From Acidobacteriota bacterium (GTDB taxonomy: Bacteria > Acidobacteriota > Vicinamibacteria > Vicinamibacterales > CAVVIG01): 64,000 bases of DNA. The stretch spans positions 124,001 to 188,000 of the forward strand of contig QHWB01000062.1 in assembly GCA_003222395.1 (NCBI GenBank), given 5' to 3'. A program made the translations under genes and the position numbers. Within the stretch, counting starts at the first letter, position 1; every line of letters begins with the position of its first letter. Under the pieces are notes generated by a model. It saw nothing but the letters and a program-made list of their open reading frames with translations, was not told where the DNA came from and did not search any database. Below, piece after piece: positions 1 to 64,000 of the stretch.

Positions 1-1283
1 AGGTCGGACGCGATGTCCAGCGTCCTGGCGTGATCGCCGCCCGCCCGCTGCGCGCCGCCGCTGTTGAACGCGTCGAGCACGCGAATCGTCGGCATCTCGT
101 TCGCCGACTGCGCGTCGGCGTCCGACCACAACAGCTGCACGCGCGAACGCGAGAACGCGCGGCGTCCGACCGGACCGAAGTGCTGGGCGCGCACGGTATG
201 AACCACGTTCCCGGTCGCGTACGCGCGCTCGGGTTCGTCGTACCCGCCGACGCCGAGATTGTCGTTCGACACACGGGTGAGGTTGTAGCCGAACCGGACC
301 GTCTGATCGAGTGTGAGCGCGTAATCGAGTTGACCGTTCACGAAGATGTTGTCGCGTGGCGCTTTCAGGCTCAGCGCGTGTGAGAGCGTTCCACCGGGGA
401 CGGCGGCATTCAAGTTCGGCGTCTCGTACGAGCTCGTGCCGAAGACGACCATGCCGAACGAGCTCTTGTCCTTGACCAGGGCGCCGTTCATGCCGAAGCC
501 GTAGTTGACGTTCTGTTCCGGCCCTTTGACCGGCACGAACGGGCTCCGTCCGCTCAACGACCCGTCCCGGACGAGCACGGTCGAAAAATAGCGAATCGGC
601 CCGACGCCGGGCTGCGTGATGATCTCGATCGCGACGCCGCCGGCGCTGTGGTATTCGGCGGCGAACTGATCGCGCGCGATGCGAATCGATCGAATCATCG
701 CTTTGGCCGGCAACGCTCCGCCTTCGAAACCGTCGATGCGGATCACCGCACCGGGACCCGCCATGTCCTGGAGCTGCTGCTGCAGGATCGACGGGTCGTC
801 CGAGAGCGCCTCGATCTGCTCGCGCGTCAGGGTCGTACCAAACGACGGGCCGTTCCGGTCGGCGGCCGCCTGCTGTTTGTCCTGTTCCACGGTGACCGCC
901 GTCTGGACGCGCTCGATCGTCAGCACGGCGACCTGCCTGTTCTCGCCGTTCCGCACGCGGACATCAGTCAGCAACCGTTTTTCGAATCCGGGAAACTCGA
1001 CTTGAACGGTATATCGGCCCGGTGTGAGCGCCGCGACGATTGCCACACCCGTGTCCGACGTGCGCACCGGCGCGATCGCCGCGGTTTTCGTCGCTTCATC
1101 TGCCGCCGCGACGGTGACGGTCGCGCCGACGATGACCGCGCCGGTCTGATCCACGACGGTAACGCGCAGCGATCCGCCGGAAGCGGGCTGGGCGAAGAGG
1201 TTCGCGCCGGAGAGATTCAGCGTCGCTCCAGCGATCAGAATCACGAGCAGCTTGCGCAAGGCCGCAAACACGTCGTCGCTCAT
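1..1283 (-). CDS. TonB-dependent receptor with carboxypeptidase-regulatory-like N-terminal domain (3' part outside window)
   Basis: The reading frame runs on the minus strand from ATG at 1283 to the window edge without a stop (about 427 codons), so only the N-terminal part is present. It starts with a signal peptide (charged start, hydrophobic stretch ending in LFAQPA), followed by a CarboxypepD_reg-like domain of about 90 residues (VTVVDQTGAVIVGATV, then TPGRYTVQVEFPGFEK). A plug-like region with a GAVIRIDGFEGG segment follows, and then aromatic-rich beta-strand sequence typical of outer-membrane barrels in acidobacteria. Expected role: outer-membrane uptake of an unknown substrate. The ATG overlaps the stop of the upstream gene (ATGA at 1280-1283), so the two are probably translated together. 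Family assignment is solid; the substrate cannot be read from the sequence. Confidence 0.85.
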   Translation of the reverse strand, partial: MSDDVFAALRKLLVILIAGATLNLSGANLFAQPASGGSLRVTVVDQTGAVIVGATVTVAAADEATKTAAIAPVRTSDTGVAIVAALTPGRYTVQVEFPGFEKRLLTDVRVRNGENRQVAVLTIERVQTAVTVEQDKQQAAADRNGPSFGTTLTREQIEALSDDPSILQQQLQDMAGPGAVIRIDGFEGGALPAKAMIRSIRIARDQFAAEYHSAGGVAIEIITQPGVGPIRYFSTVLVRDGSLSGRSPFVPVKGPEQNVNYGFGMNGALVKDKSSFGMVVFGTSSYETPNLNAAVPGGTLSHALSLKAPRDNIFVNGQLDYALTLDQTVRFGYNLTRVSNDNLGVGGYDEPERAYATGNVVHTVRAQHFGPVGRRAFSRSRVQLLWSDADAQSANEMPTIRVLDAFNSGGAQRAGGDHARTLDIASD

Positions 1284-2095
1284 TTCGGTGCCTCGAACTT
1301 CCGCGGATCGATCTTCACGTTGACGCTGACTCGATCAAATGTCGTTTCCTCGATCGTGTCGCCGGCGACGGCGCGCCGGATGCGGAACGGCCACTTGATG
1401 CCGTTCACGGTTCGGTACTCCGCGTAATACATCCGGTAGTCGGTCGGCTTCGCCTGCGCTGTCCCCGGAGTCGCCGGCTGCTGCCACATCAGCATGACGG
1501 GAAGATGCGTATCGCGTTGGACGACGAAACGGACCGCAAAGTTGGCCGGACCAGCGACGTCGAGGATGTCCGCCTTGCCTTCGGGCGCTTCGCCTTCCGC
1601 GGCATATTTGAACGTGAGCGGATACGGCGAAAACGACGCCGCGAACACGCCGAGCATCAGTCGGGCGAAGTCCTGCTTGACGGTGGTCAGCCGCTGCTGC
1701 GCAGGATTCGGCGGTGGACCGCTGCGACCGGCAGGAGGTCCAGGCGGTCCACCCGCACGACCGGGTGGCGGGGGCGGAAACTGAATCAACTCCTCGCCGC
1801 GGAATCCGACTACCGTAACATCGCTGTCCTGCGCCGGAATCTCATCCTTGCGGACGAACTTATCGGGCAGTTCGCAGCTGATCTCGAACTCGATTGGTAC
1901 TAAGTTGTTTCCGCGAATTTGACGGGTCCTGCCGGTGGCGACGAACGTCTTGACCGAGGCGAACGCCTTCTCGCCTCCGAGCGCCTCACGTGTCGAGGCG
2001 AGCACCTGAGCTGCATCGGGCGGCTGGCCCCTCAGCGTTGATTCGCCGCCGGCGAGGCCCGCGGTCAGCAGCACGACGGCACGAACGATCCGCAT
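1280..2095 (-). CDS. Secreted hypothetical protein coupled to the TonB-dependent receptor
   Basis: About 271 residues. The start at 2095 is preferred over an ATG ten codons upstream because GGAAGG lies at good spacing before it and the signal peptide (MRIVRAVVLLTAGLAGG) then begins properly. The mature part has a run of proline and glycine (FPPPPPGRAGG, PAGRSGPPPNP) around residues 105-130 and a C-terminal half rich in alternating hydrophobic residues (YRMYYAEYRTVNGIKWPFRIR), reminiscent of the LolA/LolB-like beta fold seen in outer-membrane lipoprotein-sorting relatives. I cannot assign a function. Its stop overlaps the start of the following TonB-dependent receptor by 4 bp, which suggests that both products act together in the envelope. 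Confidence 0.75.
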   Translation of the reverse strand: MRIVRAVVLLTAGLAGGESTLRGQPPDAAQVLASTREALGGEKAFASVKTFVATGRTRQIRGNNLVPIEFEISCELPDKFVRKDEIPAQDSDVTVVGFRGEELIQFPPPPPGRAGGPPGPPAGRSGPPPNPAQQRLTTVKQDFARLMLGVFAASFSPYPLTFKYAAEGEAPEGKADILDVAGPANFAVRFVVQRDTHLPVMLMWQQPATPGTAQAKPTDYRMYYAEYRTVNGIKWPFRIRRAVAGDTIEETTFDRVSVNVKIDPRKFEAPK

Positions 2096-2176
2096 CGGCC
2101 GGACCTTCCTTGCGGTGAGTATCATTCGTTAGACAACGAAACCACATATTTGGTTCGCAACGAAACCGACCTCGCA

Positions 2177-2359
2177 TCAGATCCACGACCGGGTCCGCAG
2201 CAGGTATCCGGCCCACACGCAGAGAACCGCAGCGACAACCGTCATGAAAGTGAACAGAGGGTCCGTCGCCACACGTGGTCCCTCCGCGATGACGCGCACG
2301 ATATGCGCTACCACGAGAAGCCCGAAGACCGAGCCGGTCGTCGCCACATACGCTTTCAT
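2177..2359 (-). CDS. Small two-helix membrane protein
   Basis: A 60-residue protein starting at ATG 2359, chosen because GGAGG stands directly upstream (GGAGGACGTG then ATG). It contains two hydrophobic segments, VFGLLVVAHIVRVIAEG and FTFMTVVAAVLCVWAGYLL, separated by a short polar loop, and ends in a basic tail (RTRSW). This looks like a genuine small inner-membrane protein of unknown function. It lies just upstream of the secreted-protein/receptor pair on the same strand, about 80 bp away, and could be part of the same transcript. Confidence 0.6.
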   Translation of the reverse strand: MKAYVATTGSVFGLLVVAHIVRVIAEGPRVATDPLFTFMTVVAAVLCVWAGYLLRTRSWI

Positions 2360-2497
2360 CACGTCCTCCGTCGCGCACCCGTCTGATCGAACCAAACGAC
2401 AGTACCAAATGAGCAGTTCGCCGGCGGGCACTGTTCGCGATCGTAAACGAGGATCATCCATCACGAAAGTCATCTGCGATAGACTGGCCGGGAGACG

Positions 2498-3289
2498 ATG
2501 CGGATCGTCGCCTGGCTGGCCGTCGCGACCATTTGCGCGACCGCCGCTGCGTACGCGCAGCGGCAGTTCGGCGGATTCGGCGGATACGGCCGCAGCTCGC
2601 CGCTTCCCAACATTTCGTATGACGGCCGGTTCACGTTCGTGCGCGTCCGCTACGAGACGGCGCCGGGCGGCTATTGGGCCGGCGGCCGGCCTTCATGGAT
2701 TCACGGCTATCCGATCGCGGAACGCAACCTCATGAAGATCATGAACGAGGTGAGTTTCCTCGGCGCGCACGACGAGGAGGTCAACACGCTCACGCTCGAC
2801 GATCCGGAGCTGACGAAGTACGCCGTCGCGTACATCATCGAGGTCGGCTGGTGGACGCTGACCGATCGCGAGGCTGCCGCGCTGCGCGCGTACTTGCTCA
2901 AGGGCGGATTCCTGATCGTCGACGATTTCAAGATGCCGGGATGGCGCGGGGTGCCCGGCGGCGGATGGGAACCGTTCGAGGAGAACATGAAGCGCGTGCT
3001 GCCGGAGGCGCGGTTCGTCGACATGCAGTTGACCGATCCGATCTTTCACTGCTTCTTCGAGATCCCGACGCTCGACAGCTTTCCGCAGGCGTACAACAGC
3101 GGTGCGCCGGTGTTCCGCGGCGTGTACGAGGACAACGATCCGCACCGGCGGCTGATGATGATCGTCAACTACAACACCGACGTCTCGCAGTACTGGGAAT
3201 GGTCCGGCCGAGGATTCCGTCCCTTCGATGAAACCAACGAAGCCTACAAGCTCGGCGTCAACTACATCGTCTACGGCCTGACGCATTGA
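2498..3289 (+). CDS. DUF4159 domain-containing secreted protein
   Basis: 263 residues with a signal peptide (MRIVAWLAVATICATAAAYAQ) followed by a glycine-rich stretch and then the whole-length DUF4159 domain. The family hallmarks are visible: the RVRYE segment near residue 50, the central LRAYLLKGGFLIVDDF motif, and the terminal YKLGVNYIVYGLTH. DUF4159 proteins resemble a class I glutamine-amidotransferase-like fold and often accompany MoxR/VWA gene sets, but no such partners are adjacent here. A GGGAG sequence lies just before the ATG. Function unknown; the protein is probably periplasmic. Confidence 0.85.
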   Translation: MRIVAWLAVATICATAAAYAQRQFGGFGGYGRSSPLPNISYDGRFTFVRVRYETAPGGYWAGGRPSWIHGYPIAERNLMKIMNEVSFLGAHDEEVNTLTLDDPELTKYAVAYIIEVGWWTLTDREAAALRAYLLKGGFLIVDDFKMPGWRGVPGGGWEPFEENMKRVLPEARFVDMQLTDPIFHCFFEIPTLDSFPQAYNSGAPVFRGVYEDNDPHRRLMMIVNYNTDVSQYWEWSGRGFRPFDETNEAYKLGVNYIVYGLTH

Positions 3290-3399
3290 GCCGAAGCAAT
3301 CGTGAACTGGCGCGACGTCCGGTACACAGCCGTCTCGCTCTGCAGCGCTCGTGGTCGACGACCGCCAAGATCTGAAAGGCGGCTGCGCATGCAGAGCAC

Positions 3400-3405
3400 T
3401 ATAAT
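3400..3405 (+). promoter_or_regulatory. Likely -10 hexamer of the thioredoxin-like (TGA-containing) gene
   Basis: A perfect TATAAT lies 16 nt before the chosen ATG and just upstream of an AGGAG ribosome site. No convincing -35 hexamer stands 16-18 nt further upstream, so the promoter may depend on an activator or another sigma factor. Confidence 0.4.
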
Positions 3406-3421
3406 CGCGCAGGAGATGAAC

Positions 3422-3994
3422 ATGGCGGTGAATTGGAGCAAAGACGTGGATCAGGCATTCGCCGCCGCGAAGGAGCGGGATCGCGCTGTCCTGCTCGATT
3501 TCAGTGCGGCGCCGGCTTGAGGCGCTTGCGCTCGGCTGGAAGCCGAGTCGTACGCCGACCAGAAAACAGCCGACTTCATCCACGGGCATTTCGTGCCCGT
3601 CGAAGCTCACATCAAGGAACATCCCGCATGGTTCCACCGATTTGAAGCGGTCTGGACGCCGACTGTCCTGCTCTTCGACAGCGACGGGAAGGAGCGCAGC
3701 CGTCTCGAAGGGTATCTGACAAATACCGATTTCATGGCTGCCCTGACGAGTGGCCTCGGGCGGATCGCGTTCGTGCACAAGAAATACGCCGATGCGGAGC
3801 GCTGGTACGACGACGTGGTGACGCGCTTTGGCCAATCCCATTCCGCACCTGGCGCGATGTACTGGCGGGCGGTGACGCGTTACAGCGCGACCCACGACCA
3901 CACCGTTCTCAGCAAAGTCGCCGAGGAACTCAGGACGACCTACCCTTCCAGTGTGTGGGCCAGCAAAGCGATCCCGTGGTTGTCCAAGGGATAG
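3422..3994 (+). CDS. Thioredoxin-like protein with in-frame TGA in a UxxC motif; candidate selenoprotein
   Basis: Reading through a single TGA at 3518-3520 gives one continuous 190-residue protein. The start at 3422 has AGGAG at 6 nt spacing. The first 32 codons read NWSKDVDQAFAAAKERDR then VLLDFSAAPA, the standard N-terminal beta-alpha-beta of a thioredoxin fold, and the TGA falls where the first active-site cysteine belongs: (TGA)-Gly-Ala-Cys. The same frame continues with ARLEAESYAD, a cis-proline segment (VWTPTVLLFD) and a C-terminal helical, TPR-like tail (ADAERWYDDVV, MYWRAVTRY) with no second disruption before the natural TAG. A 7 bp hairpin at 3531-3547 sits at SECIS distance from the TGA. 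Selenocysteine insertion is the most economical reading. The alternative is a Cys-to-stop point mutation in a dying gene, but the remaining frame shows no decay. The gene is placed between a DUF4159 gene and a convergent amidohydrolase gene. Confidence 0.65.
3521..3556 (+). promoter_or_regulatory. Candidate bacterial SECIS element
   Basis: Immediately after the TGA, CTCGGCT (3531-3537) pairs perfectly with AGCCGAG (3541-3547) around a GGA loop. GGCG right behind the TGA (3521-3524) can pair with CGCC (3553-3556) as a lower stem, leaving an internal loop. The apical loop starts 17 nt after the TGA and has G in its first two positions; published descriptions of bacterial SECIS elements give a TGA-to-loop distance of about 16-37 nt and a G near the loop start. 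The hairpin lies inside coding sequence, so codon use alone could produce part of the pairing. Confidence 0.5.
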
Positions 3995-4057
3995 TAGCGA
4001 AACACGGTGCGCCCTCTGCGGTCGCCAACCGCGCGTCCTGATGATGCGTCCCGCGCG

Positions 4058-5731
4058 TCAGTTCGCGGCTCGCGACCGCCGGTAGCCCGGGCCGTACAGC
4101 GCGCGTCCGGCGTGCGCGCCGGTGTGGCGGCCGGCGTCGACCGTCACCGTGCCGTTCACGATCACCGTCTCGATGCCGACCGGATACTGCTGCGGCTTCT
4201 CGAACGTCGCCGTATCGGCGACGGTCTTCGGATCGAAGACGACCAGGTCGGCAAAGAAACCTTCCCTGACCGTGCCTCGATCCGCGATCTTCATCTGCGA
4301 CGCGGCGAGGCTCGTCATCTTGCGAATCGCCTCCGGCAGTGCCAGCACGTGTTCGTCGCGGACGTAGCGTCCGAGAATCCGCGGGAACGTCCCGTACGAA
4401 CGCGGGTGCGGCTGGCCGCTGCCAAGCGGACCGTCGGGGCGGCGCGCGTCCGAATCGGTGCCGACGCTGACCCACGGATAGCGCATCGCGGTCTTCACAT
4501 CGTCTTCCGACATCATGTGAAAGAGGGCGGCGACGCGTCCATCGTTCTCGATCAGGATCGAGAACAGCGTGTCCCAGTTCTCCTGGTGACGCTCGGCGGC
4601 AATCTGCGAGAGCCGCTTGCCGACAATGGACTGGTCTTTGTCGGGCGGCACCGACGCGATCTGAATGCCGTCGAACGTGGCGCCGGCCAGCAGGTTCTCG
4701 ACCTCGGTGTTGGCCTCGACGTCGCGGCGCATCTTCGCACGCTCGGCGGGATTCTTCAGGCGCTCGAGCATCTTCTCGCGCCCGCCCTCCTGCGCCCAGC
4801 CTGGAAGCGTCGCCGGCAGGTTGGTGCCGCCGGCGGTGTATGGGTATTGGCACGCGCTCACGTTCACACCGCGCGCCCGGGCCTCCTCGATCTCGGCGCG
4901 GATCTCGTCCATGTGGCCCCAGTTCGCTTTCGCGCCGATCTTCAGGTGATAGATGACGACCGGCAGCCCCGCCTGCCGTCCGATGTCGATCGCTTCGCCG
5001 ATGGCGTCCTTCACGCGAAAGCTCTCGCCGCGCACGTGTGAGATGTAGACGCCGCCGTACTTCGACGCGACGCGGGCGAGCGCGACGAGCTCGTCGGTGT
5101 GCGTGTAGGAGGCGGGCGGATAAATCAGAGCGGTCGCGAAACCGAAGGCGCCCTGCTGCATCGCGCGGTCGAGGATCTCCTGCTCGCGCTGCAGTTCCTC
5201 CGGCGTGGGCGTACGGTTCTGCATGCCGAGGACCTGCTCGCGGATCGCCGCGACCGGCGCGAACGACCCGAGGTTGATCGACGTCCCGCGATTCTGCAAC
5301 GTGTGCAGGTAGCCGTCGAATCCGGTCCAGTCGTACTGCAGGTGATATCTGTCGAGAGCCACCCGGTCGGCCGTGTCGCGGGTCCACAGCGCCGGCGTGC
5401 TGCCTTCGCCGATGATTTCCGTCGTGATGCCCTGGCGGATGTGGCTCTCGCCGTTGGCGTCCACGAGGAGCGTGACGCCCGACTGCCCCTGCACGTCGAT
5501 GAATCCCGGCGCCACGACGTGGCCGGTGGCGTCGATCGTCCGCCGCGCGCGACCGGACGCCGCGCCGACCGCGACGATGCGGTCGCCCCTGACCGCGACG
5601 TCGGCGCGGCGGGCCGGGGCGCCGGTCCCGTCGATGAGGTCGCCGTTCTTGATCACGAGATCGAATTGAGGCGCGCAGGCGGCGGTCGCAAGCAGAGAGA
5701 CGCCGACTACGGACGCGAATCTGAGATGCAT
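4058..5731 (-). CDS. N-acyl-D-amino-acid deacylase (D-aminoacylase) family amidohydrolase, exported
   Basis: 557 residues. The N-terminus (MHLRFASVVGVSLLATAAC) looks like a lipoprotein signal with a weak lipobox. The amidohydrolase body follows: FDLVIKNGDLIDGTGAPARRADVAVRGDRIVAVG, then APGFIDVQGQS, where the usual metal-binding His-x-His is replaced by Gln-Gly-Gln. Further conserved parts are GVYISHVRGE, LPVVIYHLKIG, the SVGTDSDARRPDGPLG segment with the late aspartate, and the C-terminal MTSLAASQMKIADRGTVREGFFADLVVFDP. These enzymes release D-amino acids from N-acyl derivatives; here the likely place of action is the periplasm. The QxQ variant could alter metal binding. The gene is convergent with the thioredoxin-like gene. 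Confidence 0.8.
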   Translation of the reverse strand: MHLRFASVVGVSLLATAACAPQFDLVIKNGDLIDGTGAPARRADVAVRGDRIVAVGAASGRARRTIDATGHVVAPGFIDVQGQSGVTLLVDANGESHIRQGITTEIIGEGSTPALWTRDTADRVALDRYHLQYDWTGFDGYLHTLQNRGTSINLGSFAPVAAIREQVLGMQNRTPTPEELQREQEILDRAMQQGAFGFATALIYPPASYTHTDELVALARVASKYGGVYISHVRGESFRVKDAIGEAIDIGRQAGLPVVIYHLKIGAKANWGHMDEIRAEIEEARARGVNVSACQYPYTAGGTNLPATLPGWAQEGGREKMLERLKNPAERAKMRRDVEANTEVENLLAGATFDGIQIASVPPDKDQSIVGKRLSQIAAERHQENWDTLFSILIENDGRVAALFHMMSEDDVKTAMRYPWVSVGTDSDARRPDGPLGSGQPHPRSYGTFPRILGRYVRDEHVLALPEAIRKMTSLAASQMKIADRGTVREGFFADLVVFDPKTVADTATFEKPQQYPVGIETVIVNGTVTVDAGRHTGAHAGRALYGPGYRRSRAAN

Positions 5732-5858
5732 GCTGAATTCTCCGCCATCGAAAGTCGACGTTCAGTCGGCGCTGCCGCTCCGTGATGATGAGGTGGTCGA
5801 TCAATCGTAATGCGACCGCTGCGCCGATGCTACATTCGTGCGATCCATGGAGGCTGAG

Positions 5859-6236
5859 ATGCGAGTGTCTGCCGTTTCGTTAGCCATCCTTGCGTCGGCA
5901 ACGCTGTACGCGCAGCCGGCACCGTTTCAGCGCGGCGACCTGGTACGTGTAAAACCGGCTGCGAACGGATCAGGGGTGACCACACCTCTGGTCCTCCGAG
6001 TCGTGGCGGTTCCTGGCGACCGCATCCGCATCGATGACGCCACGTTGTACGTCAACGACGTTCCCGTGAGTGGATTCTCGCGCGAGTTCCTGACTCGTGT
6101 CGCCCAGGCGCCCGAGCGGACGCCGCAGGTCGTCCCGGCCGGTCACTGTTTTGTGATGGGCGAGCAGCGGACGAATCAAGATATCAGCGAGTACTGGGGA
6201 CAACACGCCGAGCTGCGCCTCGAACGAGCACGGTAA
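5859..6236 (+). CDS. Secreted signal-peptidase-I-like (S26) protein lacking the catalytic dyad
   Basis: 125 residues starting at ATG 5859, with GGAGG 5 nt before it. After a signal peptide (MRVSAVSLAILASATLYAQ) the protein carries S26 signature parts in order: FQRGDLVRVK (box C), RVVAVPGDRIRIDDATLYVNDVPV (box D) and VPAGHCFVMGEQRTNQDISEYWG (box E). The box B serine motif (SMxPT) is absent, and the residues before VPGD hold no catalytic lysine. It is therefore probably not a peptidase but a stand-alone beta domain, or a remnant that gained a signal peptide. Its role is unknown. Confidence 0.6.
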   Translation: MRVSAVSLAILASATLYAQPAPFQRGDLVRVKPAANGSGVTTPLVLRVVAVPGDRIRIDDATLYVNDVPVSGFSREFLTRVAQAPERTPQVVPAGHCFVMGEQRTNQDISEYWGQHAELRLERAR

Positions 6237-6337
6237 CCCGGGACGCTTTTCGCAGTGTGATGCGATGCCGCCGTGCGATTGCACCGGTGCACGCACTTGC
6301 GCGCTGTCAACGCGGCGCATCTCGAGACGCGCGTCGA

Positions 6338-6950
6338 TCAGAGCGCGTTGAGGGCAACCCAGAACGCGTCGAAATTTCGCAATGGCCCGCCTGGTTCGAT
6401 CTGAAGCGGACGGTTGAAGAGCAGCGGCACGCGACGTTCCGCGAGGCCGCCGTGCGAACGCAACGGCCCGTGAAGCCCCGACAGGTCGTGATCGGCGGGA
6501 CGCGTACCGAAGACGTGATCGCGATCAGCGGTCACGACGAGGTCGCCGACGCGATCCGGCGGCAGTTCGAACCTGCAGCACGCGTCATCGCGATCCGACA
6601 CCGTCTCGATGCCGGTGACCGACGGCAGCAGCCGGATGACGGCCGCCCGGCGCCGCGCATCATCGATATACGCGGTCGCAAAGGAACCCAGCGCCCCGTG
6701 GTGCGCGACATATGGGTCCGTAATCGGCAGGATGACCGTGGCAGCCGCGGGGCCGATCCATTGATCGAACAGTCAACGTGGGCATCGCCGCGTCGACGCT
6801 GCGGACGCGGCCAGCGCCGACGAGCGACGCGAGAAATGGCGCCGCGTCGCCGTCAACGGCGGCGTCGACGTACTCGCTCGACGAGCCGTCCAAGCAGACG
6901 ACGATCGTCGGCCGTTGGGGCATCCGATACTCGCGCCCGTTGACGTGGAC
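6338..6950 (-). pseudogene. Phosphonoacetate hydrolase, internally deleted and frameshifted
   Basis: The N-terminal part (VNGREYRMPQRPTIVVCLDG, then DGDAAPFLASL, AMPTLT) and the C-terminal part (ILPITDPYVAHHGALGSFAT, RVGDLVVTADRDHVFG, HDLSG, PLRSHGGLAE, VPLLFNRPL) of a phosphonoacetate hydrolase are both recognisable on minus. They belong to the alkaline phosphatase/nucleotide pyrophosphatase superfamily enzymes that split the C-P bond of phosphonoacetate. The centre, roughly 200 or more residues, is missing and the two halves are in different frames, with the joint near 6770-6785. The normal protein has about 400 residues. The intact ancestor is called phnA in Pseudomonas; that symbol is shared with an unrelated E. 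coli gene, so it is not used here. Confidence 0.7.
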
Positions 6951-7219
6951 CAAGGTACACACCCTTTCGGCGTACCTCAGGCCTTTTGTGCCGTTAGTTG
7001 TGTCGCGGCCCGGTGAGTCACGGCCGCAGCTGGCGCCGCTCGGTCGCTGACCTCCGATGTTGGTCGGAGCGGAACCCAAGACGCAATCGCCGATGATCTT
7101 ACTCGATCCGTCTGCTGCCGCATCAGCTGGGTGATTCGCGCTGCGGGTGATCGCTCGCCGGTCAACCGTGTTATGAGTTGAGGTGAGTGCCCGGCCTGCG
7201 GAAAGACAGACTGATAAGT

Positions 7220-8173
7220 ATGACTCGGATCCTGACCTGCGCGTCTCTCGCGGTGAGCATCATTGGCGCGCTTGGCGCAGCCGGGCAGCCACCGACGTTC
7301 CGCGGCGCGATCGACGCGGTCCACGTCTTCGTCACCGTGACCGATCGAGACGGTCGGCTCGTCACGACGCTCTCGCGCGACGACTTCGAAGTGCGCGATG
7401 ACGGAAAGACGCAGCCGATCACCCTGTTCGACAACACCCCTCAGCCGATTCGACTGATCATCCTGCTGGACGTCTCGGGAAGCATGGAAGGCAACCTGCC
7501 GCTGCTGCGCGCCGCGTCGGACCAGCTGTTCATGCGCCTCCGGCCGGACGACGCGGTGCGCGTCGGTACCTTCGGGCACGAGATCACCATCAGTCCGTCG
7601 TTCACCCATGATCTCGACCAGTTGCGGAGAGCGCTGCCCGACGCGATTGCCCCCGATGCGCCGACACCGCTCTGGCGAGCATTCGGCGAGGGCCTGGCGG
7701 CATTCACGCGCGAGGGCGAAGCGCGCCCGGTCATCCTTGTTCTGAGCGACGGAAAGGACAGCGGTCCGGTCGGCTTCCGTCAGCCCTTCGTGAGCCAGGC
7801 CGAGGTCATCGACCGCGCACGCCGCGACAACGTGATGGTGTACGCGGTCGGCATGCGCAGTCGTGGCCGGCACCCGCTGCAGCCCGGGCTTGGTCCGGCC
7901 GGCCTTCAGGCGATGATGAGCGCCGACCTTCCTGACCCCGGTCTTGCGGTCGTGGCGGAACAGACCGGCGGCGGGTACACCGAGATCCGGTACGGAGAGG
8001 ATTTGGGGGCCGCGTTCGCGAAGGTCGCCGACGAGCTGCACAGTCAGTACCTCATTGGCTACGCTCCACCCAAACGTGACGGGAAGGTACACGCCATCGA
8101 CGTGCGCGTTTCTCAACATGGGATGAAGCCGCGGGCTCGCAAGAACTACGTGGCCCCGAAGGAGCAACAGTAA
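7220..8173 (+). CDS. VWA domain-containing secreted protein
   Basis: 317 residues from ATG 7220; a GTG 11 codons upstream is possible but would give a poor signal peptide and a ribosome site that is too close. The signal peptide (MTRILTCASLAVSIIGALGAAG) is followed by a short beta domain (VHVFVTVTDRDGRLVTTLSRDDFEVRDDG) common in the acidobacterial VWFA-related family, and then by the VWA fold with the MIDAS motif DVSGS at residues 84-88, PTPLWRA and VLVLSDGKD. The C-terminus (ELHSQYLIGYAPP, YVAPKE) is typical for this family. Likely a periplasmic or surface metal-dependent binding protein; the ligand is unknown. Confidence 0.85.
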   Translation: MTRILTCASLAVSIIGALGAAGQPPTFRGAIDAVHVFVTVTDRDGRLVTTLSRDDFEVRDDGKTQPITLFDNTPQPIRLIILLDVSGSMEGNLPLLRAASDQLFMRLRPDDAVRVGTFGHEITISPSFTHDLDQLRRALPDAIAPDAPTPLWRAFGEGLAAFTREGEARPVILVLSDGKDSGPVGFRQPFVSQAEVIDRARRDNVMVYAVGMRSRGRHPLQPGLGPAGLQAMMSADLPDPGLAVVAEQTGGGYTEIRYGEDLGAAFAKVADELHSQYLIGYAPPKRDGKVHAIDVRVSQHGMKPRARKNYVAPKEQQ

Positions 8174-8190
8174 TCACGCGGGATTTCGCC

Positions 8191-8511
8191 ATGCCTGATT
8201 TCAGAGCGCGCGTGAGGGACAGTCTCCCGGCCGCGGTTCCACCGCCGGCCGGGTGGATCCCATGGGCCGGTCTGATGCAGGACATCAGACACGGCGCGCG
8301 CGTGCTGCGCCGCCGTCGCGGCATCACACTCGGCTTATGGACGGCGTACGCGCTGTCGCGCTTGCTGGGAACGGTGCTGTACGGCGTCAACCCGCATGAC
8401 CTCGCGAGTTTCGCCGCCGTCGGCATCGCCCTCGCGGTTGTCGCTGCCGTCGCGAGTGTCGTTCCGGCCCGTCGCGCGGCGCGCCTGGACCCGTGGCAGG
8501 TCCTCCGTTAG
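8191..8511 (+). pseudogene. Miniature ADOP-family permease: first and last segments fused in frame (106 aa)
   Basis: The first 45 residues (AGLMQDIRHGARVLRRRR) match the start of an acidobacterial ADOP/MacB-like permease, and the rest (GITLGLWTAYALSRLLGTVLYGVNPHDL, ASVVPARRAARLDPWQVLR) matches its extreme C-terminus with the last FtsX transmembrane helices. About 700 residues are missing in between, yet the frame is kept from ATG to TAG. It could still yield a small two-helix membrane protein, but it is most simply a deletion remnant. The joint lies around 8312-8325. Confidence 0.65.
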
Positions 8512-8590
8512 GCGTCCGACAGATACCGGATTGCTCTTGTGATTGCTCGCGCTCTCGAGGCGTAACTACGTCCCTGATTGGAGGCGCTAC

Positions 8591-9192
8591 GTGCGATTGA
8601 CAGCGCGTCTTCGCAGCCTCTGGCACAACTCGATGCATTGCGACCGCATGGAACGCGACGTGGGCGATGAAGTGCGCGTCGCGTTCGAGTTGCTTGTTGA
8701 AGAAAACAGTCCGCAGATCCTGGACGTGAAGGCGCGCGCGTTGTGGGCGGCATTACTGCAGGACGTCCGCTATGGAATGCGCCTGCTGATCCGCAACCCC
8801 ATTTTCACGGTCTTCGCGGTTGCATCACTGGCTCTCGGCATTGGTGCCACGGGGGCCATCTTTTGCTCTACGGGCTCATGAGCTACGTTGTCACCCAGCG
8901 AACAGCAGAAATGGGACTGCGAATCGCACTCGGGGCGCCGCCGGCTGAAGTTCGATGGTTGGTCGTCCGCGACGCGACGGCCCCGGTGCTCGTAGGCGCT
9001 GCGGTGGGTCTGGTCGCATCGTTGACAGCCGTACGACCGATTCGAACGCTGCTCGTCGGCGTCGAACCTCACGATCCGATCGCGCTCGCCACGTCGATGG
9101 TTCTGCTGCTGGTGACGGCTTTCGCCGCTGCGTTTCTGCCTGCGCACCGGGCATCGCGGGTCGAACCAGTCGTCGCCCTTCGGTGTGAATGA
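8591..9192 (+). pseudogene. Second ADOP-family permease remnant, internally deleted and frameshifted
   Basis: GTG at 8591 has GGAGG at 7 nt spacing. The N-terminal part reads [30 protein letters not shown]-like helix, then [20 protein letters not shown] and [12 protein letters not shown], the standard ADOP start; the usual helix between LLVEEN and DVKA also seems shortened. At about 8860-8870 the frame shifts and continues with [35 protein letters not shown] and AHRASRVEPVVALR, the C-terminal FtsX domain. The middle is missing. Together with the preceding gene this is a tandem of two collapsed permeases. Confidence 0.7.
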
Positions 9193-9393
9193 ATGCACGC
9201 GCCTCCATGAAGCTGGTCAACCCGTGCCTCGACGCCTGCTCCCCTTAACCATCTCTCGTCTCTCGTCTCCCCTGGCACGCGTCGAGCCGGCGTCGTTTTC
9301 AATCCGCGCGCCATTCGGCGTCGGCCGACAGCCGCATCGATGGCGGATCTGGGGGTCAGCGCTCGCGGCGATGTTGCATGCGCGATTCCCGTT

Positions 9394-10176
9394 CTAATGA
9401 CGTTCGATTCCTTTGGCCTTGAGAACGGGCGCCGCCGTGGGCCCCGAGAGAAAGGCGATCAACGCCTTAGCGGCGTCGGCATTCTTTGACGTGGCGCTGG
9501 TTGCCGCTCCAAAGCGGATGTCCGAGTGGTATTCCCCGGGAAGCGGTCCGAGAATCTCGACGCCGTGAGTCGGCACGATTTCGCTGAATAACGTAATGAC
9601 CATCGCCGCCTGACCTGCCGCGACGCTCTCGGTCGCCGCCCCGGAGCCCGGCGCCAGGGTGATCTTGGGCTTCACATCGGCGGCGATGCCCATACGCTCG
9701 AACATTTTCTCGATGGATCCCCTGCTCGCACCGTCCTGCGGATACGTAATGGATTTCGCTTCCTGGAGCACCTTTTTGAGCGCCTCGGGCGTGCGGATGT
9801 CCGGCCTGGGCGCGCCGGCACGGATACCGATGCCGAGTTCAGAGCGGCCCAGGCCCATGCGCGAAGCGGCCGTAACCTTGCCCTGCTTGATCAGGTCATC
9901 AATCGCTTCGGTCGTGATGATGGTGACATCGAACGCCTCGCCCATTTCGATTCTTTTCTTCAACGACGCGGTGGAACCGAACTGGATCGCGAGCGACCGC
10001 CCGACGGCCTTTTCGCACTGCGGTCGGAGCTCCTCCATGGTGCCCTTCATGCCGTTGGAAACCAGCACGCGAAGGGCGTCGTTCTGTGAGCTGTTCTGTG
10101 CGGCGGCGGGCTGCGCGGTGAGGCAAAGGAATCCGCCTGTGATTGCCACGATTGCCGCGATGGAGCGTATCGTCAT
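9394..10176 (-). CDS. ModA-type periplasmic molybdate/anion-binding protein
   Basis: 260 residues from ATG 10176. The signal peptide (MTIRSIAAIVAITGGFLCLTAQPAAAQ) is followed by a type 2 periplasmic binding fold: LRVLVSNGMKGTMEELRP, QFGSTASLKKRIEMGEAFDVTI, RSELGIGIRAGAPRPDI, SRGSIEKMFERMGI and the late FGAATSATSKNADAAKALIAFLSGPTA. This matches the ModA-like family that captures molybdate or related oxyanions for an ABC importer, but no modB or modC lies nearby, so it may serve a distant permease or have another ligand. The -10 hexamer lies 6 nt before the ATG, pointing to a leaderless message. It is divergent from the ABC exporter genes. Confidence 0.8.
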   Translation of the reverse strand: MTIRSIAAIVAITGGFLCLTAQPAAAQNSSQNDALRVLVSNGMKGTMEELRPQCEKAVGRSLAIQFGSTASLKKRIEMGEAFDVTIITTEAIDDLIKQGKVTAASRMGLGRSELGIGIRAGAPRPDIRTPEALKKVLQEAKSITYPQDGASRGSIEKMFERMGIAADVKPKITLAPGSGAATESVAAGQAAMVITLFSEIVPTHGVEILGPLPGEYHSDIRFGAATSATSKNADAAKALIAFLSGPTAAPVLKAKGIERH

Positions 10177-10182
10177 GAGCAC

Positions 10183-10188
10183 ATTATA
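10183..10188 (-). promoter_or_regulatory. -10 hexamer of the ModA-type gene; leaderless start
   Basis: On minus, TATAAT is followed by only 6 nt and then the ATG at 10176. With usual start-site spacing, transcription would begin at or very near the A of the start codon. No ribosome-binding site is visible. Confidence 0.5.
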
Positions 10189-10435
10189 GGGAACCCGCTG
10201 CATATCCACCGACGGCTTGCCTTCACCATGTGACGAGAAAGATCGGCCCGGATCGCTCCATCGGACAAGAAAAAGACCGAGACCGAAGGGACCGATCTGT
10301 TTCGGATCACTGCCTGGATTGATGGCTCGAGCCAGTACTATGGTAGCGTTGCGTTGCACCGCCTGATCAAGGTTGACGATGAAACCGGCCCGCCGCTGAA
10401 CACCGCCCGTTCCGTTCACCGTTCCTGACCACAAG

Positions 10436-10454
10436 ACCGACGGGTGTGTCGGTC
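10436..10454. promoter_or_regulatory. Inverted repeat upstream of the ABC exporter
   Basis: GACCGAC and GTCGGTC face each other across GGGTGT, about 40 bp before the ABC gene. It could be an operator or a leader hairpin; nothing else supports either role. Confidence 0.3.
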
Positions 10455-10494
10455 GGATCCGTTCGCCGCATAACCGGATACACAGGAGCCATCG

Positions 10495-11445
10495 GTGTCC
10501 ACACCGGCCATTGTCGTGAAGAACCTCGTGAAGACGTTCGGTTCGCGTCACCGACCGATCCGCGCTGTCGACGATCTGAGCTTTTCGGTTCAACGCGGCT
10601 CGATCTTCGGCCTCCTTGGTCCGAACGGCGCCGGTAAGACGACCACGTTGCGCATCATGACGACGCTGGCGCGTCCGGGCGGAGGGACGGTCGAAGTGCT
10701 CGGATACGACGTCGTGAAGGCGCCGCTCGAGGTCCGCCGCCGCATCGGCGTGGTGATTCAGGAGCAGGCGGCGGACCTGCTCCTGAACGTCCGCGACAAT
10801 CTCCTGACGTTTGCCCGCTTTCACGGCGGCGCCGGGCCCCCCGTTCGCAACCGTGCGGAGCGGGTCATGACGCAATTCCGGATCGAAGACGTCGCCGATC
10901 GGAAGGTGCAGGATTTGAGCGGCGGCATCCGTCGGCGCGTTCAGGTCGCCAAGATGTTCATGATCGACGTGCCGATCATCTTCCTCGACGAGTTCTCGAG
11001 CGGCATGGATGCGATCCTGAAACGCTCGGTGATGGCCATGCTGCGCGCCGAAGCGGCCGCGGGACGAACGATCGTGCTCACGACGCAGATCCTCAGCGAG
11101 GCCGAGGAACTGTGCGACGACATCCTGATCATCAACAACGGCCGGCGCGTCGCGCGCGGCAGCGTGCAGGCGTTGAAGGAGCTGGTCGGCCGACTTCACG
11201 AGGTCACGATCACCTTCGATCGCATCCCGCAGGAGCTGGCGACGATCGTCGCGGGTTACGGGCCGGAGCGCGTCGTCGTACAGCACAACACGGTGCAGCT
11301 TCAGCTTCGAGACGAGGAACCGCGCGTCCTCGAGCTCGTCTCGGCGCTCGGAAGGCACGGCCGCATTCAGCGCCTCGAGATCACCGGCGCGAGCCTCGAA
11401 GATGTGTTCGTTCAGCTCACACAACAGCCCGAGGTGCCGCGATGA
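10495..11445 (+). CDS. ABC transporter ATP-binding protein (ABC-2 exporter type)
   Basis: 316 residues starting at GTG 10495 with AGGAG upstream. Walker A GPNGAGKTT at about residues 42-50, Q-loop VIQEQ, signature LSGG at 141, and Walker B IIFLDE at 161-166 are present. The switch (H-loop) histidine is replaced by glutamine (TTQIL near 196-200), a variation seen in some ABC-2-type exporters. The C-terminal third (EVTITFDRIP, LEDVFVQLT) is the extension usual in DrrA/CcmA-like drug or polysaccharide exporters. Its stop overlaps the start of the permease gene, so the two form one transporter. The substrate is unknown. Confidence 0.9.
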   Translation: MSTPAIVVKNLVKTFGSRHRPIRAVDDLSFSVQRGSIFGLLGPNGAGKTTTLRIMTTLARPGGGTVEVLGYDVVKAPLEVRRRIGVVIQEQAADLLLNVRDNLLTFARFHGGAGPPVRNRAERVMTQFRIEDVADRKVQDLSGGIRRRVQVAKMFMIDVPIIFLDEFSSGMDAILKRSVMAMLRAEAAAGRTIVLTTQILSEAEELCDDILIINNGRRVARGSVQALKELVGRLHEVTITFDRIPQELATIVAGYGPERVVVQHNTVQLQLRDEEPRVLELVSALGRHGRIQRLEITGASLEDVFVQLTQQPEVPR

Positions 11446-12203
11446 TGACGCACGCGCTGGCGGCGGTCCTGGTGCGGGAAGCGAAGATTCGCGCCACCAA
11501 TTCGCTGTTCATCTTCTGGGACCTGGTGTATCCGCTCGGATATCTGCTCGTGTTCGGCATCGGCGTGAACGCGTCGCTCGGCTTCACGAGCGGCCTTGCG
11601 GGCGTCGAGTACAACGCATTCTTCCTCGCGGGCGTCCTGGGAATGGCGAGCTTCGGCATCGCATCGAACACGTCGTGGTCATTCTTCCTCGACCGCGACA
11701 ACGGCATTTTTTACGAGATGCTCACCTATCCGATGCGGCGGTGGGAGCACCTGCTGGGCAAGGTGCTGTTCAACACGCTCGTGGCGCTCGTGCAGGCGCT
11801 GCTGACGCTCGTGCTCGCGACGGCGCTGCTGCACGTCCCGGTCCGCTTCGATCGCCTGCCGCTCCTCGTCGCGGCGACGCTCGTGGGCACGGCCGGATGG
11901 TTCTTCTTCTACGCCATCTTCGCCCTGCGCATCCGCCGCAATGACGCGTACAACACCGTCACATCGGTGTTCTACTTCGTGTTCCTGTTCGCGAGCTCGA
12001 TGTTCTACCCCCTCGATCCACTGCCGCGCATGTTTCGAATCGTCGCTTTCGCAAACCCGATCACGTGGCACATCGACGTGCTCCGGTACGCGACGATCGG
12101 CGTCGGCGACGCGGTAGGCATCACGGTCGAAGCAATCGCCTTCGTCCTCTTCACGGGTGTTGCGTTTGCCGCCGCCATTCGCGCGCTCAGAGACGCAGGC
12201 TGA
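11442..12203 (+). CDS. ABC-2 type permease
   Basis: 253 residues beginning at ATG 11442, which overlaps the TGA of the ATPase gene (a second ATG follows at 11445). Six hydrophobic segments can be seen, among them LFIFWDLVYPLGYLLVFGI, MASFGIASNTSW, LVALVQALLTLVLATALL, LVGTAGWFFFYAIFAL and TSVFYFVFLFASSMFYPL. The conserved FYPLDPLPRMFRIVAFANPITWHIDVLRY segment is the ABC-2 family signature near the fifth helix. It forms the membrane part of the exporter with the preceding ATPase. Confidence 0.9.
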   Translation: MMTHALAAVLVREAKIRATNSLFIFWDLVYPLGYLLVFGIGVNASLGFTSGLAGVEYNAFFLAGVLGMASFGIASNTSWSFFLDRDNGIFYEMLTYPMRRWEHLLGKVLFNTLVALVQALLTLVLATALLHVPVRFDRLPLLVAATLVGTAGWFFFYAIFALRIRRNDAYNTVTSVFYFVFLFASSMFYPLDPLPRMFRIVAFANPITWHIDVLRYATIGVGDAVGITVEAIAFVLFTGVAFAAAIRALRDAG

Positions 12204-12204
12204 G

Positions 12205-12350
12205 GCAACCAGATCGTCCTGCATCTGCGCGCGGACGAAGCGGGCCTGGTTGTTGACCGCCGAGTCGATGAGATGTCCGATGATTTCCTTGGGCGGCCAC
12301 TTGCCGGGCGCCGGACGGCAGCCGGCGGCCGTATCCTGGATCTCGAGAAG
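12205..12350 (-). pseudogene. DinB-family fragment
   Basis: On minus the frame reads APGKWPPKEIIGHLIDSAVN followed by NQARFVRAQMQDDL, the N-terminal helices of a DinB/YfiT-like four-helix metal-binding protein, including the conserved GHLIDSA histidine segment. It then runs straight into the 3' end of the permease gene, and the rest of the domain (about 100 residues) is missing. No valid start is seen in front of it. A short relic without its own function. Confidence 0.5.
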
Positions 12351-12719
12351 TCATGGGACGGGCTGGTCGACGGCCAGCAGCAGATGATCGATCCAGTTGG
12401 TATCCATATCGGCCGCATCTTGACGCGCGACACGGACTCGGTGCAACACCGGTTCCTGCATGGATATCGATGAAGACGGACATGTTGGCGGTCCCGAGAC
12501 ACCTCACTTCGATCTTCCGGATACCCGATTCAACTCTCTGGAAATTCCCTGCCTTCCGTCGATCCGCCGCCGCTTTTGGCTTGACTGAGGATTCGGCCGT
12601 CACTATCGTGTGCGCCATGTAACCGATTGCATAGGCGCGGATTCTCGAAAAACCCGGACGCGGTCCGGTCGCTCCGAGTCGATCACACGTCGCAGTCTCG
12701 GTCAGTCGGAGGAGGACAC
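12351..12719. other. Gene-free stretch before the large TonB-dependent receptor gene
   Basis: No convincing coding sequence is visible on either strand. Short open frames here have no recognisable motifs. The last 30 bases contain a GGAGGAGG ribosome site for the next gene. Confidence 0.4.
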
Positions 12720-15700
12720 ATGCTACGTAGGCTGCTCTTCGCAGGCGCCGGCGTGATGCTGGCGCTCGCCCCGGTTCACGCGCTCGCGCAGATCACGACC
12801 GGAACCGTCACCGGGAATGTGAAAGACCCGAGCGGGGCGGTCATCCCCGGCGCCACCGTCGTGCTGATCAGCGAGACGCGCGGAACGAAATCGGCGCCCG
12901 CCGTCACCAACGAAACGGGCGACTACGTCTTTCCCAACGTCACCGCAGATACCTACACGGTCGAGATCACGCTGGAAGGGTTCAAGACCGTGAGACGCGG
13001 AGGCATCGCCGTCAGCGGCGCCGACCGCGTCGGCGTGCCTCCGCTCACGCTCGAGCCCGGCGCGCTCGCCGAAACGATCACGGTCGTCGCGCAGTCGCCC
13101 CTCGTGCAGACGCAGAGCGGGGAGCGATCGTACGCGGTGACGAGCAAGCAGATCGACAACCTGCCGTTCTCGCGCAACAACTTCACGAACCTGACGGCGT
13201 TCACACCCGGCGTCGTGCAGACCGGCGCCTCGGCCGGCGGCACGCGGCTGGGCGGCGCCGGCCAGAACAACATCATGATGGACGGCATCTCGGCGATGGA
13301 CACCGGCAACAACGGCCAGATGCTGCAGATGAACGTCGACGCGATTGGCGAGGTGAAGATCCTCACGCAGGGCTATCAGGCCGAGTACGGCCGCTCGAGC
13401 GGCCTGCAGATCACCGCCGTCACCAAGAGCGGCACGAACCAGTTCAGAGGATCGGCCTACGACATCCAGACGAACTCGGACTGGGATTCGAACAGCTGGG
13501 TAAACATCAAGAACGGCGATTACTCGCACGAATATCGACCGGTGACTGCCGCGATCAACGGCGGCAACCCGATTCGCATCCGCGTGCCGACCGCGCTCGA
13601 GCGAGCGGGCGACTTCTCGCAGACGCGCGACAATACCGGCGCGCTGTTCAACTTGATCAAGGATCCGCTCTCGACGCAGCCCTGCGTCGCCGGGAACACT
13701 GCCGGCTGCTTCCAGGACGGCGGCGTGCTCGGCAAGATGCCGGCGAGCCGGCTCTATCCGATCGGGCAGGCGATTCTCAATCGGTACCCATTGCCGAACG
13801 TCACGCAGCTGCCCGGCCAGAACTACAACTACGAAGTGGCGGCGCCGACGACCGACAACCTCACGCAGCAGCCGTCGATTCGCGTCGACTATCAGCTGTC
13901 GCAGAAGCTGCGGTTCACCGGCAAGTACTCCGGCCAGCGGGCGCGCAAGCTGATCACGCCGGGCACCATCCAGGGGTTCAACGACATGCAGAACCCCTAC
14001 CCGTTCATCACGAACTACGGGGCAACGGTGGACTATCAGATCAACAACTCGACGTTCCTCGAGGGCACCTACGGGTTCATCCGCAATCAGCTCGCGGGCG
14101 GCGGGTCAATCGGCTCGGTGGGCGCGAATCTTCCGGGTGGGATCTTCATCAACGACTCGTCGAACAGACTGACGAGCCTTGCCGGTTTCCCGCTCCTCTA
14201 CCCGAACGCCGGCGTGGTCGATCCGCGCTACTACGCGTTCACGACGCTGAACGATCTCAATCCCGTCTGGTGGGATGGCACACGGATCAACCTGCCGCCC
14301 GCGTTCGCGTGGGGCAGCCGCATCGTGCCGACGCAGACCGGTACGGCTGGCACGGGTGATCTGCCCGGGCCGCCGAACCAGCTGTTCCCCGGATTCCTCA
14401 ACATCAACCGGACGCAGGACGTCGCGGTGAGCTTGACCAAGGTCTGGGGCGCGCACACGAGCAAGGCCGGCTTCTACAACAACCACAGCTTCAAGGCGCA
14501 GAACACCGGCGCCGGCGGCGTGCCCAACCTCGGATTCCAGGGCTACGTCAACTTCGGCAACGACACGAACAACGCTCTCGACACCGGCTTCGGCTTCGCG
14601 AACGCAGCGGTCGGCGTGTTCACGCAGTACCTCCAGCAGTCGAAGCTGATCGAAGGGAGCATGATCTACAACAACACCGAGTTCTACCTGCAGGACAACT
14701 GGAAGGTGAACCCGCGCCTGACGCTCGACTATGGCGTGCGGTTCACGCACCAGCAGCCTCAGTACGATCAGTTCCTGCAGATGTCGAACTTCTTCGCGTC
14801 GCAGTGGTCGCTCGCCAACGCACCGCTGCTGTACATCGCCGGCTGCAGCAACGGTGCGACCGTGTGCTCGGGCAACGCGCGCAATGCGGTCGATCCGCGC
14901 ACCGGTCAGATCCTGACGGCGCCCGGCGCAGCGAACACCGCGGCCGCGATCGGCACCGTCGTCCCGGGAACCGGCAGCCTGACGAACGGCGTTCACAAGG
15001 CCGGCGACGGCATCGCGGACACTTCGTATACGTGGCCGGCACTGGTCGTTGGACCGCGCTTCGGCATGGCCTACGACCTGACGGGCAATCAGACGTTCAT
15101 CCTGCGTGCGGGCGGCGGCTTGTTCTACGACCGCCCCGACGGCAACACGGTGTTCTCCATTCCGGGCAACCCGCCGATCTCGACGTCGCAGGATCTCCGC
15201 AACGGCCAACTGCAGACGCTCGGCACCGGCCTCAGCACGACCGGCGTTCCCGCGCTCATCACGTTCCAGTACGACGCGGGAGTACCTTCGTCGTGGCAAT
15301 GGCAGGGCGGCGTGCAGATGGCGCTGCCGTGGTCGGCGGCGCTCGACATCGCGTACGTCGGCAACCGCGGTTTCAACCGGCTGCGGGCATTCCAGGGCGG
15401 CGCGAACGGGTCGGTGGACGTGAACGCCGTCGACATCGGCGCGGCGTACCTGCCGCAGAATCAGGATCCGACGCTCGGCACGAGCAGCGTGCCGGGCGCG
15501 ACCGCATATCCCGCGAACATGCTGCGCGCCTTCCGCGGCTACAGCAACATCAACGAGCAGGAGACGCGGTTCTGGGATGAATATCACGGACTGCAGTTCT
15601 CGCTGAATCGCCGCTTCCAGAACGGGCTGGCGTTCGGCACCAACTACAACCTCGGCCTGTCGCTGAAGGGCAACACGGGATACGGCAACACCGGTTTACA

Positions 15701-16475
15701 GCTGCGCCTTCAGCACGCGGCGGACGGGACCATCTCCATTCGAGACGATCAGGCGGCGTACGAGAAGCTGAACGAAAACCTCGCGCTGCAGCGTCACGTC
15801 ATCAAGAGCTACGCGGTTTGGAATATCCCGAATGTCCCATCGGCGTGGAACACCGTCGCACGGTATGCCTTGAACGACTGGCAGCTGTCAGGCGTGCTCA
15901 CTGCCGGCTCCGCGTATCAGCCGGGTGGGCTGCAGGCAAACGGGACGACGCAGGTGAACAACCAGAACAACGGCCGGTACGATCTCACTTACACGTACCA
16001 GAGCAACGGCACGAACACGAATCTGACCGGCTCGCCCGACTACGCGGCCCGCGTGCTCTTCATCGGCGATCCGGGATCGGGCTGCTCGAGCAATCAGTAC
16101 CAGCAGTTCAACACGGCCGCGGTGAAAGGGCCGACCTACGGCAGCGTCGGCCTCGAGTCGGGCCGTTTCCTGTTCGGCGGCTGTCCCGATCACACCGTCG
16201 ACCTCGCGATCGCGAGGAACATCCGTCTCGGCGGGAGCCGCAACCTCCAGTTCCGGCTCGATGTCTTCAACGCGTTCAACGTGGTGATCTACAACGATCG
16301 GAACCGGAACGTTATCCTCCGGAGCCCGACGGATCAGACGGTCGTCAACTCGCAGTACCTCGCGGACGGCACGCTCGATCCGGCGCGGCTCACGCCGAGA
16401 AATGCCGGCTTCGGCGCCGCGACCGGCGCGCAGCCGCTGCGGAATCTGCAGCTGCAGATCCGGTACGGGTTCTAG
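12720..16475 (+). CDS. TonB-dependent receptor with carboxypeptidase-regulatory-like N-terminal domain
   Basis: 1251 residues from ATG 12720, preceded by GGAGGAGG. The signal peptide is MLRRLLFAGAGVMLALAPVH plus ALAQ. A CarboxypepD_reg-like domain follows (TGTVTGNVKDPSGAVIPGAT, DTYTVEITLEGFKTVRRGG), then a plug domain (QIDNLPFSRNNFTNLTAFTPGV, GQNNIMMDGISAMD, YGRSSGLQITAVTKSG). The remainder is a long outer-membrane barrel ending in LRNLQLQIRYGF with the usual C-terminal phenylalanine. It belongs to the Oar/TonB-like receptors abundant in acidobacteria and should import a large substrate, probably of plant or polymer origin by family analogy. A strong hairpin with a T-rich tail follows the stop. 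Confidence 0.9.
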   Translation: MLRRLLFAGAGVMLALAPVHALAQITTGTVTGNVKDPSGAVIPGATVVLISETRGTKSAPAVTNETGDYVFPNVTADTYTVEITLEGFKTVRRGGIAVSGADRVGVPPLTLEPGALAETITVVAQSPLVQTQSGERSYAVTSKQIDNLPFSRNNFTNLTAFTPGVVQTGASAGGTRLGGAGQNNIMMDGISAMDTGNNGQMLQMNVDAIGEVKILTQGYQAEYGRSSGLQITAVTKSGTNQFRGSAYDIQTNSDWDSNSWVNIKNGDYSHEYRPVTAAINGGNPIRIRVPTALERAGDFSQTRDNTGALFNLIKDPLSTQPCVAGNTAGCFQDGGVLGKMPASRLYPIGQAILNRYPLPNVTQLPGQNYNYEVAAPTTDNLTQQPSIRVDYQLSQKLRFTGKYSGQRARKLITPGTIQGFNDMQNPYPFITNYGATVDYQINNSTFLEGTYGFIRNQLAGGGSIGSVGANLPGGIFINDSSNRLTSLAGFPLLYPNAGVVDPRYYAFTTLNDLNPVWWDGTRINLPPAFAWGSRIVPTQTGTAGTGDLPGPPNQLFPGFLNINRTQDVAVSLTKVWGAHTSKAGFYNNHSFKAQNTGAGGVPNLGFQGYVNFGNDTNNALDTGFGFANAAVGVFTQYLQQSKLIEGSMIYNNTEFYLQDNWKVNPRLTLDYGVRFTHQQPQYDQFLQMSNFFASQWSLANAPLLYIAGCSNGATVCSGNARNAVDPRTGQILTAPGAANTAAAIGTVVPGTGSLTNGVHKAGDGIADTSYTWPALVVGPRFGMAYDLTGNQTFILRAGGGLFYDRPDGNTVFSIPGNPPISTSQDLRNGQLQTLGTGLSTTGVPALITFQYDAGVPSSWQWQGGVQMALPWSAALDIAYVGNRGFNRLRAFQGGANGSVDVNAVDIGAAYLPQNQDPTLGTSSVPGATAYPANMLRAFRGYSNINEQETRFWDEYHGLQFSLNRRFQNGLAFGTNYNLGLSLKGNTGYGNTGLQLRLQHAADGTISIRDDQAAYEKLNENLALQRHVIKSYAVWNIPNVPSAWNTVARYALNDWQLSGVLTAGSAYQPGGLQANGTTQVNNQNNGRYDLTYTYQSNGTNTNLTGSPDYAARVLFIGDPGSGCSSNQYQQFNTAAVKGPTYGSVGLESGRFLFGGCPDHTVDLAIARNIRLGGSRNLQFRLDVFNAFNVVIYNDRNRNVILRSPTDQTVVNSQYLADGTLDPARLTPRNAGFGAATGAQPLRNLQLQIRYGF

Positions 16476-16491
16476 CCGCAGACGACACAAG

Positions 16492-16565
16492 CAACCGCGA
16501 AGACACGAAGAAGATTTCTTTTTCTTCTTCGTGTTTTTCGTATCTTTCGTTTTTTCGTGGTTGGT
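16492..16565. repeat. Palindromic array of an 8-9 bp ACGAAGA-type word
   Basis: The left side reads as repeats of CGAAGACA/CGAAGAAG and the right side, read on minus, as repeats of ACGAAANAN; the outer ends CAACC and GGTTG are complementary. The whole forms an imperfect 74 bp palindrome that contains the terminator hairpin. It resembles the other short tandem arrays in gaps of this window in design but not in sequence. Confidence 0.5.
16503..16540 (+). terminator. Hairpin with T-rich tail after the TonB-dependent receptor gene
   Basis: ACACGAAGAAGA (16503-16514) and TCTTCTTCGTGT (16523-16534) pair perfectly over 12 bp with an 8-nt loop and are followed by TTTTTCG. The position 28 bp behind the stop fits an intrinsic terminator. 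The arms are also part of an iterated CGAAGA-type tandem word. Confidence 0.6.
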
Positions 16566-17048
16566 GTTCCAGTGACCGCTTATTCCGATGGCGCTGAACT
16601 GTCCGCGAACGGCACGTTGCGTTTGTCTCCAATCAGTCGCGACCATAGGCCGTGCCTCGGACAAGGCCCGATAGATATAGATGTCGTAGATGCTGGCATC
16701 AACTCTGCGTACAACGTCCCTTCAAGGCATTTTACGGGAACAATACGCATCAAAATCGTTCAGAAGCCGCCCGTGGAGTGTATAGACGGGGTACGTCTCG
16801 ACCTTTTCGAAGTCGGCTTCCAATATGAAGTGGGCAATCTGATCGGTGCGGTGCTGCTCGCAGAAAATTGGGCCGAACCTGTTCCCTCCGAAGACCCGGC
16901 GCTCGGGACCCCGCTCGACGAATTCGCGTTCGACGCCGACGCGAATCATCCACCGAACCTGATTCGAGAAACGTACCCGCCCTATTACGACGGACCGCCC
17001 GCCGTCGCGCTCGACCGCCGCCGCCGTTCGCGCAAGCGTCCTGCGTAG
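16557..17048 (+). CDS. Hypothetical protein with uncertain start
   Basis: The open frame from GTG 16557 ends at 17048. Only the part from about 16743 looks like protein: IRIKIVQKPPVECIDGVRLD, LFEVGFQYEVGNLIGAVLLAENWAEPV, then a tail with PPNLIRETYPPYYDGP and a basic end (DRRRRSRKRP). I take this to be a small acidobacterial protein of about 100 residues of unknown function, possibly associated with response regulators. At the natural start position stands ATA (16743-16745) where ATG would be expected; the only earlier in-frame starts are weak. Either a rare start is used or translation begins further upstream. No neighbour suggests a role. Confidence 0.45.
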   Translation: MVGVPVTAYSDGAELSANGTLRLSPISRDHRPCLGQGPIDIDVVDAGINSAYNVPSRHFTGTIRIKIVQKPPVECIDGVRLDLFEVGFQYEVGNLIGAVLLAENWAEPVPSEDPALGTPLDEFAFDADANHPPNLIRETYPPYYDGPPAVALDRRRRSRKRPA

Positions 17049-17252
17049 ATACCGGCTTTTCCATTTGCCATCTGTTGAATCGACTGACGCGCCTCGGACG
17101 ATTGACCGCGAACGTACTTGTTGACGGCGTCGACGATGATGCGCCATTTGCAGCGTTGTTCGTGGGCTGGTCGCGTATCGAGCAGGATTGGTGTGTGCTG
17201 CGGATGTTTCGAATCACGCAGATTCTGCGTCTTCGCGGTTGCGTCGTGAAAT

Positions 17253-18035
17253 CTACTCGCTGCAGCTCGGTGACAGCATCTCGAAGGCGCTGATCGCGAT
17301 GCGCTGTTCGTCCGGCAGCTTGATCAACAAACCGCGCACGAAGATCTTCTGACCTCTATGCGTCTCCGGCGCGTAGGCCATCGCATCCAACAGATGAAAC
17401 GTTTCGATGCCGGGCGGCGCTGTCGTCGCAGAAGCCGTCGATGATGCGGATCCGGCTGCGGACGCTGCGACCGGCGCGCTCGCGCGTGTCAGCAACCAGT
17501 TGCCGCGAGAATCGGCGGTGAGGCAGCCCACCACTTCGACGTACGAGAAGTCGCCGACGGGAGGTGGCGGCTTCGGCCGTCCCGGCACAATGCGGATGCC
17601 GTCGAGCGCATCCGCCGAAAGCTCCTGCGACCCGGAAGGAAATCCGTTCTCTTTCAGCAGGTGCGCGACGACGTCGAGATAGGCATTGTCGCCGAGCGTT
17701 CCCGGCGCGTTCCGCGGCATCGTCCTCGCGGCCTTCGTGAACAGCGCCTTCAGCTCTTTTCCGGCGAATTGCCGCGTGAAGCGCTGGTCTCGGAGCGCCG
17801 GGCCGGTCGCGCCGCCGAGATCGGCGCGATGACATCCGGCGCACGACGCTTCATACACCGTCGCGCCGCGCGCCGCCTGCGCATCCGTGTACACGCCGTC
17901 GGCGACGGTTTTTTCAGTCTCCTGCGCGGCAGCCACGGTGCCGAATGCAGGCCTGAAGGCCTGCGCTACGAACCTCAGTGGCGAAGCGGCCATGACAATT
18001 GCCGTCGCGACCAACCACACAGGCGATTCGGACAA
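17253..18035 (-). CDS. Periplasmic cytochrome c (class I-like) protein
   Basis: 260 residues. A signal peptide region (VWLVATAIVMAASPLRF) is extended by VAQAFRPAFG, which is encoded by a palindromic repeat element. The cytochrome domain spans about residues 45-135, with the heme site YEASCAGCHRADLGGATGPAL and the distal methionine candidate in ARTMPRNAPGTLGDN. The second half (YVEVVGCLTADSRGNWLLTRA, then an Ala/Ser/Thr-rich linker, then FHLLDAMAYAPETHRGQKIFVRGLLIKLP) is a beta-rich domain typical of secreted acidobacterial cytochromes. It likely passes electrons in the periplasm and is the last gene of a co-directed set with esterase, ankyrin, DUF1552 and DUF1592 genes. Confidence 0.85.
   Translation of the reverse strand: MSESPVWLVATAIVMAASPLRFVAQAFRPAFGTVAAAQETEKTVADGVYTDAQAARGATVYEASCAGCHRADLGGATGPALRDQRFTRQFAGKELKALFTKAARTMPRNAPGTLGDNAYLDVVAHLLKENGFPSGSQELSADALDGIRIVPGRPKPPPPVGDFSYVEVVGCLTADSRGNWLLTRASAPVAASAAGSASSTASATTAPPGIETFHLLDAMAYAPETHRGQKIFVRGLLIKLPDEQRIAISAFEMLSPSCSE
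17947..17969. repeat. Palindromic repeat inside the cytochrome gene (copy 1 of the GTAGCGC...AGGCC family)
   Basis: GCAGGCCT and AGGCCTGC face each other across GA, followed by GCTAC, which on minus gives GTAGCGCAGGC. The element lies in the signal-peptide region and is translated as AQAFRPAF. Confidence 0.6.
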
Positions 18036-18047
18036 TGGAACCCCCGA

Positions 18048-20000
18048 TCACAGGCCAGGTTGAGGCGGCTTGACTGGTTGCCACGGCACGGCGCCCGTCC
18101 GTTTGGTGTCCCTGCGGAAAAGTTTTCCGCCCTGCGTGACGTACAGCCACGAGCGCCCCGGTCCGCCGAACGCGATGTCGGTGATCGGCGTCGCGGTGAA
18201 CTCCGGCTTGTTCAGGATGTTCGTGCATCGGCCCGGCTGCTCGCACACCTGAATCCCCATCGCGCTCGTCGCCCACATGTAGCCGAGGGAGTCGACGGTG
18301 AGGCCGCCGACCCCGCTGAACAGTCCTTCTTCGGGCATTTCCAGACGCTGGAACGGCTCCCCGTTGACGAGCGATCCGTCGGCGGCGATTTGAAACGACC
18401 ACTGATAGCGGTCCATGCCGTCGCCGACGAGGAGCATGGCCTGATCGGGCGTGAGCGTGAGCGCGCTCGGCTTCATGATTTCGCCGCCGCCGTACACGAT
18501 ACGGTGCTGTCGCTTGACGTCGATGTAACCGACGATTTTCTGCGCTGTATCGACGAAATAGATGCCGCCGCTCTTCGTCAGCGCGAGATCGTTGGCGTGG
18601 ATGTTCTGAGCGACGACCTTCTCGTCGCCGCTCGGACCGTACGAAACAAGGCGTCCTGCGGCAAGCTGTGTCGCGTACAGGCGGCCGTCGGCGCCGAATC
18701 GAAGCGCGCGCGCCCCGCGCGTGTTTTCCCTGAAGACCGCGACGCTGCGCGCGGCGTCGGATTTGTAGATTGTGTTTTCTGCCAGATCGGCAAAAAAGAC
18801 GTTGCCATCCTTGTCGACCGCCGGGCTTGCCACCGACTTGTAGAGGCCGCCGACCTGCTCCCATGGCTTGTCGCGATAGATCAACGCGTACACCGCGCCG
18901 CGCGGGCCGCCGCCTCGACCGGCGGCCGGAGGCGGCGTCGCCGGTTGTCCGCCACGGCCGGCGCCGCCTTCACGCGCCGGGTTCGAGGGCGGCGGCAGCA
19001 GTTCGCGATGCGGAACGAGCTCGGCGAAGATGCCGCGTCCCGCGCCGGACTGCGGCTCCCTGACGGCGATCGGCTGCGGATAATCGCGCCAGAGCCATCG
19101 CAGCGTCTCGGGAAGCATCGACGCGCCGTGCCGGTTGCTATGGCCGTCCTCGCCCAATTCGATGCGCACGTCGTTGCCGGCGAACTCCAGCGCGGCGGCC
19201 ATTCGAGGATTCTCGAGATACCAGCTGCCCGCGTAGTTGACGAGATCCTGCCGGCCGGTCTGCATGAAGACGCGGATCGGCCGCGGCTCGGTGCGGCGAA
19301 TCAGGCCGGGCAGGCGATCCGCGCCTCTGAAGTTGCCGAAGCTGCCGACCCAGGTGATGACGCGGCGAAATTGATCCGGACGATTCCACGCGGCGACGAA
19401 GGCGCCGACGCCGCCGGTGCTGATCCCGGCGACGGCGTGATCGTTCGCGTCCTGCGAAAGGTTGTAGCTCTTGCCGACTTCGGGCACGAGCTCGTCGATC
19501 AGGAAATTCGCGAACCGCGGCGTCAGCGAGTCGTACTCGAAGATGCGCTCGTATCGATTCTGCGCCTCGTCCGAGAGCGCCGGCATCACGCCGGGATCCA
19601 CGAAGATCGCGATCATCGGCGGGACGTCGCGTTTCGCGATCAGGTTGTCGAGGACGACCGGCACGCGCACGTTGTTGCCGGCGTAGCCGCTGCCGTCGAG
19701 GAAAATCATGTACGGGATTGCGCGGTTGCGATCGTACCCGGCCGGTACGTAAACCTGATAGTTGTGTGGCGTGCCCGGAAAGAACTTTCCAGGCGCGAGC
19801 ACGTGTTTGGTCAGCGAGCCGGTGGGGACGCCCGGCTGCGGCTGCGAGTCGGCGGTGAGCGAGTAATCGAGCGGGGGTGGATTGCTGCCAGGCGACTGCT
19901 GTTGAACGCCTGCCGCGGGCGCAGTGCCCGCGAGCCACGATACGATCCCGATCAGGAGTCCGCCACCGGCAATTGATGAGAACAGGGTGCCTCGCGCCAT
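18048..20000 (-). CDS. Secreted esterase fused to an SMP-30/gluconolactonase-like beta-propeller
   Basis: 650 residues. After the signal peptide (about residues 1-32) comes an enterochelin-esterase-like alpha/beta hydrolase domain (70-330) with LDGSGYAG, the nucleophile elbow GISTGG at 192-197, and a late GEDGHSNRHG segment that can supply the histidine. A Pro/Gly/Ala-rich linker (about 345-385) joins it to an SMP-30/gluconolactonase-like propeller (SPAVDKDGNVFFADLAENTIY, IHANDLALTKSGGIYFVDT, LTVDSLGYMWATSAMGI). The fusion suggests cleavage of an ester or lactone in carbohydrate-related material outside the cytoplasm. The gene lies 12 bp from the cytochrome gene. Confidence 0.85.
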   Translation of the reverse strand: MARGTLFSSIAGGGLLIGIVSWLAGTAPAAGVQQQSPGSNPPPLDYSLTADSQPQPGVPTGSLTKHVLAPGKFFPGTPHNYQVYVPAGYDRNRAIPYMIFLDGSGYAGNNVRVPVVLDNLIAKRDVPPMIAIFVDPGVMPALSDEAQNRYERIFEYDSLTPRFANFLIDELVPEVGKSYNLSQDANDHAVAGISTGGVGAFVAAWNRPDQFRRVITWVGSFGNFRGADRLPGLIRRTEPRPIRVFMQTGRQDLVNYAGSWYLENPRMAAALEFAGNDVRIELGEDGHSNRHGASMLPETLRWLWRDYPQPIAVREPQSGAGRGIFAELVPHRELLPPPSNPAREGGAGRGGQPATPPPAAGRGGGPRGAVYALIYRDKPWEQVGGLYKSVASPAVDKDGNVFFADLAENTIYKSDAARSVAVFRENTRGARALRFGADGRLYATQLAAGRLVSYGPSGDEKVVAQNIHANDLALTKSGGIYFVDTAQKIVGYIDVKRQHRIVYGGGEIMKPSALTLTPDQAMLLVGDGMDRYQWSFQIAADGSLVNGEPFQRLEMPEEGLFSGVGGLTVDSLGYMWATSAMGIQVCEQPGRCTNILNKPEFTATPITDIAFGGPGRSWLYVTQGGKLFRRDTKRTGAVPWQPVKPPQPGL

Positions 20001-20132
20001 TCGATGTCCCTTTCAGTGCAACGTCGGTCGCCGAGTCGCGACTTTAAACTATTTTCCTGATTTGCGAGTTTTCGTGGCTTGCGTGGCAGGACCCAACGTT
20101 CGCAAAGCCGGGACGCGACGTAAGCAGTCGCG

Positions 20133-21524
20133 TCAGCGTTTCGACGGGATCTTCGGCTTCTCGCCGCGTTCCGTGATGAGCTTCGTCAGCAAATCGACGG
20201 CGAGATCGACCGGCAGATTGTCGGCGATGGCAATCGGCGTGCGTCCCGCCGCGTTCAGCTCGTCGAGCCGCGCGCCGTGATCGGCGAGGAACTGGATCAC
20301 TTCGCAGACTTCCGGCTGTGTCCGATCGTTCATGGCGACGGCAACATGCATCGGCGTGTTGCCGATCGCCGTCACGACGTTCACGTTCGGGTCGAGCTCG
20401 TAGGCGTACTTGAACGTCTTCAGACGCGCGCCTGCCGCCGCAGTCATGAGAAGACTGGTGCCGTCCTGCGCCTTCAGGCTCGGATCCGCACCCGCTGCAA
20501 CGAGCGCGCGCATGACCTCCTCGTGATCGCTGCGCGCGGCCAGCATCAGCGGCGTCTGCTCGCCAATCGCCCCGCCGCGTCCCGGTCCGCCGCCTCGAGC
20601 CCCGGCGGGCGCCATCGATTTCGGCGTGCGCGCGTTCGGATCGGCGTGCTTCGCGAGCAGCGCGCCAACCAGCTTCAGATCGCCGACCTGCGACGCCAGA
20701 TGCAGAATCGTGTTCCCTGCGCGATCGCGGACGCCGATGTCGGCGCCGCTCTCGAGCACCGCAAGCGCGGCCACCGTGTGCCGGTATTGCATGGCGACGA
20801 TGAGAGGTGTCGCCCCGGAGGGGAGTGCGAGGTTTGGATTGGCGCCGCGCTCGAGCAGCGTCCTGATCGACGCGGCATCGTCTTTGATCACGGCGAAGAC
20901 GAGCGGCGTGAAGCCGGCTTTCGACGCGGCGTCGACCGTCGCGCCCAGATCGATCAAGCCGGCCACGACATCGGCGTGGCCTTCGGCGGCCGCCCACATC
21001 AGCGCGGTCTGATGGCCGCGCGGTTCCGCCGCGTTGACGTCGCCGCCGTGGCGAACCAACTGCCGGACCGCCTCGAGGCTTCCGGCGCCCGCGGCGATCA
21101 TGACGGCCGTCTCGCCGTTCCATCGCGCCGCGTGCGTGTCTGCGCCGGCCGCCACTAATCGTTGGATGAGATCCGCGTCTCCGTTCGCCGCCGCGAGCGT
21201 GACCGGCGTCTCGCCGTATTCGTCGGCGGTGTTGGCATTGGCGCCGGTATCGAGCAGCGCTTCCGCCATCCGTCGCTCGCCGAGGTGGATCGCCCACGCC
21301 AACGGCGTCGCGCCATCGGGCTGCGCGGCGTTCACGTCGACCTTCGCTCGCAGCAGCGCGGCGAACGCTTTGTCGTCTCGGCGCTTGACGGCATCAATCA
21401 GACGTGTGTCGCGCTGCTGTGCGTGCAGAGGCAACAGCGACGCGGACAGGCAACCGATGCCGACCAGCACGACGACGTTGGCGGCCCTGAAAGGGCCGCC
21501 CCACACTGTTCGCATGCGCTTCAA
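20133..21524 (-). CDS. Exported ankyrin-repeat protein
   Basis: 463 residues. The N-terminus (MKRMRTVWGGPFRAANVVVLVGIGCLSASLLPLHAQQ) is a signal peptide; its GGPFRAA part is encoded by a palindromic repeat element. The mature protein is a chain of about ten ankyrin repeats of 33 residues (for example DGATPLAWAIHLGERRMAEA, GETPVTLAAANGDADLIQRL, GHQTALMWAAAEGHADVVAGL, GNTILHLASQVGDLKLVGAL). A Gly/Pro/Arg-rich insert (MAPAGARGGGPGRGG) separates the last four repeats from the rest. It is probably a periplasmic protein-interaction scaffold. It sits between the DUF1552 and esterase genes on the same strand. Confidence 0.85.
   Translation of the reverse strand: MKRMRTVWGGPFRAANVVVLVGIGCLSASLLPLHAQQRDTRLIDAVKRRDDKAFAALLRAKVDVNAAQPDGATPLAWAIHLGERRMAEALLDTGANANTADEYGETPVTLAAANGDADLIQRLVAAGADTHAARWNGETAVMIAAGAGSLEAVRQLVRHGGDVNAAEPRGHQTALMWAAAEGHADVVAGLIDLGATVDAASKAGFTPLVFAVIKDDAASIRTLLERGANPNLALPSGATPLIVAMQYRHTVAALAVLESGADIGVRDRAGNTILHLASQVGDLKLVGALLAKHADPNARTPKSMAPAGARGGGPGRGGAIGEQTPLMLAARSDHEEVMRALVAAGADPSLKAQDGTSLLMTAAAGARLKTFKYAYELDPNVNVVTAIGNTPMHVAVAMNDRTQPEVCEVIQFLADHGARLDELNAAGRTPIAIADNLPVDLAVDLLTKLITERGEKPKIPSKR
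21480..21500. repeat. Palindromic repeat inside the ankyrin gene (copy 2)
   Basis: GGCGGCCCT and AGGGCCGCC surround GAA. It lies in the signal-peptide coding part and is translated as GGPFRAA. Confidence 0.55.
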
Positions 21525-21564
21525 CGGTTCGCGGTCAATATGTGGCGCGCGCCTGTGGTGGTGG

Positions 21565-21585
21565 CGCGGGCCTTTCAGGCCCGCG
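21565..21585. repeat. Palindromic repeat between the ankyrin and DUF1552 genes (copy 3)
   Basis: CGCGGGCCT and AGGCCCGCG surround TTC. It stands 40 bp before the ankyrin start and 9 bp after the DUF1552 stop, so it could also act as a hairpin between the two genes. Confidence 0.55.
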
Positions 21586-21593
21586 ATTTCGCT

Positions 21594-22955
21594 CTATAAG
21601 TTCGCGAGCCGTCCGGTGCTGTCGCCAAACCCTTCGACGTGCGGCAATCCCGCGAGGTCGAACATGTTCAGGAACAGATTGTTCAGCGGCGTTTCCTTCG
21701 AGTACACGAGATGACGGTTACCTTTCAGCTGCCCGTTCGCCGTCCCGGCCAGCACGATCGGCAGATCGTCGTGCGTGTGAATGTTCGATTCACTGATGCT
21801 GCTGCCGAACAGCACGAGCGAGTGGTCGAGCAGCGTACCGTCGCCGTCGGGTGTGTTCTTCAGCTTCTCGAGCAGATACGCGAGCATGGCGACGTGCAGC
21901 TCGTCTATCTTGATGAGTTTGTCGATCTTCTCCGCGTCGCCCTGATGGTGCGAGATGGAGTGGTGTCCATCTGAGATCCCGATCTCGCGGTACGCACGGT
22001 TGCTGCCGTCGCGGCCGAGCATGAACGACGCGACGCGCGTCATGTCGGTTTGCCACGCGACGACCTGCATGTCGATCATCAACTTCGTGTACTGCATGTA
22101 ATCGTCCGGAATCGCGCCGGGCCGGTCGATGTACGGAAGCACGGTCGTCGCGTTCTGCTGTTCGGCGAGCTGAATCCGCCGCTCGATGTCGCGGACCGAC
22201 TCGAGGTATTCCTCGAGCTTGCGCTTGTCGCCGTTGCCGAGCGTCATCCGCAGGCGCGAGAGCGTGCCGGCGACGTAGTCGAGGACGCTCTTCTGGCTTT
22301 CGAGCCGCGCCAGGCGCGCGGCGGCATCCGTGCTGTCGCCGTCGCCGAACAGCCGCTCGAAGACGCTGCGCGGATTGATTTCCGCCGGCAGCGGACTGGT
22401 CGGTCCGCGCCACGACATCGACATGTACGCGCACGTGTACCCGGAGTCGCAGTTGCCCGCGAGCGGCTGCGGCTCGAGCCCGAGCTCGAGCGAGGCGAGC
22501 TGCGTGTACTTTCCGAGTTCCTTGGCCGCAATCTGATCCGCCGAGATCCCGAGTCGAAAATCGGCGCCGCCGGTCTTTCGCGGATGGACGCCCGTGAGGA
22601 ACGTCGCGGTCGCGCGGGCGTGATCACCGGGGCCGTCGCCGAGCGCGCGCCCGTTGACCTGCGCGAGCCCGCTGAACACGTTGAGGTGCTCGCGGAACGG
22701 CTCGAGCGCCTTCATCGTCGGACTGAACTCGAAATTCGCGCCCGCGCTCTTCGGCGTCCACATGAACGGCCGGGGACTCTTGTCGCACGCGCCGATGATG
22801 CCGTTGGGTGTGTAGACGTAGCCCAGTCGAATCGGCGCGGACGGAGCGAGCGCGGCCGCCGCCGGCCTCATCGAATCGAGCAGCGGCAGCGCCATGGTCG
22901 CGCCGAGGCCTCGCAGAAATGTTCGCCTCGGCAGGGTAGGGTTGAAGTTGTTCAT
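21594..22955 (-). CDS. DUF1552 domain-containing exported protein
   Basis: 453 residues from ATG 22955. The N-terminus (NPTLPRRTFLRGLGATMALPLLD) is a Tat-type signal. DUF1552 features follow: RLGYVYTPNGI, FVFSGLAQVNG-like segment (HLNVFSGLAQVNGRALGDG), DHARATATFLTGVHPRKT, SLELGLEP, YMSMSWRGPTSPLPAEINPR and the C-terminal DHSLVLFGSSISESNIHTHDDLPIVLAGT. This family is related to the DUF1501/sulfatase-like secreted proteins of planctomycetes and acidobacteria and is regularly paired with DUF1592 proteins. The start overlaps the DUF1592 stop by 4 bp (ATGA), so the two are translated together. The biochemical role is unknown. Confidence 0.9.
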   Translation of the reverse strand: MNNFNPTLPRRTFLRGLGATMALPLLDSMRPAAAALAPSAPIRLGYVYTPNGIIGACDKSPRPFMWTPKSAGANFEFSPTMKALEPFREHLNVFSGLAQVNGRALGDGPGDHARATATFLTGVHPRKTGGADFRLGISADQIAAKELGKYTQLASLELGLEPQPLAGNCDSGYTCAYMSMSWRGPTSPLPAEINPRSVFERLFGDGDSTDAAARLARLESQKSVLDYVAGTLSRLRMTLGNGDKRKLEEYLESVRDIERRIQLAEQQNATTVLPYIDRPGAIPDDYMQYTKLMIDMQVVAWQTDMTRVASFMLGRDGSNRAYREIGISDGHHSISHHQGDAEKIDKLIKIDELHVAMLAYLLEKLKNTPDGDGTLLDHSLVLFGSSISESNIHTHDDLPIVLAGTANGQLKGNRHLVYSKETPLNNLFLNMFDLAGLPHVEGFGDSTGRLANL

Positions 22956-25384
22956 GAGTCCGACGCTCTCCGCATTCGAAAAGGCGTGCTGTTCACAATC
23001 GCCAGAATCCACGACGAGATTCGATAATTATCGCGCGCCGCTTCGCGATCGATCGCGCGAATCGCCGCGTAGTCGTCGTACTCGACGCCGCGGCCGAGCG
23101 CGTAGGTGAGCAGCTTCTCGGTGGCCGTCCGCACGAAATCGTCGCGGTATTTGGTCAGCAGCAGCTGGCTCAGCCCGGCCGGCCCCTGGAACTCGGCCCC
23201 ATCGGGCAGCCTGCCGCTCGCGTCGATTTCGGCGCCGGCATCCTGGGTCCGCCACCGTCCGACGCCGTCGTAGTTCTCCAGCGCGAAACCGATCGGATCC
23301 ATCCGCGCGTGGCACGCCGCGCAGGTGGCGTTCGCCCTGTGCGCCTGCATCTGCTCGCGCATCGACAGCACCTTGCCGTGAGGCGCGGCTTTCAGCTCCG
23401 GCACGTCGGGCGGCGGTGGCGGCGGCGGCGTGCCGAGCAGGTTCTCGAGAATCCATTTGCCGCGCTGCACCACAGACGTTCTGTTCGGATAAGACGTCAC
23501 CGTGAGCATGCTGCCTTGACCGAGCAGGCCGCGTCGATTCACATCGGTGATCGTGACGCGCCGGAACTGCGAGCCGTACACCCGCGGGATGCCGTAGTGC
23601 TCGGCGAGACGCTGGTTGACGAAGGTGTAATCGGCGGAGAGAAGATCGAGCAGGCTGCGGTCCTCGCGGAAGATGCTCGAGACGAAGAGCGACGTCTCGG
23701 TGAAAAACGCCTGGCGCAGCGCTTCGTCGAACGGGAAGATGACCGGATCCGGCTTCACCGTTTCGACGTTCCTCAGCTGAAGCCACTGACCCACGAAGTT
23801 GGAGACCAGCGCATCGGCGCGCGCGTCGTCGAGCATCCGCCGCACCTGCCGCTCCAGCGTCGCGGCGTCTTTCAGTCTGCCGCGTTCGGCCAGATCGAGC
23901 AGCTCCGCGTCGGGAATCGTGCTCCACAAGAAGAAGGAGAGGCGCGACGCGAGCTCGACGTCGCTGATGTGAAACGCCTGTCCAGGCGCGACGCCGCGAG
24001 GGTCGCGCTCGATGCGGAACAGGAATTCGGGCGACACGAGCATCGCTTCGATCGCGGCCTGAATACCATTGACAAATCCCTCCGACTCCGCTTCGCTGCG
24101 TCGCCCAGCCGCCGTCGCGTCGCCGTGAGGGGAGCGGGCCTTCTGGTAGAACGCGAACAGCGGATCGATATCGGCATTCGTCACCGGGCGGCGGAAGGCT
24201 CGGTGCGCCAGCGACGTGAGAATGCTTCGCGCGCACGCCGGCTCCTCGGCGGGCCGAGCGGGATGACACGTGAAAATCGTCCGCCGGCTCGGTGTGTCTC
24301 CACGGCCTGTCGGCTCGTACGGGCCGCCGACGATCAACTTGCTGACTTCTGGCGTCCGCGCACGCACATCGAATCGTTTCAGGCGCGCGCCGTTCAACCT
24401 CAAATCGACTGGCGACGGAATCTCGACCGCGCCGGCGGCCGCGGCCGCCGCGCCGCCCGGTCCCGGCGGCGCCTCGCGTTCAAGCTTCAGGTTCTCGCGC
24501 GGCGACGTCACGCCAACGGTGTGCAGTCCGGCCCTGACCGCGACGCGCACCTGGTACGGATCGATCTCTGTCTCCTCGCCGTCGGCTTGAACGCCGAGAA
24601 AACGGACCTTGAAGACGTACTCCGCGTCGAGCGGAAAATAGTGAGCGACCGTCATGCCGGCGCGCGAGTCGAACGGCAGGTCGCCGTTCAGTTGCTCGTT
24701 CCGGCTGCCTTTCACCGGATCGCGCTTCGCGTTGTAGATCTCTTCGACGGGCCTCATCGTGAGATCGCCGACCGCAAGCCGGCTCACTTTGCGCGCCGCC
24801 GACATGTACCGATCGAGCAGCGCCGGCGACGTCGACAGCACTTCGGCGATGTTGTCGAACCCGTAACCCGAATCATCCACCGGCAGCCATTCGCCCGGAT
24901 GGATGTCGACGTTCAGTACGTCGCGCACGGCGTTGCTGTACTCCGCGCGATTCAGGCGATGAACTGGCGCGCGGCCCGGATTGGGATGAGCAGCGGCCGC
25001 GCGGTCGAGCGTGGTTTCCAGATACGTGGCCAACGCTGCGGCGACGCGAGCGTCGGGACGGGACCGAACGGTCGACGGCGGCATCTCGCCCGATCGCAGC
25101 TTGCGCGCAACCTTCTCCCAGACGGCAGCATGCTCCGGGACGGTCGCCAGATCGAGCGCCTGCAGCGTGAGCCCCGCCGTCTTGAGCCGGTCGTTGTGGC
25201 AGGTGATGCAGTAGGTGCCGACGAGGGCTGCATATTCCGAGGCGGGTGCCGATGGCGGCGCGCCTGAACGCTGCAGTTCCTGCGACAGCAATCGAGCGGA
25301 CGGCGGATGACCGTAATTGCGAGCGCAGGCAGCGCCGGCAAAGACGGAAACCGCGACGGTCGACCAGATGAGCGTCGTGCGCAC
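22952..25384 (-). CDS. DUF1592 domain-containing protein with cytochrome c motif (planctomycete-type)
   Basis: 810 residues from GTG 25384. The signal region (TTLIWSTVAVSVFAGAACA) is followed by a cytochrome-like module with CITCH at residues 59-63. The serial domains of this family come next: a DUF1587 region (RAPVHRLNRAEYSNAVRDVL), an Ig-like beta region with SPVDLRLNGARLKRFDV, DUF1595/DUF1592 (HRAFRRPVTNADI, ELASRLSFFLWSTIPDAELL, NFVGQWLQLRN) and DUF1588/DUF1585 with a second heme-type motif CAACH (ATCAACHARMDPIGFALENYD). It is probably a periplasmic redox or carbohydrate-related protein. It is the first gene of the DUF1592-DUF1552-ankyrin-esterase-cytochrome run; a TATAAT lies at 25405-25410 on minus, 20 nt before the GTG. 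Confidence 0.9.
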   Translation of the reverse strand: MRTTLIWSTVAVSVFAGAACARNYGHPPSARLLSQELQRSGAPPSAPASEYAALVGTYCITCHNDRLKTAGLTLQALDLATVPEHAAVWEKVARKLRSGEMPPSTVRSRPDARVAAALATYLETTLDRAAAAHPNPGRAPVHRLNRAEYSNAVRDVLNVDIHPGEWLPVDDSGYGFDNIAEVLSTSPALLDRYMSAARKVSRLAVGDLTMRPVEEIYNAKRDPVKGSRNEQLNGDLPFDSRAGMTVAHYFPLDAEYVFKVRFLGVQADGEETEIDPYQVRVAVRAGLHTVGVTSPRENLKLEREAPPGPGGAAAAAAGAVEIPSPVDLRLNGARLKRFDVRARTPEVSKLIVGGPYEPTGRGDTPSRRTIFTCHPARPAEEPACARSILTSLAHRAFRRPVTNADIDPLFAFYQKARSPHGDATAAGRRSEAESEGFVNGIQAAIEAMLVSPEFLFRIERDPRGVAPGQAFHISDVELASRLSFFLWSTIPDAELLDLAERGRLKDAATLERQVRRMLDDARADALVSNFVGQWLQLRNVETVKPDPVIFPFDEALRQAFFTETSLFVSSIFREDRSLLDLLSADYTFVNQRLAEHYGIPRVYGSQFRRVTITDVNRRGLLGQGSMLTVTSYPNRTSVVQRGKWILENLLGTPPPPPPPDVPELKAAPHGKVLSMREQMQAHRANATCAACHARMDPIGFALENYDGVGRWRTQDAGAEIDASGRLPDGAEFQGPAGLSQLLLTKYRDDFVRTATEKLLTYALGRGVEYDDYAAIRAIDREAARDNYRISSWILAIVNSTPFRMRRASDS

Positions 25385-25442
25385 GTTTCAGACGATCCGA
25401 GGTGATTATAGGGCCTGGCGACGGCCCGCCGCCCCTGGATGA

Positions 25443-26834
<1,392 letters not shown>

Positions 26835-26865
26835 CGAAGGCCGGATACACGAGACAGCAGGGTGG

Positions 26866-26871
26866 TACACT
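26866..26871 (+). promoter_or_regulatory. Likely -10 hexamer of the small charged protein gene; leaderless start
   Basis: TACACT stands exactly 6 nt before the GTG at 26878, and no ribosome-binding site is present. Confidence 0.35.
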
Positions 26872-26877
26872 TTCTAG

Positions 26878-27090
26878 GTGCCGACGAAGAAGGACAACGA
26901 GGACGAACGCTTCGTCCGCATCAACGCGCTGATGGAAGAATACAGGGTCAACCACGAGAACCTGGAGCACTACATCAGGAACATCCACCCGGGCATGCGT
27001 GAGGGTCGGGATCGCGCGCGCCAGGGTGCCGACGGCCCGAGGAAGCATATGAACAGCGCGCGGCGACAGTTGAAGAAATCCAAGGGGTAG
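26878..27090 (+). CDS. Small highly charged hypothetical protein
   Basis: 70 residues from GTG 26878. The sequence is hydrophilic and helical (DNEDERFVRINALMEEYR, NHENLEHYIRNIHPGMREGRD) with a lysine/arginine-rich end (RRQLKKSKG). It has no signal peptide or known domain. It sits between the esterase and the GDSL lipase genes on the same strand, 27 bp before the latter. Possibly a cytoplasmic nucleic-acid-binding or regulatory peptide; I do not recognise the family. Confidence 0.55.
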   Translation: MPTKKDNEDERFVRINALMEEYRVNHENLEHYIRNIHPGMREGRDRARQGADGPRKHMNSARRQLKKSKG

Positions 27091-27117
27091 CAGCCCGCGG
27101 ATCCTCCCTCGCGCACC

Positions 27118-27759
27118 ATGGCCCGCCGGAAGTTCCGGTCAGCGCTGCTGCTGCTCGTCACGGCCGCATGCGGCTCGCGCGACACGCTCACATCTCCGTC
27201 GGCAACCCCGACACCAATCCGCCGCGTCGTCGTGCTCGGCGACAGCCTTGCCGTGTCGCCGTCGATTGAGGACAGTTTTCCGTCGCAGCTGCAGGCACGC
27301 GTCGAAGCGCAGCGCCTTCGCTGGACGGTCGTCAACGCCGGCGTCAACGGAGACACGACGGTCGACGGGCTGCGGCGTCTCGACCCGCTGCTCACCAGTG
27401 ACGCCGGCGTGCTCGTCGTGGAGCTCGGTGCGAACGACGGCTTGAAAGGAGTAGCCGTCTCGACGATCGAGCAGAATCTTCTGGCGATCGTCCAGCGCGC
27501 GCGCGAGCGGAACGTTCGTCCGCTCTTATGCGGGATGGAGACGCCGCCGACGTACGGCCTGGACTACTCGGTCGCGTTTCACTTCATTTTTCCTACCCTT
27601 GCGCAGCAGCAGTCCGTTCCGCTCGTTCCTTTTCTGCTCGCCGGGGTCGCGCTGGCTCCCGATCTCAACGGATCGGACCTCGTGCACCCGAATGCGGCAG
27701 GCGCGCGCCGCATTGCCGAAACCGTATGGACGTATCTGGGGCCGATGCTTCAGAACTGA
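27118..27759 (+). CDS. GDSL-family lipase/arylesterase (TesA-like)
   Basis: 213 residues. The N-terminus (MARRKFRSALLLLVTAACGS) resembles a lipoprotein signal with Cys at 18. The SGNH-hydrolase blocks are complete: VVVLGDSLAVS (block I with the catalytic Ser), NAGVNGDTTVDGL (block II), VVELGANDGLKG (block III) and DLVHPNAAG (block V with Asp and His). The order and spacing fit the TesA-type thioesterase/arylesterases, which act on short acyl esters in the periplasm or at the outer membrane. Length is typical for the family. Confidence 0.88.
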   Translation: MARRKFRSALLLLVTAACGSRDTLTSPSATPTPIRRVVVLGDSLAVSPSIEDSFPSQLQARVEAQRLRWTVVNAGVNGDTTVDGLRRLDPLLTSDAGVLVVELGANDGLKGVAVSTIEQNLLAIVQRARERNVRPLLCGMETPPTYGLDYSVAFHFIFPTLAQQQSVPLVPFLLAGVALAPDLNGSDLVHPNAAGARRIAETVWTYLGPMLQN

Positions 27760-28142
27760 TTTTCTCCCTCGTCACCTCAATCGTTTCTTCGAGCAGACGC
27801 TATCCATCCGCGGGGCACCGAATGTCCCAGATGAAGACAGCGGGCACCGGAGTTCTCGTCGCCTCGATTCCGAGGCTTCGTCTTCATCAGTGCCATGCGG
27901 AAATGGCCCGTTCGGCGTCGGCCGGTTTCAGGATGTCACGCTGCTCATTCTGAGCAATTCCTTACCGTTCCACGGCCAGGCAGCACCTTCGCTCAGAAGG
28001 CGCTGACGAGCGCGCGAGCGCCGTGCCACGCCGGAGGCCGGCGCTTCAATTGCACATCGACGATTCGCCAGTGAAGGCCGCTTTACGTGCATACCTAACC
28101 CGACGAGCGGTGGTGACGGTGATAGCGCTTAGGAGGAATCGA
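27760..28142. other. Gene-free stretch between the lipase and PEP-CTERM genes
   Basis: I see no protein-like frame. The end carries AGGAGG for the next gene. A GATGAAGAC/GTCTTCATC inverted pair about 40 bp apart lies near 27830-27890, without evident meaning. Confidence 0.4.
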
Positions 28143-28793
28143 ATGAGGCTGCGCCTGTTTCTGCTGGCGGCCGTCAGTTGTCTGGGCGCGGTGCCGTATG
28201 CGTTCGCCGACCCAATCGCGATCAGTCGCGGAACGGTGGCGTTGGCATCGCCATTCAGCGGCTTGGATCCGCCGTTCGGCTTCGAGCTCTTCGGAAACGA
28301 CACCGCCATCGCGGTCGAAACCTTCGCGCAGGGAACGCCGGCCGTCGGTGCCGGCACGCGGGTCGATCTCAGCACGACCGTTACACCGTCGCAATTCCTC
28401 AACCATCCATTGCGTGAGACGGTCAACGGCGCGCAATTCGACGTCTTCCTCAGCGGCGGCCTCAATTTCAACGCGACGCCGTTTATCGTTCCCGCCACGA
28501 TTTCTGGTTCGTTCAGCACTCTCTTCACGATGAGCGGCGTGCTCTCTGGATTCTCCGATCGCGACCGCGCGGGGCTGCCGCTGTTTACGGCGAACCTGGC
28601 GGGCCACGGAACGGCATCGCTCGTGTCGCTCCGGGACACCGGCGGCGGCAGCTTCCTTGTGGGCAGCACGGTATTCACCTTCAGCCCGGCGCCTGTGAGC
28701 CCAACGCCCGAACCACGGACGCTCGTGATGCTGGTCGCCGGTCTGGCGTTCGGCGCATTGTCCCTTCGGCGGCGCGCGGTTGCTCCAAAGTGA
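28143..28793 (+). CDS. PEP-CTERM sorting-domain protein
   Basis: 216 residues from ATG 28143, with AGGAGG 6 nt upstream. Signal peptide MRLRLFLLAAVSCLGAVPYA plus FA; the mature part is a beta-rich, low-charge protein (LASPFSGLDPPFGFELFGND, VSGSFSTLFTMSGVL-like strands). The C-terminus is a clear PEP-CTERM signal: PEP in PTPEPRTL, a hydrophobic helix (VMLVAGLAFGALSL) and a terminal RRRA cluster. PEP-CTERM proteins are processed by exosortase and sent to the surface or an extracellular matrix. No exosortase gene lies in this window. Confidence 0.85.
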   Translation: MRLRLFLLAAVSCLGAVPYAFADPIAISRGTVALASPFSGLDPPFGFELFGNDTAIAVETFAQGTPAVGAGTRVDLSTTVTPSQFLNHPLRETVNGAQFDVFLSGGLNFNATPFIVPATISGSFSTLFTMSGVLSGFSDRDRAGLPLFTANLAGHGTASLVSLRDTGGGSFLVGSTVFTFSPAPVSPTPEPRTLVMLVAGLAFGALSLRRRAVAPK

Positions 28794-28839
28794 GCTCTTC
28801 CCACTTCCGCTTCGAGAACGGCGGCGGCAACGCGTTCCA

Positions 28840-29058
28840 TCAGTCGGGTACTAGATGATGCCGCATCGCGAACATCGCGAGCTCCAGCCGATTGCGCACG
28901 TGGCACTTGTGATAGACGTTTGACAGGACGTTCTTGACGGCCTGTTCGGTCAGACCGAACTCCTGCGCCATCTGGCGATTCTTCCATCCGGCGACGACGC
29001 CGCGCACGACATCGCGCTCACGCGGCGTCAGGTCGATGTGCCGTGACGTGTTGCCCAT
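28840..29058 (-). CDS. Stand-alone LuxR-type HTH regulator
   Basis: 72 residues from ATG 29058 (GAGGA 7 nt upstream); an ATG at 29115 would add 19 residues without known features. The LuxR C-terminal HTH domain is complete: LTPRERDVVRGVVAGWKNRQ, AQEFGLTEQAVKNVLSNVY, KCHVRNRLELAMFA. The receiver or sensor domain normal for NarL/LuxR proteins is absent. It could be a true single-domain regulator or the rest of a response regulator. It is convergent with the PEP-CTERM gene. Confidence 0.7.
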   Translation of the reverse strand: MGNTSRHIDLTPRERDVVRGVVAGWKNRQMAQEFGLTEQAVKNVLSNVYHKCHVRNRLELAMFAMRHHLVPD

Positions 29059-29238
29059 CTTCGGTCCTCGTCCGTCCCCAACCGGCGTATGCCCCAGCTG
29101 TCTCGACGCCTGCATGAGCGGTCAAGGTCAGACCGATGCGGCGCCATGCGCGGTACCAAGCAAGTTGCGCACCGCAAGCGCATCAAGAACCGCCCTCACC
29201 GCTGCCGTCTGACGCCGCCTGGCCGGGCCGGCGAATCG

Positions 29239-29254
29239 GCAACCCAGGGGTTGC
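29239..29254. promoter_or_regulatory. Operator 1 of the SRPBCC-arsR operon
   Basis: GCAACCC and GGGTTGC are separated by AG. With its flanks it shares the pattern GGCAACCNNNNGGTTGCA with operator 2, exactly 42 bp away. It overlaps the -35 hexamer. Confidence 0.6.
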
Positions 29255-29279
29255 ACAATTCGGCCGCCTCGTATACGAT
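29251..29279 (+). promoter_or_regulatory. Promoter of the SRPBCC-arsR operon
   Basis: TTGCAC (29251-29256) and TACGAT (29274-29279) are 17 bp apart. Transcription would start near 29286, inside operator 2 and about 13 nt before the ATG. Confidence 0.5.
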
Positions 29280-29280
29280 G

Positions 29281-29296
29281 GCAACCACGAGGTTGC
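29281..29296. promoter_or_regulatory. Operator 2 of the SRPBCC-arsR operon
   Basis: GCAACC and GGTTGC are separated by ACGA. The site covers the predicted transcription start. Its same-face spacing to operator 1 (42 bp, about four helical turns) suggests cooperative binding, most likely by the ArsR protein encoded downstream. Confidence 0.6.
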
Positions 29297-29298
29297 AT

Positions 29299-29799
29299 AT
29301 GTCCATTGTGAACAGCACAGATCGCATCGAGAAGCAGGTCCTGCTGCGCGCGCCGCGCGCGCGTGTGTGGAGGGCGATCGCCGACGCCGAGGAGTTCGGC
29401 GCCTGGTTCGGCGTGAAGTTCGACGCGCCCTTCAAGGTGGGCGCGCTCCAGCGAGGCGTGCTGGTCGGGACCACCGTCGACGCCAACGTGGCGAAGATGC
29501 AGCGGGACTACAAGGACGTCCCGTTCGAGATCACGATCGACCGGATCGAGCCGGAGCGGATCTTCGCGTTCCGGTGGCATCCGTTCGCGATCGAGCGAGG
29601 CGTCGACTACTCGGCCGAACCGACGACGCTCATCACCTTCGCGCTCGAGGAAGTCCCGAACGGCACGCTGCTCACCGTGACCGAATCGGGCTTCGATCGC
29701 ATCCCGCTCGAGCGGCGCGCCAAGGCGTTCGCGGCGAACGAGGGTGGATGGACGATACAGATGACGCTGATCGAGAAGTATCTTGCGAACAACGCGTAA
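29299..29799 (+). CDS. SRPBCC (AHSA1-like) domain protein
   Basis: 166 residues from ATG 29299. The AHSA1/START-like fold is evident: IEKQVLLRAPRARVWRAIAD, AEEFGAWFGVKFDAPF, RIEPERIFAFRWHPF, PTTLITFALEEVPNGTLLTVTESGFD and a C-terminal helix with GGWTIQMTLIEKYL. Such proteins bind hydrophobic ligands in a helix-grip pocket and are commonly paired with ArsR regulators. The downstream arsR gene overlaps its 3' end by 17 bp. Confidence 0.9.
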   Translation: MSIVNSTDRIEKQVLLRAPRARVWRAIADAEEFGAWFGVKFDAPFKVGALQRGVLVGTTVDANVAKMQRDYKDVPFEITIDRIEPERIFAFRWHPFAIERGVDYSAEPTTLITFALEEVPNGTLLTVTESGFDRIPLERRAKAFAANEGGWTIQMTLIEKYLANNA

Positions 29800-30133
29800 C
29801 TCCAGGAAGGCGAACGCGGCGTTCATCGGAGCGGCGCCGGTGTTTGCGGCGCTGGGCGACGAGACCCGGCTGCGCCTGGTCTCGCGCCTCAGCCACGACG
29901 GTCCGATGTCGATCGCGAGACTCGCCGACGGCTTCGACATCACGCGTCAGGCGATCACCAAGCACCTGCGCGTGATGGAAGACGCCGGCCTCGTGCGCAG
30001 CGAGCAGCAGGGGCGCGAGAGCGTCTGGCAATTGGAACAGAAGCGGCTCGCGGACGCGCGCCGGCAGCTGCAGACGATCGCGGCGCAGTGGGACGAGACA
30101 CTCGACCGGCTGAAGAGCTTCGTCGAACGCTGA
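29783..30133 (+). CDS. ArsR-family transcriptional regulator
   Basis: 116 residues if the TTG at 29783 is the start; a later GTG is possible. The winged HTH is complete: PVFAALGDETRLRLVSRLSH, SIARLADGFDITRQAITKHLRVMEDAGLVRSEQQGRESVWQL, followed by a C-terminal helix (LQTIAAQWDETLDRLKSFV). No metal-binding CxC motif is present, so it belongs to the metal-independent ArsR-SRPBCC type. It most likely represses its own operon through the two GGTTGC operators upstream of the SRPBCC gene. Confidence 0.88.
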   Translation: MRTTRNSRKANAAFIGAAPVFAALGDETRLRLVSRLSHDGPMSIARLADGFDITRQAITKHLRVMEDAGLVRSEQQGRESVWQLEQKRLADARRQLQTIAAQWDETLDRLKSFVER

Positions 30134-30149
30134 TTCGTGCGAGCGATCG

Positions 30150-31352
30150 TCAGTGCGTAAACGTTCTCGCTTCCGAGAATGCAACGTCGCCTGCTCGTGA
30201 GATCGACCAGACGCGCCAGTACCATTCGCCGCGCGTGGTCCACAGCCGGCCTGTCGAAAGTTCGCCGCGCCCCGCCGGCCGCCGCGGCCGGCTGAGGAAC
30301 AGACGCGCGTCGTCCTCATAGGCGAACTCGGCGATTTCAGCGACGACATCGTCGGACGCGCTCGACTGCCAGACGAACGTCCCGAACCGCTGGCCACTCG
30401 CTGGAAGCGGAAGTTCGCCGGTGATTGGCGACAGCAGCATCGCCGGGATCGGCAGCGCACGAACTTGCTGTTCCGGCGTCAGCAGACTCCCAAGCCGCGA
30501 CGCGTCCCTCATGAACTCATCGTTCGAGATCGGATCGCGCGCGGCGACGAGCAGCTGCCATTGGACGGAAGGCTTCCGCAGAACGAGCAGCAGACGGGTG
30601 TGACCAAGAGTCGTGTTCGCGTCGTACGCCGCATTCACCGATGCGATGGCGAGCTTCTCGTTCCCCCACACACCGCACGGCTGTATTCCACCGGCCTTGA
30701 TCGTTTCCCGACGCGGTCGCGTGGACGGAAGTCGCTCGGGGTCGGCGTACGACTGCACCACGCCGAGGTCGCCTTCGAGGTGCGCTGCGGCGACTGTTGG
30801 CACGATTTGCTCGAGCCCTCCGTACAGCGGCGGCGCCGGCGGTCCGTTCGGACATCGCGGCGGCTTCGACGCAAGGATCCTCGCCGCCGCGTGGTTCGGT
30901 GACAAGGCAAACAAATACGTCCATCCGCGTTCGGGTCCGAGCAACTCGTCGAAAGCTCCCGTGACGCGAATGAACTGCTGTCGCAGCGTCGGCTCCTGAC
31001 CGATTCCCTCGAAGCGTCCCAGCGGCGTCGTGATGCCGTCCATCACGCCGAAATTGTCGAAGACGATCACGTCGGGCGCGGCGCTGCGCGCGACCGCGTC
31101 GAAGAAGGTTGCCGCGAAGTTCTTTGCCGGAAACGCCTCGACCGTCAGTTGAAATCCGCGTGTCGTCGACTCTCGCTCGAAGTTGAAGGGCACCGTTGCT
31201 CTGGGTGTATCGCGGCGATAGGGCGAGCCGACCTTCCAAATCCGGATCGGGTCACCGATCGCGGCATGCGGCGCGACCGACAGAACGACCGCGGCGGCAA
31301 TACACGGCGCGAGTACGACAGGGTTTCGCAATCGGCGGCAGGACGAGGCCAT
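30150..31352 (-). CDS. Secreted protein of unknown function
   Basis: 400 residues from ATG 31352, with GGAGG 5 nt upstream. A signal peptide (about 1-33, ending near HAAIGDP) is followed by segments that recall periplasmic solute-binding folds: VEAFPAKNFAATFFDAVAR, PDVIVFDNFGVMDG, NEKLAIASVNAAYDA, LLLVLRKPSVQWQLLVAARDP. The last 100 residues look like a fibronectin/Big-like beta domain (FGTFVWQSSASDDVVAEIAEF, WYWRVWSISRAGDVAFSE). I do not recognise a named family. The gene is convergent with arsR at 17 bp. Confidence 0.65.
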   Translation of the reverse strand: MASSCRRLRNPVVLAPCIAAAVVLSVAPHAAIGDPIRIWKVGSPYRRDTPRATVPFNFERESTTRGFQLTVEAFPAKNFAATFFDAVARSAAPDVIVFDNFGVMDGITTPLGRFEGIGQEPTLRQQFIRVTGAFDELLGPERGWTYLFALSPNHAAARILASKPPRCPNGPPAPPLYGGLEQIVPTVAAAHLEGDLGVVQSYADPERLPSTRPRRETIKAGGIQPCGVWGNEKLAIASVNAAYDANTTLGHTRLLLVLRKPSVQWQLLVAARDPISNDEFMRDASRLGSLLTPEQQVRALPIPAMLLSPITGELPLPASGQRFGTFVWQSSASDDVVAEIAEFAYEDDARLFLSRPRRPAGRGELSTGRLWTTRGEWYWRVWSISRAGDVAFSEARTFTH

Positions 31353-31581
31353 ATCGACCTCCAGGAAAATCCGAGTCAGGGAAACGAGACCGATGCGAAG
31401 CGCGCGGCGCGAACGGCCGAATCGCCGCCGCGACGATCTACCTCGCAACGATATCTACTCCGTGATGATATCAGCGCGCTCGCGCCATGTGACGTCGTCC
31501 AGTGTCATCTCATCATTGTTGGCCGGAAGCCCAGGCTGACGAACTGAACGTGGCTGGATCCACAATAGACCGCCGAAGGAA

Positions 31582-32151
31582 ATGAACCACATCGACCTCT
31601 TCATCCTGGACATGACCGAATGGGCCTGTCGTAAGTTTCAGCTCCTGACGGGCAAGACGAACGTGTGGCTTGCCGTGCAGCTCACGAATCTGAGCATCAT
31701 CGTGTACTTCGTGTGGGCCGGTTTGTATTTCTGGAGCACCGAGCTCTGGCTGCGAGTCCTCGTCGGGCTGTTCTGCGGCGGCGTGTTCTATGCGCTGACG
31801 CAGACGATCTTCAAGGTGTCCATCGAGGAGTACGAAGCCAACGCGTATCGGCGCGTGGCGAAGGGCTTCAGGAATCCGAGACGCGTGCGGGATGCACAAC
31901 TCCGAATGTCGTTCGTGACGCTTGCGATCCTGCTCTGGTATCCGGTTGCGCTCGTTTATTTCAATCTTCGCGTCCGCATCGTCCTGCTCAGTTATTTCCT
32001 CGTCCTGTTGACGACGGTGCTGCTGTATCTGCTGGCCTGCGATCCGCTTCCGCCGTGCGCCGGCAAAGTACGAGAGTGGATACTCGTCATCGCGGCAGGG
32101 CAAAGACAAAGATCCCGTTCGCACTCTGCGCAATTTTCTTCTCCGGCGTGA
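31582..32151 (+). CDS. Hypothetical multi-pass membrane protein
   Basis: 189 residues from ATG 31582 (GAAGGAA just upstream). Four hydrophobic segments are seen: LAVQLTNLSIIVYFVWAGLYF, VLVGLFCGGVFYALTQTIF, FVTLAILLWYPVALVYF and IVLLSYFLVLLTTVLLYLLA. A charged cytoplasmic loop (VSIEEYEANAYRRVAKGFRNPRRVRD) lies between helices 2 and 3. The last part overlaps the 3' end of the convergent PQQ gene by 65 bp. The family is unknown to me. Confidence 0.7.
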   Translation: MNHIDLFILDMTEWACRKFQLLTGKTNVWLAVQLTNLSIIVYFVWAGLYFWSTELWLRVLVGLFCGGVFYALTQTIFKVSIEEYEANAYRRVAKGFRNPRRVRDAQLRMSFVTLAILLWYPVALVYFNLRVRIVLLSYFLVLLTTVLLYLLACDPLPPCAGKVREWILVIAAGQRQRSRSHSAQFSSPA

Positions 32152-33805
32152 GGTCCGCTGGAATCGTCGTCACCCACTGTCCGCCTCCGGTGCCGACCGG
32201 TACCGCGAGGTATTGCCTGCCGCCGACAGCGTAGGTGATCGGAAAGCCTTGCACCGACGTCGGCAGCCGTGTCTGAAACAGAATGTCGCCGCTCGCGGCG
32301 TCGTGCACGTAGAGATATCGGTCGTAGTCGCCGACCACGACGAGGCCGCCGCCGGTCGTGAGCGCGGCGGTGTTGGGCGGCGTTCGCGTGCGGTGACGCC
32401 AGAGAATGCTGCCGTCCCGCGCGTGCATCGCGAGGAACTCGCCGATTCCGTCGCGGCTTTCCGGGTGGATCAGGTTCGTACGCCGCACGCCGCCGGATCC
32501 GCCGCCGCCTTCCTCGCGCTTGATGTCGCTGCCGAACGTGCCTCGCTCGCAGCTCAGTAAGAGCGGGATGTAGAACGCCTGCGTGTCCGGGTGGTACGCC
32601 ATCGCGCGCAGGCTCTTGAAGCCGCTCGAGCTCGGGCAGAATTCCAGAGGCACACCCGGCTGCGGAATCTTGTTCGGCCGATAGGTCACTTTCCCCGTTC
32701 GAGTATCGACGTCGACCACGTTCTGATAGCGCAGGTCGTGCGCGCTGACGAACGCGCCCGTCCTGCGATCCAGCTCCCACAGAATCGCCAGCTTGCCCAT
32801 CGTGAACACCGACTGGCGGCCGTTGAAATCGATGAGGATGCGCTCGAACGCTTCGTCGAGGTCGTGCGTCTCGCCGGGAATGTGCTGGTAGTACCAGACG
32901 ATTCGTCCGGTCGCCGGATCGATCGCGAGCGTGCAGTTCGTGTAGAGCGCGTCGCCGTCGGTCCCGCGCGCGAATCGCGTCCACGGCTTGGCCTGCGCGG
33001 TGCCCCAGTAAATAAGGTTGGTCGCCGGATCGTAGCTGCCGGGCATCCACGCGTCGCCGCCCGCCCGGAACATGAGCGGCAGCTCGCCCCAGCTGTCGCC
33101 GCCCGGTTCGCCGGGCCTGGCGATCGTCGGCGTGCGCCACACTTCTCTGCCGGTTCGCGCGTCGTGCGCCGAGATGAAGCAGACGTCGTTCTTGTAGCGT
33201 TGGCACCCGGTGACACCGGCGACGACGAGTCCTTTCACGACGATCGGTCCGCTCGAATAGGTGTAACCGAGCTTGCTGTCGGCGACCCGATGGTCCCACG
33301 CGACCGCGCCGGTTCGCGCGTTCAGCGCGACGAGATGCGCATCCGCAGTGGCGACGTACACGTTGTCGCCGTAGATGGCGAGATTTCGCATCGGCGACGT
33401 GCGCGGGGCGCCGTCCGCGGAGGTGGCGGCGTACTCCCACAACAGATCGCCGGTTGCGGCATCGAGCGCCTGCGCGCCGCCGCCGGGACTCGGCACGTAC
33501 ATCGTGCCGTTGGCGACGAGCGGCGTCGGCTGACTTAGCCCGGGCTTGAGGCCCCACGACCACGCGAGCTGGAGTTGATGAACGTTCTGTTTGTTGATTT
33601 GCTTCAGCGGGCTGTATCCCCATCCGTCGAGCGTGCGCCGCCAGTTCGGCCAATCCGCAGGATCGGGAGTGAGCAGCATTTGATCGGTGATTGGCGTAAA
33701 GTTTCGACCCTGAAATGCGCCGAGCCCGATCGCGACGCCGGCGGCGAGACGGCACCCGAGGAGAATCACGACGATGTCCGTGAAGACGCGCGCTCGACGT
33801 GTCAT
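32087..33805 (-). CDS. PQQ-binding-like beta-propeller quinoprotein (glucose/alcohol dehydrogenase type)
   Basis: 572 residues from ATG 33805 with AAGGAG 7 nt upstream. Signal peptide about 1-28. The body is an eight-bladed quinoprotein propeller with repeated Trp-docking strands: DWPNWRRTLDGWGYSPLKQI, LQLAWSWGLKPG, VPSPGGGAQALDAATGDLLWEY, LVALNARTGAVAWDHRV, ARTGREVWRTPTI, CTLAIDPATGRIVWYYQHIPGETHDLDEAFE and SGDILFQTRLP. It lacks the vicinal Cys-Cys of methanol dehydrogenases in the segments seen. It probably oxidises an alcohol or sugar in the periplasm. Its 5' end overlaps the divergent LamG gene by 32 bp. Confidence 0.88.
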   Translation of the reverse strand: MTRRARVFTDIVVILLGCRLAAGVAIGLGAFQGRNFTPITDQMLLTPDPADWPNWRRTLDGWGYSPLKQINKQNVHQLQLAWSWGLKPGLSQPTPLVANGTMYVPSPGGGAQALDAATGDLLWEYAATSADGAPRTSPMRNLAIYGDNVYVATADAHLVALNARTGAVAWDHRVADSKLGYTYSSGPIVVKGLVVAGVTGCQRYKNDVCFISAHDARTGREVWRTPTIARPGEPGGDSWGELPLMFRAGGDAWMPGSYDPATNLIYWGTAQAKPWTRFARGTDGDALYTNCTLAIDPATGRIVWYYQHIPGETHDLDEAFERILIDFNGRQSVFTMGKLAILWELDRRTGAFVSAHDLRYQNVVDVDTRTGKVTYRPNKIPQPGVPLEFCPSSSGFKSLRAMAYHPDTQAFYIPLLLSCERGTFGSDIKREEGGGGSGGVRRTNLIHPESRDGIGEFLAMHARDGSILWRHRTRTPPNTAALTTGGGLVVVGDYDRYLYVHDAASGDILFQTRLPTSVQGFPITYAVGGRQYLAVPVGTGGGQWVTTIPADLTPEKKIAQSANGIFVFALPR

Positions 33806-34436
33806 CGCTTCGCTCCTTGCTGCTTCCGGCGTCATTCTAATCGGTGCCGACGCCGAGCTGTGGACCTTCGATCGCCTCGATGGCATCGGCGGCCACGAGA
33901 CGACGGTCGTCGGCGACCCGCGGGTGATCGATACGCCGATCGGCAAGGCGATCGCCTTCGACGGCGTCCATGATGCGCTCGTCGTCGGCGTCCATCCGCT
34001 GGCCGGAGCGTCGACGTTCACGTGGGAGGCCATCTTCCGTCCGGACGGAGGCGAGCCGGCACAGCGGTGGTTCCATCTGCAGCAGACCGGCAGCGACGAC
34101 CGCATGTTGTTCGAGCTCCGGATCGTCGGAGGGCAATGGTATTTCGACAGCTACGTGCACAGCGGCGCTGCCGAAAAGGCGCTCATCAATCCCGAACGCC
34201 TTCACGCGCTCGGAGAGTGGTATCACGTGGCAGCCGTGTACGACGGCCGCGAGTTCCGGAACTACGTGAACGGCGTGCAGGAAGGCGCGGCCCAGATTCG
34301 TCTCGATCCCCAGGGTCCGGGCCGCTCGTCGATCGGGGTGCGGATCAATCTGGTGAATTACTTCAAGGGCGCAATTCGCGCCGCGCGCTTCACGCGCCGC
34401 GCCCTCGCGCCGGCGGAGTTCCTGCCGATCCGCTGA
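33774..34436 (+). CDS. Secreted LamG/concanavalin-like protein
   Basis: 220 residues from ATG 33774, with GAGGAG about 10 nt upstream. Signal peptide MSVKTRARRVIASLLAASG plus VILIGADA. The rest is one LamG-like jelly-roll domain: GKAIAFDGVHDALVV, FTWEAIFRPDGG, RMLFELRIVGGQWYFDSYV, LGEWYHVAAVYDGREFRNYVNG and the closing FKGAIRAARFTRRALAPAEF. Such domains bind carbohydrates or proteins outside the cytoplasm. It overlaps head to head with the quinoprotein gene. Confidence 0.8.
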   Translation: MSVKTRARRVIASLLAASGVILIGADAELWTFDRLDGIGGHETTVVGDPRVIDTPIGKAIAFDGVHDALVVGVHPLAGASTFTWEAIFRPDGGEPAQRWFHLQQTGSDDRMLFELRIVGGQWYFDSYVHSGAAEKALINPERLHALGEWYHVAAVYDGREFRNYVNGVQEGAAQIRLDPQGPGRSSIGVRINLVNYFKGAIRAARFTRRALAPAEFLPIR

Positions 34437-34448
34437 GCAAACCCTTTT

Positions 34449-35750
34449 CTACTGCTGGCGAAGCAGCGTTTCGAGCCGCACCGCGGCTCGAAGGACGCTC
34501 GCGTCCTGTCCTCGATCTGCCGTCAACTGGAGGCCCAGCGGCAGCGCGCTTCCCACGGGCATCGGAACAGTGATTGCGGGTGTGCCAAGCGCCGTCCACG
34601 GCGCGTTCATGCGTGAATCGCCGGTCGACGCGAGACCGAGCGGCGCCGGGCCCGGCGCCGCGGGAACGAGAATGATCGGCGTCGCCTTGTACAGCTCCGC
34701 GACCGTGGACCTGCACTCGCCGATGTATGCCATCGACTCGCCGTATCGCGCCGGCGGAATCCGCAGACCCTCTCGAACCAGATTCGCCATGTCCTCGAGA
34801 CGATCGCCGTACTGCTTGAACCGCTGCTCGTGAAATCGCGCGCCCTCATAGAACATCACGATCCTCGACGCATCGACGAGCCTTGCGAGCATCGGAGCGA
34901 TGTCGATGGGGCGGATTGCGACGCCGGCACGGCGCAGATGAGTCACCGTCTTCTCGAAGGTCGAAGCCATCGCGGGTTCGACGTCCGGCATCGGTTCCGG
35001 CACCGCCAGCGGAAACTCTTCGGACCGACCGGTCGGGTAGTCGAGCGATTCCCACAAGGCGATCATGTCGGCGGCCGAATGCGTGAAGAGGCCGAGGGTG
35101 TCGAGGCTCTTCGCGAAAGGAAACACCCCTTCCATCGGCAGGAGACCGTAGGTGGGTTTGAAACCGGTGACGCCGCAGAACGACGCGGGCCGCAGCACCG
35201 ATCCGCCGGTTTGCGTGCCAAGCGCGAACGGCACCATGCCCGCCGCAACCGCGGCGGCCGATCCGCTGGAGCTACCGCCCGGCGTGTGCGTCAGGTCGCG
35301 CGGATTGCGCGTCGGTGCCGGCGTCCGGTACGCGAACGCGGTGGTGTGCGTCTTGCCGAGCAGGACGGCTCCGCGCCCGCGCAGGTTGCGCACGATGGCG
35401 GCGTCGGCGGTGCCAATCCGTCCTTTGTAGATCGGCGAACCGTACTCGGTCGCGAGCCCTTTCGTCTCGATGATGTCCTTCGCGCCGAACGGGATGTCGG
35501 AGAGTTTTCCGTTTCCCGTCGGCCGTTCCGGCTGCACTTGCACCCAGGCGCGGATCGATGGGTCGCTGGCGCGAATGAAATCGAGGCACGGCTGCAGCGC
35601 GTCCGCGCGAGCCTTGCGCGACGCGCCGATCCACTGCGTGAATGTTTCGGGCCGCGATGTCGCGGCCTGTCCATCCGCTGTCGCTGAATTCGCGCGCGCC
35701 GCAGCGGCGACGATGGCAGCGAGAAACGACCGACGATCGATTGCGCTCAC
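34449..35750 (-). CDS. Amidase-signature family amidase, exported
   Basis: 433 residues. A Tat-like signal (MSAIDRRSFLAAIVAAAARA) precedes the amidase-signature fold. The Ser-cisSer-Lys triad can be located: Lys in IPFGAKDIIETKG, the cis-Ser in THTPGGSSSGSAAAVAAG and the nucleophile in LGTQTGGSVLRPASFCG. The C-terminal part (MNAPWTALGTPAITVPM, LPLGLQLTADRGQD) is standard. The substrate of these enzymes varies widely (aliphatic or aryl amides, peptide amides); export suggests a peptide or xenobiotic substrate. Its 3' end faces the LamG gene. Confidence 0.9.
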   Translation of the reverse strand: MSAIDRRSFLAAIVAAAARANSATADGQAATSRPETFTQWIGASRKARADALQPCLDFIRASDPSIRAWVQVQPERPTGNGKLSDIPFGAKDIIETKGLATEYGSPIYKGRIGTADAAIVRNLRGRGAVLLGKTHTTAFAYRTPAPTRNPRDLTHTPGGSSSGSAAAVAAGMVPFALGTQTGGSVLRPASFCGVTGFKPTYGLLPMEGVFPFAKSLDTLGLFTHSAADMIALWESLDYPTGRSEEFPLAVPEPMPDVEPAMASTFEKTVTHLRRAGVAIRPIDIAPMLARLVDASRIVMFYEGARFHEQRFKQYGDRLEDMANLVREGLRIPPARYGESMAYIGECRSTVAELYKATPIILVPAAPGPAPLGLASTGDSRMNAPWTALGTPAITVPMPVGSALPLGLQLTADRGQDASVLRAAVRLETLLRQQ

Positions 35751-35826
35751 CGCTCCTCCAATGCCGTGCGGCAGATCCTGACCGGGAACATCCCGAACAA
35801 AACTGAGAGTTGCGTTTCAGAATTGA

Positions 35827-35887
35827 GTAGCGTAGCCCTTTAGGACTGTCCGGCCGCCCGGTTGGGAGGCCTGAACGCCTGCGCTAC
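35827..35887. repeat. Inverted pair of the palindromic repeat family (copy 4)
   Basis: The left arm (35827-35844, GTAGCG then TAGCCCTTTAGG) and the right arm (35870-35887), which reads GTAGCGCAGGCGTTCAGG on minus, face each other across 25 bp. The element fills part of the gap between the amidase and the channel genes. Confidence 0.6.
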
Positions 35888-36026
35888 CACGGGCCGCCGG
35901 CAAGTTTGAAACGCACTCAAATCTTATAGAAGCTCCGCCCACTTCTGCTCTCGAGCTGTGCCGTGAAGGAGGAACGGCGCAAAGCCGACCGCGGTCCCGG
36001 TCCGCTTCGATGAGAGAATCTCCGCC

Positions 36027-37130
36027 GTGCGAGTCGCGTCGCTTCTGATCGGTCTCATCCTCATCGCCACTGCGCTCTGGGACGCATTCGAAACCGTCGT
36101 CCTGCCGCGGACCGTGACGCGGCGCCTCCGACTCGCGCGGACCTATTTCCGCTTCACATGGCAGTCGTGGAGCGCCGTAGCGACACGCGTCCGCCACGAC
36201 AGCCGGCGGGAGCGGTTTCTCGCGGTGTACGGGCCAGTGTCGCTTCTCGGTCTGCTGACGGTGTGGGCGCTGTGTCTCATCGCCGGCTTCGCGCTGCTGC
36301 AGTGGGCGGACGGTTCACACCTCGCCGTCGAGGGCGGCCAGGCGCGGTTTGGCGACGATCTGTACATCAGCGGAACGACGTTCTTCACGCTCGGCCTCGG
36401 CGACGTGCACCCCGTGGGCGGCATCGCGCGCGTCCTCACGGTCGCCGAAGGCGGCATGGGCTTCGCGTTCCTCGCCATCGTCATCGCGTATTTCCCTGTG
36501 CTCTATCAATCGTTCTCCCGCCGAGAAGTGCGGCTCACGCTGATGGACGCGTGGGCCGGCTCGCCTCCGGCCGCGGCGGAGCTCCTGCGGCGTCTGGCCA
36601 GCGCCGGCCAGCTGAACGCGCTCGACGCGTTTCTCAGAGACTGGGAGTACTGGTGTTCGGAACTGCTGGAGAGCCACATCTCGTATCCCGTGCTCGCGTT
36701 CTTTCGATCTCAGCATCAGCGTCAGTCATGGGTGGCGGCGCTCGTCGCCGTTCTCGATGCGTCCGCGCTCGTCATCGTCGGCATCGAAGGCATCCCGCTG
36801 TGGCAGGCGCAAGTGACCTTCGCGATCGCACGGCACACCGCCGTCGATCTCACACAGGTACTGCATGCCCCGCTCGACGCGTCGGCGGATCGGCTGTCGC
36901 CGGCGGAACTGGAGCGCGTGCGTCAGCTGCTCGAGGAGTCCGGGCTTCGCCCGCGTCGATCCTCCGATGCCGACGCGCGGCTCGCCGAGCTGCGGCGTTC
37001 GTACGAACCGTTCGTCGTCGCCTTGAGCCGCATGCTGATGATGCCGGCTCCGTCGTGGCGCCGCGAAGGTCCGGTGCGGGACAACTGGCAAACCAGTCCG
37101 AAAATCGTGGGTGGACCGCACCATCTCTGA
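36027..37130 (+). CDS. Potassium-channel-like membrane protein (2TM pore domain)
   Basis: 367 residues from GTG 36027. Hydrophobic segments: VASLLIGLILIATALWDAF near the N-terminus, then YGPVSLLGLLTVWALCLIAGFALL, a pore loop with the filter-like TFFTLGLGDVHP, and FLAIVIAYFPVLYQSF. The filter TLGLGD resembles TVGYGD of potassium channels with Leu for Tyr. The C-terminal 180 residues are cytoplasmic and helical (LLRRLASAGQLNALDAFLRD, LERVRQLLEESGL). It may conduct potassium or another ion. It stands 55 bp before a histidine kinase gene on the same strand. Confidence 0.75.
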   Translation: MRVASLLIGLILIATALWDAFETVVLPRTVTRRLRLARTYFRFTWQSWSAVATRVRHDSRRERFLAVYGPVSLLGLLTVWALCLIAGFALLQWADGSHLAVEGGQARFGDDLYISGTTFFTLGLGDVHPVGGIARVLTVAEGGMGFAFLAIVIAYFPVLYQSFSRREVRLTLMDAWAGSPPAAAELLRRLASAGQLNALDAFLRDWEYWCSELLESHISYPVLAFFRSQHQRQSWVAALVAVLDASALVIVGIEGIPLWQAQVTFAIARHTAVDLTQVLHAPLDASADRLSPAELERVRQLLEESGLRPRRSSDADARLAELRRSYEPFVVALSRMLMMPAPSWRREGPVRDNWQTSPKIVGGPHHL

Positions 37131-37185
37131 AACAGCGAATCGGCGTCTGCCCGGCGAACGCGCCCGGCGATAATGTGATCGGCCG

Positions 37186-38766
37186 ATGGCGATTCCGAAC
37201 AGCTTTCAGATTCTCCAGGCGGTGATGGAGGCGACGCCCGACGCCATCTTCGTCAAGGATCTCGAAGGCCGGTACGTCCTCGTCAACGAAGCGGCCGCGC
37301 GCTTCCTCGGAAAATCTCCGGACGAAATCATCGGCAAGCACGATCTCGAGCTGTATCCGGAAGAAACCGCGCGGCAGTTCATCGAGGACGACCGGAAGGT
37401 GCTCGAATCGGGGAATCCGCACGTATTCGAAGGCGTGGCGACCAGCGAGACCGGCAGACAGGCCTATCTGGTGACGAAAGGCGTGTACCGCGATCGGGGC
37501 GGCAGGATTCTCGGCCTCTTCGGCATCTCACACGACATCACCGAGCTGCGGCGCGCGCAGGAAACGATCGAGCAGACGCGCGAGGCGCTCTTTCGATCGC
37601 AGAAGATGGAAGCCGTCGGACAGCTCACCGGCGGCATCGCGCACGATTTCAACAACATCCTCGCGATCATCCTCGGCAACGTCGAGCTGCTGCGCGCGTA
37701 CCTGCCGAAGGATCGCTACGCCGACGAAATCATCGACGCCGTGCTGCGCGCGACGCTGCATGGACGCGACCTGACCGGCCACCTGCTCGCGTTTTCGCGC
37801 CGGCGTCTGCTGAACCCGCAGCCGGTCAACGTCAACGCGCTCGTGGACAGCAGCGTGAAGCTGCTCGGCCGAACGCTCGGCTCGACGATCCGCATCATTA
37901 CCGAGACCCGCGACGATGCGGGCGTGGCGTTCGTCGATCCGGCGGCGCTCGAGGCGGCCATTCTCAACATCGCGCTGAACGCGCGCGACGCGATGCCCAA
38001 CGGCGGCTCGCTGACCATCCGCACATCGGCGATGAAGATCACGAAGGAGCCCGCGACCGACGAGGACCTCAAGCCCGGCTCCTACTCGGTGCTCGCGCTC
38101 GAGGATACCGGCTGCGGGATGACGCCGGACGTGCTCGCGCGCGCCTTCGAGCCGTTCTTCACCACCAAAGGCACCACGCGCGGCACCGGACTCGGGCTGA
38201 GCATGGTGTACGGCTTCGCGAAACAAACGGGCGGCACCGTGACGATCGCGTCTCAGCCGGGCCGCGGCACGACGGTGACGATGATGCTGCCGCTTGCCTC
38301 GGGCGATGCGCGATCGTCCGCGCTCAGCGCCGCGCCGGTGCGCGTCTCGGCCACGCCGCGCACGATTCTCGTCGTCGAGGACGAATCCGAAGTCCGCAGC
38401 ATCGTCCGGCGCCAGCTCGAAAGCCTCGGACACAAAGTGCTCGTGGCCGAAGGAACCACCGAAGCGCTGCTGCTGATTCAGGGTCCGGGCGCGCCGGACG
38501 TGCTGTTGACGGACGTCGGGCTCGCCGAAGGAATGGACGGCATCGCGCTGGCCGAGGCCGCCCGCGGCGTTCGCCCCGGTCTGCCCGTCATTTTCATTTC
38601 GGGATTCACCGCGGTGCCGGAGGCGCAGCAGCGGATCCGCAACGCCGGTGCGCCGCTCCTGTCGAAGCCGTTCAGCACGCCGCAGCTGGAGCACGCGATC
38701 GGCGCGGTGCTGCGCCAGGAGAGACCGCGCAGGCGGAGGACCGACAGGAGGAGAAGTCGGTCCTGA
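37186..38766 (+). CDS. PAS-domain hybrid histidine kinase with receiver domain
   Basis: 526 residues. A PAS domain (about 8-122; VMEATPDAIFVKDLEGRYV, HDITELRRAQ) is followed by the kinase core: H153 in GQLTGGIAHDFNNILA, N-box NIALNARDAMPNGG, G1 EDTGCGM, F-box FEPFFTTK and G2 GTGLGLSMVYGF. A C-terminal receiver (ILVVEDESEVR, the phosphoacceptor in LLTDVGL, ISGF and LSKPFS) completes it, and a basic tail ends the protein. No membrane segment is present, so it senses a cytoplasmic signal. No separate response regulator lies nearby. Confidence 0.92.
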   Translation: MAIPNSFQILQAVMEATPDAIFVKDLEGRYVLVNEAAARFLGKSPDEIIGKHDLELYPEETARQFIEDDRKVLESGNPHVFEGVATSETGRQAYLVTKGVYRDRGGRILGLFGISHDITELRRAQETIEQTREALFRSQKMEAVGQLTGGIAHDFNNILAIILGNVELLRAYLPKDRYADEIIDAVLRATLHGRDLTGHLLAFSRRRLLNPQPVNVNALVDSSVKLLGRTLGSTIRIITETRDDAGVAFVDPAALEAAILNIALNARDAMPNGGSLTIRTSAMKITKEPATDEDLKPGSYSVLALEDTGCGMTPDVLARAFEPFFTTKGTTRGTGLGLSMVYGFAKQTGGTVTIASQPGRGTTVTMMLPLASGDARSSALSAAPVRVSATPRTILVVEDESEVRSIVRRQLESLGHKVLVAEGTTEALLLIQGPGAPDVLLTDVGLAEGMDGIALAEAARGVRPGLPVIFISGFTAVPEAQQRIRNAGAPLLSKPFSTPQLEHAIGAVLRQERPRRRRTDRRRSRS

Positions 38767-38801
38767 GCGCCTGCCACTTCAAGCGGCCGCACGCTACGCG
38801 A

Positions 38802-41800
38802 TCAGAAGTTGATCGTGTAGTTGATGCGCATGAACCGCGGCGTGTAGATGCTCGTCGGGTTGCCCCACGTGCCGCCCTGCAGCGCGTTGCCGACGCTGTA
38901 CGCGTAAGTCGTGTTGTAGCCGGTCGCGTAGTTCGTGTTCAGCAGGTTGTTGAGGTCGATCCCGATATCGGATCGCGTGCGAGCGAAGCGCAGGACCTTG
39001 GCAAAGCGCATGTCGATCTGGGTCCGCCGGTTATCCGCGTACACGCGGTTGACATTGTCTGCTATCTGAATCGTCGTGGTGCCGGTCGCCGTCGCGCCGA
39101 CCGGCAAATGGCCGAGCGCCGCCGCGACGACGGAGTTCGGTACGATCCACTGTGCGGAGTTGCCGCCACCCGCGATCGTTGCGCCGGCCGGAGGCGCGCC
39201 GAGCTGGACGGGCGGTTGCGACCGCACCGTCGCGCTGACCAGCACGTCGATCTTCGGGATGATGTATATGGCGAGGCCGCGCACCTGCGTCTGAAACGGA
39301 TCGACGCTGTGGCAGCCGCGCGGATCGGGACCGGCGGCGACGTTGGTCTGGGCGTTCACCTGATTGTATTTCGTCGCCGTCGCGCAGTCGTCGAGCACCG
39401 CGCGGCCGGTGCTCGTGCCTATCGATGCGGTGAGGCCTTCGCGCAGGCGCGCGTTGAGCGTGAAGTCGACGCCGTGCCAGTAGCTGGTACGCTCCGGACC
39501 GTAGTCGGTTTCCCACGTCAGATACGTCTTGGAAGGAATCGCATTGGCCGCGGCCGTCGGCACGTACACGGTGATTGGATAGCCGCCCCCATTCGGCAGC
39601 CGCGGATCCTGCGGCGCCGCCAGTGTGTAGGCTTCGTACGCCGTGTTGACGTTGCGATTCAGATCGTCGGTGACGAAGAACCCGAAGAAGTTCCGGCGCG
39701 TGTAGCTGACTTCCGCCGTGACACGCGGGATGATCTCATGCTGCAGCGTCGCCGCCCATTGATAATCGCCCGGACGCTTGCCCCAGCCGTGCAGCACGTC
39801 GGGATTGACGATCGTCGCCGCGCCCACTTTGCCAAAGTTGGCCTGGTTGCCGACCGCGGCGGCGCAGATGTCGCCGCCGCTCGCCGACCGATCCTGCGTC
39901 GCGGGATTGAGCAGGTCGCAGTCGACGACGTAGTTCCGGTTCGAGTCGGTCCAGCCGCGATTGGTGACCGACCGCACGACGGTGAAGCCGGGGTTGGTCG
40001 AGGTATACGGCGGATCGTTCGCGGCGTACGCGAGGTAGCGGCCCCAGTTGAACTTGAGCGCCGTCTTGCCATTGCCGAACACGTCGTACGCCGCGGCGAC
40101 GCGCGGCGTCAGGTCGTTATAGGCATCGATGCCCGGCGTCTTCTGGATCGGGATCGCCGTCGGATTGAGGAACGACGTCCGCGTGGTGCCGTTCTGCTCG
40201 ACCGGCGCGTAGCTCGAGGAGTGGTCGTAGCGCAGCGCGCCCTGCAGCGTCAACCGGCTGCGGGTCCAGCTGTCCTGTATGAAGAGGCCCTGCAGCTTTG
40301 TGATCGTTCGACGGCCAAAGTCGGGCAGGTAGTAGCTCACCGCGTTCGGGATACCCTGGTTGAAGCGGTAGCCGAGCTGCGTGTCGTTCGCGATCGTCTG
40401 ATCGAGCTGGTCGAGCCGGTTGCCCTGATAGCCGATCTTCATGTTGTGTGCGCCGGTGACGTAGGACGCCGACACGCGCCAGCCGTCGGTCTTGCCGACC
40501 GCCCATCCCCACGACTCCACCGCGCGATACGCGTAGTTCGGCTGCGGCGCGAAGCGCTGGCCGGTGGCCGGATTGATCGCGTTCGACTGCTCGGTGACCG
40601 GCACCAGGTTCGTGATGCCGTCCGGTGGTGGAAAACCGAAGATCGGGTTGTATCGGAACGCGGTGTAGCCAGCCTCGAGCAGCAGCTTGTTGCTCGCCGG
40701 CATCGTCCAGAACGGCTGATTGACGTAGAAGGGCGCGTCGAAGTAGCCGCGCGCCGCGGTCGACGTCGCTTCCGGCGACTGGAACGGCGTGGCGTTGTTG
40801 CCGAGGCCGATCCAATCAGAGCTGCGATTGTGGCAGCCCGGCGTGTCGACCTTCAGCGGCGTGCCTTCGCAGCGATGCTGGTATTCGGAATTGAACGAGA
40901 GGCGATTCCTTCCAACCTGGCCGGTGAGGCGGCCGATGAACATCTGGCGGTCCTGCACGAGACGCGCGTTGACGGGCGAGCCTACCCAGTCCCAGCGTGA
41001 CGCGTCGCCGGCGTTTGCGTTCGCGGTGATGCCTTCCATCGCCGTCTGCGTGTCCAGGTTGCGATAGCTCGCGTAGAACCATAGCCGGTCCTTCATGATC
41101 GGGCCGCCGAACGAGCCGCTGGCGTCGTACGCCTCGATGATGCCGGGGGTCTGCGTCAGGCCGATGGCGCGGAGGTCGTCCGTCAGGTTGTGGCCGCGCG
41201 ACCAGTTGCCGGCCTCGTTGAAGAACGCCGTACCTCCGAAGGTGTTGCCGCCCGACTTCGGCACGAGGTTCATCACCGGCCCGCCGATGTCGCTTTCGCC
41301 GAGCCCGCCGCCGACGGTCACGGCGATTTCTTCCGAGTTGGGAGTGTCATACACGTACGACGACACACCGCCGCTTCTCGCCGCCGCGATCGTCATGCCG
41401 TTGACCGTCATGCGGCCTTCGCCGGCGACGCCGGTGGAATTCGCCGTGCTCGAATGCGCGTTGAAGAACGTCATCGTGGGCGATAACGCCGGACCGTTGG
41501 TGTCGACCGTCAGCCCCGGCGTCGCGTTGAGCAGCGCGCCGACGGCGCGCGCCACTGGCAACGCCTGGATGGTGTCCTTGTTCATGACGACTTCGCGCTT
41601 GGCATTCTGCACGTCGACGAGCGGCGTCTCGCCGGTGACCGTAATCGTCTCGGCGATGCCGCCCACACGCATTTCGATCGGAATCGTGACTGTTTGCGTG
41701 CCGGAGAGCTCGATGTTCGCGCGCCTGACAGTGGTGAAGCCGGGCAGTGTGAACGTCACGGCATAGGTGCCGGTCTGCAGATCGATGATGCGGTACTGAC

Positions 41801-41987
41801 CCGAACCGTCGGTCGTCGCCGACCGCGTTTTTTCGATGAGCGCCGGGCTGGCGGCCTCGACGGTGACGCCGGGCAGCACCGCCCCCGATGCGTCATGAAC
41901 GGTGCCGGTCAGGACGGCTTGAGCAAAGACAGTTCCGGGCAGGAGCAGGACCGTGAGAATTGCCAGGCACTTCGCCGAGATGCGCAT
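38802..41987 (-). CDS. TonB-dependent receptor with carboxypeptidase-regulatory-like N-terminal domain
   Basis: 1061 residues. The signal peptide (MRISAKCLAILTVLLLPGTVFAQ, residues 1-23) is followed by the CarboxypepD_reg-like domain (GTVHDASGAVLPGVTVEAAS, TGTYAVTFTLPGFTTVRR) and a plug region (ETPLVDVQNAKREVVMNKD, EGRMTVNGMTI, EIAVTVGGGLGESDIGGPVMN). The remaining 750 residues form the barrel, ending in RFMRINYTINF with a C-terminal Phe. The family and localisation in the outer membrane are clear; the ligand is not. It is convergent with the PAS hybrid kinase. Confidence 0.9.
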   Translation of the reverse strand: MRISAKCLAILTVLLLPGTVFAQAVLTGTVHDASGAVLPGVTVEAASPALIEKTRSATTDGSGQYRIIDLQTGTYAVTFTLPGFTTVRRANIELSGTQTVTIPIEMRVGGIAETITVTGETPLVDVQNAKREVVMNKDTIQALPVARAVGALLNATPGLTVDTNGPALSPTMTFFNAHSSTANSTGVAGEGRMTVNGMTIAAARSGGVSSYVYDTPNSEEIAVTVGGGLGESDIGGPVMNLVPKSGGNTFGGTAFFNEAGNWSRGHNLTDDLRAIGLTQTPGIIEAYDASGSFGGPIMKDRLWFYASYRNLDTQTAMEGITANANAGDASRWDWVGSPVNARLVQDRQMFIGRLTGQVGRNRLSFNSEYQHRCEGTPLKVDTPGCHNRSSDWIGLGNNATPFQSPEATSTAARGYFDAPFYVNQPFWTMPASNKLLLEAGYTAFRYNPIFGFPPPDGITNLVPVTEQSNAINPATGQRFAPQPNYAYRAVESWGWAVGKTDGWRVSASYVTGAHNMKIGYQGNRLDQLDQTIANDTQLGYRFNQGIPNAVSYYLPDFGRRTITKLQGLFIQDSWTRSRLTLQGALRYDHSSSYAPVEQNGTTRTSFLNPTAIPIQKTPGIDAYNDLTPRVAAAYDVFGNGKTALKFNWGRYLAYAANDPPYTSTNPGFTVVRSVTNRGWTDSNRNYVVDCDLLNPATQDRSASGGDICAAAVGNQANFGKVGAATIVNPDVLHGWGKRPGDYQWAATLQHEIIPRVTAEVSYTRRNFFGFFVTDDLNRNVNTAYEAYTLAAPQDPRLPNGGGYPITVYVPTAAANAIPSKTYLTWETDYGPERTSYWHGVDFTLNARLREGLTASIGTSTGRAVLDDCATATKYNQVNAQTNVAAGPDPRGCHSVDPFQTQVRGLAIYIIPKIDVLVSATVRSQPPVQLGAPPAGATIAGGGNSAQWIVPNSVVAAALGHLPVGATATGTTTIQIADNVNRVYADNRRTQIDMRFAKVLRFARTRSDIGIDLNNLLNTNYATGYNTTYAYSVGNALQGGTWGNPTSIYTPRFMRINYTINF

Positions 41988-42534
41988 AGCAGATGCCTCC
42001 TTCGAACACCGATCCCAAAAGGCGTGACGTCACGAGCGTGTGTCGACAGCGGCTGCATCCAGGGCGGCCGAAGAATATGCAGGCGATCTGCGAAAAGTCA
42101 ATGAATGACGGAGTGTGCCGAAGAACCACATCGGAAGAGAAGACGCGATTCAAGACTATGGCACGCGGCGCGCTCCGTTGCTGCGGGTCGGGGCAGAGCG
42201 ATCGCGGCCGGAATCGAGAGCCATCGAACGATTGAGATCGTCTTCATTCGACCCTCCCTCGCGTGAGTCCGGCAGTTCCAATTTCTGCCAGGCACTTTCC
42301 AGGTCGGAGAGCGATGGCTCCAGAAAGTGGTCAAATGTCTGATCCGGAACAGCGGCTGAGCAAGGCTTGTACCTGATTCGGCCACGCACGTTCGTATCGC
42401 GCTCGAGAATGCTTCGGCCGGATTGGAACGCACGCGCTGCGTCTCAACCTTCACGCCGTTCTTTGACCCGCTACGGTTTTCGGCCGAGCGCGTTGTCTCA
42501 CTGAGGTGAGGTATCTGCTGGACGCCGGCGAGGA
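41988..42534. other. Gene-free stretch between the TonB receptor and the metalloprotease-like gene
   Basis: About 550 bp without a protein-like frame on either strand. It must contain the promoter of the TonB receptor gene and the 3' flank of the metalloprotease-like gene. No repeat or hairpin with clear meaning was found. Confidence 0.4.
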
Positions 42535-44412
42535 TCACTCCACAGTGATGGTGCTCAGCGAACTTCGCGGGTATTGGCTGCCGGACCCAGGCCAAAACAA
42601 ATAGACCGAGAGCTGATATGCGCCGCGCTGCGAATCGGTAAAGCGGATCGGTACGGAGAAGTCGCCCGAGCGGCTTATCGTGCTGCTGAAATTCACCGGC
42701 GTCGTGGCGTTCACCAGCCAGAACCCAAGACCGATCCGACTGAAGTCAGCGCGATCGGGCGCCGTAATGTGTCCACTAACAAGCACCGTCTGGTTGACGG
42801 TGAGGCGGCTCGGGACGGGTGTCGCAAACGTCACACCACGCCAGTCGGATGGGCCGAACATCGGCGTATCGGTGTCGAGCTGCTCGTCCAGCGACGGATT
42901 GTTCAGAGGGGTGACGGCGGTTTGAAGTGTGACCGCCTTGGCCGTCGCACGCCAGAATGACACGAAATTGCCGTATGTCGGCCTACCCGCACCATTGCGA
43001 TCCGCGAGCCGCTGCGCGAAGAAATTCCAGTAATCCATTTCTGCCTGGGATGCGAGCCGATTCTGTGAGATCAAGACCGTCGCGCGGCGCCAGGTGCTTG
43101 GTGTCGGGCCGGTTCGAGGCCCGTGGACCTTGATCAGATCGGCAATGCTCACCGTCAGGATGTCGCCCTGAACGGCGGTACCGATCGTCGGCGATGTGGC
43201 GTTTGTCGAATCGAATTGATCCTGATTCGCGAACACGGCGAAATCGGGTACTCGGTCGGGCGTCAGCACTCCCATGGAATAGCGTTCAATTGGGTGGTAC
43301 GTAGCGGGCGGCGGTGTTTGCTCGATCGTAAATCCACCATTCGAGGTGGCCACTCGGCGATCACCAAAAAGCACTGCGCCGATCAACGTCTCGCCTCCGG
43401 TCCACAACGGCGCGTGCGCCGTCGGCTGGTGACCAGCGCGCGAAATACCGGCGATTCGAGTCCAGTCGAAATCGGAGCCCCACTGGTGCGCCATCTCGTG
43501 ATCGGAATCCTGGTATCGCGTCGCAAACGCACCTGTGTACACTTCGACGCCCTGCAGATTACCGGCACTCCCATACCGGGCGGCTTGATTGAATGTACTG
43601 ATGTTCAAGCCCGTCACGGCGTTCTGCACGTTCATGTGGAACGCTCCAAAACTACCGACCGACACTGATTCAGGCGTAAAAGCCAGCACGTCGTAATTGT
43701 CGCTGAAGTATTGGTAAAAGAGCCGTGAAGCCGTTACGACATCGAAACCGTTCATACCGCCTGAAATTCTTGCATCGTCGAAGGTCGGCACGACAAGATT
43801 CACCACGTTACTCGCGTACTGGACCTGATCGTTGATGTGGATGACTTGCGAGCTTGGAATCGCGCCCACGCGCGTTCGCACGTACACGTAACGCTGGGTT
43901 GACTCTCCCGGTAAATTGAATGCTCCCCAGTACGCGAACGGCTGATCGAAGCCATAGCGCCGCGCGGCGAATACCTGGTCGATGTCCGTGGCCCTCCACG
44001 TGGGTTCAAACACACTTACGATCTGCCCGCTGACTTTTCTCGTCGACACCCGGTCCCATTTTTCGCTCACACCGTCCGGAGCATCGCGCGCAGTGCGAAG
44101 GAACGTCACAGACGGATAGTCGCCGACTACGCTGAAGTTGCGGAATGTGAGTGTGCTCGAAGAACTGGCAAGTAGGAGCGGGGGGTCTTGATCGAATGTC
44201 AATGGCTCTCCATCGGCGAGACCATTGGGAAGCGCGTCAGCGCGCACGCGACCGTTCAATTCCCACCGCGCCGCGGTGCCGCAAGAAGGAGTGGGCGGAG
44301 GCGCGCTGTCAGGTCGGAGCGCGATGATTGGAGAAGTCTGTCCGCTAAGCAGGGTGCCTGCGATCAAAATGGTCACAGATGCGACCGCCCGAGATCGATG
44401 GCGAACAGGCAT
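42535..44412 (-). CDS. Putative secreted zinc metalloprotease (HExxH) of unknown family
   Basis: 625 residues. The N-terminus (MPVRHRSRAVASVTILIAGTLLS, residues 1-23) is a signal peptide. Large parts are beta-rich (TLTFRNFSVVGDYPSVTFL, YVYVRTRVGAIPSSQ). At residues 305-309 stands HEMAH followed by QWG, a zinc-site motif of the HExxHxWG kind, in DHEMAHQWGSDFDW; PHAPLWTGGETLIG-like sequence follows. The C-terminal 110 residues look like an Ig-like beta domain (LTVNQTVLVSGHITAPDRADF, RGAYQLSVYLFWPG). No named family comes to mind. Likely an extracellular protease or an adhesion protein. It is divergent from the PadR gene. Confidence 0.6.
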   Translation of the reverse strand: MPVRHRSRAVASVTILIAGTLLSGQTSPIIALRPDSAPPPTPSCGTAARWELNGRVRADALPNGLADGEPLTFDQDPPLLLASSSSTLTFRNFSVVGDYPSVTFLRTARDAPDGVSEKWDRVSTRKVSGQIVSVFEPTWRATDIDQVFAARRYGFDQPFAYWGAFNLPGESTQRYVYVRTRVGAIPSSQVIHINDQVQYASNVVNLVVPTFDDARISGGMNGFDVVTASRLFYQYFSDNYDVLAFTPESVSVGSFGAFHMNVQNAVTGLNISTFNQAARYGSAGNLQGVEVYTGAFATRYQDSDHEMAHQWGSDFDWTRIAGISRAGHQPTAHAPLWTGGETLIGAVLFGDRRVATSNGGFTIEQTPPPATYHPIERYSMGVLTPDRVPDFAVFANQDQFDSTNATSPTIGTAVQGDILTVSIADLIKVHGPRTGPTPSTWRRATVLISQNRLASQAEMDYWNFFAQRLADRNGAGRPTYGNFVSFWRATAKAVTLQTAVTPLNNPSLDEQLDTDTPMFGPSDWRGVTFATPVPSRLTVNQTVLVSGHITAPDRADFSRIGLGFWLVNATTPVNFSSTISRSGDFSVPIRFTDSQRGAYQLSVYLFWPGSGSQYPRSSLSTITVE

Positions 44413-44578
44413 TTCCTTCTTGCGAGGCCGACACTCTAACCTCAGCCATATAGATTGTCAACACGAACGATGCGATCGTTTGGTGAAAGAGGTGGTGGTC
44501 GCTTCGACTGCGAACCGCCGCGATCAGAAACGCCGCGACGAATTGCCCCCACGCGCTTGCACGGCGATTCGCATGTCT

Positions 44579-44595
44579 ATAGCATATGTGGCTAT
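44579..44595. promoter_or_regulatory. Inverted repeat at the PadR start
   Basis: ATAGC and GCTAT are separated by 7 bp and the right arm overlaps the ATG. A PadR autoregulatory site is possible but unproven. Confidence 0.3.
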
Positions 44596-44947
44596 GACAG
44601 CTATTGACGCCCGAATGCTGGACCGCGAGCTGAAGAAGGGGTCCGCGGAGCTGATCGTCCTTTCGATCGTCGAGCCCCGACCCCGCCACGGATACGAGAT
44701 CAGCAAGCTCATCGAGACGCGCTCGGCCGGCCGGCTGAAGTTCCACATCGCCTCGCTCTATCCGCTGCTGTACCGACTCGAAGAACGCGGCTGGCTCCAG
44801 GGCCGGTGGGTGGAGAAGCCCGGCCAACGCCGGCGCCGCTTCTACGCGCTCACGCGCGAAGGCCGACACGTCCTTGGCCGCCAACGCGACACCTGGAAGA
44901 TCTTCGTCCACGCGATGAGTCTCATTACGGGAGTCGACCATGCCTGA
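44594..44947 (+). CDS. PadR-family transcriptional regulator
   Basis: 117 residues from ATG 44594. The PadR winged HTH is complete: LKKGSAELIVLSIVEPRPRHGYEISKLIE, LKFHIASLYPLLYRLEERGWLQGRW, RRRFYALTREGRHVLGRQ. Upstream, ATAGC-N7-GCTAT (44579-44595) overlaps the start and could be an operator. In acidobacteria such genes typically overlap the start of an ADOP permease, and here the next start also overlaps the stop by 8 bp, but that permease is broken. Confidence 0.9.
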   Translation: MTAIDARMLDRELKKGSAELIVLSIVEPRPRHGYEISKLIETRSAGRLKFHIASLYPLLYRLEERGWLQGRWVEKPGQRRRRFYALTREGRHVLGRQRDTWKIFVHAMSLITGVDHA

Positions 44948-45279
44948 ATGGACCTCGCACCTGCGGCCCCGTCTTGCCCTCCTGCGCGCGTGCGTGAGGT
45001 CGGCGTACGGAGGGCGCTCGGTGCTACCACGAGCGACGTGCTACGCCTCGTCGCCGGAAGTGGGTTGGCATGATCGCCACCGGGGCTGTCATCGGACTGG
45101 CGCTATCGACGGCTTCGGCGCGGCTGCTGGCCAGCATGCTGTTCGGCGTACAGCCGTTGGACCCGATGACGTTCGGTTCCGTGACGGTCGTGCTGGCCCT
45201 CACGGCGGCGGTGTCGATTGTCGGTCCTGCCTGGCGTGCAGTCCGCGTCGATCCTGCGGTTGCGCTGCGAGGCGACTGA
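44940..45279 (+). pseudogene. Third ADOP-family permease remnant, internally deleted and frameshifted
   Basis: The start (PEWTSHLRPRLALLRA) is the standard ADOP beginning, in frame for only about 18 codons. A frame change then leads into REVGVRRALGATTSDVLRLV, typical of the last FtsX domain, and a further single-base change near 45065 puts the end (MIATGAVIGLALSTASARLL, ASMLFGVQPLDPMTFGS, AWRAVRVDPAVALRGD) in yet another frame. Only about 110 of some 800 residues remain. The intact PadR regulator upstream is thus left without its usual target. Confidence 0.7.
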
Positions 45280-45292
45280 TCGGCGGGTCAGG

Positions 45293-46411
45293 CTACTGTT
45301 TGCCTGTTTTCTTCGCGTCTTCCGCTTCCTTCGCGCGCGCGCCGCGCAGCATGTTCTCGAGCGAGTAATTGCCTTCGTGGCACGCGTACTCGTACAGCTT
45401 CTCGCTCGTCGCGTTCCACGGGTACTCGCCGGTCCACGGCCGGTCCCACGTCGTCGGATCCTCGACGGTGAAGCGGTACAGGACCGTTTTCGGATCGACG
45501 CGCGTGAAGCGCTCGACGATGTGCAGGTTCTCGCTCGCGCCCTGGAACTGCGTCTTCGACGTGAAGTTCGTCGTATCGACCACGAGCGTGTCGCCCTCCC
45601 AGTGACCGACTGAATCGCCCATCCATTTGCGAACGCTCTTCGGCAGGTGCTCGGCGCCGATGCGGACGATGCGCGCGTCGTGCACCATCTCGTTGACGAT
45701 CATGACCTGGGTCGGCGTCTGCACGATCTGTTTCAGATTGTTGTAGAAGTAGTTCGGCAGCGTCGGCGGCCCCGAAGTCGAGTTGAAACCGAGCAGGCAC
45801 CGCTCCGCGAGCGGGCGGAGCTCGGGACCATCGAACGCGCCGGCCGGGCCGGCCGACGCCGCGCCTTCGTTGGCGGCCGGGTTGACGCTCACCGCGCGCA
45901 GCGCCGCGTTGCGCGTGATCGCTTCCGCCTTCATCTTCGGAATCTTGCCGTTCTCGGGGTCGATGACGATCGAGCTTCGCTTCTGGCCGTCGACGGTGAT
46001 CAGCTTGTTCCCCTCCGCGAGCCAGAAGTGGTTGTAGCCGCCGACCACGCCGCCGCCGAGCTTCTCGAGGAATTCGAGGTACGACTTGGGCGTCGTGTTC
46101 TCGCCGCCGACAGGCGGCGCGCCGCGGTTCGGATCGAGCGGCGCATCGTTCTTGATTTGGCGCTGAGCCTCGTAGGTTTCCGCCGCGTCGGCTTCTTCTT
46201 TGGTCACGACGAGGCGATCCACGCCCGCGGGCCGCTCGAGCGGCGTCATCGTCGCGACGTCGTAGGTGCCGGACAGATCCGGATGGCCATCGGCTGTCCG
46301 CGCCGTCGTCGGCTTGGGCGTTTGGGCGCCTCGCGGGGCCTGGGCGCCGAGCGGCGTCGACGCGAGACCGAGCGCCGCGCACGCGACGAAAATCAGCTTG
46401 TCGTAACGCAT
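45293..46411 (-). CDS. Secreted hypothetical protein of an acidobacterial family
   Basis: 372 residues with a signal peptide (MRYDKLIFVACAALGLASTP, ending near LGAQA). Recognisable parts of this family are GHPDLSGTYDVATMTPLERP, YNHFWLAEGNKLITVDGQKR, SSIVIDPENGKIPKM, MIVNEMVHDARIVRIG, WMGDSVGHWEGDTLVVDTTNF and the C-terminal YEYACHEGNYSLENMLRGAR. Proteins of this type are very common in acidobacteria and related soil bacteria, and their function is not known. It is probably periplasmic. The gene stands 52 bp before the alpha/beta hydrolase gene's stop on the same strand. Confidence 0.75.
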   Translation of the reverse strand: MRYDKLIFVACAALGLASTPLGAQAPRGAQTPKPTTARTADGHPDLSGTYDVATMTPLERPAGVDRLVVTKEEADAAETYEAQRQIKNDAPLDPNRGAPPVGGENTTPKSYLEFLEKLGGGVVGGYNHFWLAEGNKLITVDGQKRSSIVIDPENGKIPKMKAEAITRNAALRAVSVNPAANEGAASAGPAGAFDGPELRPLAERCLLGFNSTSGPPTLPNYFYNNLKQIVQTPTQVMIVNEMVHDARIVRIGAEHLPKSVRKWMGDSVGHWEGDTLVVDTTNFTSKTQFQGASENLHIVERFTRVDPKTVLYRFTVEDPTTWDRPWTGEYPWNATSEKLYEYACHEGNYSLENMLRGARAKEAEDAKKTGKQ

Positions 46412-46463
46412 ACCAACAATTTATCAGGTCGCGCCAGGCAGCGCGAGCCCTTCCGAGCGTCCG

Positions 46464-47555
46464 TCATCGCGCCGAAGGCTGACGCTCCGCCAAGAAGCGG
46501 CCGATCTTCTCGTTGAGAAACGCGCGATCCGCGGCATTCCCGCCGGCGCCGGCCGGATGCCCCCACAGCGACGGAATTGGCACCAGCGACACGCGCGGGA
46601 TGAACTGTGCCTCGAAGCGCGCGTCGCCAATCGGAAAGTACAAATCGGTTTCCGACGGCATGTAGAGCAGCGGCGCCTTCATCGAGCGCAGCGCGCGCTC
46701 GAGATCGCCGTTGAACCCGGGCGTGGCGCCGACGTCGTGCCGCTGCCAGGTGCGCGCCTGCAGGATCAGATCGTTGGCGTCGTTGTTCGCGAAGAACGTG
46801 CGGCGTCGATTCTCGATCTCCTGATCGAGTGTGCGGCCGGGCGCCGTGCCCTTCCACATCTCGCGGCGCCACCACTCCTGAGAGTACAGCCAGCCGAGCC
46901 ACACCATTCCGTACGCCTCGATCCCTTTTCGCGGCGGCGATGCGTAGTCGCCGCCGTTGAACGCCGGATCGGCCGTCAGCGCGGCGATCTGTCCTTCGAG
47001 CCGCACAACGCCGTGCGGCCAGGTCTTCGCCGTGCCGGCCGTCGCGACGATACGGTCGGCGAAATCGGGATGCGAAACCGCCCACTGAAACGCCTGCTGC
47101 GCTCCCATCGAGAAGCCAATGACGGCGCGCACGTGCGTGATCTTCAGGTCTTCGGTCAGCAGCCGATGCACCGCCTCGACGTTGTCGCGGATCGTCGTCA
47201 CCGGGAAGCGCGGTCCGTGGAACGGCTCCGGCGTGTTGCTCGGCGACGACGAGTGGCCGTTGCCGAACAGCTCAGTTGCGACCAGAAACAGCTTCGACTC
47301 GTCGAGCGCACGGTCCGATCCGATCAGCCATTCGTAGCCGTGATGCGTGGCCATGTAGTGCGATGGCAGCAGCACGGCGTTGTCGCGCGCGGCATCGAGA
47401 TGGCCATAGGTGCCGTACACGATCCGCGCCTTCGGCAGCACCACGCCGCTCTCGGTCCGGAAGTTGTCGATCACGAATTCGTGATGTGCGGCGCGGTCGA
47501 CGTCCTGGGGAACGACGAGCGTCAGCGCGATGGCGAGGCCGCAGAATCGGATCAT
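46464..47555 (-). CDS. Exported alpha/beta hydrolase, homoserine acetyltransferase-like
   Basis: 363 residues from ATG 47555, with AAGGAG 8 nt upstream. A hydrophobic N-terminus (MIRFCGLAIALTLVV) suggests export. The fold resembles MetX-type acetyltransferases/hydrolases: FRTESGVVLPKARIVYGTYG, NAVLLPSHY, ELFGNGHSSSPSNTP, FPVTTIRDNV, the nucleophile elbow AVIGFSMGAQQAFQWAVSHPDF, and late PLLYMPSETDLYFP and IPSLWGHPAGAG for Asp and His. With an export signal it is more likely a hydrolase than a biosynthetic MetX. It may form a unit with the downstream unknown secreted protein. Confidence 0.8.
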   Translation of the reverse strand: MIRFCGLAIALTLVVPQDVDRAAHHEFVIDNFRTESGVVLPKARIVYGTYGHLDAARDNAVLLPSHYMATHHGYEWLIGSDRALDESKLFLVATELFGNGHSSSPSNTPEPFHGPRFPVTTIRDNVEAVHRLLTEDLKITHVRAVIGFSMGAQQAFQWAVSHPDFADRIVATAGTAKTWPHGVVRLEGQIAALTADPAFNGGDYASPPRKGIEAYGMVWLGWLYSQEWWRREMWKGTAPGRTLDQEIENRRRTFFANNDANDLILQARTWQRHDVGATPGFNGDLERALRSMKAPLLYMPSETDLYFPIGDARFEAQFIPRVSLVPIPSLWGHPAGAGGNAADRAFLNEKIGRFLAERQPSAR

Positions 47556-47829
47556 CAGAGGACTCCTTCGCGGAAAGCCGCAACGACCGCAGCGAGCCGA
47601 AAGGCGAGCCGCGACAGGTGCGCGGAGTGGGCCCGCTCGCACATATATATAAAGGTTACGACCCCTGGGCGAACCGGCGATCAGGTCGAGGTTGAAACCC
47701 TTCTGCAGGACCGTCAGTTGTTACTACACAAAATGTCGACGTCGCATTGGTTTCCGCTTTCAAGCCATGTGTTTGTGGCGGTTGCGTGGTTCGTCGACCG
47801 GGCACGGCCGTTGCTCTAGCGCTCGCCCT

Positions 47830-49599
47830 GTGAAGCGTTTAGCACTCTCCGGCCGGTGCCTAGCCATCCTTCTTTTCGCGATCGTGCTGACGCAGCCGGC
47901 CTCGTCCCAACTCGGGATCACGATCGGAACGCCCAGCTGGCTTCCGAAACTCGAGCTCGTGCTCCAGCGGCGCGCGTTGCTGCTGACGGGGCACTCGCGC
48001 GTCATCATCCGCGCCGCGCGCGGCGTGTCCGCTGGATCGGTGACAACGCTCATCCTGAGCGCGGGCGGCACCGTCGGCCGCACGCTCGGGGTCATCGATG
48101 CGCAGGTCGCCGACGTTCCGAACATCTCGATCGCGACGCTCGCCGCCAGCTCCCTCGTCGGACATATATCGCTCGATCGCGCAATCGCAGGCGCGCTCGA
48201 ACGAACGGGCGCCACTATCGGCGCTCCCGCGGTCCGCCAGTACCTTGGCTTCGACGGATCCGGCGTCGGCATCGCGGTAATCGATTCCGGCATCACGCCG
48301 TGGCACGACGATCTCGCCGCGCCGACTGCCGGCGCGCAGCGCGTCGATCGGTTCGTCGATTTCGTCAACGGACGTTTAGCCGCGTACGACGATTACGGCC
48401 ACGGCACGCACGTCGCGGGCATCATTGCCGGCAACGGCTTCGATTCGAGCGGCGCCCGCTCGGGCATAGCACCGGCAGCGCACCTCGTCGTGCTCAAGGT
48501 GCTCGACGGATCCGGCCGCGGACGCATCAGCGACGTGATCGCCGCGTTCGATTATGTCGTTCGCAACAAGGACACGCTGAACATCCGAATCGTCAACCTG
48601 TCGGTCGCGACGGGCGTGTACGAATCGTACTCCACGGATCCGCTGACGTTGGCGGCGCAGCAAGTGGCCAGCGCGGGCATCGTTGTCGTCGCGGCGGCCG
48701 GCAACAACGGACGCGATCCGCAGGGGACCACGCAGTACGGCGGCGTCACCGCGCCCGGGAATGCGCCGTGGGTGCTGACCGTCGGCGCGTCGAGCCACAT
48801 GGGCACGTCCGATCGCGCGGACGATACGATGGCCGCGTTCAGCTCGCGCGGTCCCGCCGCGATCGATTACAAGGCAAAGCCCGATCTCGTCGCGCCCGGC
48901 GTCGGCATCGAGTCGTTGAGCGTGCCGGCCAGCTTGTTCTACGCCACCGATACGCGGTACCTGCTGCCGGGCACGGTGCCGACGTCGTATTTGCCGTATC
49001 TCAGCTTGAGCGGCACGAGCATGGCGGCGCCGGTCGTGGCCGGTACGGTTGCGTTGATGCTTCAGGCGAACCCCGCGCTCACTCCGAACGCGGTCAAAGC
49101 GATTCTTCAGTACACCTCGGAGACGTACGACGGTTACGACCCGTTGACCGAGGGCGCAGGATTCCTCAACGCCAAAGGGGCCGTGGAGCTCGCGCAATTT
49201 TTCGCGGCGCCGGATGGCAGCGATCCGACGTCGGGCGACTGGAGCGCCAGTCTGATTTGGGGTACTCGTCTCGTGCGGGGCGGGCGCCTCACGGCCGACG
49301 CCAGCGCGTGGTCTACCGGCGTGACGTGGGGTGCGAGCACCACGGCGTCCGGCCTGCCGATCGACTGGGGCGTCATCGGGCCATTGGACCGCTGGACGAT
49401 GATGAGCAGTGCCTCGCAGAACGTCGTGTGGGGCACGACGTGCGGCGGCGCCGACTGCGGGGGCCCGTGGAATCACGGCGCCGTCTTCGGGACCAGCGAC
49501 GACGAAACGGTCGTCTGGGGCACGAGCGATGAAGAAACCGTCGTGTGGGGAACCAGTTGCGACGACCCGAGTTGTCAGCCCGTGATCTGGAATCAGTGA
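47830..49599 (+). CDS. Subtilisin-family (S8) serine protease, secreted
   Basis: 589 residues from GTG 47830, chosen because the signal peptide (KRLALSGRCLAILLFAIVLT) then begins correctly. The catalytic triad is complete: Asp in VGIAVIDSGIT, His in DYGHGTHVAGIIAG and Ser in LSLSGTSMAAPVVAG. An N-terminal propeptide-like region spans about 30-130. The last 110 residues carry a series of Trp-Gly units (LIWGTRLV, VTWGAST, IDWGVIG, VVWGTT, VVWGTS twice) ending in VIWNQ, a tail seen in acidobacterial subtilases. Its stop overlaps the start of the next kinase gene (GTGA). Confidence 0.9.
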   Translation: MKRLALSGRCLAILLFAIVLTQPASSQLGITIGTPSWLPKLELVLQRRALLLTGHSRVIIRAARGVSAGSVTTLILSAGGTVGRTLGVIDAQVADVPNISIATLAASSLVGHISLDRAIAGALERTGATIGAPAVRQYLGFDGSGVGIAVIDSGITPWHDDLAAPTAGAQRVDRFVDFVNGRLAAYDDYGHGTHVAGIIAGNGFDSSGARSGIAPAAHLVVLKVLDGSGRGRISDVIAAFDYVVRNKDTLNIRIVNLSVATGVYESYSTDPLTLAAQQVASAGIVVVAAAGNNGRDPQGTTQYGGVTAPGNAPWVLTVGASSHMGTSDRADDTMAAFSSRGPAAIDYKAKPDLVAPGVGIESLSVPASLFYATDTRYLLPGTVPTSYLPYLSLSGTSMAAPVVAGTVALMLQANPALTPNAVKAILQYTSETYDGYDPLTEGAGFLNAKGAVELAQFFAAPDGSDPTSGDWSASLIWGTRLVRGGRLTADASAWSTGVTWGASTTASGLPIDWGVIGPLDRWTMMSSASQNVVWGTTCGGADCGGPWNHGAVFGTSDDETVVWGTSDEETVVWGTSCDDPSCQPVIWNQ

Positions 49600-51533
49600 G
49601 CGACGCTCTCGGATGGCGCGCGCTGCCGCCAGCGGCGCAGCTCTACGTCGCGGCCGTGATCACCGTCGGCGCGGCGGAGATCGTCGCCTTCTTCCCGACG
49701 GCCTACCCGCGGCCGGCGCTCTTCGTCTGCCTGCTCGTCGCGTCGTGCCTCGCGTCGGCGTGGAAGGTGAACCTTCCGATTCATCTCGCGAGTGGATCGA
49801 CGCTGTCGGTGTCGTACGCCGCCGACTTGATGGCGCTGCTGCTCCTTGGCCCGCGCCACGCGATGATCATCGCCGTCATCGGCGCGTGGACGCAGTGCTC
49901 GTTCCACGTCAAGCGAACGTATCCGATCTATCGCACGGTCTTCAGCACCGCCGCCGAGGCGATCACGATGATCGCGACCGGACTCGCCTACACCGCGCTC
50001 GGCGGGCAGCCGGAGCGGGCCGATTTCCCCGCGCTCGCCCAGCCGCTCATCGGCGCCATCGCCACGTACTTCGCGGTCAACACCGGCCTCGTCGCGGCGG
50101 CGATTGCGTTGTCGTCCGGCCGCACGATCTGGAGCGTATGGCGCGAGGAGTTCCTGTGGAGCGGCGTCAGCTTCATCGTCGCCGGGACGGCCGGCGCGGC
50201 GGCCGCCATCGTCGTGCAGCGCGGCGATCACTGGCTCGCGATCCTGATGGTCGCACCGGTGTACGTCACGTACCGCACGTATCGCACGTTCATCGGGCGT
50301 CTCGAGGATCAGAAGCAGCACGCCGCCGACAGCCAGCGCCTGCACCGGCAGGCGGTCGAGGCGCTCGAGCAGGCGCACCAGGCCGAGCGCGCGAAGGATC
50401 AGTTCCTCGCAACGGTGTCGCACGAGCTGCGGACGCCGTTGAATGCGATGCTTGGCTGGGCCGATATGCTGCGCAGCGGAAAGCTCGATGAGTCGCGCCG
50501 CGACCGGGCCTGCCAGGCGATTTTCGACAGCGCGAAACGGCAGGCGCGGCTCATCGACGAGCTGCTCGACATCGCGCGCATCACGTCTGGAAAGCTGCAG
50601 CTGGACCCGACGACCATCGACCTCGCCGACGTCGTCCGCAGCGCGGTCGACGTCGTGAAGCCTGCGGCCGACGCCAAGCGGATACAGGTCAACATCGAAA
50701 TCGATCCGGAGATCGGCGCCATCTACGGCGACGGCGCGCGGCTGCAGCAGGTCGCGTGGAACCTGCTATCGAATGCCGTCAAGTTCACGCCCGAAAGCGG
50801 CATCGTCGGCGTCCGGCTGCGTCGCAACGGAACGGTCGTGGAGCTCGTGGTGACGGACAGCGGCGAGGGGATCCCGGACGATTTCTTGCCGTTGGTGTTC
50901 GAGCCGTTCCGGCAGGCCGACGGATCGACGACGCGGCGCCACGGCGGCCTCGGGCTCGGTCTGTCGATCGTCAAGCGTCTTGCGGAAGCCCACGGCGGAT
51001 CGGTGAGCGGCGCAAGCCGCGGTAAGGGATGCGGCGCGACGTTTACCGTGCGGCTTCCGGCCATGCTCCGCGCCGGGGTTTCGCACGTGTCGGCCGGGGA
51101 TCGCGCGGCCGCGAGCCAAGATCGCGAGCAGCCGGAGGCGTCGCTGAGCGGACTCCGCGTGCTCGTGGTCGACGACGACGAGGAGAGCGTGCGCGTGGTG
51201 GCGGCGCACCTCGAACAGCATCAGGCCCTCGTGTTGACCGCGGCGTCGGCCCACGATGCGCTCGCGCTCGTCCAACGCGAGCGCATCGACGTGTTGCTCG
51301 CGGACATCGCGATGCCGAACGAGGACGGCTATACGCTGATCAGGAAAGTGCGCGCCCTGTCGGCGCCGGCCGCTGCAATTCCTGCGGCGGCGCTGACCGC
51401 GTTCGTGCGCGACGAAGATCGCCGGCAGGCGCTCGGCGCCGGTTTCCAGCTTCACCTCGCCAAACCGATCGATCCCCACGCGCTCGTCGATGCGGTGGCG
51501 CGGCTCGGTCATCGCTCGCACGTCAGCGTCTGA
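49596..51533 (+). CDS. Membrane hybrid histidine kinase with receiver domain
   Basis: 645 residues from GTG 49596, which overlaps the protease stop by 4 bp. An N-terminal sensor with six to seven membrane segments (residues about 12-225; LYVAAVITVGAAEIVAFF, ALFVCLLVASCLASAW, MIIAVIGAW, LIGAIATYFAVNTGLV) is followed by a coiled linker and the kinase core: H276 in FLATVSHELRTPLNAMLGW, N-box NLLSNAVKFTPESG, G1 TDSGEGI, F-box VFEPFRQADGS and G2 GLGLGLSIVKRL. A C-terminal receiver (VLVVDDDEESVRVV, VLLADIAMPNEDGY, HLAKPI) completes it. Coupling to the subtilase suggests sensing linked to protein breakdown. Confidence 0.9.
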   Translation: MSDALGWRALPPAAQLYVAAVITVGAAEIVAFFPTAYPRPALFVCLLVASCLASAWKVNLPIHLASGSTLSVSYAADLMALLLLGPRHAMIIAVIGAWTQCSFHVKRTYPIYRTVFSTAAEAITMIATGLAYTALGGQPERADFPALAQPLIGAIATYFAVNTGLVAAAIALSSGRTIWSVWREEFLWSGVSFIVAGTAGAAAAIVVQRGDHWLAILMVAPVYVTYRTYRTFIGRLEDQKQHAADSQRLHRQAVEALEQAHQAERAKDQFLATVSHELRTPLNAMLGWADMLRSGKLDESRRDRACQAIFDSAKRQARLIDELLDIARITSGKLQLDPTTIDLADVVRSAVDVVKPAADAKRIQVNIEIDPEIGAIYGDGARLQQVAWNLLSNAVKFTPESGIVGVRLRRNGTVVELVVTDSGEGIPDDFLPLVFEPFRQADGSTTRRHGGLGLGLSIVKRLAEAHGGSVSGASRGKGCGATFTVRLPAMLRAGVSHVSAGDRAAASQDREQPEASLSGLRVLVVDDDEESVRVVAAHLEQHQALVLTAASAHDALALVQRERIDVLLADIAMPNEDGYTLIRKVRALSAPAAAIPAAALTAFVRDEDRRQALGAGFQLHLAKPIDPHALVDAVARLGHRSHVSV

Positions 51534-51601
51534 CGGCGCGACGTTCAGCGCCTGCCCGTCGCCGGACGGAGCGGCCTGGACGCTCGTCGGCACCGGCGTG
51601 C

Positions 51602-54091
51602 CTAGAACGCGAAGCGCGCGCCGACGTGGATGGCGCGCGGCGGCTGAACGGCCGCAGTCAGGCGCGAGAGCGGTCCCGTCACCGGAAACTCCTCGACCTC
51701 CTTCGCCTTGTTCAGCAGGTTGAAGGCGTCGACCAGGCCCGTCAGCCTGCAGCCGCCGATCGTGAACTGTTTCTGCAGGCGCAGGTCGATCGTCAGCGTG
51801 TAGGTGAAGCGCGTGCGACCGTTCCTGAACGCGCGGATTGCCTCGGGACCCTGATTCAGATTCGGCACGATCACGAGCCGTGCGAAATGCTGGCCGTCCT
51901 GATAGCGCGCGACGACGCCGAACGTCGCGTCGCGCGGAAACCGATAGGCGCCCGACCACTTCAACGTGTAGCCGCGCTCGGTGAACGTGCGCCCCTGCGC
52001 GTACGTGCGCGCGTTCGGATCGATGAAGACGTCGCCGACGACGCCCTGGTCGTTTTCAATCGCGTTGAATCCGCGATTTGCCGATAGTCCCTCCGATCGG
52101 CCCGCCGTCGCACCCATCAGCAGGAACAGATGTCCGGTCTGCGTCTGATAGGTGAGATCGGCGCCGACGAACGACGACTCGTGATCGGATGGATTGGTCA
52201 CAAGGTAGCGATCGGCGCCGAAGGTCGATCGCGCCCGGTTGTAGATCGGCAGCAGCTGATCATCCTGCGATCCGACCAGATCGACGCCGGCGTCGCGGAT
52301 GAACGACACCGCGTAGGTCGATTCGGGCACGCCGACGTCGACGGCGCCGATGAGATCGTGTTCGCGCCGCCCGATCGCGGAGAGGCGCACGAACGATCGA
52401 TCGGTCGGCCGCGCCTCGAATCCGGTCACGATTTCGTCCATGTGCGGGCGCCGCAGCCCGGGATCGATCGAGGTGAACGATGGATCGCCGCCGGCGCCGG
52501 GGCCGAGGCGCGCAACGAAGGCGCCGATCTCCGATGGCAATGGCGGGCGGGTCCCGTCGCGCGTCGTCCACAGAAACATGCGGCCGACCGGCGCGGTCGG
52601 ATCGCCCCATGCGAGCGTGCCGAGCGTCAGCCGGTGACCGTAACGTCCGTATCCGCCGAACGCGGAAATGTGGGCGAAGTCCGTGAGCGCAACACGAACG
52701 TGCGCGCGCGGCATCACGGTGCGCCACGAGATGACGGCCGCGCCGGTGGAATTCGTGCCGGTGATGTTCTCGTAGCGCACCCCCGCGTCGAACGCCGCCC
52801 GCGAGCGGATCGCGATGCGCTCGCTCGCGTACGCTGAAACGATCGTGCTCGTCCACCGTGATGCCGACTCCGGCGCCGTGAACTGCCAGACGTGCGCGGG
52901 AATGCCGTCGAGCGTCTCGCCAACCATTCCGCTGAACGCGGGGCGCACGCGCGCCGCATCGCCTTCGACATCCGCTCCAGCCATGAACTGCTGGCGGAAC
53001 GATGCGCCCGCGGCCGGCGTTCGCAGGCGTCCGCCGATCGACCAGACGCTCGAACTCCCGGTGCCGGGGTTCAACAGCTCGGGTACCGGTCCGTCGCGCA
53101 GCCGTTCCATCAGCAGCGCCGGCGCCGGCGCAGCGTCGTTGCGGCGATCGCCGGCGGTCATGCTCGAGTACGCGGACGACGACCAGCCGCCGGCGCTGCC
53201 GAAGTCCCATGCCACCTGCGTGTGCATCGCGCGCGCGCGTTCGCCGGCGGCCGACCGATCGAACGGAATCCGGTTCAGCAGCGGATAACGCGCCCGCTGC
53301 ACCCAACCGACGATGCTGACGTGGTGCAATGCGCCGGTCGGCGCGCCGGCGCCCGGCGTAATCTGCAGGTGCGCGAACGATGACGCAAGGTTCGCATCGA
53401 GCTTGTTGACGCGTCCGCGCTCGAAGCGCGACGAGCGCGTCGCCGTCGTTGTGACCAGCAAACCGACGTTCGGGCCGGCAATGGGGCCGCTGGCGAGCAC
53501 GTTCGCGTCGGCCCACGCGTGGAGGCGCGCGATCGGAACCGGGAACGCGTCGGCGGCGCCCGCATTCAATCCCGGAATCGTCCCAGCCAGATCGAGCACG
53601 CGCAGCCAGCGTTCGGCGGGTCTGCGCGGCGTCAACACGACGGCGAGCCCCGCCGCGTCGACGTTTATCGGCATCAGACCGGTCATGACGTCGACGCGCT
53701 CCCACGCGTCGACGCGCGGCAGCAGCAGCGGCGTGCCCGATCCCACCGGATCGGTGATGGAGGCGTCGTCGATGCGGAACAGCGTCTGCGTCCATGAGCT
53801 GCCGTGCGCGCCGGTGCGCGCCGGATCGCCGGTGCTGAGACCGCCGGTATCGATCCGATCGGCGATCACTTCCGGGACGGCGGCGTCGAGAAGGCTGAAC
53901 AGATCGGCGCTCGACGGCAGATCGGCCAACGGCGCCGCGGTGACGTGGCTGCCGAGCGGCGGTCGATCGCCCGGCGGCGCCTGCGCGCCGGCGCGTTGGG
54001 CCTCCGCGACGACGAGGGCCGCGGCCATCGCGAGTACGCGGCACCCGCCGGGGAGATACAATCGCGCGATGGCCGACGCTCCTGCGTTCAT
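51602..54091 (-). CDS. TonB-dependent receptor-like outer-membrane barrel
   Basis: About 829 residues if the ATG at 54091 is used; starts at 54061 (TTG) or 54028 (ATG) are possible. The N-terminal region (RVLAMAAALVVAEAQRAGAQ) is a signal peptide. Unlike its relatives in this window it has no carboxypeptidase-regulatory-like domain; a short plug-like region (LFRIDDASITDPVGSGTPLLLP, VMTGLMPINVDAAGLAVVLT) leads directly into the barrel (RLHAWADANVLASGPIAGPN, WSSSAYSSMTAGDRR, YTLTIDLRLQKQFTIG), which ends in HVGARFAF with C-terminal Phe. Probably transports or binds a substrate at the outer membrane. The 5' end overlaps the divergent ankyrin gene. Confidence 0.75.
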   Translation of the reverse strand: MNAGASAIARLYLPGGCRVLAMAAALVVAEAQRAGAQAPPGDRPPLGSHVTAAPLADLPSSADLFSLLDAAVPEVIADRIDTGGLSTGDPARTGAHGSSWTQTLFRIDDASITDPVGSGTPLLLPRVDAWERVDVMTGLMPINVDAAGLAVVLTPRRPAERWLRVLDLAGTIPGLNAGAADAFPVPIARLHAWADANVLASGPIAGPNVGLLVTTTATRSSRFERGRVNKLDANLASSFAHLQITPGAGAPTGALHHVSIVGWVQRARYPLLNRIPFDRSAAGERARAMHTQVAWDFGSAGGWSSSAYSSMTAGDRRNDAAPAPALLMERLRDGPVPELLNPGTGSSSVWSIGGRLRTPAAGASFRQQFMAGADVEGDAARVRPAFSGMVGETLDGIPAHVWQFTAPESASRWTSTIVSAYASERIAIRSRAAFDAGVRYENITGTNSTGAAVISWRTVMPRAHVRVALTDFAHISAFGGYGRYGHRLTLGTLAWGDPTAPVGRMFLWTTRDGTRPPLPSEIGAFVARLGPGAGGDPSFTSIDPGLRRPHMDEIVTGFEARPTDRSFVRLSAIGRREHDLIGAVDVGVPESTYAVSFIRDAGVDLVGSQDDQLLPIYNRARSTFGADRYLVTNPSDHESSFVGADLTYQTQTGHLFLLMGATAGRSEGLSANRGFNAIENDQGVVGDVFIDPNARTYAQGRTFTERGYTLKWSGAYRFPRDATFGVVARYQDGQHFARLVIVPNLNQGPEAIRAFRNGRTRFTYTLTIDLRLQKQFTIGGCRLTGLVDAFNLLNKAKEVEEFPVTGPLSRLTAAVQPPRAIHVGARFAF
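54057..54062 (+). promoter_or_regulatory. -10 hexamer of the ankyrin gene; leaderless start
   Basis: TACAAT is followed by 6 nt and the ATG at 54069. A GGAG lies before the hexamer but is too far from the ATG to serve as ribosome site. Confidence 0.45.
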
Positions 54092-54728
54092 CGATGCGAT
54101 TAAAGCCGGTGAATTCGATCGTGTGAAGGCGATGCTCTCGGCGGATCCGGCGCTGATCGAATCGCGCGCGAAGAACGGCGAAAGCGCCATCCTAACGGCT
54201 GTCTACCACGGGCAGAAGGAAATTGTGAACCTGCTCGTCTCGCGCGGGGCGGCGATGACGATCTTCGAAGCGTCGGCGGCCGGCGAGGTGGAGCGCGTCG
54301 AGCGGCTGCTCGAGCAGTCGTCGCCGGCGAACGGCTACAGCCCGGACGGATGGACGCCGCTGCATCTGGCGGCCTTCTTCGGCCACGCCAGGATCGCGGA
54401 GATGCTGCTGGCGCACGAGGCCGACGTCGCAGCGCGATCGAGGAACACGAACGGCAACACGCCGCTGCACGCGGCGCTCGCGGGGAATCACAAGTTCGTC
54501 GCCGGACTGCTCATCGGCCAGGGCGCCGACGTGAACGCGCCCGACGCCGCCGGCTGGCGTCCGCTGCACCTCGCCGCCGCCAACAACATCCTCGATGCCC
54601 TCAAAGCGCTCATCGCGCAGGGCGCCGATGTGAACGCGGCGAACAACGACGGCCAGACGCCGCTCTCACTCGCGCAGGAAAAAAATCATCGCGAAGCCGC
54701 CGCCCTGTTGCGACGACACGGCGCGTGA
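54069..54728 (+). CDS. Cytoplasmic ankyrin-repeat protein
   Basis: 219 residues from ATG 54069 without a signal peptide. Six to seven ankyrin repeats cover the whole length: APAFIDAIKAGEFDRVKAML, NGESAILTAVYHGQKEIVNLL, IFEASAAGEVERVERLL, DGWTPLHLAAFFGHARIAEML, NGNTPLHAALAGNHKFVAGLL, AGWRPLHLAAANNILDALKAL and DGQTPLSLAQEKNHREAAALL. It should mediate protein contacts; a partner is not evident. It starts inside the 5' region of the divergent TonB receptor-like gene. Confidence 0.88.
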   Translation: MADAPAFIDAIKAGEFDRVKAMLSADPALIESRAKNGESAILTAVYHGQKEIVNLLVSRGAAMTIFEASAAGEVERVERLLEQSSPANGYSPDGWTPLHLAAFFGHARIAEMLLAHEADVAARSRNTNGNTPLHAALAGNHKFVAGLLIGQGADVNAPDAAGWRPLHLAAANNILDALKALIAQGADVNAANNDGQTPLSLAQEKNHREAAALLRRHGA

Positions 54729-54734
54729 CGCTCG

Positions 54735-54785
54735 CCTGAAAGGCTCGCGCTACTACCGTCGTCGCCGTAGCGCGGAGGCTTTCAG
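54735..54785. repeat. Inverted pair of the palindromic repeat family (copy 5), possible bidirectional terminator
   Basis: CCTGAAAGGCTCGCGCTAC (54735-54753) faces GTAGCGCGGAGGCTTTCAG (54767-54785). It lies between the convergent ankyrin and cyclophilin genes, where the long hairpin could stop transcription from both sides. Confidence 0.6.
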
Positions 54786-54792
54786 CCGAGCG

Positions 54793-55305
54793 TCATTTCC
54801 GCTCGATGGTGACTGACTCGATGGTGATCGGTTTGACCGGCCTGTCTCCGGGCTTGCTCGTCGCGGTCGTTCCGATCTTCTTCACGACGTCCATGCCGTC
54901 CGTGATTTCGCCGAAGACGCTGTGCTTGTTGTCGAGCCACGGCGTCTCGGCGAGCGTGATGAAGAACTGGCCGCCGTTGGTGTTCGGTCCGCGATTCGCC
55001 ATCGACAGGATGCCTGCCTTGCTGTGGCGAAGCTTCGCGTGAAATTCGTCCGCGAACGTGTAGCCGGGTCCGCCGGTGCCCTGGCCGAGCGGATCGCCGC
55101 CCTGAATCATGAACCCGTCGATCACGCGATGGAAGATCGTGCCGTTGTAGTACGGCTGCGTCACCTTGCGTCCGGTGCGCGGATCGGTCCACTCTTTCGA
55201 GCCGTCTGCGAGGCCGATGAAGTTCGCGACGGTGTTCGGCGTCTCCGCGTCGAACAGCCGCGCCGTGAAGTTCCCTGCGCTCGTCGTAAAATGCGCAAGC
55301 ACCAT
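54793..55305 (-). CDS. Cyclophilin-type peptidyl-prolyl isomerase (cytoplasmic)
   Basis: 170 residues without signal peptide. The cyclophilin core is complete: LAHFTTSAGNFTARLFDAET, YYNGTIFHRVIDGFMIQGGD with the catalytic Arg, [39 protein letters not shown] and the end KPITIESVTIERK. It catalyses cis-trans isomerisation of Xaa-Pro bonds. It is very similar to the exported cyclophilin encoded 1.1 kb further on (for example the shared GGPGY and SVTIERK parts), which points to duplication. Confidence 0.93.
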   Translation of the reverse strand: MVLAHFTTSAGNFTARLFDAETPNTVANFIGLADGSKEWTDPRTGRKVTQPYYNGTIFHRVIDGFMIQGGDPLGQGTGGPGYTFADEFHAKLRHSKAGILSMANRGPNTNGGQFFITLAETPWLDNKHSVFGEITDGMDVVKKIGTTATSKPGDRPVKPITIESVTIERK

Positions 55306-55311
55306 ATTTGA

Positions 55312-55382
55312 GCTCTCAGCGTTCGGCTATCGGCTCTCGGCCATCCGCGACAGCTGACGACTGAAAGCTGACAGCTGAGAGC
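55312..55382. repeat. Iterated AGCTGA-type array with terminal inverted repeats
   Basis: GCTCTCAGC (55312-55320) and GCTGAGAGC (55374-55382) are perfect inverted ends. Between them lie repeated words such as GGCTATCGGCTCTCGGC and AGCTGACGACTGAAAGCTGAC. The array fills the gap between the divergent cyclophilin and PhzF genes. Confidence 0.5.
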
Positions 55383-55389
55383 GACGCCC

Positions 55390-56304
55390 ATGCGATCATA
55401 CCGCTACCTTCAGTACGACGTCTTCACCGACCACCTCTTCGGCGGCAATCAGCTCGCGGTGTTTCTCGACGGCCGCGGTCTGTCGACGGAGACGATGCAG
55501 GCGATCGCGAAGGAGATGAATTTTTCCGAGACGACGTTCGTGCTGCCGCCGGAGAGTGCGGGCACCGACGTGCGCATGCGGATCTTCACGCCCGGCCACG
55601 AGCTGCCGATAGCGGGCCACCCGACGATCGGCAGCACCTTTGCGCTCGCGCGCACGGGCGTTGTCGATCCGGGACGCGAGCGCGTCGTCTTCGGCCTCGG
55701 CATCGGACCGGTGCCGGTGAGCCTGACGTGGAACGACGGCGAGCTCGGCTTCGCGTGGATGACCCAGGGCCAGGCGGTGTTCGGCGAGCCGGTGACCGAT
55801 CGCGGCGCTGTCGCGGCGGCGCTCTCGGTTCAGCCGTCGGCCGTGACCGCGGCAACAACGCCGGTGCAGGTCGTTTCATGCGGCGTGCCGTTTTTGTTCG
55901 TGCCGCTGACGACGCGGCATGCCGTCGACAGAGCATCAGTGAACCGCGAGCCGTTCGGCGTCCTGCTGCAGAGCATGAAGCCGCACCCCAACGGCGTCTT
56001 CCTCTTCACGCCCGAGCCGGGCGCCGATCACGCCACCGTGTACAGCCGCATGTTCGCCCCCGACCTCGGCGTTGTCGAGGATCCCGCCACCGGCGTCGCG
56101 AGCGGACCGCTTGGTTGCTATCTGCTCCGTCATAAAATCGTTACAGCGGAAACGGCGGCGCACATGGTGAGCCTGCAGGGCGTGAAGATGGGGCGCCCGA
56201 GCCACGTGCACATCGCGATCGGCGTGAATGGCGCCGGCGAGATCGCGACCGTCCGCGTCGGTGGCCAGGCGGTGCTCGCGGGCGAGGGAACCCTGTACGT
56301 TTAG
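55390..56304 (+). CDS. PhzF-family isomerase/epimerase-like protein
   Basis: 304 residues. PhzF features are present over the full length: RYLQYDVFTDHLFGGNQLAVFLDG, MNFSETTFVLPPE with the conserved catalytic Glu, FTPGHELPIAGHPTIGSTFAL, SCGVPFLFVPL, RMFAPDLGVVEDPATGVASGPLGCYLL and QGVKMGRPSHVHI. Family members isomerise small metabolites through acid-base catalysis; the true substrate of most is unknown. There are no phenazine genes nearby, so phenazine synthesis is unlikely. Confidence 0.92.
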   Translation: MRSYRYLQYDVFTDHLFGGNQLAVFLDGRGLSTETMQAIAKEMNFSETTFVLPPESAGTDVRMRIFTPGHELPIAGHPTIGSTFALARTGVVDPGRERVVFGLGIGPVPVSLTWNDGELGFAWMTQGQAVFGEPVTDRGAVAAALSVQPSAVTAATTPVQVVSCGVPFLFVPLTTRHAVDRASVNREPFGVLLQSMKPHPNGVFLFTPEPGADHATVYSRMFAPDLGVVEDPATGVASGPLGCYLLRHKIVTAETAAHMVSLQGVKMGRPSHVHIAIGVNGAGEIATVRVGGQAVLAGEGTLYV

Positions 56305-56401
56305 CAGGGTTGGTGACGTTCTGTTCTAGATACGCCCGAGCGCCACGGCGCGAGGGCGTCAGCGCGTGGGGGTGGGGCCCCACGCGAATGAGGAGATGAA
56401 C

Positions 56402-56995
56402 ATGAAACATCTGCTGATTGCGGTGTGTGTGATGGCGGCGGCCGGTCTCGCGGCTGCGCAGGAAGCGAAGAAGGCCGGCGGCAAGGTGCTCGCGCACTTC
56501 GCCACGAGCGAAGGGCCGTTCACGGTCGAACTGTTCGAGAAGGACGCGCCGAAGACGGTCGCGAACTTCGTCGGCCTCGCGGAAGGGACGAAAGAGTGGA
56601 CCGACCCGAAGACGGGCGAGAAAACCAAGCGGCCGTACTACAACGGGCTCACGTTCCACCGCGTCATCGCGAACTTCATGATCCAGGGAGGCGATCCGCT
56701 CGGCAACGGCACCGGTGGTCCCGGCTACAAGTTCGCCGACGAATTCCAATCGGGGCGCAAGCTCGATAAGGCCGGCATTCTCGCGATGGCCAACGCCGGT
56801 CCCAACACCAACGGCGGCCAGTTCTTCATCACTCTCGCGCCGACCGACTGGCTGACAGGAAAGCATACGGTATTTGGCGAGGTCGTCGACGGCATGGACG
56901 TCGTCAAGAAGATTGGCAACACGAAGACGACAAAGCCGGGCGACAAGCCGGTCACCCCAATCACGGTCAAGTCGGTGACGATCGAACGGAAATAA
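56402..56995 (+). CDS. Cyclophilin-type peptidyl-prolyl isomerase (exported)
   Basis: 197 residues from ATG 56402; AGGAG stands 6 nt before the ATG, the same AGGAGATGAACATG context as in the thioredoxin-like gene. Signal peptide [20 protein letters not shown]. Cyclophilin core: [75 protein letters not shown] and [11 protein letters not shown]. It assists folding in the periplasm. A third cyclophilin gene follows directly. Confidence 0.93.
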
Positions 56996-57057
56996 GGACG
57001 AGCGTCTTCGATCGATCGCGCTCGCTGATTCGCGCTCTTCCATGCCTCATCGCCGGC

Positions 57058-57663
57058 GTGCTGGGCACGAGTGCGCTCGTCGCAGCCGAGCGGCCCGTGC
57101 TCACGCACCCGGCATCGTTCACCGCGAAGGCGCCCGACACGTTCACGGCCAAGTTCGAGACCAGCAAAGGCGTGTTCCTCGTCGAAGTGCACCGCGCGTG
57201 GGCCCCGGCCGGTGCCGATCGCTTCTACAACCTGGTGAGGAACGGCTACTACGACGACTGCCGCTTCTTCCGCGTGCTCGACAGTGTGATGGCGCAGACC
57301 GGCATGCACGGCAGTCCGCAGGTTCAGGCGGCGTGGGACGGTGCGACGATCAAAGACGACGGCGTGCACCAGAGCAACGCGCGCGGCACGGTGAGCTTCG
57401 CGACGGCAGGGCCGAACTCGCGCACGACGCAGTTCTTCATCAACCTTCGCGACAACCGCGCGTTCGACCGGGTCGGGTCCACGCCATTCGGCCGGGTGAC
57501 GAGCGGCCTCGAGGCCGTCGATGCGCTCTATAGCGGATATGGCGACGGTCCGCCGCGCGGCAGAGGTCCGGACCAGAGCCAGATCCGCGCACGCGGCAAC
57601 GCGTATCTCGCGAAAGATTTTCCGAAGCTCGACTACATCCGGACGGCGACGATCGAGAAGTAG
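57058..57663 (+). CDS. Divergent cyclophilin-like protein, start codon uncertain
   Basis: The first canonical start is GTG 57058, giving 201 residues, but upstream in the same frame the codons read as a signal peptide ([20 protein letters not shown] then TSALVAAE). An AAGGA at 56994-56998 is well placed for a start at 57004, where GTC is found. The true start may thus be lost or non-canonical. The domain is a cyclophilin of the divergent kind ([83 protein letters not shown]). The GGD loop of classical members is replaced. Probably periplasmic. Confidence 0.75.
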
Positions 57664-57687
57664 GTCAGGTAGCGGTCCCCGGTTTGC

Positions 57688-57693
57688 TATCCT
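57688..57693 (+). promoter_or_regulatory. Possible -10 hexamer of glgB; leaderless start
   Basis: TATCCT lies 7 nt before the ATG at 57701. No ribosome-binding site is seen. Confidence 0.3.
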
Positions 57694-57700
57694 CGCTGAA

Positions 57701-59935
57701 ATGACTCCGGTCAATCACGACATCGAACCGGCGGCGGCCGGCGCGGTTCGGCTGCTCATCGAAGCGCGCAACCGCGATCCGTTTGCGCTGCTCGGGCCGC
57801 ATCGCGACGAACGCGGCGGCGGCACGGTGGTTCGCGCGTTTCAACCCGAGGCGCGATCGATCGAGCTCCGCCTGATGGCCACCGGCGAGCTGCGGGCGAT
57901 GGAAAAGGTCGATCCCGCAGGTATTTTTGAAATCCGGCTGAATCCTACGGGCGATACGGGCGCCGGCTTTCCCGATTACCGCCTCCGCATCACGTTCCAC
58001 GGCGATCACGTGAGCGAGATCGATGATCCGTACCGATACGGCCGGGTCCTGACCGATTTCGATCTGCACCTGTTCGCCGAGGGGACGCAGTATCGCGCGT
58101 ACGACAAGCTCGGCGCGCATCGCATGACGATCGGCCCGACGAACGGCGTCCACTTCGCCGTGTGGGCGCCGAACGCGGAGCGCGTCAGCGTGATTGGCGA
58201 TTTCAACGGATGGGACGGCCGCGTGCAGCCGATGCGCCTGCTGACGCCCGGCGGCGTCTGGGAGCTCTTCATCCCCAATCTTCCCGACGGCGAGAAGTAC
58301 AAGTTCGAGATCCGGACGCCAGGCGGCGCGGTACTGAAGAAGAGCGATCCGTACGCCTTCGCCTTCGAAGTACCGCCGCAGTCGGCGTCAGTAGTGCGCG
58401 ACATCACGCGCTATCAGTGGCACGACGCCGGATGGATGAGCGCGCGGCAGCAGCAGAACAGGTGGTTCGATCGTCCGATGACGATCTACGAGGCGCATCT
58501 CGGATCGTGGGGCCGCGTGCCCGAGGAGGGCAATCGCTTCCTCTCGTACCGCGAGCTGGCGCACCGCCTCGTGCCGTACGTGAAGGATCTCGGCTTTACG
58601 CATATCGAGCTGCTGCCGGTGATGGAGCATCCATTTTCGGGATCGTGGGGCTATCAGGTCCTCGGTTTCTTCGCGCCGACCAGCCGCTTCGGGCCGCCGG
58701 AGGATTTCAAGTACTTCGTCGACGCGTGTCATCAGTCGGAGCTCGGCGTGATCCTCGACTGGGTGCCCGGTCATTTTCCGAAAGACGAGCACGGCCTCGC
58801 GCGGTTCGACGGCACTGCGCTGTACGAGCACGCAGATCCGCGCCAGGGCGAGCATCAGGACTGGGGCACGCTCATCTTCAACTACGGCCGGAACGAGGTC
58901 CGCAACTTCCTGCTGTCGAACGCGCTCTTCTGGCTCGAGGAGTACCACGTCGACGGCCTGCGCGTCGACGCGGTCGCGTCGATGCTGTATCTGGACTACT
59001 CGCGCAGGGAAGGCGAGTGGATCCCGAACCGATTCGGCGGCCGCGAGAACCTCGACGCGGTCGGCTTCCTGCAGCAGTTGAACAGCCTGACCCACGGCGA
59101 TTTCCCGGGCACGATCACCGCGGCGGAGGAATCGACGGCGTTCGGCGGCGTGAGCCGGCCGGTGTATCTCGGCGGCCTCGGGTTCACCTACAAATGGAAC
59201 ATGGGATGGATGCACGACATGCTCGAGTACATCGAGCAGAACCCCGTGCATCGCCGCTGGCATCACAACAAAGTGACGTTCTCGATGCTCTACGCCTTCA
59301 CCGAGAATTTCGTCCTGCCGTTCTCGCACGACGAGGTCGTCCACGGCAAGCGGTCGATGCTCGACAAGATGCCGGGCGACGTGTGGCAGAAGTACGCGAC
59401 GCTGCGCGCGCTGTACGGCTACATGTACGGCCATCCGGGCAAGAAGCTGCTGTTCATGGGGAACGAGTTCGGGCAGTGGCGCGAATGGAACCACGACGTC
59501 AGCCTCGACTGGCATCTGATGGACGATCCGTCGCACGCTGCGCTCGCGCGCTACGTGCAGACGCTGAACTGGCACTACGGCGCGCAGCCGGCGCTGCATC
59601 AGTGCGATTTCGATCCATCCGGGTTCCGCTGGATCGACTGCAACGACAACGAGAACAGCGTCATCTCGACGCTGCGGTTCGCGCGCAACCCGCGCGACTT
59701 CATCGCGATGGTCTTCAATTTCACACCGGTGCCGCGCGGCGAATACCGCATCGGCGTCCCCGAGCCCGGTCTCTACGTCGAGCTTCTCAACAGCGACGCC
59801 TCGATCTTCGGCGGCGGCAACGTCGGCAACGGCGGCGGCGTCGCGAGCGAGCCGGTGCCGGCGCACGGGTTCGATCAGTCGCTCCGCCTCGTGGTCCCTC
59901 CGCTCGGGTGTCTCTATCTGAGGAAGCGCGAGTAG
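57701..59935 (+). CDS. glgB: 1,4-alpha-glucan branching enzyme
   Basis: 744 residues, the usual length for GlgB with two N-terminal carbohydrate-binding modules. An N-terminal CBM48 ([22 protein letters not shown]) is followed by a second one ([21 protein letters not shown]) and the GH13 barrel: [51 protein letters not shown], the nucleophile Asp in [19 protein letters not shown], the acid Glu in [12 protein letters not shown] and the third acid in [17 protein letters not shown]. It introduces alpha-1,6 branches into glycogen. No other glycogen genes lie in the window. Confidence 0.97.
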
Positions 59936-59992
59936 ATTCGCGATTCGCGTCCTTTGTGTCGATAGCGACTTTCGAGTACCTTCGCCAGAACC

Positions 59993-62467
<2,475 letters not shown>

Positions 62468-62851
62468 CCGACGTCGACCATCACGCGCGGCGCCACGAGT
62501 CTGGACGCCGCCGCCGATCGCCGTCATGAACGCGTTCGTCGCGATCGGCTGCGTGAAGTCTCCCGCCGAGACGAGCTGTGCGGTGACGTCGTCTCCTGCC
62601 ACCGGATTGATGCCGCTGATCGTTCCGCTGTTGTAGTTGAACTGCGCCGTCGGCGCGATGTGCGCGACGCCGGCGCCGCCGAAGACGTACGGCGACACGC
62701 GGCCGCGCATCGGCGCTTCGTAGCGGACGCCGCCCAGCGTGTAGGTCGCCGGCGCGTGCGCCGTGCCCGCGACGTTCAGTCCGTTCGATGCGGCGAGCAG
62801 CGTCGTCGTGAGATCCACCTGCGCCTGCAGCGCCGAGGGCTGCAGATTGCG

Positions 62852-63181
62852 AATCCGCTCGTGATGCTCATCGGCATCGTCAAGAAGAACGCGATCATGC
62901 AGATCGACTTCGCGCTCGAAGCCGAACGCCGCCACGATAAGACGCCGACCGAAGCAATCTACGAGGGCTGCCTGATCCGCTTCCGTCCGATCATGATGAC
63001 AACGATGGCGGCGTTGCTCGGGGCGGTGCCGATGGCGCTGGGGTTCGGTGCAGGTGGAGAAGGGCGTCGTCCACTCGGCCTCGCCGTCGTCGGCGGCCTG
63101 CTCGTCTCGCAGTTCATCATGCTCTACCTGACGCCGGTCGTGTACACCTACATGGCGGGAAAGGCAGGAAGGGCAGGATAG
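62852..63181 (+). pseudogene. C-terminal fragment of an RND efflux transporter (AcrB type)
   Basis: The frame reads [80 protein letters not shown] and [14 protein letters not shown], the last 105 residues of an AcrB/MdtC-like inner-membrane RND pump. About 900 residues are missing at the front and no real start exists. The tail MAGKAGRAG derives from the nonamer repeat. Confidence 0.75.
63154..63180. repeat. Nonamer tandem repeat at the end of the RND fragment
   Basis: Three units GGCGGGAAA, GGCAGGAAG, GGCAGGATA, encoding AGKAGRAG before the stop. It corresponds to the module at 62317-62343. Confidence 0.55.
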
Positions 63182-63204
63182 GCCGGAGAAGTTGTGCCTA
63201 TCCT
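63175..63204. terminator. Hairpin between the convergent RND fragment and EVE gene
   Basis: AGGATAGGC (63175-63183) pairs with GCCTATCCT (63196-63204) over 9 bp with a 12-nt loop. It arises from two nonamer arrays in opposite orientation. There is no T tract, so terminator function is only possible. Confidence 0.4.
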
Positions 63205-63608
63205 ACCTGTCCAGCCATCTTCTCGATCCGCGTCCACTCCGCCTCGGTGACTGGCATTACAGACAGGCGCGAAATCCGCACGAGCGGAAAATCCTTGAAT
63301 GCCGGCTCGGCTTTGATCTCTTTCAGCGTGACGGGCCGCGCGAGCTTCTTCACCGGCGCGATGTCGACGACTGCCGCTTTCCCGGTTTTGTCGTCCGGAT
63401 CGGGATACGCGTCGCCGAGCGCCTTCGCGATCCCCACGACCGCCTTCTCGTCGCCGGTGTGGTAGAAAAAGACGCGGTCGCCTTTCTTGACCGCGTGCAG
63501 ATGCTTCTGCGCGACAGGATTCCTGACGCCGCTCCACATCGTTTTCTTGTCTTTCGTGAAGTCGTCGAAGCTATAGTGCGTCGGTTCTTCTTTGAACAGC
63601 CAGTTCAT
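63198..63608 (-). CDS. EVE-domain protein
   Basis: 136 residues, almost entirely one EVE domain (PUA-like superfamily): MNWLFKEEPTHYSFDDFTKD, KTMWSGVRNPVAQKHLHAVKKGDRVFFYHTGDEKAVVGIAKAL, AYPDPDD, VVDIAPVKKLARPVTLKEIK and FPLVRISRLSVMPVTEAEW. EVE domains bind modified bases such as methylated or hydroxymethylated cytosine and occur alone or with restriction-type nucleases; here it stands alone. Its last residues (MAGQVG) come from the nonamer repeat in inverted orientation. It is divergent from the Mug-type glycosylase gene. Confidence 0.9.
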   Translation of the reverse strand: MNWLFKEEPTHYSFDDFTKDKKTMWSGVRNPVAQKHLHAVKKGDRVFFYHTGDEKAVVGIAKALGDAYPDPDDKTGKAAVVDIAPVKKLARPVTLKEIKAEPAFKDFPLVRISRLSVMPVTEAEWTRIEKMAGQVG

Positions 63609-63617
63609 CGAACCCCT

Positions 63618-63648
63618 TTGTAAGTTGTGAATTGTAAATTGTCAATTG
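63618..63648. repeat. Heptamer tandem repeat TTGTNAR x4
   Basis: TTGTAAG, TTGTGAA, TTGTAAA and TTGTCAA follow each other, then TTG. The AT-rich array fills the gap between the divergent EVE and glycosylase genes and may contain their promoters. Confidence 0.5.
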
Positions 63649-63677
63649 CTTCCTCACCGCGTGCCGCGTCAGCGCTG

Positions 63678-64000
63678 TTGCGTGACCGCGTCCGTCTTCC
63701 CGTGCGCGTGTTGTTCGTCGGGATCAATCCGGGCATGCGATCGGCGCAAATCGGCCACCATTTCGCCGGCTATTCGAACCGATTCTGGAAACTGCTCTAC
63801 GAGTCGCGGCTCGTCCCCGAGCCGATCGAAACCGAAGACGATGCGCGGCTGTGCGAATGGGGATTCGGAATCACCAACCTCGTTCCGAGAGCGACGCCGG
63901 GCATCGACACGCTGCGCCCGGACGAATACGTCGCGGGCGAACGCGCGCTTCGGCGGAAAGTGCGGCGGTGGAAGCCGAGCGTGGTGGCGTTCGTCGGCGT
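63678..64000 (+). CDS. Mismatch-specific (G:U/G:T) DNA glycosylase, Mug/TDG type (3' part outside window)
   Basis: The frame is open to the window edge. It contains the Mug signature VLFVGINPGMRSAQIGHHFA with the conserved Asn, followed by NRFWKLLYESRLVPEP, WGFGITNLVPRATPG and RRKVRRWKPSVVAFVGV. These enzymes remove uracil or thymine mispaired with guanine. The start is uncertain: TTG 63678 gives RDRVRLPVRVLFVG directly, while TTG 63639 lies in the heptamer repeat and GTG 63702 is also possible. The nearby EVE gene may have a related task with modified bases. Confidence 0.85.
   Translation, partial: MRDRVRLPVRVLFVGINPGMRSAQIGHHFAGYSNRFWKLLYESRLVPEPIETEDDARLCEWGFGITNLVPRATPGIDTLRPDEYVAGERALRRKVRRWKPSVVAFVG

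Follow-up and report, generated by a model that had tools for sequence, protein, structure and literature searches.

Nucleotides 3422..3994 on the forward strand of the window (the whole 64,000-nucleotide stretch of acidobacterial DNA analysed here) very probably form a genuine selenoprotein gene, in which the UGA at codon 33 would be read as selenocysteine (Sec). The evidence consists of a conserved TGA, the genes of the Sec machinery, a conserved hairpin sequence, and a confident fold prediction. In the mechanism that we propose, SelB and Sec-tRNA-Sec would bind an mRNA hairpin starting 10 nt past the UGA, selenocysteine would be delivered at codon 33, and the product would be a 190-residue thioredoxin-fold oxidoreductase with a U-x-x-C motif and a TPR-like tail. 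A first-pass annotation of the same DNA had listed the gene as a candidate selenoprotein, a proposal now supported by the machinery, by conservation of the site, by exchange of Sec and Cys among homologs, by the hairpin, and by purifying selection.

Reading frame and conservation of the in-frame TGA

The coding sequence runs from an ATG at 3422 to a TAG at 3992-3994 and specifies 190 amino acids plus the stop. A Shine-Dalgarno-like AGGAG (3411..3415, forward strand) lies 6 nt before the ATG, its role being read by eye. Re-reading of the frame bore out what the first-pass annotation had described: there is exactly one in-frame TGA in the 190 codons, at codon 33 (3518..3520), and the frame past it stays intact for 157 codons up to the TAG. 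Within the motif APA-U-GAC-ARLEAE, the TGA also occupies the position assigned to it earlier, that of the first redox cysteine of a CxxC motif (U-G-A-C). The partner residue C36, encoded by TGC at 3527..3529, is invariant in an alignment of 29 members (A1). GC content by codon position was 0.72/0.47/0.72 before the TGA and 0.60/0.48/0.76 after it; given that these values are similar on both sides, the coding signal appears to run across the TGA. The genome that carries the gene comprises 7.74 Mb in 118 contigs, with an estimated completeness of 99.26%.

We read 52 homologous loci, the window included. Of these, 47 carry TGA at the site, two carry TGC (Cys), and three (L047, L048, and L150) are fragments without the site. 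Outside the window, homologs thus show TGA in 46 loci and Cys in two at the column where the first-pass annotation had suggested that they be compared. In 44 of the TGA loci, the matched stretch shows no other break, and the remaining three (L045, L046, and L147) are frameshifted or cut later. Both Cys forms, L106 in genome G357 and L149 in genome G464, are distant; L149 reads LPTCVGC and matches over 3-186 of 188 positions (E 2.6e-50). Loci found twice at one place in separate searches were counted once, and L135 (G440), which does not differ from L040 in the 3334 bases compared, was set aside from the 52. Plain-CxxC thioredoxins (L069, L074, and L110) and the longer type represented by L073 and L076 were excluded as members. 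Every one of the 29 rows of A1 shows TGA in column 33 and Cys in column 36; compared with the window protein, the other rows are 27-71% identical.

The searches behind this set differ in reach. Against 60 genomes (its own and those of relatives), the window protein found two full-length relatives outside its genome, each 45% identical and each with TGA. A scan of a contig collection with the same protein, which detects close relatives only, returned 10 loci, all titled as Acidobacteriota taxa. Profile A1, searched within one phylum, matched 27 genomes of a 396-genome phylum sample at E <= 1e-25, 25 of them with one TGA; the two matches lacking it were the Cys form L106 (G357) and L110, a shorter CxxC thioredoxin. 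Within the class of G083, the profile matched 20 of 162 genomes, with TGA in 18.

The first-pass annotation had held that scattered frameshifts and stops among close relatives would refute the selenoprotein reading. This concern applies in part: 44 TGA copies and two Cys copies are unbroken, and 6/52 loci are frameshifted, truncated, or partial, so that in some relatives the gene decays or is misassembled. Several of the broken or partial copies (L045, L046, L047, L048, L147, and L150) come from metagenome assemblies.

Comparison of the window gene with L039 gave a dN/dS of 0.07 before the TGA and of 0.11 over the 145 codons past the hairpin. Past the hairpin, the values were 0.16 to 0.24 against L041, L042, and L049 and 0.40 against L050; with L040 and L043, dS was saturated and the ratio was not computable. 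For the pairs L059/L060, L055/L058, L055/L061, and L041/L042, dN/dS was 0.13-0.21. These ratios indicate that purifying selection persists downstream of the TGA.

A SECIS-like hairpin next to the TGA

Ten nucleotides after the TGA begins a core SECIS-like hairpin, CUCGGC-UGGAA-GCCGAG (3531..3547, forward strand), which has 7 pairs if U-A closes a GGA loop; counted as an uninterrupted stem against the bSECIS model, it has 8 pairs. An extended fold of the region (3521..3556), with a lower stem GGCG/CGCC, has a predicted energy of -22.5 kcal/mol and a z-score of -2.93, and 1/200 shuffles was as stable. In the core branch of the family, CUCGGC-UGGAA-GCCGAG is preserved nearly letter for letter; the predicted lower stem varies among members.

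The bSECIS model, as given in the legend to Fig. 2A of PMC13188914, has an apical loop of 3-9 nt and a stem of 4-16 bp, a G among the first two nucleotides of the loop (mostly N1-G-[G/U]-N-N2), a UGA-to-loop distance of 16-37 nt, and a free energy of <= -7.5 kcal/mol. The window hairpin falls within the loop, stem, G-position, spacing, and energy ranges of that legend: the UGA lies 16 nt from UGGAA or 17 nt from GGA, N1-N2 is U-A, and the stem by itself has an energy of -11.8 kcal/mol. Across members, the uninterrupted stem by itself is weaker than -7.5 kcal/mol in 7/37. Hairpin energy as the sole evidence was rejected: counting TGA triplets on both strands and in any frame of the window, 157/1680 are accompanied by a bSECIS-shaped hairpin of <= -7.5 kcal/mol, with the target in 30th place. 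Because the hairpin by itself is weak evidence, we placed the weight on its conservation.

Synonymous sites provide a measure of that conservation. In 22 core sequences (near-duplicates L058 and L060 and five distant rows omitted), the excess of synonymous identity at codons +4, +5, +6, and +8 after the TGA lies above all 144 background codon columns; codon +9 was matched or exceeded by 1/144 columns and codon +7 by 12/144. The dominant codons are GCT at +4 (18 of the 22 sequences), CGG at +5 (22), CTG at +6 (21), and GCC at +8 (21), and the best 7-codon window for synonymous constraint across the gene begins at +4. Codon conservation of this degree at the hairpin is not demanded by the protein alone.

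Evidence from paired changes is thinner. In alignment A3 (31 rows, 30 distinct), the stem is paired in 95.7% of cells, and four cells are changed on both sides, with C-G replaced by U-A in two rows and G-C by A-U in two rows; two of the double changes stand in L140 and L141, which are sisters in the tree, giving about three events. Among 500 shuffles of A3, none equalled the observed values for cells paired, both-side changes, or score, 13 did so for pairs, and all 500 for pair types. The smaller alignment A2 (23 rows, 22 distinct) showed no clear pairing excess, 46/500 shuffles reaching every observed measure. A3 is A2 minus L052 plus nine rows (L136-L142, L144, and L147); L058 is outside both, and L045 and L046 are in no pair count. 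Compensatory covariation is thin, and most stem pairs are nearly invariant. The loop in the 31 rows of A3 reads UGGAA, UGGAG, or UGGAU.

Other branches of the family carry other hairpins. Four loci (A4: L052, L143, L145, and L146) have a different sequence, with the stem in a shifted register and one double change (131/500 shuffles). The eight rows of distant branches in A5 read GGAUGC-CGUGAC-GUAUCC or GGAUGCG-GUYU-CGUAUCC and are paired in 48/48 cells, with one A-U to G-C double change; 75/500 shuffles equalled this alignment, which has few rows, for cells paired and score. The stem of L108, outside A5, reads GGAUGC/GCAUCC by eye. The UGA-to-loop distance is 18 nt in the L052 group and 23-24 nt in the distant branches, so that within one protein family, and at the same UGA, the spacing of the hairpin differs by branch (L064-L067, L071, L107-L109, and L148 versus the core).

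Selenocysteine machinery and rival readings of the UGA

Genes for selA, selB, selC (tRNA-Sec), and selD, which the first-pass annotation had named as the machinery to look for, are all present in the genome of the window, each over its curated cut-off: tRNA-Sec at 62.5 bits (gathering score 47; called SeC(tca) by ARAGORN), SelB at 313.8 bits (cut-off 242.25), SelA at 542.1 bits (cut-off 267.9), and SelD at 344.1 bits (cut-off 125). The tRNA-Sec search is insufficient alone, because a tRNA-Ser of the same genome (L002, 50.4 bits) also passes the gathering score, as do matches in 5/14 control genomes. For the protein models, the controls over the cut-off were 2/14 for selB, 1/14 for selA, and 2/14 for selD. 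In the selD gene (L113, G000:C26:9514-10446), too, a single TGA interrupts the frame (ACAG-U-ASK), and a strong hairpin, CUCGCC-GCA-GGCGAG, comes after it; SelD of this genome is thus itself a predicted selenoprotein, and its gene would be a second one in the genome needing UGA readthrough.

In the 396-genome sample, selB was found at E <= 1e-60 in 25/25 TGA-bearing genomes and in 256/396 genomes overall (hypergeometric probability 1.2e-5, relatedness ignored). Among 15 further TGA-bearing genomes, selB was over the cut-off in 14, for a total of 39/40; the exception, G511, is 83% complete and yielded no selB score above the cut-off. The tally covers genomes other than those from which L039 and L041-L044 come. 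As for the two genomes with the Cys form, selB is over the cut-off in G464 and not in G357.

Other readings of the UGA can be weighed against these observations. TGT and TGC are one base apart from TGA, and the gene is evidently lost at times, being absent in full length from all 26 other genomes of the same family and frameshifted or truncated in some copies elsewhere; a nonsense mutation or a sequencing error in a thioredoxin-like gene, leaving a pseudogene, is nonetheless barely credible, given that 46 further loci among the 52 share the identical TGA and that purifying selection, synonymous constraint, and a hairpin are seen downstream of it. It is also very improbable that a near-cognate or suppressor tRNA inserts a different residue (Trp or Cys) at the UGA, or that two separate peptides are made from the frame. 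The frame would be open whatever residue stood at position 33, and a GTG start at 3593 yields a 133-aa ORF, but that downstream ORF would have no active site and only half a thioredoxin fold. Furthermore, UGA is an ordinary stop here, ending 10/17 picked ORFs of the window, including the upstream neighbour, and it also terminates many members' own genes. Among five scanned tRNA loci, the one with a TCA anticodon is the tRNA-SeC, and the presence of selB in nearly all TGA-bearing genomes, together with a hairpin of SECIS geometry, likewise argues against another residue.

Protein fold, family, and origin

AlphaFold2, applied to A1 with Cys in place of Sec, placed five helices after a thioredoxin fold (mean pLDDT 96.6, pTM 0.91). 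This model, together with matches of the tail to the TIGR02795 (YbgF) profile in 18/29 members and to TIGR03302 (BamD) in 16/29, agrees with the thioredoxin head and TPR-like tail read in the first-pass annotation. The thioredoxin-fold domain covers residues ~1-107 (3422..3742). It matches PF13098 in the window protein at 43.5 bits (gathering score 27; E-value, 4.5e-11), with the match stopping at residue 108, and PF03190 and PF13899 are likewise over their gathering scores. For model residues 1-110, the nearest solved fold is the DsbD C-terminal domain (1vrs_E; Z 13.9, rmsd 1.7, 106 residues aligned), and DsbH (Z 13.5) and thioredoxins are further structural neighbours. The sequence WTPT (3653..3664) stands at the cis-proline loop position of thioredoxin folds, and its P80 is invariant in A1. 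The helical tail (residues 101-182; 3722..3967) comprises the five model helices and shows partial structural likeness to 5efr (Z 12.9) and to 2xev (Z 12.5, at an rmsd of 5.6). No hydrophobic stretch occurs in the N-terminal MAVNWSKDVDQAF of the window protein, and there is no evident signal peptide; the protein is thus probably cytosolic.

The architecture appears to be new among described selenoproteins. When the window protein and five other members were scanned singly, no NCBIfam 20.0 cut-off was reached; judging from E-values, of which the best was 3.6e-16 (to TsoB), the 28 other rows of A1 would also fall below the NCBIfam cut-offs. Table 1 of a 2026 review (PMC13188914), with 119 families or subfamilies, has no entry combining a thioredoxin domain and a TPR tail, in keeping with the earlier remark that this was not known there as an established selenoprotein family. 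No such family is named in the available portions of PMC9312934, PMC12013277, PMC1794560, and PMC5029168, and in literature searches we recognised no other report describing a thioredoxin plus TPR-like UxxC selenoprotein family. The families of Haft and Tolstoy (2025) were judged through Table 1 of PMC13188914 and the NCBIfam models only. The window protein and its relatives are therefore apparently a new family within the thioredoxin-fold UxxC selenoproteins, the nearest listed entry having been compared by its description.

That entry, the nearest by domain in Table 1 of PMC13188914, is the PF13098 UxxC selenoprotein (representative WP_011366075.1), which shares the Thioredoxin_2 domain and U as the first residue of UxxC; it is tabulated by domain and motif only and was compared on these alone. 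We consider it unlikely that the window gene belongs to an already listed family, for example with the PF13098 thiol:disulfide interchange protein UxxC as an umbrella. The PF13098 match and the existence of that entry favour such a placement, but the window protein reaches no NCBIfam cut-off, its tail lies outside the PF13098 match, and the 10 loci of the contig collection, in a scan that sees close relatives only, are all Acidobacteriota by title. The VPGUxxT family (NF041382/NF041383) is likewise thioredoxin-like with U in the active-site region; 25/29 members match NF041383 at E <= 1e-5, and the distant member L067 has VPGU. However, that family is UxxT by name, whereas the present one is UxxC, and the window protein aligns with NF041383 over residues 3-61 only, at 30.1 bits against a cut-off of 275. 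The thioredoxin half is matched best, by profile and by structure, by the DsbD C-terminal domain and TsoB (NF001419 and NF045694); DsbD and TsoB are membrane and fusion proteins, and their models span 574 and 572 positions versus the 190 aa of the window protein, which scores 38.5 bits with NF001419 (cut-off 330) and 31.7 with NF045694 (cut-off 805). Trx7/PDZ (NF041199) resembles the window family in having a thioredoxin-7-like domain and Sec, but its motif is CxxU (PMC13188914, Table 1), and the window protein scores 14.6 bits against a cut-off of 300.

CnoX/YbbN superposes poorly with the window protein overall (Foldseek E 9.4e-6, rmsd 16.6) and is not among the 50 structural matches listed in a second comparison, an absence that carries no weight. 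In CnoX, a single chain carries a thioredoxin domain and then TPR-type helices; its tail is larger than that of the window protein, and CnoX is not known to be a selenoprotein. A chaperedoxin-like function, in which the TPR-like tail would hold unfolding clients while U33 and C36 kept their thiols reduced, would accord with a thioredoxin domain and TPR-like helices in a single cytosolic-looking chain and with the Foldseek match to Escherichia coli YbbN (3qou), and a combination of chaperone and redox functions is described for CnoX (PMC6282202). We regard this function as doubtful here: agreement of the domain arrangement is not apparent in the YbbN alignment (query TM 0.43), the thioredoxin domain is closer to DsbD-C and DsbH, and the tail is short. 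Plain reductase chemistry, running in the reducing direction, is somewhat more likely than not. In that chemistry, the U33 selenolate would most likely attack a client disulfide or other oxidised sulfur, and C36 would resolve the selenenylsulfide; the attacking and resolving roles are assumed from familiar thioredoxin-fold chemistry. That the tail docks the client protein is a more tentative suggestion.

The distribution of the gene suggests how it reached this genome. The tree groups the window protein with L039 (support 100/99; 72% identity); the record of L039 is titled Acidobacteriales, such titles being a loose taxonomy. Two relatives from the order of the window's genome are only 45% identical, and a full-length relative was found in 0/26 other genomes of the same family. 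For the downstream neighbour (4061-5731, reverse strand), the seven top matches outside its genome (53-60% identity) all fall within its own order, and the next is at <= 50%; with the nearest kin of this neighbour in that order, the contig can be assigned to it. We conclude that the selenoprotein gene was probably acquired horizontally; less likely, one of two old copies was lost repeatedly.

The gene seems to stand alone in its neighbourhood. Clustering of ORFs of >= 90 aa across 26 loci (20 fetched stretches, five loci of the contig collection, and the window) gave, besides the target and ORFs overlapping it, only two clusters of three loci each. One is an adjoining gene shared by the closely related G214, G178, and G245, and the other is a kinase-like gene that lies ~5 kb off in two loci (L116 and L117) and at the edge of the third, L120. 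With only these two clusters, a conserved gene context that would name a pathway was rejected.

Among the excluded loci, L076 (G340:C8, ~1501-1842) encodes a longer thioredoxin plus TPR protein with a signal-like N terminus and a TGA in FFSGG-U-GGC, and it is a candidate for another selenoprotein; its 400 scanned residues reached no NCBIfam cut-off. One-TGA matches similar in kind occur in G425, G385, and G332, the motif having been read in L076 only.

Taken jointly, the observations would fit a rather speculative picture: an undescribed family spread across many Acidobacteriota families, whose Sec-armed small cytosolic chaperedoxin might rescue oxidised clients bound to its tail, whose SECIS element has shifted along the coding sequence (loops at 16-18 versus 23-24 nt) while the UGA stayed fixed, and whose gene may move between classes that already own the Sec machinery. 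Gene callers that treat UGA as a stop cut such genes, as in the ORF list of the window, which shows 133 aa from an internal GTG; since, in addition, no NCBIfam cut-off was reached, the family is likely to be missed by ordinary annotation. The literature, as far as its available portions go, counts few selenoproteins in this phylum, with three families in Acidobacteria (PMC1794560, from 2006) and three known selenoprotein genes in one strain (PMC12013277), yet selB is present in 256/396 of the sampled phylum genomes. The thioredoxin-plus-TPR-like architecture would be an addition to the selenoproteome, and the family, with its SECIS elements at differing distances from the same UGA, would allow the rules that govern spacing in SelB decoding to be tested on naturally occurring variants.
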